Origin: Chitinophagaceae bacterium
GTDB taxonomy: Bacteria; Bacteroidota; Bacteroidia; Chitinophagales; Chitinophagaceae
Assembly (NCBI GenBank): GCA_020847395.1
Contig: JADLCD010000167.1
Location: forward strand, 1-64,000
Direction of reading: 5' to 3'
Length of the DNA stretch: 64,000 nt
Shown here: positions 1 through 64,000 of the stretch, in pieces
Numbering within the stretch: position 1 is the first letter of the stretch
Layout: the number at the start of each line of letters is the position of its first letter
Position numbers and translations under genes: made by a program
Notes under the pieces: model-generated
Seen by the model: only the letters and a program-made list of their open reading frames with translations
Databases searched by the model: none
What the model was told of the DNA's origin: nothing

Positions 1-31
1 CAAATATTAGCTTAGCTGTTACAAAAAAGAA

Positions 32-691
32 TTATATGTTCAAATAATTCATAAGGTGGTCCAGGTTGTTCTGCAACTCATTTTGATATAATTCTTCACC
101 ATTGTAATAGCGAATATTGTATTCATGCCGTTGGAGCGTGGCAACGATGTCGGATATTTCAGTTTTATTTACTCGTATGGTAACTGTAAGCAATTGATTT
201 GCAGCATCAAAAAAACTATTCAGTTGTGTAATATATGCATCATTCGATTCAATCAGCCGGTTTAACTCACCGGCAGAAAAATCATTCTTTTCCATTTCCA
301 GCACAATTATTCCACCCGGCTCATCAATTCCTGCAAATATTGCCAACTGCTTAAACAAATCATCTTCACCAATTACCCCCAATAATTCGTATTGGTCAGT
401 AATAACAGGCACTACGGACAAATGCATGTCTCTTGCTCTTTTTACAGCAAGTAAAAAGAAGTCATCCTGTCTTACAAAAGGTTTTATAAAATCAGGTTGC
501 AGGTTTTGGAGCAGGTTTTTTTCATTATTATCAAGTAGTGCATCTTCGCCTATCAATCCTAAATATTTATCATCTGCAACTACCGGTAGATGTGAAACAT
601 GAAAATCATTCATTTCCTGCAAAGCCTTTCCTGCAGTATCATCCAAATGTAAAAATGGAATGCTTTGCGATATGAGTTGCCCTGCAAACAT
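32..691 (-). CDS. CBS-domain protein
   Basis: ORF track; two CBS-like halves (HVSHLPVVADDKYLGLIGEDALL; HLSVVPVITDQYELLGVIGEDDL). Confidence 0.85.
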   Translation of the reverse strand: MFAGQLISQSIPFLHLDDTAGKALQEMNDFHVSHLPVVADDKYLGLIGEDALLDNNEKNLLQNLQPDFIKPFVRQDDFFLLAVKRARDMHLSVVPVITDQYELLGVIGEDDLFKQLAIFAGIDEPGGIIVLEMEKNDFSAGELNRLIESNDAYITQLNSFFDAANQLLTVTIRVNKTEISDIVATLQRHEYNIRYYNGEELYQNELQNNLDHLMNYLNI

Positions 692-719
692 AATTAAGCC
701 TTTTTTCTACAGATGCAAA

Positions 720-1499
720 TTACCTTGTAACCGCTGCAGGCTCTTTCAGTTTTGTGAGAAACTGATGCAAAATTTTGTTAAACTCTTCTGGTACCTCCAT
801 CATAGGCGCATGTCCGCATTTATCAATAAAATGCAACTCGCTATTCGGTATCAGTTTATTAAACTCTCTGCCAACAAACGGCGGTGTAATCGTATCGTTG
901 TTACCCCAAACCAATAAGGTTGGTTGTTTTATTTCATTTAGTTCTTCTCCAAGATTATTCCTGATGGCACTTTTTGCAAGCGCTATTATTTTAATAACCT
1001 TAAGCCTGTTGCTTGTTATTTCAAACACCTCATCAACCAGTTCCTTGGTTGCCATCTTAGGATCATAAAACGTTAATTCCGTTTTCTTTCGTATATATTC
1101 ATAATCTCCTCTTTTGGGGTAAGTATCTCCCATGCCATTTTCAAACAAACCTGAGCTTCCGGTAAGAATTAATGATTTAATATGCTGGGGGTGCTTAAGA
1201 ATATGGAGTAATGCAACATGCCCGCCAAGCGAGTTTCCTAAAAGATGAACATTGGTATAACCTTTGTGCTCTATAAATTTCTGAACAAACTTTTCAATGC
1301 CGCCAACAGAAGTGTGCAGCAAATCAAGTTCTAAAAGCGGTAATACAGGAACAACCACCTTATATTCTTTCTTAAAATATTCAATCAGGGGTTCAAAGTT
1401 GCTCAGGGCTCCAAATAAACCATGCAGCAATACAAGGGTTTCTCCATTCCCCTCTTCAATATAGCGGAACTTATTTTCTTGTTTTATCTCGTAACTCAT
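720..1499 (-). CDS. alpha/beta hydrolase
   Basis: LVLLHG, LLGNSLGGHVAL nucleophile elbow, late DTITPP and CGHAP motifs. Confidence 0.88.
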   Translation of the reverse strand: MSYEIKQENKFRYIEEGNGETLVLLHGLFGALSNFEPLIEYFKKEYKVVVPVLPLLELDLLHTSVGGIEKFVQKFIEHKGYTNVHLLGNSLGGHVALLHILKHPQHIKSLILTGSSGLFENGMGDTYPKRGDYEYIRKKTELTFYDPKMATKELVDEVFEITSNRLKVIKIIALAKSAIRNNLGEELNEIKQPTLLVWGNNDTITPPFVGREFNKLIPNSELHFIDKCGHAPMMEVPEEFNKILHQFLTKLKEPAAVTR

Positions 1500-1683
1500 C
1501 CTTATTTACCTCAATTAATTGCTAAAATAATTTTTTTGCTTCAAAATACAGCACCGGAGGTTACAAAGAAAAGGAAAAAACTTTGAAATAAATGGTTATT
1601 GCAGTTCCCGCTCAGTTTCTTTCTATTGAATAAAGGGCTATTTTTGAAAATCTATTACATTCCTGATTAATAACTTTTTAACT

Positions 1684-2673
1684 ATGGATTATCGCAGAAT
1701 GGGGCGCACGGGTTTAGAACTTAGTGTATTGTCCTATGGCAGTTGGGTTACTTTTCATAAACAGGTTGATGATACACTTGCCGATGAGTTAATGGGAATG
1801 GCATATGACAACGGCATCAATTTTTTTGATAATGCGGAAGTATATGCTTTGGGTGAAAGCGAAAAACTGATGGGCAGGGTATTGAAAAGAAAAAACTGGG
1901 ACAGAACCTCCTATACGGTTTCGTCTAAAGCATATTTTGGATGGAGAGGCAAGGGTAATAAGCCCAATCAAACAGGATTGAGCCGCAAACACCTTACAGA
2001 AGCCTGCCATGAGGCTTTGCAACGCATGCAACTTGATTATCTTGATTTGTTTCTCTGCCATCGCCCCGACCCTAATGTACCGATTGAAGAAGTGGTTTGG
2101 ACGATGAACCATTTAATACAGCAGGGTAAAATTCTTTACTGGGGCACCAGCCAGTGGAGCGGCGCGGAAATTATGGAAGCGCACCGTGCAGCGCAGGAGT
2201 ATAAATTGATAGGGCCGGCAATGGAGCAGCCGCAATACAATATGTTTGAACGTTTCAAAATGGAGCAGGATTATTTACCGGTTTTTCAAAATGTGGGTTT
2301 AGGCACAACTATCTGGAGCCCGCTTGCAGCAGGGTTTTTAACGGGTAAATACAATGATGGTATTCCGGAAGGATCTCGCCTTGCTATTGAAGGATTTGAC
2401 TGGCTGAAAGAAAGATGGGTGCAGGATGAAAAAATAAAAAAAGTGAAGCAGCTTGGAGAGCTTTCAAAAAAACTAAATGTGTCGCTGGCAAGCCTCGCTA
2501 TTGCCTGGACAATATATAACCCCAGGGTTACCACGGCTATTTTAGGCGCTACAAGTAAAACGCAATTAGCTGAAAACCTAAAAGCCCTTGATGTGGTGAA
2601 TGTGCTTACCCCTGATATAATAGAAGAAATTGAAAAAATTCTTCAAAACAAACCCAGGATTGACCTGGCATAG
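1684..2673 (+). CDS. aldo/keto reductase (potassium-channel beta-subunit-like)
   Basis: NFFDNAEVYALGESEKLMG; YLDLFLCHRPD; TTIWSPLAAGFLTGKY. Confidence 0.9.
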   Translation: MDYRRMGRTGLELSVLSYGSWVTFHKQVDDTLADELMGMAYDNGINFFDNAEVYALGESEKLMGRVLKRKNWDRTSYTVSSKAYFGWRGKGNKPNQTGLSRKHLTEACHEALQRMQLDYLDLFLCHRPDPNVPIEEVVWTMNHLIQQGKILYWGTSQWSGAEIMEAHRAAQEYKLIGPAMEQPQYNMFERFKMEQDYLPVFQNVGLGTTIWSPLAAGFLTGKYNDGIPEGSRLAIEGFDWLKERWVQDEKIKKVKQLGELSKKLNVSLASLAIAWTIYNPRVTTAILGATSKTQLAENLKALDVVNVLTPDIIEEIEKILQNKPRIDLA

Positions 2674-2689
2674 TATATCACATAAAAAA

Positions 2690-2707
2690 CGCTCCTTATA
2701 AGGAGCG
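2690..2707. terminator. perfect 18-bp palindrome CGCTCCTTATAAGGAGCG, probable terminator hairpin
   Basis: Self-complementary sequence just after the aldo/keto reductase stop codon. Confidence 0.55.
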
Positions 2708-3024
2708 GTAAACACACTTTTTATAGTGATTTAGGGATAGGCATTTACAAACCCTCCAACTGGTTCTTACCACGTTTCCGCTTGTGGTAATGCTTTATCG
2801 GATAAAAGTCGGGTTGTTGTATAAATCTTTGCAATAAACTGGAAAGCAGTCTATTAATGGCAAACGTTTTTTGAAACTTAGATAGGTTCATGGCGAATAT
2901 TTTGATTGGATATTAGTAAAGATTGCTCAATAACGAATGGACGCCGGATTTATTATGCAAACCACCAAACCTTGTTAATTAAGGTTAAAGCATTTCACAT
3001 TATTATTTACTTGACTCTATTTTT

Positions 3025-4449
3025 GTGAGAATGAAAAAGACTTTCATTACATCACTGGGATTAATGATTGCTGCAATATTACTTATTACTGCATTCCAGG
3101 TTTACTGGTTATCTATGAAGGTTGAAGAAGAGAGAAGAACATTACGTTTTCGCACAAACGCATTATTCAGAGAGTCGGTTTTTGAATTGCAATCTTCAAA
3201 ATTAAAAATTGACAGCTCGGCAAAATGGATGGTTGGTTACCCGCCTGGTGTGGCAAGATTTGCAGATGTTGTGCGCAGGCGCATATCAGATTCATTAATG
3301 CCGGCACTACCCGAAAATAAAAACTCCATTATTACATTGGAGCGTCCCCCGGGTACTCCGCCATCGCCGGACTCAAGCTCACGCATACCATATAGGGCAG
3401 GTGATAGATATTTTGAGGTTTTGATGGGCATAGATTCATTGCAGGATTCTTTACATATTACTGATATAAAAACAGTATTTGCAAAAAACCTGAACAGGGA
3501 GCAGATTAACGTTCCATTTTTTATTATTAAAACAGATGGTGATGGATTTAAACGGGATGAGCCCGGAAGAAGGGAATGGAATAAAGTTGTTATCGGTCTC
3601 TCACATCCCATAACCTATGCATTACAGTTAGGTAATGATATTAATTATATTTTTCTCAAATTATTACCACAATTGCTTTTCTCTGTTTTTCTGTTGGCGC
3701 TTACTATTTCTGCATTCATCTTCCTGTATAGAAGCCTTAAAGCGCAACACAGGTTAACCGATATTAAAAATGATTTTATCAGCAACATAACACACGAACT
3801 TAAAACACCCATTGCCACTGTGAGCGTGGCTGTTGAAGCCATTAAAAATTTCGATGTACTGAAGCAGCCGGAAAAAACAAAAGAATATCTCGGCATTGCC
3901 GGCAACGAATTAAACCGGCTTTCTCTCCTGGTAGATAAAGTTTTGAAATTATCTATGTTTGAAAAACAGCAGGTAAACCTTCAATTTGAACAGTTTGATA
4001 TAAAACAATTGGTGCAGGAAGTATTAACATCTATGAGCCTGCAATTTGAAAAAGCGCAGGCAACTGTAAACTTCAATTATTCAGGAGACCATTTTATCAT
4101 ATCCGCCGATCATTTGCACTTAACAAGTGTGATATACAACTTATTGGATAATGCATTAAAATATAGCAATAAAAAACCGGTGATTGATGTAACTATTCAA
4201 TCTAATGGAAAAGAATGTACCTTGAGGGTGAAAGATAATGGTGTAGGTGTGCCGGTTGAGTATAAGGATAAAATTTTTGAAAAATTCTTCAGGGTGCCGG
4301 CAGGTAATAAACATAATGTAAAAGGATATGGATTAGGGTTAAGCTATGTTGCACATATCGTACAGCAACATAAGGGAACCATTCATGTACAAAGTCAGCC
4401 AAACAAAGGAAGTGAGTTTATAGTAACAATACCTGTTGCCAATGTATAA
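3025..4449 (+). CDS. sensor histidine kinase (start may be ATG at 3031)
   Basis: H-box HELKTPIATV; N-box LLDNALKYSNK; G-boxes DNGVGVP and KGYGLGLSYV. Confidence 0.93.
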   Translation: MRMKKTFITSLGLMIAAILLITAFQVYWLSMKVEEERRTLRFRTNALFRESVFELQSSKLKIDSSAKWMVGYPPGVARFADVVRRRISDSLMPALPENKNSIITLERPPGTPPSPDSSSRIPYRAGDRYFEVLMGIDSLQDSLHITDIKTVFAKNLNREQINVPFFIIKTDGDGFKRDEPGRREWNKVVIGLSHPITYALQLGNDINYIFLKLLPQLLFSVFLLALTISAFIFLYRSLKAQHRLTDIKNDFISNITHELKTPIATVSVAVEAIKNFDVLKQPEKTKEYLGIAGNELNRLSLLVDKVLKLSMFEKQQVNLQFEQFDIKQLVQEVLTSMSLQFEKAQATVNFNYSGDHFIISADHLHLTSVIYNLLDNALKYSNKKPVIDVTIQSNGKECTLRVKDNGVGVPVEYKDKIFEKFFRVPAGNKHNVKGYGLGLSYVAHIVQQHKGTIHVQSQPNKGSEFIVTIPVANV

Positions 4450-5134
4450 AGCAAAAATACTTTATGTAGAAGATGAGCTGTTCCTGGCCAAGATAGTTAA
4501 GGAAAGTCTTGAAAGCAGGGGCTACGACGTATTGCTTGAAATGGATGGAGGCGAAGCTGTGCAGCAATTCATTGCTTTAACACCAGATATTTGTGTGCTT
4601 GATATTATGCTGCCCAATAAAGATGGCTTTACCATTGCCGAAGAAATACGGCAAATCAATACAGCTATACCGATTATTTTTTTAACGGCAAAAACACAAA
4701 CTGCCGATCTTGTAAAAGGATTTAACCTCGGCGGCAACGACTATATACGTAAGCCGTTTAGCATGGAAGAATTAATAGTGCGTATTGAAAACGCGTTGCG
4801 CAACAGGGAAAGCAATAACACAGCAGACACCCCTAAAAATGAAATCAACATCGGCAGCTTTGCGTTCAATCCGCATCGTCAAACATTATCTGACTCCGGT
4901 GATGAAAGAAAACTTTCTTTCCGCGAAAGTGAATTACTCCGCTTATTATACGAAAACAGGGAAAGAATTATTGACCGCAGAGATATATTAAATGTTTTGT
5001 GGGGAAGTGATTCTTTTTTTAACTCAAGAACCCTTGATGTATACATTACCAAACTAAGGGGATATTTAAAAAATGACCCTGCCTTACAGATAATAACTGT
5101 TAAAGGAATTGGTTACAGGTTTGTGCTGGAATAA
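4436..5134 (+). CDS. OmpR-family response regulator
   Basis: Receiver ILYVEDE..CVLDIMLPNKDG..FLTAK; winged-helix C-terminus; overlaps the kinase by 14 nt. Confidence 0.93.
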   Translation: MPMYKAKILYVEDELFLAKIVKESLESRGYDVLLEMDGGEAVQQFIALTPDICVLDIMLPNKDGFTIAEEIRQINTAIPIIFLTAKTQTADLVKGFNLGGNDYIRKPFSMEELIVRIENALRNRESNNTADTPKNEINIGSFAFNPHRQTLSDSGDERKLSFRESELLRLLYENRERIIDRRDILNVLWGSDSFFNSRTLDVYITKLRGYLKNDPALQIITVKGIGYRFVLE

Positions 5135-5141
5135 AAATAAA

Positions 5142-5167
5142 TAGCGCTCCAACGAATTGAAGCGCCG
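5142..5167. terminator. bidirectional terminator-like hairpin (GCGCTCCAA...TTGAAGCGC)
   Basis: Inverted repeat with one G-T pair between convergent genes. Confidence 0.5.
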
Positions 5168-5172
5168 CAGCT

Positions 5173-5460
5173 TTAAACGGGTTGGATTGACTGCTTAATT
5201 TCAGTTTTGTTACTATACAGTTTTAAAAACCACATTATTGTAAAGCTTGGAATAAAATCAAGGCCGGGAAAAAGCTCTTCAACAAAATTTAACACGCCAC
5301 CGATTGCTCCTTTCCATCCTCCAAAAAGTTTATAAAATATCAGTGCGGATATAGGCGCCCAGATAATATCTCCAAATTCTCCTAAAATTGGTAACGCATA
5401 GCTTGCATAACCTAAAAGGTCGAGCAGAATACATACTAATAAAGAAGGATTCTTTTTCAT
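5173..5460 (-). CDS. small hypothetical membrane protein
   Basis: 95-aa ORF with several hydrophobic segments, free of an overlapping better ORF. Confidence 0.65.
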   Translation of the reverse strand: MKKNPSLLVCILLDLLGYASYALPILGEFGDIIWAPISALIFYKLFGGWKGAIGGVLNFVEELFPGLDFIPSFTIMWFLKLYSNKTEIKQSIQPV

Positions 5461-5482
5461 TCTTTTTTAATTATAACAATTA

Positions 5483-5644
5483 TTATGACGAGTATTTTCG
5501 CAAAAAGTTGCAAATAAACAATACTACCGTTGCAGATGATATCGTATAGTTATTTTCAACAACCATTTTTACGGGAGAAATGCTTTTTTTATGGTTGTAA
5601 GCATACTTTTCAGCCCTTTGTTTGGAGGTAAGAAAATTATTCAT
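5483..5644 (-). CDS. candidate small protein (53 aa), below the ORF-track cutoff
   Basis: Manual translation: MNNFLTSKQRAEKYAYNHKKSISPVKMVVENNYTISSATVVLFICNFLRKYSS*. Confidence 0.35.
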   Translation of the reverse strand: MNNFLTSKQRAEKYAYNHKKSISPVKMVVENNYTISSATVVLFICNFLRKYSS

Positions 5645-5749
5645 TGGCAAACTTTAAAACAGCAGATACAGCTACCAAATCTTAATAAAGATAACTTAAT
5701 GCTATCAGTATAGCTATTTTTATGCCGAATACAAACAAATTATTAAACC

Positions 5750-6772
5750 TCAGAATAACATGTCTTGCCGTGGGAAGTTTTTACCAAGATGTTCGTAAGC
5801 TTTATGAGTGGCTTCTCTGCCTCGTGTTGTCCTCATTATGAACCCTTCCTGTATTAAAAATGGTTCATATACTTCCTCTAATGTACCTTGTTCTTCACCA
5901 ACCGCAGTAGCAATAGTATTTATCCCCACAGGGCCGCCTTTAAATTTTTCTATGATGGTAGAAAGTATTTTATTATCCATTTCATCAAGACCGTGCTCAT
6001 CTACGTTCAATGCTTTTAATGCATGAATAGTAATGCCCGTGTCAATTTTTCCATCATTCAATACCTGCGCAAAATCTCTCACCCTGCGCAACAACCCGTT
6101 TGCAATGCGGGGTGTGCCACGGCTTCGGCGCGAAATTTCCATAGCAGCCTTATCATCAATATTGGTTTGTAAAATTTTAGCAGAACGTATAATTATTCCT
6201 TTCAGCGTTTCAGCATTATAATATTCAAGTCTTGATTTAATAGCAAACCTGGAAAGTAATGGCGCGGTTAATAAACCACTTCTCGTTGTGGCGCCTACCA
6301 ACGTGAACGGGTTAAGATTTATTTGAATACTTCTTGCATTAGGACCTGTATCAATCATGATGTCTATCCTGTTATCTTCCATTGCAGAGTATAAATATTC
6401 CTCTACAACGGTACTTAACCGGTGTATCTCATCAATAAACAATACATCGTTGGTTTGCAGGCTTGTTAATAACCCGGCAAGATCTGCAGGCTTTTCAATT
6501 ACCGGCCCGGAAGTTTCTTTAATGTTTACACCAAGCTCATGCGCCACTATACGGCTTAAGGTAGTTTTGCCTAAACCGGGAGGCCCGTGAAAGAGAATAT
6601 GGTCGAGTGATTCACCGCGGATTTTTGCGGCTTTAATAAATATCCTGAGGTTTTCAATTACTTTCTCCTGCCCGCTGAAATCAGCTATTTCCCCGGGACG
6701 GATATTATTCTCAAAATCTTTTTCCGCAGTGCTAAGCGAACTTTTATCAGCATCAAGATTGGGATTCTGCAT
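5750..6772 (-). CDS. ruvB: Holliday junction branch-migration DNA helicase RuvB
   Basis: [47 protein letters not shown]-terminal RTTRGREAT. Confidence 0.97.
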
Positions 6773-6791
6773 ATAATCATTGCTTAGTTTA

Positions 6792-7208
6792 TCAACTGCA
6801 TTCTTTACAAATTCCGCTTACTACTACTTCTGTTTGCTGCGTTTTATAGCCGCGGGGTAATTTAATTTCAGGAACATGTACTTCATCAAGACAAGTGGTT
6901 ATACCGCAAATTTTGCAGATAAAGTGAATATGATCATCGTGGTGATGTCCCTGTTCGCAATTGTCTTTACATAATGCGTATTTAACGGAATTATCAGGCG
7001 TTGGTATAGTATGAATAATGCCTTTATCCAAAAAAGCCTGTAGTGTACGGTATACCGTTACACGGTCAAATTTTTCTCCGGCCTTTATTTCTATATCATG
7101 ATGCGCCATTGCACTATCCGACTGGAGAAACAATTCCAGTATCTTCCTCCTGCTGTCAGTTACACTCAACTGGCTCTTTTTTAATACATCTATAATCTGT
7201 TCTTCCAT
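6792..7208 (-). CDS. Fur-family transcriptional regulator (possibly Zur-like)
   Basis: [12 protein letters not shown]; histidine-rich [15 protein letters not shown] and CxxC metal sites. Confidence 0.92.
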
Positions 7209-7232
7209 ATCATACTTTTTTACACTGCTGCA

Positions 7233-7844
7233 TCAGGTTTTCTCTTTCAGTAAATCGTCAATATCATTATTCAATTTATCCATTTCACTTTTTTTCAGCC
7301 CGTCGTAAATACCGCGCACCCTGCCGTTTTTATCTATCAAAGCAAAAAACTGTGTATGCAAAAATTGTTCGTTTATACTTGTAGCATTGTTCTTTGGGTC
7401 ATCCAATATATAACTTTCTCTTGCAGCTTTATATAAATTTTCTTTTGAACCTGTAACAAACCACCAGTTTTTTATATCAGCCTGCATCGAATCGGCATAA
7501 TACTTTAAACGTGCCACACTATCGTTTGCAGGATCTACGGTATGCGACAATATAAGAAAATCGCTGTTTGCTTTATGCTTGTTATACACTGCCTTCATAT
7601 TGGTATTCATTTTAGGGCAAATACCCGGGCAGGTTGTAAAGAAAAATTCAGCTACATACACTTTATTTTTCGTGTCTTTCTCTGATACCATTTGTCCATC
7701 CTGCCGCTGAAAACTGAATGGACGAACATCATTCAATACCGGCAACCGCGATTTTGAACCATCGATTATAGAATTTAAAAACACATAAAATCCCCCAAAA
7801 AGGATAACAAAAAATACAATATATACCCAGGTTTTCTTTCTCAT
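7233..7844 (-). CDS. SCO1/SenC-family protein
   Basis: EFFFTTCPGICPKMN copper-site CxxxC motif; N-terminal TM anchor. Confidence 0.9.
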   Translation of the reverse strand: MRKKTWVYIVFFVILFGGFYVFLNSIIDGSKSRLPVLNDVRPFSFQRQDGQMVSEKDTKNKVYVAEFFFTTCPGICPKMNTNMKAVYNKHKANSDFLILSHTVDPANDSVARLKYYADSMQADIKNWWFVTGSKENLYKAARESYILDDPKNNATSINEQFLHTQFFALIDKNGRVRGIYDGLKKSEMDKLNNDIDDLLKEKT

Positions 7845-7932
7845 AAAAATTATGCTGCAAAGTTACGATTGAAATGCTATCATATTTGAACCGTATTAAC
7901 AAGAAATATTTTTAACTAAATTAAAGTTGCAT

Positions 7933-7955
7933 ATTTTGCAACACTGTTGCAAAAT
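7933..7955. promoter_or_regulatory. 23-bp perfect palindrome ATTTTGCAACA-C-TGTTGCAAAAT, candidate Fur/Zur-family operator
   Basis: Direct reading; lies between divergent SCO and MerC genes and overlaps the -33/spacer region of a promoter. Confidence 0.6.
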
Positions 7956-7959
7956 GTAG

Positions 7960-7967
7960 TATATTTG
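7960..7967 (+). promoter_or_regulatory. Bacteroidota -7 box TATATTTG (consensus TAnnTTTG) for the MerC-like gene
   Basis: Exact match to the Bacteroidota -7 consensus with TTTG at 7935-7938. Confidence 0.55.
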
Positions 7968-7980
7968 CAACCTTTTATTA

Positions 7981-8376
7981 ATGATGCTTAAGATTAATTA
8001 TGACGCACTTGGTATAACGGCTTCATTGGCCTGCGCTATTCACTGCGCTGTGTTGCCGCTTATATTGAGCAGTTTACCCATATTTGGAATTGATATCATT
8101 CATAATTATTTTTTTGAATTCGGAATGATAGGCCTCGCATTTGTTGTAGGCTTGTATGCACTATATCATGGCTATAAAAAACATCACCACAAATTTTTAC
8201 CTGCGCTTATTTTTACGGCAGGTATTTCCTTTTTGTTGCTGAAAGAAATATTTCACGACTATCATGTATGGCTGCTGATACCCGCAGTTGTTTTAATTGT
8301 ATCGGCTCATTACATCAATTATCGCCTCTGCCGCAAAGCCAATCATTGCCATTCCGGAGATTGCGATCATCATTGA
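7981..8376 (+). CDS. MerC-domain membrane protein
   Basis: ACAIHCAVLPLIL metal-binding TM motif; histidine/cysteine-rich C-terminus CHSGDCDHH. Confidence 0.85.
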   Translation: MMLKINYDALGITASLACAIHCAVLPLILSSLPIFGIDIIHNYFFEFGMIGLAFVVGLYALYHGYKKHHHKFLPALIFTAGISFLLLKEIFHDYHVWLLIPAVVLIVSAHYINYRLCRKANHCHSGDCDHH

Positions 8377-8471
8377 GCAGTACCCGGTATAATATTTTTT
8401 GCATATCCCTTTTAAAGTTGAGATAACAAGCTTCTTTTCCTTAATTTCATTCTTCAATCAATCATCTTGCC

Positions 8472-9320
8472 ATGACAACACGCAGATCATTCCTCAAGCA
8501 AACAAGCATGCTTTCATTAGCAGCTTTCGCAAGTCCGTCTTTATTATCATATAAGCAACATGCTGTGGGTTTACAACTATATACGCTCAGAGCGGATATA
8601 ATGAAAGACCCCAAAGGAATTATTGAAAAAGTAGCAGCGCTTGGTTATAACGAAGTAGAATCTTTTGGATACCGGGATGGAAAATATTTTGGGCTGACGC
8701 CGTCAGAATTTGCCACGCTGCTGAAGAACAATAAACTTACCCACCCAAGCGGGCACTATATGCTGGCAAGCCTTAATAACAACTGGGAAAAAACAGTGGA
8801 AGATGCTGTAGCGGCGGGTCAGCAATATATGATTGTTGCCTACCTGCTGGATACGGAGCGAAAGACAATTGACGATTACAAAAAGATTGCAGCACAATTT
8901 AATAAAGCAGCAGAGGTTTGTAAGCAAGCGAATATTCAATTTGGCTATCACAACCACGATTTTGAGTTTATTGATATGGATGGACAAAAAGGATACGATA
9001 TTTTATTAAAAGAAACCGACCAGCAGCTCGTAAAATTTGAATTAGACCTTTATTGGATTTCTTATGCAGGCATGAATCCTGTAGATATGTTTAAAGCCAA
9101 TCCCGGCCGTTTTCCGCTTTGGCATGTAAAGGACATGGATAATACACCTAAGAAATTTTTTACCGAAGTAGGTAACGGCGTTATAGATTTCAAAAAGATT
9201 TTTGCCGCCGCAGATACTGCAGGCATGAAACATTTTTTTGTAGAGCAGGATGTATGCCCCGGCCCTCCATTGATTAGCATTGAAAAAAGTATTAATTATT
9301 TGCGGAAGAATATTCTTTAG
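8472..9320 (+). CDS. sugar phosphate isomerase/epimerase (xylose-isomerase-like TIM barrel), Tat-type signal
   Basis: RRSFLK signal; GLQLYTLR; YHNHDFEF; HVKDMD. Confidence 0.88.
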   Translation: MTTRRSFLKQTSMLSLAAFASPSLLSYKQHAVGLQLYTLRADIMKDPKGIIEKVAALGYNEVESFGYRDGKYFGLTPSEFATLLKNNKLTHPSGHYMLASLNNNWEKTVEDAVAAGQQYMIVAYLLDTERKTIDDYKKIAAQFNKAAEVCKQANIQFGYHNHDFEFIDMDGQKGYDILLKETDQQLVKFELDLYWISYAGMNPVDMFKANPGRFPLWHVKDMDNTPKKFFTEVGNGVIDFKKIFAAADTAGMKHFFVEQDVCPGPPLISIEKSINYLRKNIL

Positions 9321-9467
9321 GGAGGTAGAAAGTGGGGGGTAGGGGAAGCTGTTGCAGATTACAAATTTTAAGTTATACGTACTTAATTTAAAAGCCTGTT
9401 TGCAAATAGTAAGTCCTGAAACCTGCAACTTGTAACATAACTTCAACAATCATCTAAAATAACGATC

Positions 9468-10802
9468 ATGCAAGGCAGAAGAAAATTTTTATACGATAGC
9501 TCACGTATAGCTGCGGGATCTGTATTATTATCTGCACTATCTGATAAAACATTTGCAGCAGGTGGAAAAATAATATCGGCAGCAGACCAGATCAATATCG
9601 GCGCCATAGGCATTAACGGTATGGGTTGGTCTGATACCAAAGCCGCATTAAAAGTGCCGGGTGTAAATCTTGTGGCGCTATGCGATGTTGATAAAAATGT
9701 AATAGATAAACGCCTTGGTGAAGCAAATGAATTAAACTTTGATGCTTCTAAAGTAAAAACCTATACTGATTATCGTAAGCTGCTTGAAAATAAAGATATT
9801 GATGCAGTGATTATCGGCACACCCGATCACTGGCATTGTTTGCAGATGGTGGATGCATGTAAAGCCGGGAAACATGTGTACGTAGAAAAACCTATTGGTA
9901 ATTCTATTGCGGAATGTAATGCGATGGTAGCCGCGCAGAAAAAATATAACCGTGTTGTGCAGGTTGGCCAATGGCAAAGAAGCCAGCAGCATTTTCGTGA
10001 CGCGATTGAATTTGTACATTCAGGCAAGCTTGGCAATATACGTACAGCAAAAGTTTGGTGCTACCAGGGTTGGATGAAACCCGCAGAGGTGCAACCGGAT
10101 TCTGCACCGCCTGCCGGTGTTGATTACAAAGGCTGGCTCGGACCCGCACCAACAAAACCATTTAACGCAAGCAGGTTTCATTTTAATTTTCGCTGGTTTT
10201 GGGATTATGCCGGAGGTTTAATGACTGATTGGGGCGTTCATTTGCTTGACTATGCGCTCTTTGGCATGCAGGCAGATGTTCCTAAAACTGTAATGGCATT
10301 GGGTGGCAAATTTGCATACCCTGATTTAGCGCAGGAAACACCGGATACTTTAACCACGCTTTACGAATTTGATAAATTCAATCTTGTTTGGGATCATGCA
10401 ATGGGTATAGATAATGGGCAATATGCAAGAGATCACGGTATTGCTTTTGTAGGCAATAATGCTACACTTGTTTTAGACAGGGGCGGATGGGAAATAATTG
10501 AAGAAAAGAATTCAAAAAATAAGATACCGGGCATGCCGAAAGTAAAACCATCAGAAAACGGGTTGGATAAACACATGCAGAATTTTATGTCGGTTATACG
10601 TTCGGGTAAGATGGAAGAATTAACAGCGCCCATCCAGGTTGGTGCAGACGTGGCTATTGTAGCACAGATGGGTAATATTGCTTTCAGAAGCGGCAAACGA
10701 TTAGCATGGAATAAGCAAAAAGGTAAATTCACAGATGAAGAAGTGAATAAAACCTATTTCGCAAAAGAATATCATAATGGGTATAAAATTCCGGTAGTGT
10801 AG
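9468..10802 (+). CDS. Gfo/Idh/MocA-family oxidoreductase, Tat-type signal
   Basis: RRKFL signal; NIGAIGINGMG; AVIIGTPDHWH; GKHVYVEKP; DWGVHLLD. Confidence 0.93.
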   Translation: MQGRRKFLYDSSRIAAGSVLLSALSDKTFAAGGKIISAADQINIGAIGINGMGWSDTKAALKVPGVNLVALCDVDKNVIDKRLGEANELNFDASKVKTYTDYRKLLENKDIDAVIIGTPDHWHCLQMVDACKAGKHVYVEKPIGNSIAECNAMVAAQKKYNRVVQVGQWQRSQQHFRDAIEFVHSGKLGNIRTAKVWCYQGWMKPAEVQPDSAPPAGVDYKGWLGPAPTKPFNASRFHFNFRWFWDYAGGLMTDWGVHLLDYALFGMQADVPKTVMALGGKFAYPDLAQETPDTLTTLYEFDKFNLVWDHAMGIDNGQYARDHGIAFVGNNATLVLDRGGWEIIEEKNSKNKIPGMPKVKPSENGLDKHMQNFMSVIRSGKMEELTAPIQVGADVAIVAQMGNIAFRSGKRLAWNKQKGKFTDEEVNKTYFAKEYHNGYKIPVV

Positions 10803-10994
10803 CGCTGAGCTAACAAACGGGAGAAGTGAGCAATGAAAGTTATTGTCATGTTTGCTATAAGGTAAGCGCCTTTCACCTTTTACCATCGGCTTTTCACATA
10901 CCAATAAATAAAAAAGAATAAGGCTGTATATCCATAATCAATACAATCTTATTCTTTTTGTAATAGCTTACGCTACAGCTTCAGATGAAGAAGA

Positions 10995-11330
10995 TTAATA
11001 ACGTCCGCGACCGCCGCCGTTATTGCTACCTGCAAATGAACGTCTGTTGCCACCACCATTACTTCTACCGCCGCCATTGCTGCGCTCTTCGCGTGGCTTA
11101 GCTTCAGTAACAGTAATTGCACGACCTTCTACAACACCTTTGTCTAATTCGCTGATAGCTTTTTTAGCTTCCTCGTCATTAGGCATTTCAACAAAACCGA
11201 AACCACGGCTACGGCCAGTGAATTTATCAGTTATAACTCTTGCAGAAGATACTTCACCGTATTCTTCAAAAAACGCTTTTAAGTCTTCATCAACTACGTT
11301 GAAGCTTAAATTTGAAACATAAATGTTCAT
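10995..11330 (-). CDS. RRM-type RNA-binding protein with Gly/Arg-rich tail
   Basis: IYVSNLSF (RNP2), GRSRGFGFVEM (RNP1), RSNGGG repeats at the C-terminus. Confidence 0.95.
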   Translation of the reverse strand: MNIYVSNLSFNVVDEDLKAFFEEYGEVSSARVITDKFTGRSRGFGFVEMPNDEEAKKAISELDKGVVEGRAITVTEAKPREERSNGGGRSNGGGNRRSFAGSNNGGGRGRY

Positions 11331-11580
11331 CAGTACTAAGAAATTAAATTAAATAAATGAAATCTGAGAAAACAGGGGAGTAAAGACGACTGAACTATTA
11401 GCAGAAGATGCGTAGCAGATTGAATCATTTCTTTTACCGGGACTGTACAAACTCAAATTTTGACGCCGCAAATGTACAGTTTATTTTGCATTTACCGAAC
11501 TTATTTACAGCTTAATCCTATCTTTTTTGTTAATTGCTGCTAAACCCGTTCCTATCTTCGGCAAATAATCTATCGCAAAA

Positions 11581-12225
11581 TTGTATCCTTTAATTATATA
11601 CTGTTATGATGCGTATTGCTGCTGGTGCTATGGTTTTAGCCCTATTATATCAAAACTGAAGGAGAAATATCAGCAATATATTGATTTTGAAGTAATATCC
11701 GGGGGCATGATTTTACCCGGCAAGCCGGCACATATCAGCACTATGGCGGCTTTTTTTACCGAAACATATAAAGCTGTTGAAACCACAACAGGCATTACAT
11801 TCGGAAAGGATTTTTTATGGCATATTGAAAATGATTCAGATAGTGATTGGTTTCCGAATTCTGAAAAGCCCGCTATTGCCATGTGTGTTTTCAAAAAATA
11901 TAATCCGGATAAAGCCGTAGATTTTGCTGCCGATCTTCAGCATGCTTTATTTTTTGAAGGAAGGGATTTGTGTGATAATGAAGCATACCGCCACTTACTA
12001 CACAGGTATAATATACCGGAAGATGAATTTTATAGACAGATGCAACAACCGGAATATAAAGAGCAGGCAGCAGAAGAATTTGCTTTATGCAAGCAATTAA
12101 AAGTTGCCGGCTTTCCTGCATTGTTTCTGCAAACCTCCGGGTCAAAAATATATACTTTAGCCAATGGGTATACTAACTATAATACACTGCATTCCAGGCT
12201 GCAAAATATTCTCGCCCAGCAATAA
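11581..12225 (+). CDS. DsbA/FrnE-like thioredoxin-fold protein (TTG start)
   Basis: CYDAYCCWCYGFSP active-site region; GFPALFLQ. Confidence 0.82.
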   Translation: MYPLIIYCYDAYCCWCYGFSPIISKLKEKYQQYIDFEVISGGMILPGKPAHISTMAAFFTETYKAVETTTGITFGKDFLWHIENDSDSDWFPNSEKPAIAMCVFKKYNPDKAVDFAADLQHALFFEGRDLCDNEAYRHLLHRYNIPEDEFYRQMQQPEYKEQAAEEFALCKQLKVAGFPALFLQTSGSKIYTLANGYTNYNTLHSRLQNILAQQ

Positions 12226-12294
12226 TTTTAATGCAACGCAAACCAAAAGTGGCTTGTCATCGTAGTATTAATTGTATAATGCAAATTCCGGATC

Positions 12295-13101
12295 ATGAAG
12301 TTGCCTTCTATATTAGCTATCTGCATTTTGCTCGTAAGTTGCGAAAAAAATGATGCAGCTTATGATGTTGGCAAAAGTGATATTACGCTCACTTTTGTAA
12401 AAGCATTATTTAATGGAGAGGAAATAGTGCAGAGTGAATTTCAATATTTTGCTGATGGTAAAATAAAGACAGCACTTGGTTATAAAGATTACAGTAAAAA
12501 CCTTGTCGGTTATAAAAGAACCTATAATTATGAAGGTGACAGGCTTGTAAATAGTGAAATACAAATGGACATCTCTTCATCGCTTTTCGCAGTTAATTAT
12601 ATATACAGCAAAGCACAGTATGAGTATAACGGTAACCTCATTATTCAGTCTAATCATTTTTCAAAAAAGAATGATGAATATGAAATGACTTCTTTTGTAA
12701 CCTATACTTATAATGATAGAAAGTTACCAGTAAAAATATCAAGGTATGCTGCCGGCGGTTCGCTTTATGGTTATTCAACCTATTCTTATGATGAGAATGG
12801 CAATGTAGTTCTGTTGGAAGATTACGGAATCAACGATTTGGGCGAGCCGGTTAAAACAATGCAAAACGCCTACACATACGACAATAAAAATAATCCATAT
12901 CAACTGGCGTATCATCCACTTGAAAATATTCCATATTCTGTAAACAAGAATAATATTCTTACCTCAAGCTGGGTTAATTATGTTGCAGGTGCACAGCCGC
13001 CCTCCGGAACTTCAACCACTGTATATAACAGCTATAATACTTACGGTTATCCTACATCAATGAATGAGCAAGGCAATGTTTTTTTACTGGAATATAAATA
13101 A
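12295..13101 (+). CDS. hypothetical lipoprotein
   Basis: Lipobox-like ILLVSC; repeated YxYD-type segments. Confidence 0.75.
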   Translation: MKLPSILAICILLVSCEKNDAAYDVGKSDITLTFVKALFNGEEIVQSEFQYFADGKIKTALGYKDYSKNLVGYKRTYNYEGDRLVNSEIQMDISSSLFAVNYIYSKAQYEYNGNLIIQSNHFSKKNDEYEMTSFVTYTYNDRKLPVKISRYAAGGSLYGYSTYSYDENGNVVLLEDYGINDLGEPVKTMQNAYTYDNKNNPYQLAYHPLENIPYSVNKNNILTSSWVNYVAGAQPPSGTSTTVYNSYNTYGYPTSMNEQGNVFLLEYK

Positions 13102-13191
13102 GTTATATACTGCTATTTATTGCTGAATATTTTAGTTTAGGTTTGCAACAACCACCATCAATCTACAGAACAACAAGAGGAGTTTAGTAAA

Positions 13192-14118
13192 ATGCAAGCC
13201 GATACGCAGGGAACATCTATAACAAAGGTGATAGCAGCATTTGCTGTTATATATATTGTTTGGGGATCTACTTACTTTTTTATTCAGATTGCAGTACACA
13301 ATATGCCGGTAACGGTTATGGGCACCTTCAGGTTTATTACCGCTGCACTCCTCATGCTGGGCTGGTGTATTTTTAATAAAGAAAAGATATTTGTGTGGAG
13401 GGATATACGCGCCGCTTTTTTTACAGGCTTACTATTACTGTTTATTGGCAATGGCGCGGTAGCCTGGTCTGAACAATACCTGGCGAGTTCATTGGTTGCA
13501 GTATTCATCGCTTCATCACCCGTATGGTTTGTTGTGTTGGATTACAGCAAATGGCGCGAAAATTTTGCAAACCGCCTTACCATTTTAGGCATCCTGCTGG
13601 GCTTTGCCGGTATATTTTTTTTGTTTGGAGAAAATCTGCAACAGGCCTTATCTGTAACAGCCAATAAATGGGAACTTTTTTCTCTTGGCGCATTAACTAT
13701 CGGTTCAATTTCATGGGCGGCAGGCTCGCTTTATGGTAAGTACAAGCCCACCTCATTTTCCGGCGCACTTAATTCCGGCTGGCAAATGATGGGCGCCGGA
13801 CTTGCATATGCTATTACAGGATTACTAAGGGATGACTGGGATAAATTCAACTTCAGAGATGTTGCTCCTTCCGGTTGGGGAGCCATTCTATATCTTGTTA
13901 CAATGGGATCGCTGGTAGGATACAGTTCTTATGTTTGGCTGCTTAAAGTACGCCCGGCAACACAGGTAAGCACGCACGCATATGTAAACCCGGTGGTGGC
14001 AGTATTGCTGGGCGTATTTTTCGCCAATGAAAAAATTACGGCCATACAATTAACAGGATTGGCAATTATTTTGGGCGGTGTGTTATTGGTAAATCTTGCA
14101 AAAAACAGGAAGGGATAA
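13192..14118 (+). CDS. EamA-family (DMT) transporter
   Basis: WGSTYFFIQIAV; two five-TM repeats; HAYVNPVVAVLLG. Confidence 0.9.
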   Translation: MQADTQGTSITKVIAAFAVIYIVWGSTYFFIQIAVHNMPVTVMGTFRFITAALLMLGWCIFNKEKIFVWRDIRAAFFTGLLLLFIGNGAVAWSEQYLASSLVAVFIASSPVWFVVLDYSKWRENFANRLTILGILLGFAGIFFLFGENLQQALSVTANKWELFSLGALTIGSISWAAGSLYGKYKPTSFSGALNSGWQMMGAGLAYAITGLLRDDWDKFNFRDVAPSGWGAILYLVTMGSLVGYSSYVWLLKVRPATQVSTHAYVNPVVAVLLGVFFANEKITAIQLTGLAIILGGVLLVNLAKNRKG

Positions 14119-14192
14119 CGGTGGAAGGAAAGATGTGAGGCCGTTACAGGTTGGCACTTCTCACTTTCTGCCCTTCACCTTCCGTCTTCCTT

Positions 14193-14813
14193 CTACCAGT
14201 CTTTTTCCGGCTGATTGCCTGATTGTTGCTTTTTCATGGTTTTATCCTGCAGTTTCTTTTCCTGTTCTTCAAGCGCTTTTAATAATTGCTGTACCTGTTG
14301 CTGATTTAATTTATTTTGTTTTGGCTGAGGTTGTTTTTCATCTTTCTTTTGTTTTTGCTCCTGCTGCTTTTGTTGCTTTTGCTGTTGTTGCTTTTTCTCG
14401 TTTAATGCCCGTTGCAAATTTTCTCTTGCAAGAGAATCTGCCGGATTTATGCGCAGCGATTGTTTATATGCCGCTAGACTCTCTTCCAGTTTTTTTTGTT
14501 GCGTAAACGATACGCCTTTATTGTAATACAACCGGGATTGCATTTTTTTCTCTTCCGTTTTTTTTACCGCTTCTTCAAATACTTTAGCGGCTTCTTCAAA
14601 TTTTTTTTCCCTGAATAATGCATTGCCCATATTAAAGGAAGCGGTAGCATTATTGGGATCTTTTTCAAGCGCTTCTTTATAAGCCTGTGCAGCTTTTTCA
14701 TATTGCCCGGCACGGTAAGCTTCATTGCCTTTGCTTATAAAGCGATCTGCCTCCTGTGAAAAAGCAAGATTCACACTTATAATCAACCATATTAAAAAGG
14801 CAATGCGTTTCAT
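14193..14813 (-). CDS. TPR protein, BatC-like
   Basis: TPR repeats; Q/K-rich C-terminus; next to a VWA protein. Confidence 0.85.
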   Translation of the reverse strand: MKRIAFLIWLIISVNLAFSQEADRFISKGNEAYRAGQYEKAAQAYKEALEKDPNNATASFNMGNALFREKKFEEAAKVFEEAVKKTEEKKMQSRLYYNKGVSFTQQKKLEESLAAYKQSLRINPADSLARENLQRALNEKKQQQQKQQKQQEQKQKKDEKQPQPKQNKLNQQQVQQLLKALEEQEKKLQDKTMKKQQSGNQPEKDW

Positions 14814-15811
14814 TATTTATTCGCTTTTCTTTTTTCAGATATAAACAACTCTCCTATTAAACCTATAAGCGCAAGCACTAAAAACCATTGAAAAAAACTC
14901 CTGTAATTCCTGTCGCTGCTATCATTGATGGTTTTCTGCTCCATTGATGCAACCTGCGATTGAATTTTGCTTACCACAGATTCAACATCATTTAATTGCT
15001 GGTAAATGCCATTGGAGTTGCTTGCAATATCAATAAGTTCGCGCTCATTTAATTTAGATACGATAACATTTCCCTGTATATCTCTTTTAGGTTCCCCTGT
15101 AATAGCATTCATAATTATGCCGCCCTCTGTAGTGCCCACACCAATCGTATTAATAATTACACCATTATCGGCAAGCTGTTTGGCAGTTTTTACAGCTTCT
15201 TCATCATGATCTTCTCCATCTGTAATCAGCAAAATGGTTTTGTATTTTTTATCTTTCTTATTGAACCCTGAATTGCTGATGCGCAATGCTTCAGCAATCA
15301 CTGTTCCCTGTGTTGGCACAGCCTCCGGTGAAGCGTTACTAATATACAAGCGCGCAGCAGAATGATCTGCAGTAAGCGGCATTTGCATATATGCCCTTCC
15401 TGCAAAAACTACGAGCCCAATCCTATCGTTCTGCAACTGATCCATCAGTTTATTTGCCAGTTGCTTTGCTTTGTCAAGGCGGCTTGGTTTTATATCCTGC
15501 GACAACATGCTCCGGCTTACATCCAAAGCTATCATCACATCAATACCCTGCCTGCTTATTTTTTCTACCTGGGTAGCTGATTGCAGGTTGGCAGCAGCAA
15601 TAATCAAAAGCCCAAAACCGGTTACCAGTATTACAAACCGTAACAAATATCTTTTATGAAGAAAACTTTTGGTAAGCTGGGCTACCAGTTTTTCATCACC
15701 TATTTTTTTATAAGTATTTTTTTTCCATCGTAATACAGCCAGGAAAAGCAATATCAGCACTGGTATTAACAGCAGTAATAATAAATGTTCGATATGTTCA
15801 AAACGAAACAA
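14813..15811 (-). CDS. VWA-domain protein, BatA/BatB-like
   Basis: MIDAS motif DVSRSMLS; LLITDGEDHD; terminal TM segments. Confidence 0.9.
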   Translation of the reverse strand: MFRFEHIEHLLLLLLIPVLILLFLAVLRWKKNTYKKIGDEKLVAQLTKSFLHKRYLLRFVILVTGFGLLIIAAANLQSATQVEKISRQGIDVMIALDVSRSMLSQDIKPSRLDKAKQLANKLMDQLQNDRIGLVVFAGRAYMQMPLTADHSAARLYISNASPEAVPTQGTVIAEALRISNSGFNKKDKKYKTILLITDGEDHDEEAVKTAKQLADNGVIINTIGVGTTEGGIIMNAITGEPKRDIQGNVIVSKLNERELIDIASNSNGIYQQLNDVESVVSKIQSQVASMEQKTINDSSDRNYRSFFQWFLVLALIGLIGELFISEKRKANK

Positions 15812-15867
15812 AAAATAATTATTGATATTGTTACCTATGCAAACTACCTGCCAGCTTATTGTTACGT

Positions 15868-15911
15868 GAGATGATAAACAACAAAAGTGAGCATCTCATA
15901 TTTATCATCTC
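15868..15911. repeat. inverted repeat GAGATGATAAA...TTTATCATCTC between convergent-side intergenic sequence
   Basis: 11-bp perfect arms at 15868-15878 and 15901-15911. Confidence 0.55.
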
Positions 15912-15955
15912 GCCTCTCACAAAAAAAAGTACAATGCGTTATACCTGTCATCTCC

Positions 15956-16777
15956 CTACATCTTCCCTTCAAAAAAGCCTAACTGCTTCAGAATGCCATT
16001 TAAAATCTCTTTCCGGATAGCAGGGTCTGCATTCGGGCTCGCGGATTCAGTATTCAACACAAAAAAATAAGGATGCCTGTTTTCCTCAATCCATCCTACA
16101 ACCCAGCCAATGGCATGTCCTTCTTTATTATAGCCCCAGCCGGTTTTATAACTGAGTTTATAATTACTGTTATCTTCCTGTAGCATCATTGCTTTTACTG
16201 CATCCTGCGCGCCTTTACGAAAGGGAAGTTTTCCAAAGTATAATTTCTTTACCAGTCCTAATTCCTCATCAGGAGATACGAGTAAAGAATTATCTAACCA
16301 GAATGAATCTACGGCTTTGCCGATTGTTTTATTACCATAGCTCAATGTATCTAACCATTTTTGCATACTATCCCTGCCTATCGTTCTGGCTATCTGCTGA
16401 AAATGTGGAACAGATGAATATTGAAACGCCTTTGTAATACTAAGGTCCTGGTTCCAGTCTTTATTGGGGCGTTGTATACTATCCCATTTTATAATACTGT
16501 TTTCATTCATCACCACCCCTGTTTGTATAGCAATCAACGCGTTTACAATTTTAAAAGTAGAAGCCGGCAGAAAACGGGTAGTATCTCTTTTTAAATTATA
16601 TATTTTGAATACACCGCGGCCGTTATCAAACATTGCAAAACTTCCATCAACATTCTTTTCAGTAAAATACTTTTTTAAAGATTTATCCTCATCCACATTA
16701 TTCATAGAACAGGAATACACAGCACAAATGCAAATAATAAACAGGAAACCGGAGTATTTTTTTTTCATTGTATACAA
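15956..16777 (-). CDS. class D (OXA-type) beta-lactamase
   Basis: STFK, SVPHFQQIARTIG (SxV), YGN and KTG motifs in order; lipoprotein-like signal. Confidence 0.92.
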   Translation of the reverse strand: MYTMKKKYSGFLFIICICAVYSCSMNNVDEDKSLKKYFTEKNVDGSFAMFDNGRGVFKIYNLKRDTTRFLPASTFKIVNALIAIQTGVVMNENSIIKWDSIQRPNKDWNQDLSITKAFQYSSVPHFQQIARTIGRDSMQKWLDTLSYGNKTIGKAVDSFWLDNSLLVSPDEELGLVKKLYFGKLPFRKGAQDAVKAMMLQEDNSNYKLSYKTGWGYNKEGHAIGWVVGWIEENRHPYFFVLNTESASPNADPAIRKEILNGILKQLGFFEGKM

Positions 16778-16809
16778 AAAAATTATAAATGTTTTTTTAA
16801 TGCGCTGCG

Positions 16810-18015
16810 TTATTTAATTACGCCAAGTTCTTTTCCCACTTTGGTAAAGGCGGCAATAGCTTTATCAAGATGGTGTTGTTCATGCGCTGCGCTTAACTGC
16901 ACACGTATGCGTGCCTGCCCTTTGGGCACAACAGGAAAGAAAAATCCAATAACATAAATGCCTTCTTCCAGTAATTGAGCAGCCATTTTTTGCGCCAATA
17001 CAGCATCATAAAGCATAATGGGCACAATAGGATGATCGCCGGGTTTTATATCAAAGCCCGCCGCTGTCATTTTTTGGCGGAAATATTTCGTGTTGTTTTC
17101 CAGCTTATCGCGAAGCTCAGTTGTTTCACTCAGCATATCAAGCACTGCTATAGAAGCGCCAACAATACTCGGAGCAACAGTATTTGAAAATAAGTATGGA
17201 CGGGAACGTTGCCTCAGCATATCAATCACTTCTTTTCTGCCGCTGGTAAAACCACCCGAAGCGCCACCCAAAGCCTTACCGAGCGTGCCGGTTATAATAT
17301 CTATTTTCCCCATCACACCGCGATACTCATGTGTGCCCCTTCCGGTTTTACCCAAAAATCCGCTGGAGTGACATTCATCAATCATTACTGCAGCATTATA
17401 TTTATCCGCCAGTTCACAAATCTTATCAAGCTGTGCGATAGTGCCATCCATACTGAATGAACCATCGGTAACAATAATGCGGCTGCGTGCGCCCTGTGCT
17501 TCTTTGAGTTTAACCTCAAGATCAGCCATATCATTATGATTGTATCTAAAGCGCTGAGCCTTACATAATCTTACACCATCAATAATGGAAGCATGATTAA
17601 GCGCATCAGAAATAATCGCGTCTTTCTCATCAAAAAGCGGTTCAAACACACCACCATTGGCATCAAAAGCCGCAGCATATAATATGGTATCTTCAGTACC
17701 CAGAAATTTGGAAATCTTCTTTTCCAGTTCTTTATGAATATCCTGTGTGCCGCAGATAAACCGCACACTGCTCAGCCCATATCCTCTTGTGTCAACATAT
17801 TTTTTTGCAGCGCTGATTACCGCAGGATGCGATGATAAGCCCAGGTAATTATTAGCGCAAAGATTTATAACAGATTTTAAGCCGTTCTGTCCTGGTATTT
17901 TCACTTCAATGTCTGCTCCTTGCGGGCTTTCAATTATTCTTTCTGTTTTGTAAAGCCCGTTTTGCTTAATTTCTTCTAGTTCAACGCTTATCCGGTTAAC
18001 CAAGTTTTCGTTCAT
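16810..18015 (-). CDS. kbl: glycine C-acetyltransferase (2-amino-3-ketobutyrate CoA ligase)
   Basis: [61 protein letters not shown]. Confidence 0.93.
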
Positions 18016-18185
18016 ATACTTTTTTTAGCGCCACAAACCTACGTGGTTTTTAAAAAAAATAATCATTGGTATTATTTAGTCGAAAAGATTTCTCTTAAAC
18101 AGATTTTTGGTAATTATTAACAACTGATGTATTAACTTAGCTACTCTAAATAGATAAAGGGTATAGAAAAAATCTACACAAGATG

Positions 18186-18214
18186 CCCGGCATTTTCTAG
18201 TGCCGGGTTTTTTT
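18186..18214 (+). terminator. intrinsic terminator CCCGGCA-loop-TGCCGGG-TTTTTTT with no annotated upstream + strand gene
   Basis: 7-bp GC stem followed by 7 T in the kbl/oxyR divergent gap. Confidence 0.8.
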
Positions 18215-18412
18215 ATGCCTTTATGCAAACGATTTAGAAAGCAGGCTAATAAAAACGGGAAGCTATACTTCCCGAATACAACATATTACTGGTTTTTCTA
18301 TCTACTTTTTAAGGCAAATGTTTCCACAGAATTAGGTTGCTTACAAAGATGTAACATTTGAAATATTTACCAAATTGATTAATTTTATATTTAAATAGAT
18401 TTTGTCTATACT

Positions 18413-19354
18413 ATGACATTTGTTCAACTGGAATATATCGTTGCTTTAGATACCCACCGCCAATTTACACTTGCCGCAGAAAGTTGCTTTATTACACAGC
18501 CAACGCTGAGTATGCAAATTCAAAAACTTGAAGAAGAATTAGGCATTACCATTTTCGACAGAACCAAACAGCCCATTGCTACTACAGAAACAGGTAAAGA
18601 AATAATTCAGCAGGCAAAAATAATTTTAGCGCAAAAGCAGGTGATGCATGAGTTGGTGCAGCATAAAAAGGGAGTGCTTACGGGTGAACTAAAACTTGGC
18701 ATTATACCCACTTTAGCGCCATATCTTTTGCCATTATTTATACAAAGCTTTACGGCAAAATACAAACAGGTAAAACTGGTGGTAAGTGAAATGACTACTG
18801 ATAATATTATTAAATCGCTTACAGAAGGCTCAATTGATGCAGGTATATTGGTAACACCATTACAAAAAAATGGCATTAAAGAATATCCATTATTTTATGA
18901 AGAGTTGGTAGCCTATGTTTCAAGAAAAAATGCTTTGTATGAAAAGAATTATGTGCTTGCACAGGATATAGACCCAAACAAATTATGGTTGCTGGAAGAA
19001 GGGCATTGCTTCCGCTCGCAAATAGAAAACTTATGCGAACTGCGCAAAATGAGTACGGCCGGTAGTAATTTTGATTATGAAACAGGAAGTATAGAAACGC
19101 TGCGCAGAATGGTTGATTTGAATGATGGTATAACTATTTTACCCGAGTTAGCTACGTTTGATATGCCGGCAAAGCAATTGCAACTCATCAGGCAATTTAA
19201 AAAACCTGTGCCTATGAGGGAAGTAAGCGTGGTGGTACAAAGAGATTTTGTGAAAAAGAGATTAATAGATGCATTAAAGAACGAGATTGTTCAATCTATT
19301 CCGGATAAAGTAAAAAAAAATCAATCAGTTAATGTGGTGCCGATAAAGGGTTGA
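18413..19354 (+). CDS. oxyR: LysR-family regulator, OxyR-like
   Basis: LysR HTH; two cysteines in GHCFRSQIENLC at the OxyR-type spacing. Confidence 0.9.
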   Translation: MTFVQLEYIVALDTHRQFTLAAESCFITQPTLSMQIQKLEEELGITIFDRTKQPIATTETGKEIIQQAKIILAQKQVMHELVQHKKGVLTGELKLGIIPTLAPYLLPLFIQSFTAKYKQVKLVVSEMTTDNIIKSLTEGSIDAGILVTPLQKNGIKEYPLFYEELVAYVSRKNALYEKNYVLAQDIDPNKLWLLEEGHCFRSQIENLCELRKMSTAGSNFDYETGSIETLRRMVDLNDGITILPELATFDMPAKQLQLIRQFKKPVPMREVSVVVQRDFVKKRLIDALKNEIVQSIPDKVKKNQSVNVVPIKG

Positions 19355-19444
19355 ACAATAGTACTAATGTACGGCGGGTTTCTCTCCTGAACTTCGGTTG
19401 GGATCGAAAGGACGGCACACTCACCCGTCATTTCGATACCACCC

Positions 19445-19545
19445 TCTGGTTGCAATGAATTAAATGCATCTTGTGCGGTGAGAAATCCGTTGGGCAGTAG
19501 TGCAAAAGATGAACATCAGTACCAATGCCCGGCAGATTTCTCTCT
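19445..19545. repeat. dispersed hairpin element, copy 1 (conserved 29-nt loop)
   Basis: Arms 19480-19496 and 19526-19542 pair about 14/17; matches the copy at 49238-49338. Confidence 0.75.
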
Positions 19546-19599
19546 CACAAAAGAGCGATTTAACTACGATGTTTGTGTTGAAGGACGGGGATAATAACA

Positions 19600-20436
19600 T
19601 TACAACGCCAGCAAGCTATCCAACTTCTCCCTGAACAAAGGAAATTCACTTAAGTTATTGTGTTCACCATCCGGTATTGTAATAAACTCATCTTTTGTGT
19701 TAAGCAATGGTTTTAATTTTTCAGCATTGCTGTAGGGTATTACATTATCACTCGTGCCATGAAATATGCTAATGGGCGCATTAATGATATTGATGTGAGC
19801 ATACGTTGGAAGCTGGTATTTCAAAATCCTGCTCACCGGGTAAATGGGCAGATAATGTGATACAAGGGAAGGTATGCTGTAATATGGCGTTTCTAATATC
19901 ACTCTCTTAGCCGTTTTTTTTGAAGCCAACCAGGCTGCAATACCTGTGCCCAAAGACTTTCCATAAATGATTATACTATCTGCATTGTATTTCGCTTTTG
20001 CCATTATATATAACTGTTCGGCATAATCGTATAGTTTTTGCTCTGTGAGCTTGCCGTAGCTTTTACCATAACCGGGATAGTCAATCATCCAAACTTCATA
20101 ACCCTTACCTGTGAATGTGGGAGCATACCCGGCATACCATTCAATGTTCTTACGATTTCCATGAAAATATAATACTACACCCTTAGCTGTACTGTCATTC
20201 GTTAAAAACTGTACAACATTCATATTGTAATCGCCATCCAATGCAATATTTACTTCCTTATGTGAAATAGAGAAATTGAAATTTTTATCTTTCGAAATGG
20301 TTTCAGGATGAAATAAAAACCTGTTCTGTAAAAAATAAACCGCTACGCCAACAAGCAGGTAAATAACAAGTACAATATTCAGCAGCCTGATCCATCTTCG
20401 TTTACGCGGCACCGGTAGCTTAACCTCTTCAGTCAT
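19600..20436 (-). CDS. alpha/beta hydrolase
   Basis: YFHGN; IIYGKSLGTGIAAW; GTSDNVIPY. Confidence 0.88.
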   Translation of the reverse strand: MTEEVKLPVPRKRRWIRLLNIVLVIYLLVGVAVYFLQNRFLFHPETISKDKNFNFSISHKEVNIALDGDYNMNVVQFLTNDSTAKGVVLYFHGNRKNIEWYAGYAPTFTGKGYEVWMIDYPGYGKSYGKLTEQKLYDYAEQLYIMAKAKYNADSIIIYGKSLGTGIAAWLASKKTAKRVILETPYYSIPSLVSHYLPIYPVSRILKYQLPTYAHINIINAPISIFHGTSDNVIPYSNAEKLKPLLNTKDEFITIPDGEHNNLSEFPLFREKLDSLLAL

Positions 20437-21220
20437 ATTTTAAAATATCCCTTATAAAATTGTGATACTCCGGAAACGAAGGTAAATTATTATGCCCACC
20501 GCCATTTATTCTTATCAGCGTGATTTTATGGGGACTTAATTTTTGCAGGTTTTCGCTATGCCTTATAGGAATAAGAAAATCTTTTGTGCCATGCAGAATA
20601 TAGGTGTGGCAATTTACTTTGCGTATCCATTTGTCTGTTCTTAAATGATAGCGCAATACGTATTTTACAGGGAGCAGCGGCAGAAAACGTTCTACCACTT
20701 TTGTAAAACTATAATATGGTGCATCAAGAATAAGATAGCGGGGTCTGTTATCCGACGCTACTTTTGCGGCAAAACCGCTTCCTATGCTTCTTCCATATAC
20801 AATAATGTGATGCTCATTATATTTATTTGCAAGCTGTGTATATATGAACTGTACATCTGCAAGCATTTTACTTTCGCTGCGCTTGCCGGTGCTTTTTCCA
20901 AATCCCCGGTAATCAACCAATACTACATCATATTGATAGCGGTAAAAATCTTTTGCATATTTTCCCCAACCCTTAATGCTTCTTGTATTGCCGTGAAAAT
21001 AAAGTATAAGCCCAAGTGGCTTTTCCACATAAAAATGTAAACCGTTAATGCGAACACCCGGCTCAACATCAAAAAACAATTCTTCAAAAGGGGCATCATA
21101 TATGAACTTAAAATCTGCCGGTAATTTTTCAGGTTTAAAAATGAATTTCTCCTGTATAAAATATAATATAATGAGGAGAAGAGCAATTACTCCGGCTATA
21201 TACAAAATGATAGATGGCAA
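20429..21220 (-). CDS. alpha/beta hydrolase (paralog of the neighbour)
   Basis: YFHGNTRSIKGW; IVYGRSIGSGFAAK; GTKDFLIP. Confidence 0.88.
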   Translation of the reverse strand: MPSIILYIAGVIALLLIILYFIQEKFIFKPEKLPADFKFIYDAPFEELFFDVEPGVRINGLHFYVEKPLGLILYFHGNTRSIKGWGKYAKDFYRYQYDVVLVDYRGFGKSTGKRSESKMLADVQFIYTQLANKYNEHHIIVYGRSIGSGFAAKVASDNRPRYLILDAPYYSFTKVVERFLPLLPVKYVLRYHLRTDKWIRKVNCHTYILHGTKDFLIPIRHSENLQKLSPHKITLIRINGGGHNNLPSFPEYHNFIRDILKYD

Positions 21221-21300
21221 TACAATCGAATGTTTACACTATGAAAATAGTAAAAGACGGAGAGAAGTTAAAGTCTTATTATTTACAAAGGCAGAAACGA

Positions 21301-23262
21301 TTAATCTTTATAAATGCGATTAAGCTTTAAGTTGGTAAGCGGCGCAACTATCAAAGGGAACTTTTCAACCGTTACATAGCTGGCATCCAAACCAAAACCT
21401 CTTTCTTCAGAAAGGCTGATTTCTTTTATCCAGAAATATCCGCGCATAATCAATGTTTCCCAGAATGGCAATTCATTATCCATACTCAGGAATTTTTCCA
21501 TTACGATAAACTGAAAATCGCCAATAACATTATTGCGTTGAAGGCTCTCATAGCGGCTGGTAATATTTACTTCTTTATTCTTAACCATATCTTCCACTAC
21601 TTTTCTGAACATAATATTAATGCGCGGCTCAACCCTGAAACCCAACCTGAATTCAACCCTTATCACTTCATTGGGAATAATGGTTTGTACCTCGTACTCG
21701 CAGGTATAGGGATTATCCAGCGTATCTACATGCACAAACCAGTATATATCCGCACGCTTGGGTTTCCTGTTCAGGATAGAATAGATAATCTTATGTTCTA
21801 TTTCTTTTGGATTATTAGCACTTGTAAGATAAATGAGGTGAGTGGCGTATTTGGCAACGGAAGGATCATTACTCAACTCCTGCAGCATAGGAAGATAATC
21901 TTCTAGCTTTACAAACTCAACATAACGGTTCTTGATTTTTCTGCTCCTGAACCAGATATACATTACCAGGAACATTACACCGCCAATAATTACTGTGATA
22001 TAACCACCGTGTGTAAATTTTTGCAGGAGGGCGATCAGGTAACCGCCTTCAATAATAGTATACCCTACCAAAAACAACCATATCCAGCCGGAGGCTACCC
22101 TGTGATTAACAAGATAGTTGGCAAAAAGAATGGTTGTCATGAGCATGGTTACAATTATTGCAAGCCCGTATGCAGCTCCCATACGGGAAGATGTTTGAAA
22201 ATACAGCACTACTCCCACACAACCAATAAACAATATGGTATTTAAAGAAGGGATGAATAACTGCCCTTTTTCTTCTGATGGGTACCTTATTTTCAACCTC
22301 GGCCAAAGGTTAAGGCGTATAGCTTCACCAATTAATGTAAACGAGCCCGATATCATTGCCTGGCTGGCAATAATGGCTGCAACAGTAGCGATAATTACCC
22401 CGGGCAAAACAAACCAGTCAGGCATGAGGTCAAAAAAGGGATTGATGGAAGCATGTGACCCTGCCGGAACGTTCAGGTGATGATTAAGCAAACTGGCTCC
22501 CTGCCCAAGGTAATTGAGCAGTAAACAGGATTTTACAAAAATCCATGAAATGCGTATGTTTTCCCTGCCGCAATGCCCCAGGTCGCTATATAATGCTTCT
22601 GCCCCGGTAGTACATAAAAACACGGCTCCTAATATCCACAATGCCTGCGGATTTATACTCAGCAGTTTAATGGCATAATAGGGATTAAAAGCACGCATAA
22701 TTGATAAGTCATCAAACAGGTGTATAGCGCCAAATACCGCTAACATGCTAAACCATATCGTCATTACAGGCCCAAAAAATTTACCTATTGATGCAGTACC
22801 AAATTGCTGAAGAAAGAAAAAGAAAGAGAGAATCCCTATTACGATATAAATGATATATTCATCAAGATTATGGAATGCAGGCAGTTTTTGCAAACCTTCA
22901 ATGGCGGACGTGATGGTGATTGGCGGCGTAATCATTCCATCTGCCAGTAGCGCAGCCCCGCCTATCATGGCCGGTACAACCAGCCATTTGCGCCGGCGCC
23001 TTACCAGGGCATAAAGAGCAAAAATTCCCCCCTCACCCCTGTTATCAGCTCTTAATACCAGAACAACATACTTAATAGTTGTTTGAAGGGTTATTGTCCA
23101 GATTATACAGGAAAGGCTCCCGACAATCAGATCTTCCGTAATAGATCTGCCGGCAATAATTTCGCTGAAAACGTAAAGAGGCGAAGTTCCAATGTCTCCG
23201 TATATAATACCCAGTGCGATAACAAGACCGGCCAGGGTAGCTTTGTTTGTGTGTTTGCCCAC
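21301..23262 (-). CDS. kup: KUP-family potassium uptake protein
   Basis: GIIYGDIGTSPLYVF; RADNRGEGGIFALYAL; ADGMITPPITI. Confidence 0.95.
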   Translation of the reverse strand: MGKHTNKATLAGLVIALGIIYGDIGTSPLYVFSEIIAGRSITEDLIVGSLSCIIWTITLQTTIKYVVLVLRADNRGEGGIFALYALVRRRRKWLVVPAMIGGAALLADGMITPPITITSAIEGLQKLPAFHNLDEYIIYIVIGILSFFFFLQQFGTASIGKFFGPVMTIWFSMLAVFGAIHLFDDLSIMRAFNPYYAIKLLSINPQALWILGAVFLCTTGAEALYSDLGHCGRENIRISWIFVKSCLLLNYLGQGASLLNHHLNVPAGSHASINPFFDLMPDWFVLPGVIIATVAAIIASQAMISGSFTLIGEAIRLNLWPRLKIRYPSEEKGQLFIPSLNTILFIGCVGVVLYFQTSSRMGAAYGLAIIVTMLMTTILFANYLVNHRVASGWIWLFLVGYTIIEGGYLIALLQKFTHGGYITVIIGGVMFLVMYIWFRSRKIKNRYVEFVKLEDYLPMLQELSNDPSVAKYATHLIYLTSANNPKEIEHKIIYSILNRKPKRADIYWFVHVDTLDNPYTCEYEVQTIIPNEVIRVEFRLGFRVEPRINIMFRKVVEDMVKNKEVNITSRYESLQRNNVIGDFQFIVMEKFLSMDNELPFWETLIMRGYFWIKEISLSEERGFGLDASYVTVEKFPLIVAPLTNLKLNRIYKD

Positions 23263-23417
23263 GGTGAATGCAGGTTAAATACTTTCTGTGTCAGAATTCA
23301 AAACGGCAAAGGTATAGGGTAAATTACAAATTGGTTAAAATAATGTATAATCTATATACAATCCCCAAAAACCATCTAATTTGCGAAAGAATAGCATTAA
23401 TATAAAAATCATATCCA

Positions 23418-24947
23418 ATGAGGCAATTACGTTCTGCCATTTTTCTACTTTTTTTTGTGGTGCCGGTTACCTTATGCGCACAGCGAATCCGCTACTCCGA
23501 ACCCACAAAAGATGATTACAGGCAGGTAAACTTTGAAGTGATTGGCAAGGTGAGCAGCAATATTCTTATTTACAAGAATTATAAATCCAGGAATGATCTC
23601 TCTATTTTTGATACCGACATGAAGCTTAAGAACAAAATTGATCTTGAGTTTTTGCCCGACAGGTTAATCAATGTAGATTTTGTTTCATACACAGACTTTT
23701 TTTATATGATATACCAATATGAAAAAAGAAATATCGTTTACTGCAATGTGGTAAAAATGGATGCAGAAGGACAGAAGCTTGTAGGTCCTGTTGAGATTGA
23801 TACAACACAGATAGGAGGATCAAGCGACAATAAAATTTACTCTACCGTCTATAGTGAAAATAGGCAACGTATAGTAGTGTTTAAGATTAATAAGCGGAAT
23901 GAAAAAAATTATTATTTTACCACCCTGTTATATAACGATAAAATGGAGTTTATAAAGAAAAGCCGTTTGCCCGTTACAATGAAGCAGAGAGATGCGGTGT
24001 TCAGCGATTTTATTGTAGACAATGATGGTGATTTCATATTTGCCAAATGCGGCAGAACAGGTGGCAGGGATAATATTTCGAACGTGGACCTGGTTATAAA
24101 ACCTGCTATGACAGATAGTTTTAGCGTAAACAATATACCGCTTACCACTAACTTTTTGGATGAGGTAAAGATTAAAGCAGATAACGTTAATCGCAATATT
24201 TTGCTGAGTTCGCTTTACTTTAAACAAAAGCGCGGCAATGTAGAAGGTATATACACTGCAATATGGAATAAGGATGCCAACAAAATAAACGCTGAAAGCT
24301 ATAATATTTTTAGTGATGATTTAAAGGAAAACGCCAAGTCGGAAAACACTACTGCTAAAACAGCCTTTAATGATTTCTTTATTCGCCAGCTATTACCCAA
24401 AAAAGATGGTGGATTTTTAGTAGTAAGTGAATTATACTTTACCTCTTCACGCGGCAATAACTGGAACCGTTACGACTACCTGTACAGCCCTTACGGGTTC
24501 TCTCCGTATTCCTCTTATTACAACTCATACTGGAGCCCATATGGTTATGGCAGCCCGTGGAACAGGTCTAATTATTACGGCAACAGCACACGCTATTACA
24601 GCGAGAATATAGCGGTATTTTCATTTGACTCAGATGCTACTATACAATGGAACAATATTTTGCACAAAAGCCAGTTTGATGATAATTCTGACAACAGCCT
24701 TTCATACATGATTTATAATACCGGCGGAGAAATAAATTTTTTATATAACCAGCAGGAGCGCAGGGTAAAATTATTATCTGAGCAAAGCGTTAATGGAAAT
24801 GGAGATGTAAAACGTTCGCCTACATTAAAAAATCTTGACAAGGATTATGAGTTTTTACCCAAATATGGCAAACAGGTTGGAGCAAGGCAGGTTGTTATGC
24901 CGTGTATGTACAGGAACTATATTTGCTTTGCAAAAATTGATTTTTAA
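23418..24947 (+). CDS. hypothetical secreted protein with Tyr-rich segment
   Basis: Signal peptide; SPYGFSPYSSYYNSYWSPYGYGSPW segment. Confidence 0.75.
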   Translation: MRQLRSAIFLLFFVVPVTLCAQRIRYSEPTKDDYRQVNFEVIGKVSSNILIYKNYKSRNDLSIFDTDMKLKNKIDLEFLPDRLINVDFVSYTDFFYMIYQYEKRNIVYCNVVKMDAEGQKLVGPVEIDTTQIGGSSDNKIYSTVYSENRQRIVVFKINKRNEKNYYFTTLLYNDKMEFIKKSRLPVTMKQRDAVFSDFIVDNDGDFIFAKCGRTGGRDNISNVDLVIKPAMTDSFSVNNIPLTTNFLDEVKIKADNVNRNILLSSLYFKQKRGNVEGIYTAIWNKDANKINAESYNIFSDDLKENAKSENTTAKTAFNDFFIRQLLPKKDGGFLVVSELYFTSSRGNNWNRYDYLYSPYGFSPYSSYYNSYWSPYGYGSPWNRSNYYGNSTRYYSENIAVFSFDSDATIQWNNILHKSQFDDNSDNSLSYMIYNTGGEINFLYNQQERRVKLLSEQSVNGNGDVKRSPTLKNLDKDYEFLPKYGKQVGARQVVMPCMYRNYICFAKIDF

Positions 24948-24957
24948 ATAAACTCCT

Positions 24958-25950
24958 GTGATCGGATCTTTCAAAACTAACTCACCGCTTAATATTATAT
25001 TTTTACTGATATACGGTTTTGTATTAAAGTTTTATGCTTTTTTGCACCCGCATATACCTATAGCGCAGGCAACAGATGGATTTCTCTATCACCGGTTGCT
25101 TAATTTTTTAGCGCCGTTTGGCAAAACAGTTCCTATTATTTACCCGGTTATAGTGCTGGCATTAATTTTATCGCAGGCAATTATTTTTACAAATTTCATC
25201 AACAATCAAAAGCTATTGCATAAGCCAACTTATTTGCCGGCTTTGGCTTATGTGTTCATTACTTCTTTATTTCCTGAGTGGTGGCAGCTTTCTTCAGCGC
25301 TTATTATTAACAGCTTATTGGTATGGGTATGGGCAACACTCAGCAGCCTTTTCAATAATCCCAAACCTAAAACGCTTATATTTAATGCAAGCCTGGTTGT
25401 TAGCTTAACATCATTCCTGTATTTCCCCTCAATATGTTTTATAATACTGGTTTTCTTTGCGTTAATTTCTATGCGTCCATTTCATTTAAGTGAATGGATA
25501 ATAGCCATACTGGGTTTATTAACGCCTTATTATTTTTTATTTGCTATTTTATTTCTTGGCGGTAACTGGAACCCGCTTACGTACCTGCCATCATTATCTG
25601 TAAGTGTTCCAAAATTTCAATATGATATGTGGGCCTGGGCGGCTATTATTTTATTGATTATTCCCTTTTTAATAAGCGGGTTTTACATACAGGCAAATAT
25701 TCTTAAAATGCTTATACAGGTTAGAAAAAGCTGGAGCCTTATGCTGGTATACCTGATTATAACACTACTGATTCCATTCGTTAATTTTGCTTCTACTTTC
25801 GAATACTGGATATTATGCGCATTGCCCTTTGCTGCCTTTCATGCATATACCTATTTTTATGCACAAAAAAAGTGGATATCGTTCATCATTCACTGGCTGT
25901 TTGTAGCTTTTATACTTGCACTTAATATATGGCTGCCTGTTAAAGCATAG
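24958..25950 (+). CDS. DUF6427-like polytopic membrane protein
   Basis: Multiple TM segments; LLNFLAPFGKTVPIIYPVI pattern. Confidence 0.75.
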   Translation: MIGSFKTNSPLNIIFLLIYGFVLKFYAFLHPHIPIAQATDGFLYHRLLNFLAPFGKTVPIIYPVIVLALILSQAIIFTNFINNQKLLHKPTYLPALAYVFITSLFPEWWQLSSALIINSLLVWVWATLSSLFNNPKPKTLIFNASLVVSLTSFLYFPSICFIILVFFALISMRPFHLSEWIIAILGLLTPYYFLFAILFLGGNWNPLTYLPSLSVSVPKFQYDMWAWAAIILLIIPFLISGFYIQANILKMLIQVRKSWSLMLVYLIITLLIPFVNFASTFEYWILCALPFAAFHAYTYFYAQKKWISFIIHWLFVAFILALNIWLPVKA

Positions 25951-26069
25951 TTGGTCAATGTTTTTTTATCACAAGGCAGCGAAAATTTGGGATGCACCCG
26001 GATTCTTCAATTGTCCAATTCAGCATAAGCATTTACCTTTGCTTTCTTTAAATACATTTATTTATTATT

Positions 26070-26747
26070 ATGAAATTTGGGGTAGTTGTTTTTCCAGGCT
26101 CAAACTGCGATGCAGATATGATACATGCTTTAAGTGAAGACCTTGGATACGAAGTAATACAGCTTTGGCATAAAGATAAGGACCTCAGTATGTTTTCTAC
26201 GGAAGACTGTATAGTGCTGCCCGGAGGGTTTTCCTACGGCGATTATTTACGCTGCGGCGCTATAGCAAGGTTCAGCCCTATGATGCAAAGCGTAATATCA
26301 TTTGCAGGCAAAGGTGGAAAAGTTTTAGGCGTTTGTAATGGCTTCCAGATTCTTTGTGAAGCAGGATTGCTGCCCGGCGTATTGCTCCGCAATGAGAACA
26401 TGAAATTTATTTGTAAAAATATATTCCTGAAAGGAAATGATGGTATAGTATCAAAGATTCCTATTGCACACGGCGAAGGAAGATTTTATGCTGATAATGC
26501 CACACTTGATGCGTTGGAAAATAATGGGCAGGTAATTTACCGTTACAGTGATGAAAATGGCAATATCACTGCTGAAGCAAACCCCAATGGCAGCTTACGC
26601 AATATTGCCGGCATATCCAATGCTGCAGGCAATGTTTTTGGCATGATGCCTCACCCGGAGCGTGCATGCAATAACAAGCTTGGAAATACAGATGGTAAAA
26701 AAATATTTCACGATCTGTTTGTTGCCGAGAAAGCGATGCTGGCATAG
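26070..26747 (+). CDS. purQ: phosphoribosylformylglycinamidine synthase subunit PurQ
   Basis: [42 protein letters not shown]. Confidence 0.95.
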
Positions 26748-26813
26748 TTTTTACAAAAGATTAAGCTTTTTTGCAGGCAATTTGATGTCTTACTATCGTT
26801 TACATAAAATAAT

Positions 26814-27284
26814 ATGTTGATTATGAAACGTATTTTTTTTCTTACAGTTTTACTATTTGCCGGGATGGCTGTTTTTGCACAATCCGGCTCGGCGCTAAAG
26901 GTTAAGTGGAGCTTCAGTTCAAAAAAGATAAATGATAAAACCTACGAGTTAAGGCTTTCAGCAATGGTTGACGGAAACTATCATATATACGCGCAAAATG
27001 TGGGTGTTGATGGTCCTGTAGCAACGAGCTTTACATTCAATAAAAACCCATTAGTAACTTTAAGCGGCAAAGTAAAAGAAGAAGGGAAAATAGTAAAGAA
27101 ACATGAAGAAGTATGGAACGGCAATGTAAATTTTTATGAAAAGAAAGTTGATTTTGTTCAGCTTGTACAGCTAAAATCAAAAGTAAAAACCAACGTTGGA
27201 GGAACAGTAGAGTTTATGGTTTGCGATGACAAACAATGTTTGCCCCCGGCTGAAGTGAATTTTAAAATAGATATAGGGGGATAA
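26814..27284 (+). CDS. DsbD N-terminal-domain-like secreted protein
   Basis: Signal peptide; VEFMVCDDKQCLPPAEVNFKI. Confidence 0.85.
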   Translation: MLIMKRIFFLTVLLFAGMAVFAQSGSALKVKWSFSSKKINDKTYELRLSAMVDGNYHIYAQNVGVDGPVATSFTFNKNPLVTLSGKVKEEGKIVKKHEEVWNGNVNFYEKKVDFVQLVQLKSKVKTNVGGTVEFMVCDDKQCLPPAEVNFKIDIGG

Positions 27285-27320
27285 ATCTTTGCTACTACAT
27301 TAGGGTTTAGGATTATATTG

Positions 27321-27352
27321 AAAAGGGGTGTATTTGAAAGACACCCCTTTTT
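27321..27352 (+). terminator. intrinsic terminator AAAAGGGGTGT...ACACCCCTTTTT
   Basis: 11-bp arms and T-run after the 26814-27284 gene. Confidence 0.75.
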
Positions 27353-27452
27353 AATGTAACTTATTATTTTAACGTGAGTTTGGGTGTTCAAAAATGATAA
27401 TCAATAAAATAAGTTGATACAATATATTCTCTTTCCGGTATTCACCGATGAT

Positions 27453-27535
27453 TTTCACGCGGCGTTCACAGCGGAGCAGTGTTGGCAACGAATGCTTCTT
27501 TGCGGGCTTTGCCCAGTTGCGTACGCTGCGTGAAA
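27453..27535. repeat. intergenic inverted-repeat element (TTTCACGCGGCGT ... ACGCTGCGTGAAA)
   Basis: 13-nt arms matching 12/13 around about 57 nt. Confidence 0.6.
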
Positions 27536-27653
27536 TATACTTTCCTAACCTGACTAAGACCCAAAACTCACGGTATTTTAGTCATTAGCAAGTGAACATC
27601 TGGTACAATTACTAGCAGAAGGAAGCAGTATACATAAACACCCCCTAAAATAA

Positions 27654-27681
27654 AACTGCCCCGGAAAATTCCGGAGCAGTT
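27654..27681 (-). terminator. terminator hairpin for the ECF sigma gene
   Basis: AACTGCCCCGGAA/TTCCGGAGCAGTT followed by a T-rich tract on the minus strand. Confidence 0.7.
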
Positions 27682-27702
27682 ACTTCTGAGTAGAATTTTG
27701 TT

Positions 27703-28284
27703 TTACAATGCAATTTGTTTTTCCTGCATCATTTTGCGCAGGTTAATTAAACCATAACGCATACGGCCTAAGGCTGTATTAATGCTGCAGTCTGTTAATG
27801 TAGCGATTTCTTTAAAGCTCAGTTCAGCGTAATGCCTTAAAATAATTACTTCACGCTGATCTTCAGGCAGCCTGTCAAGCATTTCACGAACACGGTCGTG
27901 GCTTTGACGCTGCATCATACGACGGTCAACACCATCTTCTGAAAAGTTGATCACTTCAAAAATGTCACGATCATCACCAGTTTTAATAGTTGGTGTACGT
28001 TTCACTTTACGGAAATGATCTACGCAAAGGTTATGGGCGATACGCATTGCCCATGGTAAAAATTTACCTTCCTCGGTGTACCTGCCACTACGAATAGTGT
28101 CGATAACCCTGATAAATACATCCTGGAAAATATCTTCTGCCAGATATTTATCTTTTACAAGCAGAAAAATGGATGTGTAAATTTTGTCTTTGTGACGAAC
28201 AATGAGCGCTTCCAATGCTGAAGCTTCTCCATTCATGAAAAGGTTGATCAATTGCTGATCAGGCAGGTTGGTTAGGGAATTCAT
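27703..28284 (-). CDS. ECF-type RNA polymerase sigma factor
   Basis: LAEDIFQDVFIRVI; LPEDQREVIILRHYAELSFKEIA. Confidence 0.95.
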   Translation of the reverse strand: MNSLTNLPDQQLINLFMNGEASALEALIVRHKDKIYTSIFLLVKDKYLAEDIFQDVFIRVIDTIRSGRYTEEGKFLPWAMRIAHNLCVDHFRKVKRTPTIKTGDDRDIFEVINFSEDGVDRRMMQRQSHDRVREMLDRLPEDQREVIILRHYAELSFKEIATLTDCSINTALGRMRYGLINLRKMMQEKQIAL

Positions 28285-28587
28285 AAACTTCTACGGTTTT
28301 TAATGGTTGGGATTTTGATACCCATTATCATATATTAAGAAGTAGAAGTAATACCAAAAGGCGGTAATGATTTTAGTTCTAGTTTCTTTCGTATGATATT
28401 GGGACTGCTAAAATATAGCTTTTTTTGAACCGACCAAACTTTTGTTAAATATTTTTCGATTAATTATCGAAACCCTTCGATAAACGATAAAATATTAAAT
28501 AGTAACCCTTAAAAACAATAATAGCATTTATCATTTATTGTTTATTTAGCACAGTTTTTTGCTCCGCTAAACAATTTAGCATTAATT

Positions 28588-31416
28588 TTGTTGCCCTCTA
28601 TGGCAGCAACTTCAACAATCAAAAATTCTCCTCCGGCTATTATTGATACTATTCTTATTAAAGGTGCGAGGGTACATAATCTTAAAAATGTTACCGTTGA
28701 AATCCCCAGGAATAAACTGGTGGTGGTAACGGGCGTTTCTGGCTCGGGTAAATCATCATTAACTATAGATACCCTGTTTGCGGAAGGACAGCGCAGGTAT
28801 GCAGAAAGCCTGAGCGCTTATGCAAGGCAGTTTCTTAACCGCATGAATAAACCTGATGTTGATTTCATCAAAGGTTTATGTCCGGCTATTGCCATAGAAC
28901 AAAAAGTGATCACCCGCACGCCACGCTCTACCGTAGGCAGCATGACGGAAGTATATGACTACTTAAGATTATTATATGCCCGGATTGGCAAAACCATTTC
29001 TCCCATAAGTGGCGAAGAAGTAAAGAAAGATGATGTAAATGATGTGGTGAAATATATTGTAAACCAAAAAGCTGGTGATAAAGTACTTATACTCTCTGGT
29101 TTTAAATTACAGGGCAAACGCAATACGCATGAGGAGCTGAATATCCTTTTGCAAAAAGGATTTTCAAGATTATATACAAAGGCAGAAGGAAAAGCAGGAG
29201 AAATTACGAGGATTGAAGATGAACTTGAATTAAAAGATGCGGAGTTAAAAAAGAAATATAAAGGAGATACTTATATTTTGATAGACAGGATTGTTGTAAA
29301 AGATTTTGATGAAGATGATCTGCATCGTTTAGCTGACTCCGTTGGTACGGCGTTTTTTGAGGGAGAGGGTGAGATGGTGCTTATTATAAACGAATTAAAC
29401 CACGTACATTTCTCCAATAAGTTTGAAAGAGACGGAATAAAATTTGAAGAACCGGTTCCCAATCTTTTCTCCTTTAATAACCCCTATGGTGCCTGCCCGG
29501 TTTGTGAAGGTTTTTCGCAGGTATTGGGCATCGATTCCGAGCTGGTAATCCCCAATCCAAGATTAAGCGTATATGATGGCGCGGTTGCTCCATGGAAAGG
29601 TGAAAAATTAAGCAAATGGAAAGATCAGTTTGTAAAGGCTGCTAAAAATTTCGGATTTCCTGTGCATAAGCCCGTAATTGATTTAACCAAAGAACAGTAC
29701 AACGAACTTTGGGAAGGCAATAAATACGCGGAAGGCATCGACGACTTTTTTAAAGAGGTAGAGCAGAATTTATATAAAGTGCAATACAGGGTTTTACTGT
29801 CAAGATATCGTGGAAGAACAACCTGCCCGGAATGCAAAGGCTATCGCTTACGTAAAGAAGCATTATATGTAAAAGTGGGAGGAAAGCATATTGGCGAATT
29901 ATGCGAGATACAGGTAAAAGATTTAAAAACATGGTTTGATACACTTGATCTGAGTGAATATGATAAGCAGGTTGCCAAACGTGTGCTTATTGAGATAAAT
30001 CAACGATTACAGGTATTGCTTGATGTTGGGCTGGGTTATTTAAGTCTTAACCGGTTAGCCAATAGTTTAAGTGGCGGGGAAAGCCAACGCATTCAGCTTA
30101 CGCGTAGCTTAGGAAGCAATCTTACCAATTCGTTATATATACTTGATGAACCTTCGATAGGATTGCACTCAAGAGATACAGCCCGGTTGATAAAAGTATT
30201 GAAAGAATTAAGAGACTTGAATAATACCGTTGTTGTGGTTGAGCATGATGAAATGATGATGCGGGAAGCAGACCATATTATTGATATGGGACCATTGGCA
30301 AGCCACTTAGGTGGAGAGGTGATTGCGGAAGGTGATTATGATGCTATTATCTATAATCCTAAAAGTCTTACCGGCAAATACCTGAAAGGAGAACTGAAAA
30401 TAGAAGTGCCTGTAAAAACCCGCAAATGGAAGCGTTCTGTAAAAATTGAAGATGCACGCCAGAATAATTTAAAAAATATAACTGTTGAATTTCCGCTTGG
30501 CGTGTTAACCGCAATATCCGGAGTAAGCGGTAGTGGCAAAACTACTTTGGTTAAACAGATTGCCTATCCCGCATTAAAAAAATTAAAGGGAGAATTTGTA
30601 GATAAGGTAGGTATGCACAAAGCCATCACCGGCGATGTTGATTTTATCACACAAATTGAGCTGGTTGATCAGAACCCGATCGGTAAATCATCCCGCAGCA
30701 ACCCCGTAACATATATCAAAGCCTACGATGAAATAAGAGATCTGTATTCAAAACAACCGTTGAGTAAAATCAATGGCTTTCAACCCAAGCATTTTTCTTT
30801 TAATGTAGAAGGTGGAAGATGCGATGCATGCAAAGGCGAAGGCGAACAAATTGTGGAGATGCAATTTTTGGCAGATGTGCACCTGGTATGCGATGTTTGC
30901 CACGGCAGGCGCTTTAAAGATGAGGTGCTTGAAGTGACTTATAAAGAAAAAAACATTTTTGACGTGTTGGAGATGAGTGTTGATGAGGCACTCAACTTCT
31001 TTAAAGATGAAAAAGACATCTTTACCAAACTAAAACCATTGGCTGATGTGGGCTTAGGCTATATTAAATTAGGGCAATCGAGCGATACATTATCCGGTGG
31101 CGAAGCACAACGTGTAAAGCTTGCTTCTTTTCTTGGTAAAGGTAAAGCGCAAGGTCATATACTTTTCATCTTTGATGAACCAACCACGGGTTTACATTTT
31201 TATGATATCAACAAGCTGCTTGCTTCCTTTAATGCGTTGATCGACCAGGGACATTCTATTTGGGTAATTGAGCATAATACGGATGTAATTAAAAGTGCGG
31301 ATTGGGTCATCGATCTTGGCCCCGAAGCCGGCGACCAGGGTGGCAGCCTTGTTTTTGAAGGTGTGCCGCAGGATCTGAAGAAGGTTAAGGAAAGTTATAC
31401 GGGGAAGTTTTTGTAG
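28588..31416 (+). CDS. uvrA: excinuclease ABC subunit UvrA (likely ATG start at 28600)
   Basis: [25 protein letters not shown]; two SLSGGE/TLSGGE signatures; zinc-finger CxxC pairs. Confidence 0.97.
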
Positions 31417-31423
31417 AGGGTTG

Positions 31424-31458
31424 CAGGGTTTCCAACCTTTCCAAGGTTCGAAACTCTG
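31424..31458. repeat. REP-like palindrome R1 (degenerate)
   Basis: AGGGTTTCCAACCTT-TCC-AAGGTTCGAAACTCT; arms mismatch at two positions. Confidence 0.65.
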
Positions 31459-31529
31459 AATAACCTAAAAAAAGGTTTAACTTCCTGCCAAATATTCCTT
31501 GCTATGCCTATCATGGTATTATCGTAAGA

Positions 31530-31720
31530 ACATTTAAGAATTTCTTTTTATCCTATAGTCATGCTTATAAGCGGCAACAGGATATCAATACCAATATTTT
31601 TGCACAGCATTTTAAAAGATCAGAGATAGACAAAGAATATTAGAGTAAGGTTATACAATACATACACCTTAACCCACTTCACCATAAAATCACTACAGAT
31701 TGGGAAGATATCATCGTATG
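31530..31720 (+). pseudogene. C-terminal remnant of a REP-associated tyrosine transposase (RAYT / Y1_Tnp family)
   Basis: Manual translation TFKNFFLSYSHAYKRQQDINTNIFAQHFKRSEIDKEY*SKVIQYIHLNPLHHKITTDWEDI; one in-frame stop. Confidence 0.72.
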
Positions 31721-31745
31721 CAGACGCAGGAATACATGTATGACG

Positions 31746-31778
31746 AGGGTTCCGAACCTTTCAAAGGTTCGGAACCCT
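31746..31778. repeat. REP-like palindrome R2
   Basis: AGGGTTCCGAACCTT-TCA-AAGGTTCGGAACCCT, 15-bp perfect arms. Confidence 0.85.
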
Positions 31779-31844
31779 GCGCTTGATTGTTCAATAAAAT
31801 ATATGGCTTATATTTAGCGTAGTTATGCACTTAATAACTACCAT

Positions 31845-33344
31845 ATGCAATTACTAAAATTTTTTGTTCTTCTCATTTTCTGCTCAACAGGTTTTATTTG
31901 TTACGGTCAGCAACACATCGGAATTTTTGAACAAAGTACTGATGTTGGAGAAGTCATAAAAAAGGGAAGCATTCAATACGATAGTATTAACCAATCCTAC
32001 AGTATCAGCGGCTCCGGCAGTAATATCTGGTTTAAAAAAGATGAATTTTATTACGTATGGAAAAAATTGAAAGGCGATTTTATTCTTCACGCACAAGCCC
32101 ACTTAAAGGGTAAAGGCGTTGAGCTTCACCGGAAATTGGGCTGGATGGTGAGGGCCAGTCTTGATACTAATTCAGCAATGATAACAGCCGCGGTACATGG
32201 TGATGGGTTGACTTCTCTTCAATACCGTAAAGAAAAAGATAGTACTGTTGAAGAAACAAAATCATCAGATATTTTGCCTGACATTATTCAATTAGAAAGA
32301 AAAGGTAACCGTTTTATTATGTCTACAGCTAAATGGGGCGAACCGTTTACTGAAGTCTTTGCAGAAGATATCAATCTTGGTGATGAAGTATATGCAGGAA
32401 TGTATGTTTGCTCGCACAATGCAAATGTTTTGGAATCTGCGGTGTTTGAAAACGTGCGCATTATTATTCCCGCAAAAGAAAATTTTGTTCCTTACCGGGA
32501 CTATCTCGGCAGTCACATAGAAACGATGGATATTTCTTCCGGCATACGACATATCGTGTATTCCGAGAATGCATCGCTTCAGGCACCGAACTGGATGCAC
32601 GATAATACACACCTTATTTACAACAAACGGGGATCAATATACCGGCTGAACATTAATAGTAAAACTGCAGAACAAATAAACACGGGTGAAATACTGCAAA
32701 ACAACAATGATCATGTGATTTCCTTTGACGGAAAAATGCTTGGACTTAGCAGTTCAAGCGGTGATAAGAAATATGGCTCACTGGTATATACCGTACCAAT
32801 TAATGGAGGCATACCCAAACAAATAACCGCAACAGGCCCTTCTTATCTGCATGGCTGGTCTCCCAACGGAAAGTTTTTGGTATATACCGGGCAGCGCGAT
32901 AATCAATTTGATATTTATAAAATACCAAGTACAGGCGGCAAAGAGATAAGGCTGACTACTGCTGAAGGCCTTGATGATGGCGCTGAATATAGTCCTGATG
33001 GGAAGTATATTTATTTTAATTCTGTACGTTCCGGTCTTATGCAGCTTTGGAGGATGAAGCCTGATGGTACTGAGCAAACACAGCTTACCTTCGACGAATA
33101 CAACAATTGGTTCCCGCATATTTCGCCCAACGGGAAATGGATAGCTTTTCTTTCCTTTTCAAAAGACGTACCTCCGCAGGATCATCCATTTTATAAAAGA
33201 GTTTACCTGCGTTTGATGCCGGTTGACGGTGGCAAACCTACAATAATTGCTTATGTATATGGAGGTCAGGCTACCATTAATACGCCGTCCTGGTCGCCGG
33301 ATAGTAAAAAAATTGCCTTTGTAAGTAATACCGCTATGGAATAA
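31845..33344 (+). CDS. TolB-like PD40 beta-propeller protein with N-terminal laminin-G-like domain
   Basis: Signal peptide; repeated SPDGKYIYFNS / SPNGKWIAFLS / SPDSKKIAFVS. Confidence 0.85.
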   Translation: MQLLKFFVLLIFCSTGFICYGQQHIGIFEQSTDVGEVIKKGSIQYDSINQSYSISGSGSNIWFKKDEFYYVWKKLKGDFILHAQAHLKGKGVELHRKLGWMVRASLDTNSAMITAAVHGDGLTSLQYRKEKDSTVEETKSSDILPDIIQLERKGNRFIMSTAKWGEPFTEVFAEDINLGDEVYAGMYVCSHNANVLESAVFENVRIIIPAKENFVPYRDYLGSHIETMDISSGIRHIVYSENASLQAPNWMHDNTHLIYNKRGSIYRLNINSKTAEQINTGEILQNNNDHVISFDGKMLGLSSSSGDKKYGSLVYTVPINGGIPKQITATGPSYLHGWSPNGKFLVYTGQRDNQFDIYKIPSTGGKEIRLTTAEGLDDGAEYSPDGKYIYFNSVRSGLMQLWRMKPDGTEQTQLTFDEYNNWFPHISPNGKWIAFLSFSKDVPPQDHPFYKRVYLRLMPVDGGKPTIIAYVYGGQATINTPSWSPDSKKIAFVSNTAME

Positions 33345-33347
33345 TTT

Positions 33348-33380
33348 AGGGTTCCGAACCTTTCAAAGGTTCGGAACCCT
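33348..33380. repeat. REP-like palindrome R3 (identical to R2)
   Basis: AGGGTTCCGAACCTT-TCA-AAGGTTCGGAACCCT. Confidence 0.85.
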
Positions 33381-33386
33381 GCGTTT

Positions 33387-33986
33387 TTAAACGCTACCCT
33401 CCAGCCTCACTCCTTCGTAAATATCTGTTATGGGAATGTTTTCATTAATGGTTTTTACGTAAAGTATTTCTTCTGCCGATTTATATTCTTCCAGTTCCCA
33501 ATGTCCGGCTTCATTAAGCCTGAATATTTCGATATGTATGCTTTCGGAATCTACCAATATATATTCTTTCAGCGTGGGTATATCGCGGTATAGCTTAAAC
33601 TTTTCGCCGCGGTCATAGTTTCTGGTAGAAGGAGAAAGTATTTCGATAATTACTGCCGGGTTTACAACATTCCAGTTATCATTATTAAGCGTTTCCGGTT
33701 CGCCGCAAACAATAGAAATATCCGGGTAAGTGAAAAGGGTATTGGCTTCAATATGTATGCGCATATCACTGCCGAATGGCTGGCATCGCTTACCATTTAA
33801 TTTATTCGTCAGCCCGACAAACAGGTTCCTGAAAATTATATTGCGAGGCATTTTAGTACCAGACATAGCGAATATCTCGCCTTTGTAATATTCATGCTTT
33901 TCTGTAGCAGCTTCTTCCATTGCAAGGTATTCTTGAACGGTAAATTTTTGTTTGCCGTAGGCAACGGCAGGCTCTCTGACTTCCAT
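33387..33986 (-). CDS. Uma2-family putative endonuclease
   Basis: [60 protein letters not shown]. Confidence 0.92.
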
Positions 33987-34010
33987 CTAATAAAAATACA
34001 GCTTTTATAT

Positions 34011-34043
34011 AGGGTTTCCAACCTTTCAAAGGTTGGAAACCCT
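34011..34043. repeat. REP-like palindrome R4 (variant arms)
   Basis: AGGGTTTCCAACCTT-TCA-AAGGTTGGAAACCCT, 15-bp perfect arms. Confidence 0.85.
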
Positions 34044-34091
34044 GGAAACCCTGCAACTGAAATTCCCGCATTTTATTACCTTCGCAGCCAA

Positions 34092-35627
34092 ATGACAGAA
34101 AAGATTCTCATCCTTGATTTCGGTTCCCAGTATACCCAGTTAATAGCCCGTGCCGTTCGCGAAGCCAATGTGTATTGCGAAATAACGCCTTTCAATAAAC
34201 CTGTTCAATATTCGGCTGAATTAAAAGGCATTATATTATCAGGTTCTCCTTTTTCAGTAAATGATGCCAATGCACCCGTAGTTGATGTTGAAGCTATTAG
34301 CAAACAATTGCCGGTTTTGGGTGTTTGCTACGGCGCACAGCTCACTGCAAAAACTTTTGGCGGCAAAGTGGAACGCTCTGAAAAAAGAGAGTATGGCAGG
34401 GCACAGCTCAAAATAAAACAGCAGGATGTTTTGTGGGATGATGTAAAGCCTGAATCACAGGTTTGGATGAGCCATGGTGATTCTATATTGCAAACACCTG
34501 CGGATTTTGAAATACTGGGTGTTACGGAATCTATTCCTGTGGCGGCTTTCAAAAAGAACGGAGCAGCGGCAAATGTAATGTACGGTTTACAATTTCACCC
34601 TGAAGTATATCATTCAACATACGGCAAAAAAATAATTACCAACTTTTTGGTTAAGGTTTGCGGATGCAAGCAGGATTGGACACCGGCGCATTTCATCAGC
34701 GATACTGTTGCACAGTTAAAAGAGCAGATAGGCAACAGAAAAGTGATTATGGCACTCAGCGGTGGAGTTGATTCTACCGTTGCAGCTACGCTTATTCACA
34801 AAGCAATAGGCGACCGCCTCTTCGGTATTTTTGTTGATAATGGTGTATTACGTAAAGATGAATTTGAACAGGTTTTACAAACCTATAACCAGATTGGATT
34901 AAACGTAAAAGGTGTAAATGCCAGTGAGCATTTCTATACAAAACTTGCCGGAAAATTAAACCCCGAAGAAAAAAGAAAAATCATCGGTAAAACTTTTATT
35001 GATGTTTTTGATGAAGAATCGCACAAAGTAGAAGGTATTGGTTTGTTGGGTCAGGGCACCATTTATCCTGATGTTATTGAAAGTGTATCAGTTCATGGGC
35101 CTTCTGTTACCATTAAATCTCACCATAATGTAGGTGGATTACCTGATACTATGAAGCTGGAACTGGTTGAACCACTGCGCTATCTTTTTAAAGATGAAGT
35201 GAGAAGAGTGGGAGCAGAACTCGGTATACCCAACAATATGCTTTCCCGCCATCCCTTCCCCGGACCCGGGTTAGCCATCCGCATTCTTGGTGAAGTAACC
35301 GAAGAAAAAGTTAAATTACTGCAAGAAACAGATGCAATTTATATCAACGCGTTAAAGTCTTTTGACTTGTACGATAAAGTTTGGCAGGCCGGCGCTATTT
35401 TGCTTCCTGTTAAAAGTGTGGGTGTTATGGGTGATGAACGTACTTATGAGTATACAGTTGCATTGAGAGCCGTAACTTCAGTAGATGGTATGACGGCTGA
35501 TTGGGCGCATTTGCCGTATGAATTTCTGGCACATATTTCTAATGAGATTATTAATAATGTGCGTGGCATAAACCGTGTAGTATATGATATAAGCAGCAAG
35601 CCGCCTGCAACTATAGAATGGGAATAA
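34092..35627 (+). CDS. guaA: GMP synthase (glutamine-hydrolysing); start trimmed from the ORF-track start
   Basis: [59 protein letters not shown]. Confidence 0.97.
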
Positions 35628-35656
35628 CACGTCTCTTATTGCATAAAGCTCAAAGC

Positions 35657-36838
35657 ATGAACAAAACCGGCATATTCGTAATCGCTTTACTGATTTTGTT
35701 TTTTAAAACCTCTGTTGCACAAATCCAGCAGGAAACACCTCCACGCATTGCGTTGTTTGTTCCACTATACCTCGATTCTGTTTTTGATGCTTCAGGCAAG
35801 TACAAAGCAGGAAAAACAATTCCTAAATACATCAGCTCTGCTCTTGACTTTTACCAGGGTAGCAATTTCGCATTGGACTCCCTGGATAAAGAAAAAATAA
35901 AAATGAATGTGCAGGTATATGATGTAAAAAACCCACAACAGTCAGTATACAAAATTGCCGATGCCGGCGGGCTGGATAGCGTGAGCCTGATAATAGGAGC
36001 AGTAAATGGTAAAGAATATCTTGACCTTGCGGCTGTAGCTAAAGAAAAAAAAATACCCTTTGTATCTGCGAGCTATCCTAATGATGGAGGCATTTCTGCT
36101 AATCCTTATGTAGTAATTGTAAATCCCAAGCTGAATACACATCTGCAGGTTATTTATAATTATATCCTCAAAAATTTCGGCACTAATAAACTGGTTATGC
36201 TAAGAAGGCAGAATGGTGCTGATGACAGGATAACGGAAGTTTTTAAATCGCTTAATGCTTCAGGAAGCGGCACCGTATTAAATATTCAAACAACTACATT
36301 GAATAATGTTTTTACCGCGAAAGATATTGCTGCATCATTAGATAGCACGAGAGAGAATGTAATTATATGCGGAAGCCTTGATGATAATTTTGCAAAAAAT
36401 ATCATTTCATATGCTTCAACGCTTTCACCCAATTATAAAATAACATTAGTTGGCATGCCTACATGGCAAGACTATCCGGAGTTATCTCGTCCCGAAATAA
36501 AAAACCTACCGGTAATTTATTCTGCAAGTTTTTTTAACCCGGGTGAGGAAGTTAGCTGGGTTGAAAATTTCACTCAACGTTATGGCAGGAATACCTATAC
36601 CAAACCAAATGAAATGGCTTTCAGAGGCTTGGAAATCATGTATCTTTTCTCTCACCTCCTGCAAAAAGACAAAGCCAATATCATCAGCAATCTCAATGAT
36701 GATAAACATTTGTTGCTTACTGATTTTGAGTTTAAGCCTATATATAAAAACAAAAGTTCCACCACCCCTGATTATTATGAAAACAAAAGAGTTTTTATTT
36801 TAAAACAGTGGAATGATGAACTGACCAAAGAGAACTGA
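35657..36838 (+). CDS. periplasmic binding protein-like (type 1) hypothetical protein
   Basis: Signal peptide; RIALFVPLYLDSVF...YQGSNFALDSL...VYDVKN pattern; start trimmed to ATG 35657. Confidence 0.75.
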   Translation: MNKTGIFVIALLILFFKTSVAQIQQETPPRIALFVPLYLDSVFDASGKYKAGKTIPKYISSALDFYQGSNFALDSLDKEKIKMNVQVYDVKNPQQSVYKIADAGGLDSVSLIIGAVNGKEYLDLAAVAKEKKIPFVSASYPNDGGISANPYVVIVNPKLNTHLQVIYNYILKNFGTNKLVMLRRQNGADDRITEVFKSLNASGSGTVLNIQTTTLNNVFTAKDIAASLDSTRENVIICGSLDDNFAKNIISYASTLSPNYKITLVGMPTWQDYPELSRPEIKNLPVIYSASFFNPGEEVSWVENFTQRYGRNTYTKPNEMAFRGLEIMYLFSHLLQKDKANIISNLNDDKHLLLTDFEFKPIYKNKSSTTPDYYENKRVFILKQWNDELTKEN

Positions 36839-36881
36839 TTGCATTGCCTGTGTATTTATTTAACCATTCAATTCTATTTGC

Positions 36882-38330
36882 ATGATATATAAAAGCATTA
36901 CTTACGGTATTGTATTATTATTTTCCGTTACCGTAGCATCCGCTCAATCAAAGCCTGCATGGAGCAATGTCTTCAAAAGCATTAATGAAGAAGTTGAAAA
37001 GAGCTCCGCTGCGTACAGCAATCTGAAAGAAGCTACCGGCAGTATAGGACATCGGCTTACCGGTTCAGAGAATGGCGCAAAAGCCGAGCAATTTGCGTAT
37101 GACCTTTTAAAATCTTACAACTTTGATGTAAGGTTTCAACCTTTTGAAGCGGAAAGCTGGAGTCGCGGAACAATATCCGTAACAATTAATGATAAAGCAT
37201 ATAAAGCAGTTGCGTTAGCCCATTCACCTGTTAAAGCAGATGTTACCGCACCAGTAGTTGACGGCGGTAATGGATTGGAAGAGGATTATAAAAAAGATTC
37301 CGCTGCGGTAAAAGGTAAAATCGTTTTAGTACCTATCGGCTTATTGCCCGGCTCAGCGCAGGGTTTACATAACCTGCACAGGTCAGAAAAAACAGCACTG
37401 GCTACTAAATATGCCGCTGCAGGTGTTATATTTTTTAATGTTGCTCCCGGAGGAATTTTATTAACAGGCACTGCATCTGTTACAGGTAGTCTTATACCTA
37501 TACCTGCTGTTTGCATCAGTAATGAAGATGGAATGCAATTAAAGGAGGAACTGAAACAGAAAGCAATTTCCGCGTCTGTTAAGATGAGCAATTTTTCAGG
37601 CACTGTTAAATCAAGAAATATAATTGCTATGCTCAAAGGCAAATCTTTGCCGAATGAAAAAATTGTTATCGGCGGTCATCTTGATAGCTGGGATCTTGCT
37701 ACCGGCGCTATCGATAATGGTATCGGTTCGTTTTCAGTTATAGATATTGCCCGCACTTTTGCTGCCTTAAAATTACAGCCTGCCCGCACTATTGAATTTG
37801 TTTTATTTATGGGTGAAGAAGAAGGATTGCTTGGCTCAAAGGCTTATATAGCGCAGGCAATTAAAGAAGGCTCTTATAAAAAAATCCGCTATATGCTTAA
37901 CCTCGATATGTCGAACGACCCCAGGGGATATAATGCCACATCTGAGGAGGATAAAGCTTTATTTCAATCCATCGGTCAAATAGCCCAGGCAATAGATACA
38001 TCATTTAAAAATACATTTTCATCCGGTTTTGATTTGCATAGCGACCATCAGCCATTTATGCTCCGCGGCATACCTACCGCAGGCGTAAACGGCCATTTAA
38101 GCAGAGAAGTGCTGCGCTGCTATCATGCAGATTGCGATTCTTTTGATTTAGTTAATGAAACAGAATTGAAAAATACTGTTCGCTTCAGCACTATGCTTTT
38201 ATACGGACTGGCAGATGCATCTGCATTACAGGCAAAACTTATTCCTGATAATATTCTTAAAGAAAAACTTATTGAGAATAACCTTAAAGAACCACTTCAG
38301 ATTGCAGGTGAATGGCGTTGGGGTAATTAA
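36882..38330 (+). CDS. M28-family metallopeptidase
   Basis: IGGHLDSWDLATGAIDNGIG; FMGEEEGLLGS; DLHSDHQPF. Confidence 0.93.
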   Translation: MIYKSITYGIVLLFSVTVASAQSKPAWSNVFKSINEEVEKSSAAYSNLKEATGSIGHRLTGSENGAKAEQFAYDLLKSYNFDVRFQPFEAESWSRGTISVTINDKAYKAVALAHSPVKADVTAPVVDGGNGLEEDYKKDSAAVKGKIVLVPIGLLPGSAQGLHNLHRSEKTALATKYAAAGVIFFNVAPGGILLTGTASVTGSLIPIPAVCISNEDGMQLKEELKQKAISASVKMSNFSGTVKSRNIIAMLKGKSLPNEKIVIGGHLDSWDLATGAIDNGIGSFSVIDIARTFAALKLQPARTIEFVLFMGEEEGLLGSKAYIAQAIKEGSYKKIRYMLNLDMSNDPRGYNATSEEDKALFQSIGQIAQAIDTSFKNTFSSGFDLHSDHQPFMLRGIPTAGVNGHLSREVLRCYHADCDSFDLVNETELKNTVRFSTMLLYGLADASALQAKLIPDNILKEKLIENNLKEPLQIAGEWRWGN

Positions 38331-38364
38331 GCAAAGTTGTAAAATATTTATTTTGGTTATAATA

Positions 38365-38398
38365 AAAGCCGGGCTAATTTGTATTAAAGCCCGGCTTT
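38365..38398. terminator. bidirectional terminator hairpin AAAGCCGGGCT...AGCCCGGCTTT
   Basis: 11-bp perfect arms between convergent genes. Confidence 0.75.
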
Positions 38399-38403
38399 GG
38401 GGT

Positions 38404-39042
38404 TTATTCCGCGAAGTCGTACTTATATAAAGGATCAACGTATGACCCGGCTTTTATTTCAATAATTGGATTTATTATACCATCCTTAAGCCCATAAGCC
38501 CAACCATGAATATCCGGTCCCTGCCGGTCTTTCCAGGCATTCTGAATAATGGAAGTTTTACATAATTTTTCAACCTGCTCTTTCACATTCAGTTCAACAA
38601 GCTTATCGGCTCTTCTGTCAAGGTCTGTAATTGCATCAAGTGCTTCTCTGTTGTTTCTATATACATCTTTAATAACGCGTAGCCACATATTTAAAACCTG
38701 GTTAAAATCACCATTGCTCATAGCGGCCTTTACTCCCCCGCAGCCATAATGTCCACAAACAATTACATGCTTCACCTTTAAGTGCACTACTGCATACTCC
38801 AAAACGCTTAGTAGGTTTACATCTGTATGTACTACAAGGTTGGCAATGTTTCTATGTACAAAAATTTCACCCGGCTCGGTGCCGGTAATTTCATTGGCGG
38901 GCACCCTGCTGTCACTACAGCCAATCCATAAAAATTCAGGCGTTTGTACTTTTGCAAGCGATTTAAAATATCGTGGATTGATTAAAAGCTTATTTGCAGC
39001 CCATTCTTTATTTGCATTTAATAATTGTTCGTATGATTTCAT
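38404..39042 (-). CDS. beta-class carbonic anhydrase
   Basis: IGCSDSRVPANEI; VHRNIANLV; VCGHYGCGGVKAAM. Confidence 0.96.
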   Translation of the reverse strand: MKSYEQLLNANKEWAANKLLINPRYFKSLAKVQTPEFLWIGCSDSRVPANEITGTEPGEIFVHRNIANLVVHTDVNLLSVLEYAVVHLKVKHVIVCGHYGCGGVKAAMSNGDFNQVLNMWLRVIKDVYRNNREALDAITDLDRRADKLVELNVKEQVEKLCKTSIIQNAWKDRQGPDIHGWAYGLKDGIINPIIEIKAGSYVDPLYKYDFAE

Positions 39043-39230
39043 GATAATTTTTTTAAGTAAAGTGAATGAATATTTATAGCCGAATACAGCAAGGCCATCG
39101 CCTTACAGTGTTATTCTGCTAACGGCAATAATCAAATTATTAAGCCTGTGCAGATTGATAACAATAATCAACCCTTAGGGTTAATTTAAAATGTAATACA
39201 GAAAATATTTGTTGTTAAATAGAAGGGAGA

Positions 39231-39605
39231 CTATGCTTCCGGAGGGGGTGAGAGTAATTCGCCGTAATACTCAACATATATTAAATAGCCAAAATGGTTT
39301 TCATGAACAAGTTCTGGCTGGCTTAAAACAGGCATGTTAAAATGCTCATGTAAATACTCAGAAAGAGCGTTTGCACTGCTGCCACCTCTTTCTTCATTAA
39401 GCCCCGAAAATGGATTAGAGCAATCCTCAACTGGCTGGTCAATATCCGGAGATGTCATTGCAATGCTAGCGACTTTTAATTTCTTCTGAGCATCAATAAT
39501 AAAAGGAGTACTGATGGTAAGCCATAAAAGGGTTATCATTAAAAAAATGCTTACCCCGCATTGTGTTTTATTATATATGGTCTTTTTACAATTCATCAGG
39601 AGCAA
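39231..39605 (-). CDS. hypothetical secreted protein
   Basis: 124-aa ORF with N-terminal hydrophobic segment. Confidence 0.55.
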   Translation of the reverse strand: MLLMNCKKTIYNKTQCGVSIFLMITLLWLTISTPFIIDAQKKLKVASIAMTSPDIDQPVEDCSNPFSGLNEERGGSSANALSEYLHEHFNMPVLSQPELVHENHFGYLIYVEYYGELLSPPPEA

Positions 39606-39780
39606 TAAAGATACAAATTCAACCTTTCAAACAACAATATTTGTATCAATGTTAACGATTTTAGTTAAAGCTGTTCGTATATTTATCGGGGCACAAAATT
39701 TACTTTCCATAATTAATTATCATAAACTGTAACCGAATGAAAAATCATCTTTTTCTTGTAGGTTTGCGCAAAACTTTTCA

Positions 39781-40458
39781 GTGAAATTCAGATCGGTAAT
39801 ACTTTTAACCTTAGCTATTTTAATACTTGACCAGGGACTAAAATTTTGGGTAAAAACCAACTTTTATCTTGGAGAAGAAATAAAAATTGCAGGCTCCTGG
39901 TTCAGGTTGCATTTTATAGAAAATGAAGGGATGGCCTATGGCTGGAAATTAGGGGGCGAATGGGGTAAGATAGTTTTAACCATGTTCAGGTTGGTAGCGG
40001 TAGTATTCGGTACATTTTACCTCAGGTATATCATTCGTGAAAAATATCACAGAGGCTTTATCATTTGCGCTACACTGATATATGCAGGCGCTATAGGCAA
40101 TTTAATTGACAGCATGTTTTATGGGTTAATATTTGAAAACAGTGGTGATGTGTTTAACCCTTATGTATCGGCAATATTTCCCAAAGAAGGTTATGCGGGA
40201 TTTTTACATGGGCGCGTGGTAGATATGTTGTATTTCCCGATTATCAGGGACGCAAAGTTTCCGGAATGGTTTCCTGTATGGGGGGGAGAAGATTTTGAAT
40301 TTTTCAGACCGGTATTTAATATTGCAGACGCATCAATATCTTTCGGTGTAATAATCATACTGCTCTTTCAGAAAAAGTTTTTTGACAAGCACAAAAAAGA
40401 GCCTGCACCAACTATTGAAACCAATAGTACTGTGAATGATGAGGTTCAGGTGCTTTAG
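39781..40458 (+). CDS. lspA: lipoprotein signal peptidase (signal peptidase II), GTG start
   Basis: FIENEGMAYG; GAIGNLIDSMFYG; GRVVDMLYFP; FNIADASISFGV. Confidence 0.95.
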   Translation: MKFRSVILLTLAILILDQGLKFWVKTNFYLGEEIKIAGSWFRLHFIENEGMAYGWKLGGEWGKIVLTMFRLVAVVFGTFYLRYIIREKYHRGFIICATLIYAGAIGNLIDSMFYGLIFENSGDVFNPYVSAIFPKEGYAGFLHGRVVDMLYFPIIRDAKFPEWFPVWGGEDFEFFRPVFNIADASISFGVIIILLFQKKFFDKHKKEPAPTIETNSTVNDEVQVL

Positions 40459-40549
40459 TAATACTTACAATAGTAATGAGATAACCGGCAGGAATATCGT
40501 TTTTAGCAAAAAGCTTAGGGGTAAGAAGTTATCTCTACTTTTGAGTCCT

Positions 40550-40645
40550 GAGAGATTGCTTCTTCCGCCGAATCTTCGTTTCAATTCAAATGCTGATGCG
40601 GGCGGGATCGCAATGCCGGGAGTATGTTGGTTTTAATATCAGCAC
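40550..40645. repeat. dispersed intergenic repeat, copy B
   Basis: GAGAGATTGCTTCTTCCGCC core shared with 49005-49080; tail TGTTGGTTTTAATATCAGCA shared with 49352-49373. Confidence 0.65.
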
Positions 40646-40796
40646 TAAAGAAAAGTATTGAATGATCTTTAAAAGCGAAATCCCTGAGATAATCGGGAAG
40701 AGACAGGGGATAAACGTGAGCGTATTTGACTAACACAACGCTTCGCTTAATTGAATTTTCTTGAATATCTTGCAGCCTCAAATCGCATATCAGCGC

Positions 40797-41552
40797 ATGA
40801 TGCATCAGCATATCTATAAACTATTATTAGGGAGTATTGTATTCTTATTTTTTTCCTGTGGAGAAAAGAAAAATACTTTTAAAATAAACCTGTCCGTACA
40901 AAACAGCCCGGCTGCACAAATGATTTCTTTAATAGGAAAAGATTATGGACAATCACCACTGTTATTAGACACGGCTACGATTGCCGCAGGTAATAGTACG
41001 CATTCATTTGAAACAGTTGTTTCTTCCCCTGGTATATACAGCCTCACATTCGGAAATGACGGGCGCTATATTTTATTGAGCAATGACGAATCCGTGATTA
41101 ACCTTTCCGTGGATTGGAATAAATTCTCAGACTACAATATTTCCTCGCCGGCATCAGCTTCTTTAAAAAAATTGCTGATTAACTTTAATGGCTACCTGCA
41201 TGATATTGATTTGATAAGAAAGGATACTACCCAAAATCATTCTGACAGTATACTCAATGTAAAGAAGGCGCAGATAGAGCAAAAAACCAGCGAGGCAAAA
41301 CAATACCTTACTCAATTTACTGACAGTACTAAAAATCCGGCATTGGCTATATACGCGTTAGGTATTTTGCAACAGCAGCAGAATGATTCTGTTACTATGA
41401 AGCCATTGATAAACCGCCTCGCTGCACGTTTTCCTGCTGATGAAGCTGTAATTAAATTGAACACAGACTATCAGGCCTGGCTAAAAAAACAACGCGAAAT
41501 ACCTGTAAGTAAACCTGACAGCTTGTTAAGTTTACCTGATTCTGCGAAATAG
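40797..41552 (+). CDS. DUF4369-like lipoprotein (start trimmed)
   Basis: Lipobox FLFFSCGEKK; NPALAIYALGIL. Confidence 0.75.
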   Translation: MMHQHIYKLLLGSIVFLFFSCGEKKNTFKINLSVQNSPAAQMISLIGKDYGQSPLLLDTATIAAGNSTHSFETVVSSPGIYSLTFGNDGRYILLSNDESVINLSVDWNKFSDYNISSPASASLKKLLINFNGYLHDIDLIRKDTTQNHSDSILNVKKAQIEQKTSEAKQYLTQFTDSTKNPALAIYALGILQQQQNDSVTMKPLINRLAARFPADEAVIKLNTDYQAWLKKQREIPVSKPDSLLSLPDSAK

Positions 41553-41588
41553 ATAAAACCCGCGATTTCGCAACTAAATTTAAATTGA

Positions 41589-42458
41589 TTATTTTACCGC
41601 TTTCACAGTGTAACCCTTTGTTCTCAACAGGTTAATTACGCCTTTATCTCCCGCAAGATGCCCTGCTCCAACCGCAACGAATAATCTTGATTCTTTCATG
41701 GCGTTTTCTATCACCGGTATCCATTTCTGGTTACGGTTAAACAGTAAAACATCTTCAGAGCCGGCTATATCCGGTGAAGAAATGGTTTGATTATAAAGCG
41801 ATGTAAGGTCTTGCGCTTTATACAAGTCAATCATTTTCGAAAATTCTTCTTTCTGTTCATAAAATTCATTGGCATACCGTATCAGCATCTGCGCCTGCAC
41901 ACTATCCGGCATGTCATCAAAAATTTTCATTTGCTCCTCAACAGTTTCCAATCCAAGTATTTCTTTGCTTTGCTCTTTTGCCATTTTTACAAAACTCATT
42001 TCGTAAGATTCCTGTTCAGGACAATTCAATGTTTTTAAGCTGATGATACTGAATAGTACAAATGGTTTCATAGTATTAAACATGGTCAGGGGCATGCCTA
42101 TACTATCCCTGAAAAAAACATTCAGTTTTTCATAATCTTCTTTATTAAAAAAATCACTTAGCTTTTTTCCCTGCAACATCGAAAGTTGCAGCATTTTCAT
42201 ATTCATGGATGGGTCATCCATATCTATTTCAAGATAAAGTTTATCCGTAGCGGCAAAACTCTTTTTCAATGCTTCACTCATTAAAAAATCTTTCTTGCAT
42301 ATCATATGTACTGTGCCGTAGAGGTACGATGGTTTAGCCAATCCATTTCCGCTAATCTCCCATAACAACGCATTATCTGCGCTGCCTTGCGCATTACCAG
42401 TAGAAGGATAACATTGATACATTAATAACGCTGATAATAAAAAATAAAAGTGTTTCAT
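41589..42458 (-). CDS. TraB/GumN-family protein
   Basis: PSYLYGTVHM; LYLEIDMDDP; LFVAVGAGHLAGDKGVINLLRTKGYTV. Confidence 0.92.
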   Translation of the reverse strand: MKHFYFLLSALLMYQCYPSTGNAQGSADNALLWEISGNGLAKPSYLYGTVHMICKKDFLMSEALKKSFAATDKLYLEIDMDDPSMNMKMLQLSMLQGKKLSDFFNKEDYEKLNVFFRDSIGMPLTMFNTMKPFVLFSIISLKTLNCPEQESYEMSFVKMAKEQSKEILGLETVEEQMKIFDDMPDSVQAQMLIRYANEFYEQKEEFSKMIDLYKAQDLTSLYNQTISSPDIAGSEDVLLFNRNQKWIPVIENAMKESRLFVAVGAGHLAGDKGVINLLRTKGYTVKAVK

Positions 42459-42467
42459 ATTGGTTTT

Positions 42468-43097
42468 TTAAATCTCTTCATTCATTTCATTCAGCAGGGC
42501 TTTTAACCGTGCAATATGCTTTCCATATAATTTGTAAATATACCAGCGATAAAGATAGTAAAGAACAATTGTGAAAAAAATTGAGAATACTATATAGCCT
42601 AACGTAAAATTCATATTACCCATTGAAGATTGAATTGCGGGAAGTATGACAATATGTTTGTAGAAAAGCAGTACATAAAAGAAAGTCATCACAACCGGCA
42701 CCAGCAATGTGCCTGCAACAAGGTATAAACGAATATATTTTTCCAGCACAGATAGCTGCACCTCAAGGTTTGCTTTTACCTTAAGAGCAGTTACCTGCAT
42801 TTCTTTCAACAGCTTATTTTTTTTATAATAATACCATAAAAAACCTGCGGCTAAAAGAATATACATCCAGCTTACTTCCTTAAAGTTTCCGCCAAAAGCG
42901 GTAAAGTAAAAAACGGCAATAGCCGATACACACAGCAGCACTATAACCACTTCAACAAAAAGATTTCTTTTTATTGCCGTAATTATTTTTTGTTGAGACG
43001 TAGCTGATTGCTGCACAATATCTTTGCTGATATGTACATACGAATCCTGCTTACCTTGCGCTTCGTTCCATATTTCTTTAAAAAGTTCTAATTCCAT
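42468..43097 (-). CDS. hypothetical membrane protein downstream of ECF sigma factor
   Basis: Four TM-like segments; 15 bp after the sigma gene on the same strand. Confidence 0.75.
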   Translation of the reverse strand: MELELFKEIWNEAQGKQDSYVHISKDIVQQSATSQQKIITAIKRNLFVEVVIVLLCVSAIAVFYFTAFGGNFKEVSWMYILLAAGFLWYYYKKNKLLKEMQVTALKVKANLEVQLSVLEKYIRLYLVAGTLLVPVVMTFFYVLLFYKHIVILPAIQSSMGNMNFTLGYIVFSIFFTIVLYYLYRWYIYKLYGKHIARLKALLNEMNEEI

Positions 43098-43112
43098 CAG
43101 GCCGGTTTTATA

Positions 43113-43610
43113 TCATTCTTGCGAAACTTGTTTTCTTAATTTTTCTTTAATACGATTCATTTTCACACGGAGATTACCTTGAGTCATTCCAAGAATATCT
43201 TCCATTTCTTCATAAGATTTATCTTCAATATACAACATCACCAAAGCCTTTTCTACATCGGTAAGTAGGGCAATGGCGCTATACATTAAGTTTAAACGCT
43301 CGGTTTTAATTGCATCATCATTTTCATTACCAATAGATAATTCAGCATCTATTGCTACAGTAAAAACCTGGCGTTGTTGTTTGCGGTAACCCGCAATGGC
43401 GGTATTCAACGCAATCCTGTATATCCATGTACTTATTTTAGCTTCCTGCCTAAAGCCCGGGTATGCTTTCCAGAGTTGCGCTATCATATCCTGTAATAAG
43501 TCCTGCCTGTCTTCGTCGGAATTGCCATACATACGACAAACCTTATGTAGTATACCGCTGTTCTGCCGAAGTATATCAAGAAATTGCTGTTGTTGCGTAT
43601 CAGTTGCCAA
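43113..43610 (-). CDS. ECF-type RNA polymerase sigma factor
   Basis: DLLQDMIAQLWKAYPGF; sigma-70 region 4 LYIEDKSYEEMEDILGMTQGNLRVKMNRIKEKL. Confidence 0.93.
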   Translation of the reverse strand: MATDTQQQQFLDILRQNSGILHKVCRMYGNSDEDRQDLLQDMIAQLWKAYPGFRQEAKISTWIYRIALNTAIAGYRKQQRQVFTVAIDAELSIGNENDDAIKTERLNLMYSAIALLTDVEKALVMLYIEDKSYEEMEDILGMTQGNLRVKMNRIKEKLRKQVSQE

Positions 43611-43697
43611 ATGCCTGTTAAGCTAATGATATATAAGTAGCTCCAAAAATAAAAATGTTACATTTATAAAGCTAATTCAACAGCTATCATAAATACG

Positions 43698-44126
43698 ATG
43701 CGAAAGATATACAGGATGTTAATTTTAATTATAGTAGGTTTTGCCTTTTCTATAAGTACCGATGCTCAAAACAAGGAGCCGATATTAACCAGGAAGTATA
43801 TTCCAATATCATTAAAAGATACGCTCGCAAACGCAGGTATTAGCTATTCATCCAAACCATTTCTTTCAAATGCATTTATACGCAATACCTCTTTCCAAAA
43901 CAATAGGCTTCCGGCAAATTACTATTCTGCAGGACTTGGTTTCTTTTGCAAAAAAGAATTAGCTGTAGAAAAGGCTACAAAAGTTCCTTTACGGTTCAGG
44001 TTAGGGTCACTTAACTATTGCAATCAACTGGAAGGAAAAGAAAATGGCAGAACTGGTACCTACTCATCATCTCCGCGCCTGTTATTTCTGTGCAATAAAG
44101 AAAAATCAGCTTTACCAAATTTGTAG
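43698..44126 (+). CDS. small hypothetical secreted protein
   Basis: Signal peptide; NYYSAGLGFFCKKELAVEKATKVPLRFRLGSLNYCNQLEGK block. Confidence 0.6.
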   Translation: MRKIYRMLILIIVGFAFSISTDAQNKEPILTRKYIPISLKDTLANAGISYSSKPFLSNAFIRNTSFQNNRLPANYYSAGLGFFCKKELAVEKATKVPLRFRLGSLNYCNQLEGKENGRTGTYSSSPRLLFLCNKEKSALPNL

Positions 44127-46600
44127 CTGAAGCTGAGCCTGAAATTTCTGACATTCCAGCGCCGGTAAGATTCCTGGTAAAAAGTTTCAGTATCATAAAT
44201 TGTACCCCAGCGCCTGGTATTGAATACATCGTTTACGGCAAATGTTACGGAAGCCCTTCTATTTTTCAAAAACTCTTTTCGGATAGCTATATCAACACCA
44301 TATTCAGCCATCATTTTTCCCTGTGGTATTATGCGTGGTGATTCATAATCTCCAATCAACTGAAAGCCGAGATTGTTGAATACTTTGCTCGTTTCGGTTT
44401 TTATTTTGTAATTAATGGTCAGTTTTCCCTGCCAGTTAACGCCGCTGTTACTTAGATTAACTTTATCAATATCAGCATTTGTTGTTCTGTATTGCAGGTT
44501 AAATGTTGGTGTTATATCAAAATTACTCCCAAACTTTTGCTGCAAAGTAAATTCAGCGCCATACCTGTTGGTAGTATTGGCATTTACAAACGTGTTTAAG
44601 ATAGCGTTGGGGTCAACTCCTGCATTTTGTAATTGAACATATTGCGCGGCACTAATGGTATCACTGTATTGCGTAATATCGTTAGGGTTATTTCTCCAAT
44701 ACAAAACGGCAAGCAAATTTCCGCCTTTGTAATCATGACTATAATTAATCTCAAATGAATTAATAAACTCCGGTTGCAACTGCGGGTTACCCTGGCGCAG
44801 GTTAACAGGGTCATTAATTTCAATAAATGGATTTAATTGCCAGAAATCAGGCCTGCGGATACGACGGGAGAAATTAAATTGTAACTGATCTTTTTCACCA
44901 AGTTGTTGTGTTAAGAATAAACTCGGGAAAAATGCATTCCATATATTTTTCAATTTTGCAGGATATTCATAGCCGAATTTAAAAGCGCTGTCAACCATCA
45001 ATCCCCTAAACTTTGAATACTCACTGCGAAGACCTAACTGGTAAGAGAATCCGCCGAATTTTTGTGAGTACGTTAAATAAGCTGCGTTAACCATTTCATT
45101 GTATTCATAATTATTGCTCAATGGCAGTTTTGTTTCTCCGCCATTTTCAACACTAAAAGCATTATAAAAACTTTTGAAAGTATTGTAGTAGGTTCTTATA
45201 CCTGCTTCAAATTTTGATCCTTCGCTAATCGGGTTTACATAATCTGCCTGGATTGTAATTTGATGATTATTATTTTTCCCTTCGTTGCGAACAGTAGATG
45301 GTTGTTTATATTCAGAACCATCAGAAAAAGCGTAAGTATTAATGATATTAGCATTGGAAGAACCGCCTCCGTAATCATAGTTAAAATCTGCCGTAAGCTC
45401 CTGGCCTTGTTTTGGAAAAGTGTGTTTATAATTTACTCTCGTACTATTCCTGTCAAACTTTGAGTTACCGATTGATGAACGATACCCGTTATACTCCGGT
45501 GTTTTATCACTATCAAGATATTCCTGCTGCTGCGTTTCATTATTGCCGAAACGTCCGCCGCCAAATCTTTGTGTAATGGAAACTGTATTGCGGTTATCTA
45601 TAAAATAATCAAATCCAAAATTTAAAAAAGTGAATTGCCTGCGGCGTTGGTTAAGACTATGCTGGTTAAAATAATCTTGTGTAACGCCATTTAGTTTGTT
45701 TTCACGTTCGGTTTCTCCTTTTGCTTTACCACGCGATTGATTGAAGCCTCCGCTTGCAAAGAAATTCAGTTTTCCTTCTCTTAAATTCAAATTAAGATTT
45801 CCACTGAGAATTCCCGGCGTACCAACAGAACCTGATACTATACCATTTAAACCAAAACGTTTATCTTTTTTCAGCACTACATTAATAATACCTCCTGAAG
45901 TTGCCGCATCAAATTTTGCAGAAGGATTGGTGATTAATTCTACTTTTTCAATATTATCTGCAGGAATCTGATCGAGCGTGAGAATAGTTGGCCGTCCGTC
46001 TACAAAAATCTGTGGAGTGCTGTTTCTTAATTCAATATTGCCATCAATATCAACAGATACAGATGGAATATTTCTCATAATATCTACTGCTGTTCCACCG
46101 GTTGCAGTAAGGCTTTTTGCTACATTAAATATTTTTCTGTCAATGCCCATTTCCAACGCGGGTTTTGTTGCGGTTATGGTTATGCCCTTCAGTTGCTTAA
46201 TGGCAGGTATCATAGCTATGTTGCCGAGGTCTTTCTCATATTTTTCCGTAAGCGTCTTGCTTTTATCAGGCGCAGCAGCAGGAATCAATTGTTCAAAAGT
46301 TTCATAGCCAAGCGCTGATATAACTATTTTGTAGGTAACAGAAGGAATAATATTATTAAAATGGAAGTTGCCGTTTGATTTGGTTAACATGCCATCAACC
46401 AGGCTGTCGGTTGCGGCAATATATAATTGAACAGAAGCGGCTTCAATAGCTTTTTCAGATTGGTGGTCAACCAGCTTTCCAAAAACCCGGTTTTGTTTAA
46501 ATTGAATTGCGGCATCTTCCGGCAATTGCTGTTCAGGGTTTTGGGCATGTGCTGCAAAAAAAGAAATAATAAATACAAGGATTAGTATTGAATGCTTCAT
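44060..46600 (-). CDS. TonB-dependent-receptor-like outer-membrane protein with carboxypeptidase-regulatory-like N-terminus
   Basis: GKLVDHQSEKAIEAASVQL; plug domain GTAVDIMRNIPSVSVD..NSTPQIFVDGRPT; C-terminal FRLSFSYKFGK; start trimmed. Confidence 0.93.
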   Translation of the reverse strand: MKHSILILVFIISFFAAHAQNPEQQLPEDAAIQFKQNRVFGKLVDHQSEKAIEAASVQLYIAATDSLVDGMLTKSNGNFHFNNIIPSVTYKIVISALGYETFEQLIPAAAPDKSKTLTEKYEKDLGNIAMIPAIKQLKGITITATKPALEMGIDRKIFNVAKSLTATGGTAVDIMRNIPSVSVDIDGNIELRNSTPQIFVDGRPTILTLDQIPADNIEKVELITNPSAKFDAATSGGIINVVLKKDKRFGLNGIVSGSVGTPGILSGNLNLNLREGKLNFFASGGFNQSRGKAKGETERENKLNGVTQDYFNQHSLNQRRRQFTFLNFGFDYFIDNRNTVSITQRFGGGRFGNNETQQQEYLDSDKTPEYNGYRSSIGNSKFDRNSTRVNYKHTFPKQGQELTADFNYDYGGGSSNANIINTYAFSDGSEYKQPSTVRNEGKNNNHQITIQADYVNPISEGSKFEAGIRTYYNTFKSFYNAFSVENGGETKLPLSNNYEYNEMVNAAYLTYSQKFGGFSYQLGLRSEYSKFRGLMVDSAFKFGYEYPAKLKNIWNAFFPSLFLTQQLGEKDQLQFNFSRRIRRPDFWQLNPFIEINDPVNLRQGNPQLQPEFINSFEINYSHDYKGGNLLAVLYWRNNPNDITQYSDTISAAQYVQLQNAGVDPNAILNTFVNANTTNRYGAEFTLQQKFGSNFDITPTFNLQYRTTNADIDKVNLSNSGVNWQGKLTINYKIKTETSKVFNNLGFQLIGDYESPRIIPQGKMMAEYGVDIAIRKEFLKNRRASVTFAVNDVFNTRRWGTIYDTETFYQESYRRWNVRNFRLSFSYKFGKADFSLLHRNNRRGDDE

Positions 46601-46759
46601 TAAAAGATAATTGTGATTAAAACAACAAGGCATATGCAAAAACGTGCTGCATCAGCCGAAAAAAGTTAGTTACAGGGGGAGCATAAAGTTAACATGAAAT
46701 ACTTAGCATTCACAATAATTAACGGAATGCTTTAACCTAAATTAACGTTTTATTCAGAG

Positions 46760-47611
46760 GTGCTGCTTATGAAAGGGGCAGCATTTAATTTTCATTTACA
46801 TTTGGTAAGTATGCAATCAGCTTTTGTGCCTTTCAAAGATTCCGCCATTCATTATATAACAATAGGTGCGGGAGAAAAAATTTTAGTATGCCTGCATGGT
46901 TTTGCTGAAAACGCTGAAAGTTTTTTTCCCCTGGCAGAACATCTTACAAATAAATATACTATTGTATTGCCTGATATGCCTTTGCACGGAAAAACAACCT
47001 GGAAGCAGGATTTGCTATTCACCATTGATGACCTGGCAGAAATCATCAATAAAATTCCTGTTATTGAAAACAAAAACTTTGCTGTTTTGGGATATAGTAT
47101 GGGGGGGCGGATTGCCTTGCAGTTGTACCAGTGTATGCCAAAAAGAATTGAGAAACTTATCCTGATAGCGCCTGATGGTATAATTATTAACCCCTGGTAT
47201 GGCCTTGCAACACAAACAAAAGCAGGCAATGCATTATTTTACCGGGTAATGAAAAAACCGGGTGTTTTTTTTGCAGCAACAACTGCGCTCAAAAAACTTT
47301 CGCTCATTAACACCGGCGTATACAAATATGTGCATCAGCATTTAAAAACAAACGATATGAGAAGCAGGTTATATAATATCTGGACAACAATGCGTAAAAT
47401 GAAACCGGATATACAAACCATAAAAAAACTTATTATTACCTGCAAAACGCCTGTATTATTGGTATATGGAAGATACGATAAAGTGATCCGCTATACTACA
47501 GGTGAAAAATTCAGAACAGGTATAGAAGCGTTATGCGCTTTGCATATATTGAATTGCGGGCATCGTTTATTGCATGAAAAAAATGTGGAAGAGATAGCCG
47601 GTAAATTATAG
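46760..47611 (+). CDS. alpha/beta hydrolase
   Basis: LVCLHGFAENAESF; VLGYSMGGRIALQL; YGRYDKVI; CGHRLLHE. Confidence 0.9.
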   Translation: MLLMKGAAFNFHLHLVSMQSAFVPFKDSAIHYITIGAGEKILVCLHGFAENAESFFPLAEHLTNKYTIVLPDMPLHGKTTWKQDLLFTIDDLAEIINKIPVIENKNFAVLGYSMGGRIALQLYQCMPKRIEKLILIAPDGIIINPWYGLATQTKAGNALFYRVMKKPGVFFAATTALKKLSLINTGVYKYVHQHLKTNDMRSRLYNIWTTMRKMKPDIQTIKKLIITCKTPVLLVYGRYDKVIRYTTGEKFRTGIEALCALHILNCGHRLLHEKNVEEIAGKL

Positions 47612-47628
47612 CAACCTAAAATTTTTCA

Positions 47629-48768
47629 TTGATAGTTTTAATAGTCATACTTGTTGTTTTGCTGGTTGCTTATTATTTTTTAATAGGCTACTATCATAAT
47701 GCATGGATGCAGATACCTGTTTTTGAAAATGAACAGGATACAGCCCCGGGCATAAAAGTGTCTGTTATTGTTCCTGCACGTAACGAAGCATTGGTAATTG
47801 AAGATTGCCTGCAATCATTGCTGCATCAAACTTATCCCGGCTATTTACTGGAAATAATAATTGTTGATGATTATTCAGATGATGATACAGCAGCCATTGT
47901 ATCCAGGTATACTTCCGAAAGGGTAAAACTACTTTCTTTAAAAAATTATTTAAAAGAAGGGGATACGCTTGCTCACAAGAAAAAAGCCATTGAAATTGGT
48001 ATAGCCCAAAGCAGGGGTGACGTAATTGTAACTACAGATGCGGATTGTGCAGCAGATAAAAACTGGATAAATACGATTGTTCATTTTTACAACAGCACTA
48101 AAACGGCGTTTATTGTTGCCCCGGTAAAAATCATTCCGGGAGGCAGCGTGCTTTCTGTTTTCCAAAGTATTGATTTTGCGATAATGCAGGGTATTACCGG
48201 GGCATCTGTATATAAAAATTTTCACCGCATGTGCAATGGCGCTAATCTTGCTTATGAAAAGAAAATATTTTATGCAGTAAACGGGTTTGAAAATATTGAT
48301 CACATTGCTTCCGGCGATGATATGCTGCTGATGGAAAAAATTGCCAATAAATTTCCCAACAGCATTGGGTATGTAAAAAATAAATTGGCTATTGTTGATA
48401 CGCTTCCGGCTGAAAGCTGGAAACAATTTTTTAACCAGCGCATACGCTGGGCAAGCAAAACAAAAAATTACAGCGATAAAAAAATAATTGCCGTATTAGC
48501 AATGGTATACCTGCTTAATCTTTGTTTGTTCGTACTGCTAATCGGGAGTATAATAAAGCCTGCATTATTTATCTGCTTCGTGGCTTTTGTGTTTTATAAA
48601 TGCATTATTGAATGGGCGTTTGTAAAAGATATTCTCCGATATTTTGAGCTGGATTCGTTTATGCCTTTGTTTCCTTTATTTCAGCCCTTGCATATTATCT
48701 ATATTGTTATCTCTGGTTTTTTTGGAACAATAGGAAAGTATAGCTGGAAAGGAAGAGCAGTTAAATAA
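47629..48768 (+). CDS. glycosyltransferase family 2 membrane protein (TTG start)
   Basis: SVIVPARNEALVIEDCLQSLLHQTYP; TTDADC; QRIRWASK; C-terminal TM segments. Confidence 0.92.
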   Translation: MIVLIVILVVLLVAYYFLIGYYHNAWMQIPVFENEQDTAPGIKVSVIVPARNEALVIEDCLQSLLHQTYPGYLLEIIIVDDYSDDDTAAIVSRYTSERVKLLSLKNYLKEGDTLAHKKKAIEIGIAQSRGDVIVTTDADCAADKNWINTIVHFYNSTKTAFIVAPVKIIPGGSVLSVFQSIDFAIMQGITGASVYKNFHRMCNGANLAYEKKIFYAVNGFENIDHIASGDDMLLMEKIANKFPNSIGYVKNKLAIVDTLPAESWKQFFNQRIRWASKTKNYSDKKIIAVLAMVYLLNLCLFVLLIGSIIKPALFICFVAFVFYKCIIEWAFVKDILRYFELDSFMPLFPLFQPLHIIYIVISGFFGTIGKYSWKGRAVK

Positions 48769-49004
48769 ACCATGCTTTTAATTCAGTGCAAATTAATATT
48801 TTGAGGTGCTGCCGATATAAAACAACTTACACAAAACTGGTTTTACTGTATAAAAGTGACTATATCAAACTACTTATTCATGAATAAGTTTTGGGAAACT
48901 CCGATCCACAGCCTGCTATATTTTGATACCAGTATCCACGTTAGGCGCCTGTTTTTACGCGGGATATGTACTATGGCTGATTAAAGGAAATATTTTGAAC
49001 CCGT

Positions 49005-49080
49005 GAGAGATTGCTTCTTCCGCCAAAATATTCACTCAATTCAAATGATTATGCTGGCGGGCTTGCAAAAACGGCGGGAG
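49005..49080. repeat. dispersed intergenic repeat, copy C
   Basis: GAGAGATTGCTTCTTCCGCC...CAATTCAAATG..ATGCTGGCGGG matches copy B at 40550. Confidence 0.65.
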
Positions 49081-49237
49081 GTTGAGTGAATGTATGCTTT
49101 GCCTTGGTGCTGGTTGTAAACTTAAAACTTTTACCGTCACTGCGAACCCGCCCTCAGGTTGTATGAAACCAAAAGCATGTTGCGGCGGATGAAGCAGTCT
49201 CGTTCATAATTCAAGGTTAAGATTGCTTCTCCCACCG

Positions 49238-49338
49238 GCAGGTTGTAATGAATTAAATGCATTTCGCGGCGGTGAAAAATCTGTTTGGCAGTAGTGCAAA
49301 AGATAAACATGAGTACCAATGCCCAACAGATTTCTCCC
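49238..49338. repeat. dispersed hairpin element, copy 2 (conserved 29-nt loop)
   Basis: Arms about 49272-49290 and 49320-49338 around loop 49291-49319; matches 19445-19545. Confidence 0.75.
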
Positions 49339-49478
49339 TCGCACGACGGAACTGTGTTGGTTTTAATGTCAGCAAAAATGAAATCCCTGAAGGAATATTC
49401 ACCCGGCACCTCAAAATATTAATTAATCTAATTCTACCATAACAGTAAACAAGCATATTAAATCAGTATTTTGCATGT

Positions 49479-50564
49479 GTGCACACCCAATTTTCATCCT
49501 GGTTTTCTGCATGGAAAAGATTACGTAAAAACAGGGGCGCTGTTTTTGGATTGTTTACTATTGCGGTTGCAATAATTGTTTGCATAGCTGCCTACTTTAT
49601 AGCGCCTGACCACTCGCCCAATGCCAACAGGATGATTCTTGAAATCGGCGGACAAAAACCCGGGTTCAAAATGAGTTTCCTGTTGTTGCCGAAAGAAAAA
49701 AGCGCGCAACAAACAGGTTTTTTCCGCAGGTTAATAAGCGGCGCTGAAGATGCCTGCAACTATACACCCATCACCGCATGGCAAAAAACAGGAGATAGCA
49801 TTATTGTTCAGAAATATATTGATGAAGGTATACAGGAACGCCAGGCATATCATATCAACAACCTGAAAAGTGTTTCCGAAAAATATATCGTTACCAAAAC
49901 TTTTTGGTGCGGCACAGATAAATTTGGCAGGGATATTTTAAGCCGGCTTATTGTTGGAACGCGTGTAAGCCTGGCTGTTGGTTTAATTGCGGTGAGTATT
50001 TCCTTATCTATCGGTATACTACTTGGTTTAATGGCCGGTTATTTCAGGGGAAGAACAGACAATATTATTATGTGGTTTATCAATGTTATATGGAGTATTC
50101 CAACATTATTATTGGTTTTTGCCATTACCATTGTTTTAGGAAAAGGTTTCTGGCAGGTATTCATTGCCGTTGGTTTAACGCTTTGGGTAAATGTGGCCCG
50201 CATTATACGTACGCAGGTAATGAGTATACGCGAACTGCAATATGTTGAAGCGGCGAAAGCGTTAGGCTTTACCGATTTCAGAATTATTTTCAGGCATATA
50301 TTACCTAATGTATTGGGGCCGGTAATGGTTATTGCGGCCTCTAATTTTGCAAGTGCCATCGTAATTGAAGCTGGCTTAAGTTTTTTAGGTGTTGGCGTTC
50401 AGCCTCCACAACCCAGTTGGGGTTTAATGATAAAGGAAAACTACAATTTCATCATCACACATAACCCACTACTTGCTATAGCGCCGGGCGTATGTATTAT
50501 GATATTGGTGCTTGCTTTTAATTTATTGGGTAATGGTTTACGCGATGCGTTTGACGTGCTGTAG
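49479..50564 (+). CDS. ABC transporter permease, DppC/OppC-like
   Basis: WCGTDKFGRDILSRLIVGTRVSL; EAAKALGFTDFRIIFRHILPNVLGPV; GLSFLGVGVQPPQPSWG. Confidence 0.93.
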   Translation: MHTQFSSWFSAWKRLRKNRGAVFGLFTIAVAIIVCIAAYFIAPDHSPNANRMILEIGGQKPGFKMSFLLLPKEKSAQQTGFFRRLISGAEDACNYTPITAWQKTGDSIIVQKYIDEGIQERQAYHINNLKSVSEKYIVTKTFWCGTDKFGRDILSRLIVGTRVSLAVGLIAVSISLSIGILLGLMAGYFRGRTDNIIMWFINVIWSIPTLLLVFAITIVLGKGFWQVFIAVGLTLWVNVARIIRTQVMSIRELQYVEAAKALGFTDFRIIFRHILPNVLGPVMVIAASNFASAIVIEAGLSFLGVGVQPPQPSWGLMIKENYNFIITHNPLLAIAPGVCIMILVLAFNLLGNGLRDAFDVL

Positions 50565-50592
50565 AGACAAGGCATGCCTTGTCTCTACAGCA
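50557..50592. repeat. 36-bp perfect palindrome TGCTGTAGAGACAAGGCA/TGCCTTGTCTCTACAGCA
   Basis: Direct reading; overlaps the permease stop codon. Confidence 0.9.
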
Positions 50593-50604
50593 TACCTTCC
50601 ACCT

Positions 50605-51075
50605 TTACACAGGTGCCACCTGCACATTCCTGTTAAAACTTTCCTCTAATGATATAAGCGTTTCAGTACGTTCTATTCCTTTTATTTTCTGCAGTTCATC
50701 ATGCAGTATATGGCGTAATTGGGCAATATCCCTGCAAATAATTTCAATGAACATGCTGTAATTTCCTGTGGTATAATTGAGGCGAACTATTTCTGGTATC
50801 TTTTTTAAATCTTTGGCTACAGTATCGTAAAGGGAGCTTTTTTCAAGATATATTCCCACAAAAGCAGTAATGTCGTATCCAAGTTCTTTCAGCTCCACAT
50901 TCAGCCTTGTGCCTTTTACTATACCGCTTTCCTGCAATTTTTTAATGCGCACATGTATTGTACCGCCGGATACTGAAAGGTTTTTACCCAGGTCAGCATA
51001 GGAAATTCCCGCGTCATCCATCATTGCTGAAATTATCTGGAGGTCTAATTTGTCTAAATTTAATTTGGATGACAT
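50605..51075 (-). CDS. Lrp/AsnC-family regulator
   Basis: LDKLDLQIISAMMDDAGISYADLGKNLSVSGGTIHVRIKKL; RAM-like C-terminus. Confidence 0.95.
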   Translation of the reverse strand: MSSKLNLDKLDLQIISAMMDDAGISYADLGKNLSVSGGTIHVRIKKLQESGIVKGTRLNVELKELGYDITAFVGIYLEKSSLYDTVAKDLKKIPEIVRLNYTTGNYSMFIEIICRDIAQLRHILHDELQKIKGIERTETLISLEESFNRNVQVAPV

Positions 51076-51282
51076 ATTCTTAATGATTTTTTCAAAGTTC
51101 TTAAATATTGTTGACTTTTTTTAATGAAACCTTTGCGAATATGGAAGTTTTATAAGAAACCATTGCATTATGATTTCTTATTTAAACATAAAAACGGCTA
51201 ATACGCTGAATAGCTTTTGAGAGGAACAATCACCCGGGGAAATAGCATCAATAAAAACAGCCGGAAAATTCACATCAACCTG

Positions 51283-52164
51283 TTAACTCCACTCCTCCCA
51301 TTTCTTTTCTGCCTTTTTATTAACCCGGGCTGCAATAATAATACTGATCTCGTATAACAATATAAGGGGTAAGCAAACTATCATCTGGCTTCCCCAATCC
51401 GGAGAGGGTGTAATAATCGCTGCAATTACCAATAAGGCAATATATGCATATTTCCTGTAGGTTCTTAAGAACCCCGCCGTTAATAACCCTATTCTTGCCA
51501 ATACCCACGATGCCATAGGCAATTCAAAAGCAATACCCGACCCAAGCGTAATATCAATAAGTGAGTCCATGTAATCACCAAGCATGGGTTTATATTCCAG
51601 CATTTGCCTTGTGCCTAAAGTATAGTTGTAAAGAAAATTAAAAGTAAAAGGAGCCAGCATAAAATATCCAAACGCTGCACCTATAAAAAAGAAAAACGTT
51701 ACCCAAAAAATGATGCCGGTTGTGTGCTTTAATTCTTCTTCTTTTAAAGCAGGTTTAACAAAACGCCATACTTCCCAGCACAAATAAGGAAAAGCGGCAA
51801 GTATACCTCCAACCGCTGCAATGGAAATACTCGTCATAAAAGTTCCGCTCACTTCTGTTACCTGCAGCTTCATATTAATGGGCGGCATACATAAGGAATC
51901 GCCCATACCCAATTTGTGACTTAACGCGCAAAACATGCGGTATGAAATGAAATCAGACTGTGTAGGACCGATAATTACATGGTCGTATATCCAATCAATG
52001 TTAAGGAAAATAGCTACGGCAAATACTAAAATGGCAAATACAGAACGTACTATATGCCAGCGCAATGCTTCAAGATGATCCACAAAACTCATTTCAGCAT
52101 CATCTGCTTCCTGTTGACCTCTTATACGCTTGAAAAAAGACTTCCTTTGTGATTCTATAGCCAA
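51283..52164 (-). CDS. tatC: Sec-independent protein translocase TatC
   Basis: MSFVDHLEALRWHI; PYLCWEVWRFVKPAL; FELPMASWVLARIGL. Confidence 0.95.
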   Translation of the reverse strand: MAIESQRKSFFKRIRGQQEADDAEMSFVDHLEALRWHIVRSVFAILVFAVAIFLNIDWIYDHVIIGPTQSDFISYRMFCALSHKLGMGDSLCMPPINMKLQVTEVSGTFMTSISIAAVGGILAAFPYLCWEVWRFVKPALKEEELKHTTGIIFWVTFFFFIGAAFGYFMLAPFTFNFLYNYTLGTRQMLEYKPMLGDYMDSLIDITLGSGIAFELPMASWVLARIGLLTAGFLRTYRKYAYIALLVIAAIITPSPDWGSQMIVCLPLILLYEISIIIAARVNKKAEKKWEEWS

Positions 52165-52394
52165 AGCAATAAAAATTGAGGAGCAAACCTAACGAAAAAA
52201 CTAATGTTATGCGGTATCATTACACTTTCGGTAGAATTAAAACATTGTTTCATATAGCCGATATTTGAAAAGTATTTGTTATAAGGCGTTAACCCATGTT
52301 AATAGTTTGTAAATCAGGTTTAAAGCAGGTTAACTGCGGGTTAACAATAAAACAGCGCACCGGGTACATTTTAAAAAAATAAAAAACAAATTTT

Positions 52395-53687
52395 GTGTCC
52401 CTTAACTTGTACAACGAATTTGGAATGCGTTCTGCCACATTAAAATGGATAGTACTGATTGGCTGTATTGTGATTGCTATAATGGTAGGCATACAATTAT
52501 ACTGGCTTAACCATATTTATAAATTGGAGCAAAAGCAATTTCGTACCAATGTTATTAAAAGCATAAGAGGCTTGTTTGAAGATATTGATATATCAAACCG
52601 GCCTGACGGCCACCTGCAACAGCTTATTGCCACACAGCCCGACCCTAACACATTTATTATTAAAACAGATGTTATTCCTTCAAAAGACACACTCATTTAT
52701 TATATTAGTAATGAGCTGATAGATTTTGATGTGATGACGGAATGTATTGTTGCCGCATACGATAAAAATGAAAAGGAGTATACCTATCGTCAGCAAATAG
52801 CATCGCCGGCATTACAAAGCAGGTTTGATATTAATAGTATACCTGTTTACCCGGCAGACTATCATTATATTTTACTACAATTCCCCGGCCGCAATAAGTA
52901 TGTGCTTTCCCAAATGAATTTCTGGATTATTGGAAGTATTATTGTAATACTCGTACTTATCGGGCTTGCCGTAAGTTTATTTTATTTTTATAAACAAAAA
53001 TTCCTGGTTGAAATACAAAAAGATTTCGTCAACAACTTTACACATGAATTTAAAACACCACTGGCAGTAATGAAGATTGCTTCAGAAGTTTTATCTCAAC
53101 CAGGCATTACAAAACAGCCTGAAAGAATGGAAAAATACACTTCCATTATCAGGCATGAAACTGAACACTTGCAGAGCCAGGTAGAACGATTGCTGAAAAT
53201 GGCGGCATCTGAGCAGCAGGAGCTTCCTATAGAAAAAAATTCATTTAACGTTAAAGAACTGATTGAACAGGCAGTATCTAAACTTCAACCGCTTATGGAA
53301 ACAAGAGGCGCGAAAATAGATGTGAAAATGAATGATGAAAAAGTAGAGATGAAAGCAGATAAAAATCATCTTGAACTTGCGGTAGTAAATCTTATTGAAA
53401 ATGGTATTAAATACTCAGCCCGCCCTTCTATTGTAATTGAAGCCGGCAAAACAGATTCGGAAAGTTTTATTGCAGTTAAGGATAATGGCATTGGTATTGA
53501 TAAAAAGTATTACAAAAATATTTTCAAGAAATTTTATCGTGTTCCAACAGGTGATGTGCACAATGTAAAAGGATTTGGATTAGGCCTTAATTTTGTCAAG
53601 AAGATTGTTGATGCCCATAACGGAAGAATAGTTGTGAACAGTATTCCCGGTATAGGCACAGAGTTTAAGATAATCATTCCATCATAA
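52395..53687 (+). CDS. sensor histidine kinase (paralog of 3025-4449)
   Basis: THEFKTPLAVMKIA; LIENGIKYSARP; KDNGIGID; KGFGLGLNFV. Confidence 0.94.
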   Translation: MSLNLYNEFGMRSATLKWIVLIGCIVIAIMVGIQLYWLNHIYKLEQKQFRTNVIKSIRGLFEDIDISNRPDGHLQQLIATQPDPNTFIIKTDVIPSKDTLIYYISNELIDFDVMTECIVAAYDKNEKEYTYRQQIASPALQSRFDINSIPVYPADYHYILLQFPGRNKYVLSQMNFWIIGSIIVILVLIGLAVSLFYFYKQKFLVEIQKDFVNNFTHEFKTPLAVMKIASEVLSQPGITKQPERMEKYTSIIRHETEHLQSQVERLLKMAASEQQELPIEKNSFNVKELIEQAVSKLQPLMETRGAKIDVKMNDEKVEMKADKNHLELAVVNLIENGIKYSARPSIVIEAGKTDSESFIAVKDNGIGIDKKYYKNIFKKFYRVPTGDVHNVKGFGLGLNFVKKIVDAHNGRIVVNSIPGIGTEFKIIIPS

Positions 53688-53689
53688 AA

Positions 53690-54394
53690 TTGTTTACCAT
53701 GCAACCAACGAAAGCCAGGGTTTTGCTTGCTGAAGATGATCTTTCCTTAGGATACGTTATTAAAGACAACCTGGAGCAGGAAGGCTACCAGGTAGTATTG
53801 TGCCCTGATGGTGAAGACGCATTGCAATCTTTCCTGAAGGAAGAATTCGATATATGTTTACTGGATGTAATGATGCCGAGCAAGGATGGTTTTTCTGTTG
53901 CAAAAAAAATCAGGCAAAAAAGTGATGTTGTTCCTATTTTGTTCTTAACAGCAAAGTCAATGGAAGAAGACCGGCTGAAGGGATTTGCAACAGGTGCAGA
54001 TGATTATATTACCAAACCTTTCAGCATGAAAGAACTGCTGATGCGTATGGATGTTTTTTTAAGGCGCACCAAAAAATTACACTCAGATAATGTAAAGGAG
54101 TTTAAGCTCGGTAAACTTCGTTTTTTTTATACTGATTTGAAAATTTCAAACGGAACGGAAGAATCAAACCTCACCCAAAAAGAAGCTGATCTGCTCAGGT
54201 TTTTTTGTGAACACCGCAATCATATTTTAAAGCGCGAAGAAGTGCTACTGAATGTATGGGGCAAGGATGATTATTTTCTTGGCAGAAGCATGGATGTATT
54301 TATCACCAAACTCCGCAAGCACTTTAAAGCAGATCCGGAGGTGAATATTGAAACTATACATGGTGTAGGATTTCGGTTTAATGCACCGAATTGA
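53690..54394 (+). CDS. OmpR-family response regulator (paralog of 4436-5134)
   Basis: VLLAEDDLSLGYVIKDNLEQEGY; CLLDVMMPSKDGF; LFLTAKSMEEDRLKGF. Confidence 0.95.
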   Translation: MFTMQPTKARVLLAEDDLSLGYVIKDNLEQEGYQVVLCPDGEDALQSFLKEEFDICLLDVMMPSKDGFSVAKKIRQKSDVVPILFLTAKSMEEDRLKGFATGADDYITKPFSMKELLMRMDVFLRRTKKLHSDNVKEFKLGKLRFFYTDLKISNGTEESNLTQKEADLLRFFCEHRNHILKREEVLLNVWGKDDYFLGRSMDVFITKLRKHFKADPEVNIETIHGVGFRFNAPN

Positions 54395-54398
54395 ATGA

Positions 54399-54517
54399 GT
54401 GATAAGTGGTAAGTGATAAGGGGTAAGGGGTAAGTGAGCAGCCGGGTTGCAGGTAAAACAGTTTCAGGTTCCAGGTTTCGGGTTACAGGCACAGTGTGAA
54501 ACCTGAAACTTGTAACC
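54399..54517. repeat. GT/AAG-rich short tandem repeats followed by two interleaved inverted repeats
   Basis: 54399-54437 TAAGTGG/TAAGTGA/TAAGGGG units; IR1 54461-54470/54500-54509, IR2 54481-54487/54511-54517. Confidence 0.6.
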
Positions 54518-54603
54518 GGTAACCCACATCTCCAACCATACATCACAAACCATAAACTACAAACTTATAAATCCTTAATTTTAAACAATAATTCAGTTGC
54601 TGC

Positions 54604-55884
54604 ATGACGTTGAGCGATACACTTTCATTAGCATTTAAAACAGTAAAAAGCAATAAACTTCGCACAGGTATTACCGTGGCTATTATGGCATTGGGTATAT
54701 GGGCGTTGGTAGGCATTATTACGGCTATCCAGGCTATGAACGCTAGCTTATCAGAAAGCTTTGCCACAATGGGCGCTAATTCTTTCAGTATACGTTTTCG
54801 TGAACGCCAGATAAGATTGGGTGATGGGGGAGGGGATGTAACTAAAACAACCAGCAGCAGCAATAAAAAAGTAAAAAAATCGAATGCAGGCCGCCTCATT
54901 ACATACGAACAGGCAAAAGCTTTTAAAGAAAGATATGAGTATCCTGCAAAAGTGAGTATCGGGTTAAGTGGCGTTGGCAGTCAAACGGTTTTTTATGAAG
55001 GCAAAAAAACAAATCCTAACGTACGGGTATCGGGTGGAGATGAAAACTATTTTGCATTAAATGGATATGAAGTAATGTACGGGCGTGATTTTAATAAGCT
55101 TGATGTAGAAACCGGGCGAAATGTTTGTGTATTGGGATATGATGTAGCGTATAAATTTTTTGGTGAAAAAACTGAACGTGCGCTCGATCATATAATAAGA
55201 GTCGGAACAAATAAGTTCAGGATAATCGGGGTACTTAAAAGCAAAGGCAGTAGTTCTTTTCTGCGGGCAGATAATGTTGTATTTACTACTTATAATGCAT
55301 TAAGACGTTTGTTTGATGTTTCCAATGCTTCATTTTACATCGGTGTTCAGGTTGCCAACGTTAGCCAGTTGGAAGATGCTATTGGCGAGGCGGAAGGTGT
55401 TTTTCGCAGTATCAGGAACCTGAATGTAAAAGAGCAAAACAATTTTTATATAGATAAAAGTGATGCGCTTGCACAAACTTTCATCAGCCTGTTAGGCAAT
55501 ATATCAATGGCCGCAGGTGGCATTGGGTTTATTACATTATTTGGCGCCGCAATCGGGTTAATGAATATTATGCTGGTGGCAGTTACCGAGCGAACAAAAG
55601 AAGTAGGATTAATAAAAGCATTGGGTGGTAAGAAAAAAAATATCCGCCAGCAGTTTTTGTTTGAGTCTATATTGATCAGCCTGATGGGTGCCGTTATTGG
55701 TATTATACTTGGTATAATTGCCGGTAACCTGATAGGCATGCTGATGAAAGTGTCCTTCTTTATTCCCTGGGGTTTAATTGGTATAGCCATCGTTATCTGT
55801 TCGGCAGTTGGATTAGCCGCCGGAATATATCCCGCATGGAAAGCTTCAAAGCTCGATCCTATAGTGGCGTTACGATATGAGTAG
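54604..55884 (+). CDS. MacB/FtsX-type ABC transporter permease
   Basis: [67 protein letters not shown]. Confidence 0.94.
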
Positions 55885-55930
55885 CGGTGCTGTCAGCCGT
55901 CAGGTATTAGCGGTTATTGCGGATGTAAAC

Positions 55931-55975
55931 CTATAAGGTTTGCCGGGCGGCATTGCAGCGCCGCAAACCTTATAG
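55931..55975. repeat. hairpin CTATAAGGTTTGC...GCAAACCTTATAG
   Basis: 13-bp perfect arms between the ABC permease gene and glyS. Confidence 0.7.
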
Positions 55976-56064
55976 ATTTTTCCTTCCCCCTTCTGCCCTA
56001 CGCCTTAAACCCTATACCTTACACCGTATCAAATTTTCCCCATATCTCCTATCTTTGCGCCCTT

Positions 56065-57531
56065 ATGGCAACTCAGGATAATAACAGGTTTCAGGCGATT
56101 ATTGCCCACGCAAAAGAATATGGTTTTGTATTTCCCAGCAGTGAAATTTATGATGGACTAAGCGCCGTGTATGATTACGGTCCCTGGGGCAGTGAGCTGA
56201 AAAAGAATATACGCGACTACTGGTGGAAAAGCATGACGCAGTTGCACGAAAATATTGTGGGTATTGATGCGGCTATATTTATGCATCCCACTACCTGGAA
56301 GGCTTCAGGGCACGTTGATAATTTCAGCGACCCGATGATTGATAATAAAGACAGCAAAAAAAGATACCGGGTCGATCATTTGATTGAAGCGTATGTGGAA
56401 ACATTATCCAAAGAAGAAGGAAATGCTTTAATAGCAGCGATGGATAAATTGCTTGCAGCAGATGATTTTACAGGATTAAAAAAATTAATTGAAGACAACA
56501 AAATAAAATGCAGCATCAGCGGTACTGCTAACTGGACAGATGTTCGCCAGTTTAACCTGATGTTTAAAACAGAATTTGGAGCAGTAGCCGCAGAAGTAAA
56601 TGAAGAGGAAAATATTGTTTACCTGCGCCCCGAAACCGCACAGGGTATTTTCGTGAACTTTTTAAATGTGCAGAAAACCGCGAGGATGAAAGTGCCCTTC
56701 GGCATTGCGCAAACAGGTAAGGCTTTTCGTAATGAGATAGTAGCACGCCAGTTTATTTTTCGTATGCGCGAATTTGAGCAGATGGAAATGCAGTTCTTTA
56801 TTCGTCCCGGCACAGAAGGAGAGTGGTATAAATACTGGAAAGAAGCAAGATTACAATGGCATTTGAGCCTGGGCATTCCTGCGGAGAAATACCGCTACCA
56901 CGATCACGTGAAGCTGGCGCATTATGCTAAAGAAGCTTGTGATATTGAATTTGAATTTCCTATTGGCTTTAAAGAGGTAGAAGGTATACACAGCCGTAGC
57001 GATTATGATTTGAGCCAGCACCAGGTATACAGCAAAAAGAAATTACAATATTTTGATAATGATATTGACGAAGCGACGGGTAAGCCTTATGGCAATTATG
57101 TGCCTTATGTAATTGAAACATCTATCGGGCTTGACCGTATGTTCCTGTTGATTCTTTCCCAGGCATATGATGAAGAGGTTATTCCTAAAGAAGATGGAAC
57201 TACTGAAACGCGTACCGTGCTCCGCATTCCTGCAAAGCTTGCTCCTATAAAACTGGCTATTCTTCCATTAACCAAAAAAGACGGGTTGCCCGAAATAGCA
57301 AGGGAGATAATGAATGACTGCCGCGAAGATTTCTATTGCTTTTATGAGGAAAAAGACGCTATCGGTAAACGTTACCGGAGAATGGATGCTATCGGTACTC
57401 CTTTCTGTATAACGGTTGATCATCAAACCAAAGAAGATCAAACTGTTACTATCCGTTACCGGGATACCATGCAGCAGGAGAGAATTGCTATTGCGGACTT
57501 GAAGGCATTGGTAAAGGAGAAGATCAGGTAA
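56065..57531 (+). CDS. glyS: glycine--tRNA ligase (single-chain type)
   Basis: GFVFPSSEIYDGLSAVYDYGPWGSELK; LRPETAQGIFVNF; FRMREFEQMEMQFF; IETSIGLDRMFL. Confidence 0.97.
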   Translation: MATQDNNRFQAIIAHAKEYGFVFPSSEIYDGLSAVYDYGPWGSELKKNIRDYWWKSMTQLHENIVGIDAAIFMHPTTWKASGHVDNFSDPMIDNKDSKKRYRVDHLIEAYVETLSKEEGNALIAAMDKLLAADDFTGLKKLIEDNKIKCSISGTANWTDVRQFNLMFKTEFGAVAAEVNEEENIVYLRPETAQGIFVNFLNVQKTARMKVPFGIAQTGKAFRNEIVARQFIFRMREFEQMEMQFFIRPGTEGEWYKYWKEARLQWHLSLGIPAEKYRYHDHVKLAHYAKEACDIEFEFPIGFKEVEGIHSRSDYDLSQHQVYSKKKLQYFDNDIDEATGKPYGNYVPYVIETSIGLDRMFLLILSQAYDEEVIPKEDGTTETRTVLRIPAKLAPIKLAILPLTKKDGLPEIAREIMNDCREDFYCFYEEKDAIGKRYRRMDAIGTPFCITVDHQTKEDQTVTIRYRDTMQQERIAIADLKALVKEKIR

Positions 57532-57589
57532 GCAAACCGGTTAATATGCTTTTTATTTAACCAGCCTTTGCTGCGCCGGGATAATCTTA

Positions 57590-57811
57590 TTATAATCGCC
57601 TTATCAACCACAATATTCCGGAAATAACAAGGCTGAAAATTATCATGGTAGTAATAGGAAAATAAAAACGAAAGTTTTCTTTTTCAACGCGTATATCTCC
57701 GGGTAATCGTCCTATCCAATGGAGTTTATCGTGAAAGAAATAAATAATAATACCTGCAACCACAATGCATATGCCTGCTGCAATAATATATTTTCCTGTT
57801 TCCGGATTCAT
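57590..57811 (-). CDS. DUF2905-family small membrane protein
   Basis: GKYIIAAGICIVVAGIIIYFFHDKLHWIGRLPGDIRVEKENFRFYFPITTMI. Confidence 0.9.
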   Translation of the reverse strand: MNPETGKYIIAAGICIVVAGIIIYFFHDKLHWIGRLPGDIRVEKENFRFYFPITTMIIFSLVISGILWLIRRL

Positions 57812-57829
57812 AACCTGATTAATTATTTA

Positions 57830-58654
57830 TTACTGGAAATGTATCCTGATGGTTTGATAGAAAAGCCTGTTTTGCAGGTGAGCGGATTGTTTTTCAGAAT
57901 ATCCCTGCAAACCAAGTAAGCCGGCAGCATTTCCTTTGTTGATGGCTATTTCAAGATAGCCTGCAGAATTAAATAATGCGAGTTTTTCCCCCTCTTCTAC
58001 ATCTGCATACGTTTCGCTTATTTTATCAATCACTTCATCACGTTTAAAAGCAATAGAAAAGCTTCTGCCTTTGCGTTGTTGCTCAAAAGCTTCACGGGTA
58101 ATGTTTACTATTACATTTTCAAAATGATCAATAAAAATAATTTGTCCTTCAATCCAGTTTTCGCCCAGCAAAGGCATTAATGGGTTTTTCTCAACTATTT
58201 CTATTTCTGAATTCCCGATTGTATGCAAGCTTTCTCCGTCAACAATATGTTGAATTGCCTTTCCAAACACACGGGTGATATATAAAGCGTTTTTAGCAAC
58301 GGTCTTCTCCATTGGCAGCCCGATCACTAATTCCGGTTTGCCTTCAGCGATCATAGTGAGGAGCCCGTTATCGGCACATAATATATACTGGCCGTTATGA
58401 AAAGCCAGCAGCAGCTGCTCGTTTTTATTTTCAAACAGGTTCACATGTATGATATGAAAAGTAAATTCAGGAAAATTTTTTATCGCGGTTCGGCATACAT
58501 AAGCTGCCTGCGGATAATTGAAAGGCGTAAGGTCGTGGCTGATATCAATAATATTGCAGCCCTTAACAGTTTGCATCAATTGCCCTTTAATGGCACCAAC
58601 GAGGTAATCCTTTTGTCCAATATCTGATGTGAGTGTTATTAAGGGCATTCGCAA
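57830..58654 (-). CDS. SAM hydroxide adenosyltransferase (DUF62) family
   Basis: ITLTSDIGQKDYLVGAIKGQLM; DISHDLTPFNYPQAAYV; ADNGLLTMI; IDHFENVIVNI. Confidence 0.92.
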   Translation of the reverse strand: MRMPLITLTSDIGQKDYLVGAIKGQLMQTVKGCNIIDISHDLTPFNYPQAAYVCRTAIKNFPEFTFHIIHVNLFENKNEQLLLAFHNGQYILCADNGLLTMIAEGKPELVIGLPMEKTVAKNALYITRVFGKAIQHIVDGESLHTIGNSEIEIVEKNPLMPLLGENWIEGQIIFIDHFENVIVNITREAFEQQRKGRSFSIAFKRDEVIDKISETYADVEEGEKLALFNSAGYLEIAINKGNAAGLLGLQGYSEKQSAHLQNRLFYQTIRIHFQ

Positions 58655-58857
58655 TGAAGATAGTAAGTATAATTCTGCAAAAATAAGAGAGTAAGCTGGT
58701 AATATAAACGATTGATTGTAAATGGATGCGCGGCGGAAGTATTAATCCGCCAATAAAAAATCAACGCTTTTTTTTAAAAGTTTGGTTGGATGGCTTTTTC
58801 CCTTATTTTTGCACTCCCAAAAAAGCGGATACCCCGGTAAAAGCTTTTTAAACGGAT

Positions 58858-58930
58858 GATTCCGTAGCTCAGTTGGTAGAGCATAACACTTTTAATGTTA
58901 GGGCCCTGGGTTCGAGTCCCAGCGGGATCA
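58858..58930 (+). tRNA. tRNA-Lys (TTT anticodon)
   Basis: Cloverleaf: GATTCCG/CGGGATC acceptor, anticodon loop CTTTTAA, CTGGG-TTCGAGT-CCCAG T arm. Confidence 0.95.
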
Positions 58931-58935
58931 CTTCT

Positions 58936-58975
58936 TGGGACAAGTCTAAAAAAGAAAGGCTTGTCCCATTTTTTT
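58936..58975 (+). terminator. intrinsic terminator after tRNA-Lys
   Basis: TGGGACAAG...CTTGTCCCA followed by T7. Confidence 0.85.
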
Positions 58976-59257
58976 GTCCTGTAATTTACTGGGGTTCTGA
59001 TACATAAGTGTTATCGCAGAATTTATTCTTTGAGTTCGATGTCGAAAGTCATCGTCTGCTATCTCTCCATCAGCATTTTATTGAAATCTCTTATAAAGGA
59101 TTCAATGAAAATATCTACCATGCCCTCCTTTAGAGATAGGTAACATAATTGTTTTACAAACGCCTCGTTCGCTACATATTTAACTCTTCTGCATTCTTTG
59201 TAACCTTTCCATTCTTCGGTTACTCTAATAAATATAAAACAACTTAAAAGCAACAAA

Positions 59258-59908
59258 ATGAAAAGATTAACAATCATTCTTGCCTTAACTATAGCGGCTT
59301 TTGCTGTAAACGCACAGCAAATGAATCATTCAGAAATGAAAGGTGCTGCTTCTGCCAAGTGGCAGAAAAGTGTAAAATATCAGGAATTAAACAAAGCCAT
59401 GCGGGAGTTATGGTCAGCCCACATGTACTGGACTTTACTAACTGTAGATGCATTTTATAATGACCCTAAAGGAGTGGATGCTAAGCTTCATCGCCTATTA
59501 CAAAACCAAAAAGATATAGGTGCAGCTATTGTACCTTTTTATGGTGAGGCTGCGGGAAACAAATTGGCTGAACTGCTGAAAGTACATATACAAGATGCCG
59601 TTCCTGTATTACAAGCAGCAAAAAACGATGATAAAGCGGCATTAGACAAAGCAGTTAAAGACTGGTATGCAAATGCAAAAGAGATTGGCGATTTTCTTGC
59701 ATCCGCTAATCCTAAAAACTGGATGGCAAAAGACACCGAATCTGCATTAGAAATGCACATTACACATACCATTGCGTATTCTGTTAGCATCCTAAAGAGT
59801 GATTACACACAGTCGTTTGGTGGCTTTGAAGAAGCGCTTCATCACATGCTTCATCTTGCTGACATTTTATCAGATGGTATAGCAAAACAGTTTCCCGATA
59901 AGTTCTAA
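59258..59908 (+). CDS. secreted helical protein of unknown function
   Basis: Signal peptide; WSAHMYWTLLTVDAFYNDPKGVDAKLHRLLQNQKDIGAAIVPFYG pattern. Confidence 0.8.
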   Translation: MKRLTIILALTIAAFAVNAQQMNHSEMKGAASAKWQKSVKYQELNKAMRELWSAHMYWTLLTVDAFYNDPKGVDAKLHRLLQNQKDIGAAIVPFYGEAAGNKLAELLKVHIQDAVPVLQAAKNDDKAALDKAVKDWYANAKEIGDFLASANPKNWMAKDTESALEMHITHTIAYSVSILKSDYTQSFGGFEEALHHMLHLADILSDGIAKQFPDKF

Positions 59909-59936
59909 TGAAATAACTATTAAACAAATAATAAAA

Positions 59937-60320
59937 ATGGAATCAAATAATTCGCAACAGTCATTGAAACAAACATTCAATCTATTAAAGTACACTTTTG
60001 TTATTGTTCCTATTGTTGCGGGAGCAGACAAATTCACCAACCTGCTAACCCATTGGGAACAGTATGTTAATCCGTCAATTGCAGGTCTTTTGCCATTTTC
60101 TGCTTCGGTTTTTATGATGATTGTGGGCATTATTGAGATTGCAGCGGGCATCATTGTACTGAAAAAAGCCGAAATTGGCGGTTACATCGTTGCAGGGTGG
60201 CTGACAGTTGTGGCACTGACATTGTTAATTGGCTTCAATTATCTGGATGTAGCAGTACGTGACCTCGTAATGGCGATCTCAGCCTTATCAATGGCAAGAA
60301 TATCTAAAATCGTTAAATAA
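59937..60320 (+). CDS. small polytopic membrane protein (DoxX-like)
   Basis: Four TM segments; VAGADKFTNLLTHWEQYVNP. Confidence 0.75.
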   Translation: MESNNSQQSLKQTFNLLKYTFVIVPIVAGADKFTNLLTHWEQYVNPSIAGLLPFSASVFMMIVGIIEIAAGIIVLKKAEIGGYIVAGWLTVVALTLLIGFNYLDVAVRDLVMAISALSMARISKIVK

Positions 60321-60322
60321 GT

Positions 60323-60976
60323 ATGGTTCAGTTTGAAAATTTTACCGAAGCAGAAGTTATCAAACGGGTTATAGGTGGAGAAAAGGCTCTCTATGAAATT
60401 ATAGTCAGACGTTTCAATCCTTTTTTATACAAAATCGGGAGGTCGTATAATTACAATCACGAGGACACTCAGGATTTAATGCAGGAAACCTTTATTGATG
60501 CGTATAAGAACCTGCTGCAATTTGAAGGTCGTGCTGATTTTAAAACATGGATTATCCGAATAATGATGAACAACTGTTATAGGAAACGTGGGAAGGCAAG
60601 TTTTAAAAACGAAATTATGGAAGATGCAAACGAATATTCAACGCCAATGTTTAGCAATAGAAATAACGGTACCGACAAGATAATTCAAAATCGTGAGTTG
60701 GGACATATTATCGAAAGCGCTCTTCGGAAAATTCCTTTTGATTACCGAATGGTTTTTTCGCTACGTGAAATAAACGGATTAAATGTTTCAGAAACCGCAG
60801 AAATGTTAGGTATTAGTGAAGCAAACGTAAAAGTTAGGCTGAATAGAGCGAAGATAATATTACGGAGAGATATAGAAAGCACTTATGCTGCCAGTGAACT
60901 CTTTGAATTTAATTTGATTTATTGCGACCCGATGGTAGAAAACGTAATGAATAAAATAATGAACGCTGACTATTAA
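60323..60976 (+). CDS. ECF-type RNA polymerase sigma factor
   Basis: DTQDLMQETFIDAYKNLLQFEGRADFKTWIIRIMMNNCYRK; GLNVSETAEMLGISEANVKVRLNRAK. Confidence 0.95.
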   Translation: MVQFENFTEAEVIKRVIGGEKALYEIIVRRFNPFLYKIGRSYNYNHEDTQDLMQETFIDAYKNLLQFEGRADFKTWIIRIMMNNCYRKRGKASFKNEIMEDANEYSTPMFSNRNNGTDKIIQNRELGHIIESALRKIPFDYRMVFSLREINGLNVSETAEMLGISEANVKVRLNRAKIILRRDIESTYAASELFEFNLIYCDPMVENVMNKIMNADY

Positions 60977-60985
60977 ATACAGGTA

Positions 60986-61363
60986 ATGATACATACGGAA
61001 TTGAGCGAAACCATAGCAGATATGCTCATTCGCAGCGATGCTTCTGAATTGAGCGATAGCGAAAAGATAAAAAAAATAGAGCATCATTTTGCTCAAATAA
61101 TGCATACACTTGGACTTAATCTTTATGATGACAGCTTGTGCGGAACGCCAGGACGAGTAGCAAAAATATTTGTAAAAGAAATATTCAGCGGATTAAACCC
61201 TGCCAACAAACCCGAAATCAGTCTTTTTGAAAATAAATATGACTATAAGAGAATGTTGATTGAAAAGAACATTACGTTGTACTCTAATTGTGAACATCAT
61301 TTTGTTCCGATAATTGGAAAGGCACACGTTGCCTATATTCCAGACAAGCAGTACTCCTGTTAG
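60986..61363 (+). pseudogene. folE: truncated GTP cyclohydrolase I
   Basis: FolE N-terminal two-thirds ending YSNCEHHFVPIIGKAHVAYIPDKQ then foreign sequence and stop. Confidence 0.85.
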
Positions 61364-61525
61364 ACAAAGCCGGTTGGCATATCAGTAAAAATCTTCTCCT
61401 GCAGACAATATCTTACTGCTACATCTGCCTCCTTATTCGCCGGAACTTAATCCGGTAGAATTACTTTGGCGGGAGACCAGAAAAAAATACTTCCATAACA
61501 AAGATCTTTAATTCCCTTGATCAGG
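61351..61525 (+). pseudogene. IS630-family transposase C-terminal remnant with two frameshifts
   Basis: Reconstructed VLLLDKAGWHISKNLL/PDNILLLHLPPYSPELNPVELLWRETRKKYFHNK/IFNSLDQ. Confidence 0.85.
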
Positions 61526-61741
61526 GTCCAACTTAGTAGGATTACAGGAAGAAACCGGCAATTGTCCATCACTCCATTCTACGTCATTAAATGTATTGAC
61601 GCCAAAATGAATGAACATGCCATACCCCCGTTTGATCAATGCCTGCTGTGCAATGTTTGGCCTGGCAGAGGGAAGCTGTACCTGCGCAAAAGCTATGTGA
61701 ATTATAACAGATGCTAAAAAAGTGAATACTGATCGCTTAAT
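61508..61741 (-). pseudogene. 5' fragment of a second GH29 alpha-L-fucosidase
   Basis: Manual minus-strand translation RSVFTFLASVIIHIAFAQVQLPSARPNIAQQALIKRGYGMFIHFGVNTFNDVEWSDGQLPVSSCNPTKLDPDQGN*. Confidence 0.82.
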
Positions 61742-61827
61742 GATGCTTTAGGTTTGAGGTTATTATTTATTACATAGCAATGAAATCACAGAACGTTTAA
61801 AAAAAAATTTTTTTCAATACCCACTTC

Positions 61828-63597
61828 TTATTTCGCAAATACTTTTAAATTCACTATGTCCTTTTTCCCGTTGTTGCGTAAACGGATATAGCGCAAATTC
61901 TTTCCCGGCACTTCAACACCTGTCATAAAAGTAGTAACACCAATCTCATGTTTTTCTTCCGTAGCAATGCCTATATCTTCCCATTCGTTTCCATTTGCAG
62001 AGCCTTGTATATCTATGTTATGTTTGTTATTGAACAATCCGATCCTTGTTACATTTTTGGGTTTTTCAAGATCAATGATCATTTGATTATCGTTCCAGTC
62101 GCCAGGGCCGATATCCTTTGTAACAATCACTTCACCATACGCAAATTCGTCATTAATATCCTGCAGAACTGATACATCTGTTTCCTTTACCGGCTTTTCC
62201 ATGGTCAACTCAATAATTGTAACTATTGCATCTGCTGAAGAAGGTTTTGAAAACAGGTAGCTGGCGGTATTTTTTTTCCAACTTAATCTTTCCGGAATAT
62301 TTAGTAATGCGGCTTTAATGATATTATTATTTTTTAACAGCGGCAATATAAGCCCTTCCTGTTTCCATTCAAAAACATAAACGTATACCCGATTATCCCG
62401 GTATACCGTACCGTATGTGGATGTAGGTAGCCAGGGGCCACCTTGTGTACCATAATATGCATTACCGTATTTTTTTAACCACTTACCAATCTTTAACAAG
62501 GTATCCTTTTGGGCTTTATCCCATTCTCCGTTAAACCTGGCGCCCCAGCTTAACAGCATATTTCCGTTTCCGGATGCAGTTGTAAGAATTTGCCGCACCA
62601 AACTCTTTACCGAATAAACTTTGTGAGAAGGATCAAATCCCCAGCTACCGTTCAGCGTCATGGCGCTCTCCCATGGGCGTTGCTGGTACATACCGACACG
62701 TTGCTCCGGTGTATCAAAGTCACCGGGCAGGCTGGTGCGGTTATTTATGATAATCCCGGGCTGTAGTTTGCGTATCATCCGGGTAAGTTTCTCGGCATCC
62801 CACATGTCGGCTGTAAACATATTTCCGTACCATACCGCGTCAAACCAAAAAATATCGATCTTACCATATTTGGTCAATAGTTCCTCCACTACATTAAACT
62901 GGTACTCGATATATTTTTTGTGCGTTGGGCCCTGGGCAATTTTCTTTCCTGGTAATGCCTCAAAAAAAGGTGGTGCGGAAATTCTCTTTATCAGATTTGT
63001 ATCAATGGGTGCGTAATCAGGATGATACCAATCTCTTTGTGAATAATAAATTCCGACAGGCATTTTTGCCCGGCGACAGGCATCAATAATTTCTTTCAGG
63101 TAATCTCTTTTAAACGGTGTATTTGTGATTTTAAAATCAGAATATTTAGTATCCCACATATGAAATCCGTCGTGATGCTTGGCAATTACAGTGATGTATT
63201 TCATGCCCGCATCTTTAGCGGTTTGCACCCATTTATCAGCATTGAATTTTTCCAGTTTAAATAGCGATGGCCACACTTTTTGCCAGGCGCTGTCCGGATA
63301 AGCGCCATGACCGTTATCCGGCGCTTTACGATTATAAACAATTGGCCAGCTCATGTCCTTATTAACATAGGAGTTCAGACCAAAATGAATGAACATACCA
63401 TACCTTGCGTCATTAAACCACTTCATATCTCCCCGCTTTGCGAAATTGCTGGCGTTCCACTCATCCCTGGTGAATGGCTGGTATAAATTCCAATCGTCTT
63501 TTTGTGTGGCAAGCCGGGGATCTCCTTCCAGCACCGACCACTGTGCATGTATGATACCGCATGTAAACATTAGTAAAGTCGAAAAAATTATACGCAT
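61828..63597 (-). CDS. GH29 alpha-L-fucosidase with C-terminal F5/8 type C-like domain
   Basis: RYGMFIHFGLNSY; VIAKHHDGFHMWDTKYSDF; IDIFWFDAVW nucleophile region; signal peptide. Confidence 0.94.
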   Translation of the reverse strand: MRIIFSTLLMFTCGIIHAQWSVLEGDPRLATQKDDWNLYQPFTRDEWNASNFAKRGDMKWFNDARYGMFIHFGLNSYVNKDMSWPIVYNRKAPDNGHGAYPDSAWQKVWPSLFKLEKFNADKWVQTAKDAGMKYITVIAKHHDGFHMWDTKYSDFKITNTPFKRDYLKEIIDACRRAKMPVGIYYSQRDWYHPDYAPIDTNLIKRISAPPFFEALPGKKIAQGPTHKKYIEYQFNVVEELLTKYGKIDIFWFDAVWYGNMFTADMWDAEKLTRMIRKLQPGIIINNRTSLPGDFDTPEQRVGMYQQRPWESAMTLNGSWGFDPSHKVYSVKSLVRQILTTASGNGNMLLSWGARFNGEWDKAQKDTLLKIGKWLKKYGNAYYGTQGGPWLPTSTYGTVYRDNRVYVYVFEWKQEGLILPLLKNNNIIKAALLNIPERLSWKKNTASYLFSKPSSADAIVTIIELTMEKPVKETDVSVLQDINDEFAYGEVIVTKDIGPGDWNDNQMIIDLEKPKNVTRIGLFNNKHNIDIQGSANGNEWEDIGIATEEKHEIGVTTFMTGVEVPGKNLRYIRLRNNGKKDIVNLKVFAK

Positions 63598-63603
63598 ATC
63601 TTT

Positions 63604-64000
63604 TTATTGAACATGAAACACTTCTTCCATCCTGCTCCAGGTTTCGCCTTTGGCGGCGGCATCAGGCAAGGGCGCCTGTGTCGGCCCTGTTTCTTTCCAC
63701 CAATGTTGAGTGGTTGTGTCTGCCGCCATTTTTTTCATATCGGCATCAAAATCATTACCCGCATATTCAAAGTAGCTGAAGAGATAATATTTATCATCAA
63801 TCTTTTTTAGATAAATTGAATAATTGCGGATATTACATTCAGTTATCTTTTTCAATACAGCGGGCCATACAGCGGCGTGCAATTCTTTATAGTAAGCTAC
63901 TTTCTCCGGCTTAAGGCCCGTAACCATTCCGTAACGTTCTGTTTTTCTTTCAGCAGTAGTTACTGTGTCATTGTGTGAGGTGGTTTCTTTTCCGGCTGGT
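63604..64000 (-). CDS. L-rhamnose mutarotase-family (RhaM/DUF718) protein, N-terminus outside the window
   Basis: ERYGMVTGLKPEKVAYYKELHAAVWPAVLKKI; reading frame stays open upstream to the window edge. Confidence 0.85.
   Translation of the reverse strand, partial: PAGKETTSHNDTVTTAERKTERYGMVTGLKPEKVAYYKELHAAVWPAVLKKITECNIRNYSIYLKKIDDKYYLFSYFEYAGNDFDADMKKMAADTTTQHWWKETGPTQAPLPDAAAKGETWSRMEEVFHVQ

Follow-up and report, generated by a model that had tools for sequence, protein, structure and literature searches.

Repeat units at the two loci

In the window, by which we mean the whole 64,000-nucleotide stretch that was analysed, the first locus lies between convergent genes and carries an element that starts with CGTCATTTCGA and occupies positions 19426–19587. 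The hairpin drawn here in the initial annotation reads as described: GAGAAATCCGTTGGGCA (19480–19496), a 29-nt loop (19497–19525) and TGCCCGGCAGATTTCTC (19526–19542). Its second copy is also present, starting with GAAAAATC at 49274 and ending with GATTTCTC at 49336; the two loops match at 27 of 29 positions, and the block common to both copies reaches upstream through GGTTGYAATGAATTAAATGCAT. Both copies fold better than their dinucleotide shuffles on both strands (copy 1, z = −4.3 and −3.4; copy 2, z about −2.8), and the pair is real and far from chance.

The unit is larger than the hairpin. Alignment of the copies in the genome of the Chitinophagaceae bacterium from which the window comes (the source genome), together with their flanks, gives a full unit of about 174 nt, from CGTCATTTCGA to TCGAAAGGACG, in place of the element of about 100 nt assumed at first. 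A short deletion inside copy 1 lies close to its right end; our model R1 matches this copy at 19426–19596 with 136 bits. Copy 2 (49232–49344), fused to a related REP pair, has lost the left end and most of the right end. The features of the two loci, and one solitary unit between them, are as follows.

19375–19414, minus strand: short relic of a CGTC-type REP, CGTCCTTTCGATCCCAACC...GAGAAACCCG, next to the main element (from the sequence and the REP scan)
19415–19425, no strand: 11-nt gap between the two REP units, equal in length to the 8–12 nt gaps of tandem dimers elsewhere
19426–19489, plus strand: left CGTC-tagged REP, with CGTC tag, stem ATTTC/GAAAT, tandem G-A mismatch, inner CCGCC-type stem, 31-nt loop and CCG tail
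19488–19534, no strand: inter-REP spacer with complementary ends GTTGGGCA / TGCCCGGC, holding the 29-nt loop
19535–19587, minus strand: right CGTC-tagged REP in opposite orientation, about 10 nt shorter before the head (AAGGACG)
40552–40618, minus strand: solitary G-flavour REP CGGCATTGCGATCCCGCC...GAAGCAATCTC
48791–49424, no strand: 634-nt composite whose ends are perfect 19-nt inverted repeats, AATTAATATTTTGAGGTGC / GCACCTCAAAATATTAATT (48791–48809, 49406–49424), in which copy 2 is nested; its length is about that of the extra stretch relative to Terrimonas sp. NS-102
49007–49074, minus strand: G-flavour REP with degenerate head and tail GAAGCAATCTC
49135–49200, plus strand: G-flavour CGTC REP with compensated stem ACTGC/GCAGT
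49220–49236, no strand: start of an inverted G-flavour partner, AGATTGCTTCTCCCACC, fused at a shared CCCRCC motif to the next element
49232–49344, plus strand: copy 2, a T-flavour element with headless left REP, complete spacer and truncated right REP

An inverted repeat (19396–19415 / 19425–19444) lies at the REP relic and the main element. The 'loop' of the original hairpin is thus the middle of a 47-nt spacer between two REPs that face each other with their tags outermost.

The tag is well kept: C1, G2, T3 and C4 each reach at least 90% in 52 copies, and GACG mirrors them at the opposite end. In the left stem the A-T pair is found in 49 and the T-A pair in 50 of the 52 copies; the right stem is weaker at its first pair (33/52 standard) and regular at its second (51/52). 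The left unit, about 64 nt in all, has stem parts of 5 and 7 bp on either side of a tandem G-A mismatch and a loop of about 31 nt, and the right unit 5 + 2 + 2 bp and a loop of more than 30 nt. The tandem G-A mismatches between the stem parts (CGAT / AGAG on the left) can be read directly from the alignment. The tail after GAAAT is CTG or CCG.

Covariation and conservation of the alternative stems

We compared alternative pairings of the same bases in an alignment of 52 full copies from 7 genomes (A1). The two flanking REP stems, in which the ATTTC beside the CGTC tag pairs with the GAAAT of GAGAAATC and the mirror image does so on the right, gave a covariation of 0.133 against 0.063 (sd 0.005) in shuffled data, a figure that is optimistic in its exact value, the stem pairs of columns 12–58 and the inner right stem having been added after the alignment was seen. 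None of 500 shuffles reached the observed value, and 41 compensated cells were counted where 13 were expected. Related copies inflate such shuffle tests, and a filtered set of 18 sequences with less than 82% identity agrees with the full one (again 0/500; 15 Watson-Crick compensated cells against 4.6). A first set of pairs, which mixed REP and spacer stems, gave a weaker signal in the same direction.

The same pairing is found in other letters in related REPs of the source genome (ATTGC/GCAAT and ACTGC/GCAGT) and as ATTCC/GGAAT in copies L017 and L019. A REP scan of a 0.72 Mb sample of the source genome returned 27 matches with a complementary tail against 16 in the reversed sequence; because of this high background, only recurrent flavours were used.

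For the central stem, GAGAAATCYGTTGGGC with GCCCGGCAGATTTCTC, covariation in the 52 copies was below that of shuffled columns (498 of 500 shuffles equalled or exceeded the observed value), and the spacer hairpin behaved in the same way (499/500). The terminal inverted repeat, taken as a terminal stem, had no covariation signal. The central hairpin that was originally drawn is therefore not the one maintained in evolution; the compensatory changes follow the two REP stems on either side of it. This is a general trap in REP dimers, where the long central hairpin catches the eye while the pairing within the flanking units is what evolution conserves. A large cloverleaf of outer and central stem, favoured by RNAalifold with RIBOSUM scoring, was also considered and set aside, as it had no covariation.

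The initial annotation had further held the loop to be at least as conserved as the arms. This is true of the two window copies alone: averaged over 56 copies, conservation is 1.37 bits per position in the loop, 1.64 and 1.58 in the arms and 1.37–1.38 elsewhere in the element, so that the loop is conserved like the remainder of the unit and not more than the arms. Nor does it fall to background as copies are added, loop identity within genomes being 60–82%.

Distribution, site occupation and gene context

The source genome (5.17 Mb in 190 contigs) contains the element at 26 places by DNA search at E < 1e-3, well beyond the two copies first seen, and the covariance model gives at least 45 matches there, some places being counted on both strands. 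In 101 relatives, the unit was found in 9 of the 13 genomes of the genus, with full-length copies in G002, G004, G005, G007, G008 and G009, and as one weak match in one other genus of the family. Covariance-model counts within the genus, which include opposite-strand matches at some places, were 27 to at least 45 in each of seven of the 13 genomes and one or two in three; in the remaining three the model had no match. Beyond the genus, its matches were few and weak and came from four other genera of the family.

A search with the loop pattern over 84,980 species genomes, from which records of the source genome may have been left out, returned only Terrimonas sp. NS-102 and three Chitinophagaceae MAGs, and viral contigs had no exact match. 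The plain tag CGTCATTTCGA occurs more often than its reversed control in various Chitinophagaceae genomes. On this basis, the REP type is family-wide and the spacer essentially confined to one genus. A literature search with the element sequence returned primer coincidences only.

Dimers also occur in tandem, with gaps of 8–12 nt, in G000, G002, G004, G005 and G009. The longest array comprises 11 head-to-tail dimers with a period of about 185 nt in Terrimonas sp. NS-102 (G005 C1:400703-402724; L153 2204-4224), and its units differ in mosaic fashion, which suggests exchange between units. Arrays elsewhere have three or four dimers, and those of the source genome, on contigs 125 and 52, have two. 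Two subfamilies have inserts at set positions: a hairpin-bearing one of about 100 nt in five source-genome copies, and a 19-nt one on either arm in relatives. The former implies either onward copying of an already altered unit or a highly specific insertion site. Flavours also form hybrids, copy 2 of the window among them, whose junctions lie at shared CCCRCC motifs. A further dispersed hairpin, AAACCTATAAGGTTTGC...GCAAACCTTATAGGTTT, lies at 55927–55979 of the window and inside L007, L012, L018, L020 and L025; five REP dimers of the source genome contain a copy of it, always at CAGATT^CAGCG.

Site occupation was compared at both loci. At locus 1, the closest relative (neighbouring LysR protein 93% identical) has a decayed element of the other subfamily in the opposite orientation, and no element was found in the orthologous stretch of at least eight genus members with readable sequence, in some of which the neighbouring gene also differs; the stretch in L199 is partly masked. 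At locus 2, about 0.6 kb is missing in the closest relative, a length near the 634 nt bounded by the 19-nt inverted repeats. Occupation is thus lineage-specific. The flanks did not establish a target duplication, the junctions being too diverged for one to be read.

The composite at locus 2 is possibly a larger palindromic MITE-like shell built around REPs. Ends of this type are also seen in L007, L012, L026, L255 and L260, and the end sequence TTTGAGGTGCCGGGYGGATATCCCTTCAGGGATTTCCTTTTTGCTGACATTAAAACCAACACAC occurs at several source-genome loci, mostly leading into a CGTC element. One may then ask whether the element itself is a MITE, either derived by deletion from a DDE transposon whose terminal inverted repeats are CGTCATTTCGA / TCGAAATGACG or carried along with the composite. 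The 11-nt terminal repeats and the nesting of copy 2 in a composite whose length is missing from the closest relative would suit this explanation. Against it, the terminal repeats do not covary with each other, no target-site duplication was established, solitary REPs without a partner exist, and most copies, that of locus 1 included, lie outside the composite; among the loci examined, no parent transposon with the same ends was found. We regard a MITE origin as quite unlikely.

Of 71 site clusters, 60 could be classed by gene context, counted from plain ORFs and not from a gene caller, and nearly all are intergenic: 27 between tandem, 18 between convergent and 15 between divergent genes. Overlaps with ORFs are few and mostly concern short, doubtful ones. 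Relative to tandem genes, 20 copies have the same and 10 the opposite orientation, which is no significant strand preference, and no terminator-like site was found. This is the pattern expected of a DNA repeat tolerated between genes, and it lends no support to a terminator or a strand-specific RNA. A 3'-end element selected mainly by the host, as mRNA stabiliser or bidirectional terminator with spreading as a side issue, would agree with the convergent genes at locus 1 and with such roles of REPs in other bacteria (PMC3733652). Convergent and divergent sites are, however, about equally frequent, and occupation is not conserved between species; together with the missing terminator-like site, this makes a host-selected role of this kind rather improbable.

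The counts bear equally on the suggestion of a structured noncoding RNA. The predicted fold is strong, and the loop is recognisable in all genomes with the element, as would be expected of a noncoding or cis-regulatory RNA copied to many loci with the loop as its functional site. Nevertheless, the central hairpin does not covary, the loop ranks below the arms, there is no significant strand preference, a quarter of the classed sites lie between divergent genes, and Rfam gave no family at gathering score (at a permissive threshold chance families only, far below their gathering scores). Such an RNA is very improbable; intergenic, lineage-specific insertions without clear strand preference fit a DNA repeat better. 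The other suggestion of the initial annotation, that of a dispersed, small non-autonomous mobile element and not a simple terminator, agrees with the dozens of intergenic copies and their lineage-specific sites.

It should be noted that the window contains four palindromic copies of AGGGTTCCGAACCTTTCAAAGGTTCGGAACCCT (31420–31473, 31746–31784, 33348–33386 and 34004–34057), around ORFs 31845–33344 and 33387–33986.

Candidate mobilisers and comparison with known repeats

GTAG REPs and REPINs are linked to RAYT (TnpA-REP), an HUH/Y1 transposase, and are thought to be mobilised in trans. The same could be supposed here, as the REP dimer resembles a REPIN and RAYT-type genes occur throughout the genus, with two over the NCBIfam cut-off in the source genome. 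Yet of the RAYTs whose flanks were examined in the genus, L136 alone stands next to the element, an incidental neighbour, the others being bordered by ordinary genes; an IS200-like gene (L149) lies about 0.5 kb from a copy. RAYT and tag counts were not significantly correlated in 150 Chitinophagaceae genomes (rho = 0.14, p = 0.09). One genome of the family (G104, 2.7 Mb) has 27 CGTCATTTCGA tags and no RAYT match, and it would be a good place to seek another mobiliser.

The RAYT on contig 168 of the source genome, which carries the NHVH and YIHQNP motifs of subclass 2.6, has identical palindromes CAGCGTAGCTTATAGCTACGCTG on both sides (L143 1234-1256 and 1906-1928), different from the CGTC REPs and probably its cognate REP. 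This agrees with Quentin et al. 2018, who described atypical structures around Bacteroidetes RAYTs of that subclass (PMC6006769), and our negative results agree with the finding of Di Nocera et al. 2013 that CGTC repeats have no associated transposase (PMC3733652). Mobilisation by a RAYT is therefore unlikely in our view.

Overall, we read the element as a head-to-head heterodimer of two CGTC-tagged REPs of about 174 nt, tags outermost, with a conserved 47-nt spacer whose ends are complementary; runs of the dimer in tandem form a BIME-2-like mosaic. We put the probability of this reading at roughly 0.8. Most likely the element is a selfish or passive repeat that the host tolerates, its effects on neighbouring transcripts being secondary at most, and not a dedicated RNA.

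For the mechanism of spread, we offer a tentative scheme, which we consider possible but somewhat doubtful. The constrained form would be single-stranded DNA, as exposed in replication, in which each REP could fold into the CGTC tag and a hairpin of 5 bp, a tandem G-A mismatch and then 7 bp (left) or 2 + 2 bp (right). An enzyme, probably acting in trans, would copy or insert the paired unit between genes, and recombination or replication slippage between units may give rise to the tandem arrays with their short gaps and to the mosaic hybrids. The analysis turned up no enzyme and established no target duplication, nor was any movement seen, so the word 'mobile' rests here on distribution. A bolder version, in which the CGTC REP dimers of this clade are actively spread by an undescribed non-RAYT enzyme that recognises single-stranded hairpins marked by the tandem G-A mismatches, the conserved spacer being part of the recognised or inserted unit, seems to us a long shot, slightly less probable even than mobilisation by a RAYT; if true, that enzyme would be the missing mobiliser of the CGTC class.

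Since 2013 the spread of CGTC REPs has lacked an explanation, as they have no associated transposase. The clade can be used in a search for the enzyme: some of its closely related genomes have dozens of copies while in others none was detected, the occupied sites vary, and genomes with and without the element can be compared. It also offers a full-length unit whose subfamilies are clear, and an array of 11 units.

REPINs, reportedly described by Bertels and Rainey in 2011, are inverted REP pairs of the GTAG type that spread as one unit with a RAYT. The inverted pair is common to both systems, whereas the tag here is CGTC and RAYT loci, L136 excepted, are without the element. The E. coli BIME-1 and BIME-2 (PMC2817692) are similar in their two REP types of alternating orientation, constant inter-REP spacers of two lengths and tandem reiteration, and the alternating REPs reiterated in tandem with constant linkers that mark BIME-2 are seen here; the GTAG tag and RAYT association of the BIMEs are not. 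Like the structures around subclass 2.6 RAYTs (PMC6006769), our element belongs to the same phylum and forms hairpins with copies elsewhere in the genome. The contig 168 RAYT, by contrast, is flanked by CAGCGTAGC...GCTACGCTG, unlike CGTC REPs.

The closest counterpart is a class that Di Nocera et al. 2013 described, CGTC-tagged REPs with their head-to-head dimers, which includes dRS3 of Neisseria and RPE-4 and RPE-6 of Rickettsia (PMC3733652). As in that class, where TGTC or CCTC may replace it, CGTC stands unpaired at one end of each unit, the stem starts with complementary A and T and a short unpaired tail follows; head-to-head dimers are the main form, heterodimers occur, the spacers are conserved with complementary ends, the sites are intergenic, and no transposase is associated, which we judge from the RAYT tests. 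Since conserved inter-REP spacers are thus already published, the conserved loop is not unusual for a REP, as had been thought. In the published families, the stem has 8–9 bp, the loop 4–5 nt and the tail reads CCA, and tandem clusters are rare (PMC3733652); here the left unit has 5 + 7 bp interrupted by a tandem G-A mismatch, with a loop of 31 nt, the tail, C(C/T)G, may depart from CCA, and clusters recur. Given these stem and loop sizes, the element is a variant and not a plain CGTC REP. The class and the dimer form are already known (PMC3733652), and we found no description, in the papers we consulted, of the variant, with its long-looped REP units, tandem G-A mismatches and essentially genus-restricted spacer. 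The element is ordinary in kind and moderately interesting in detail.
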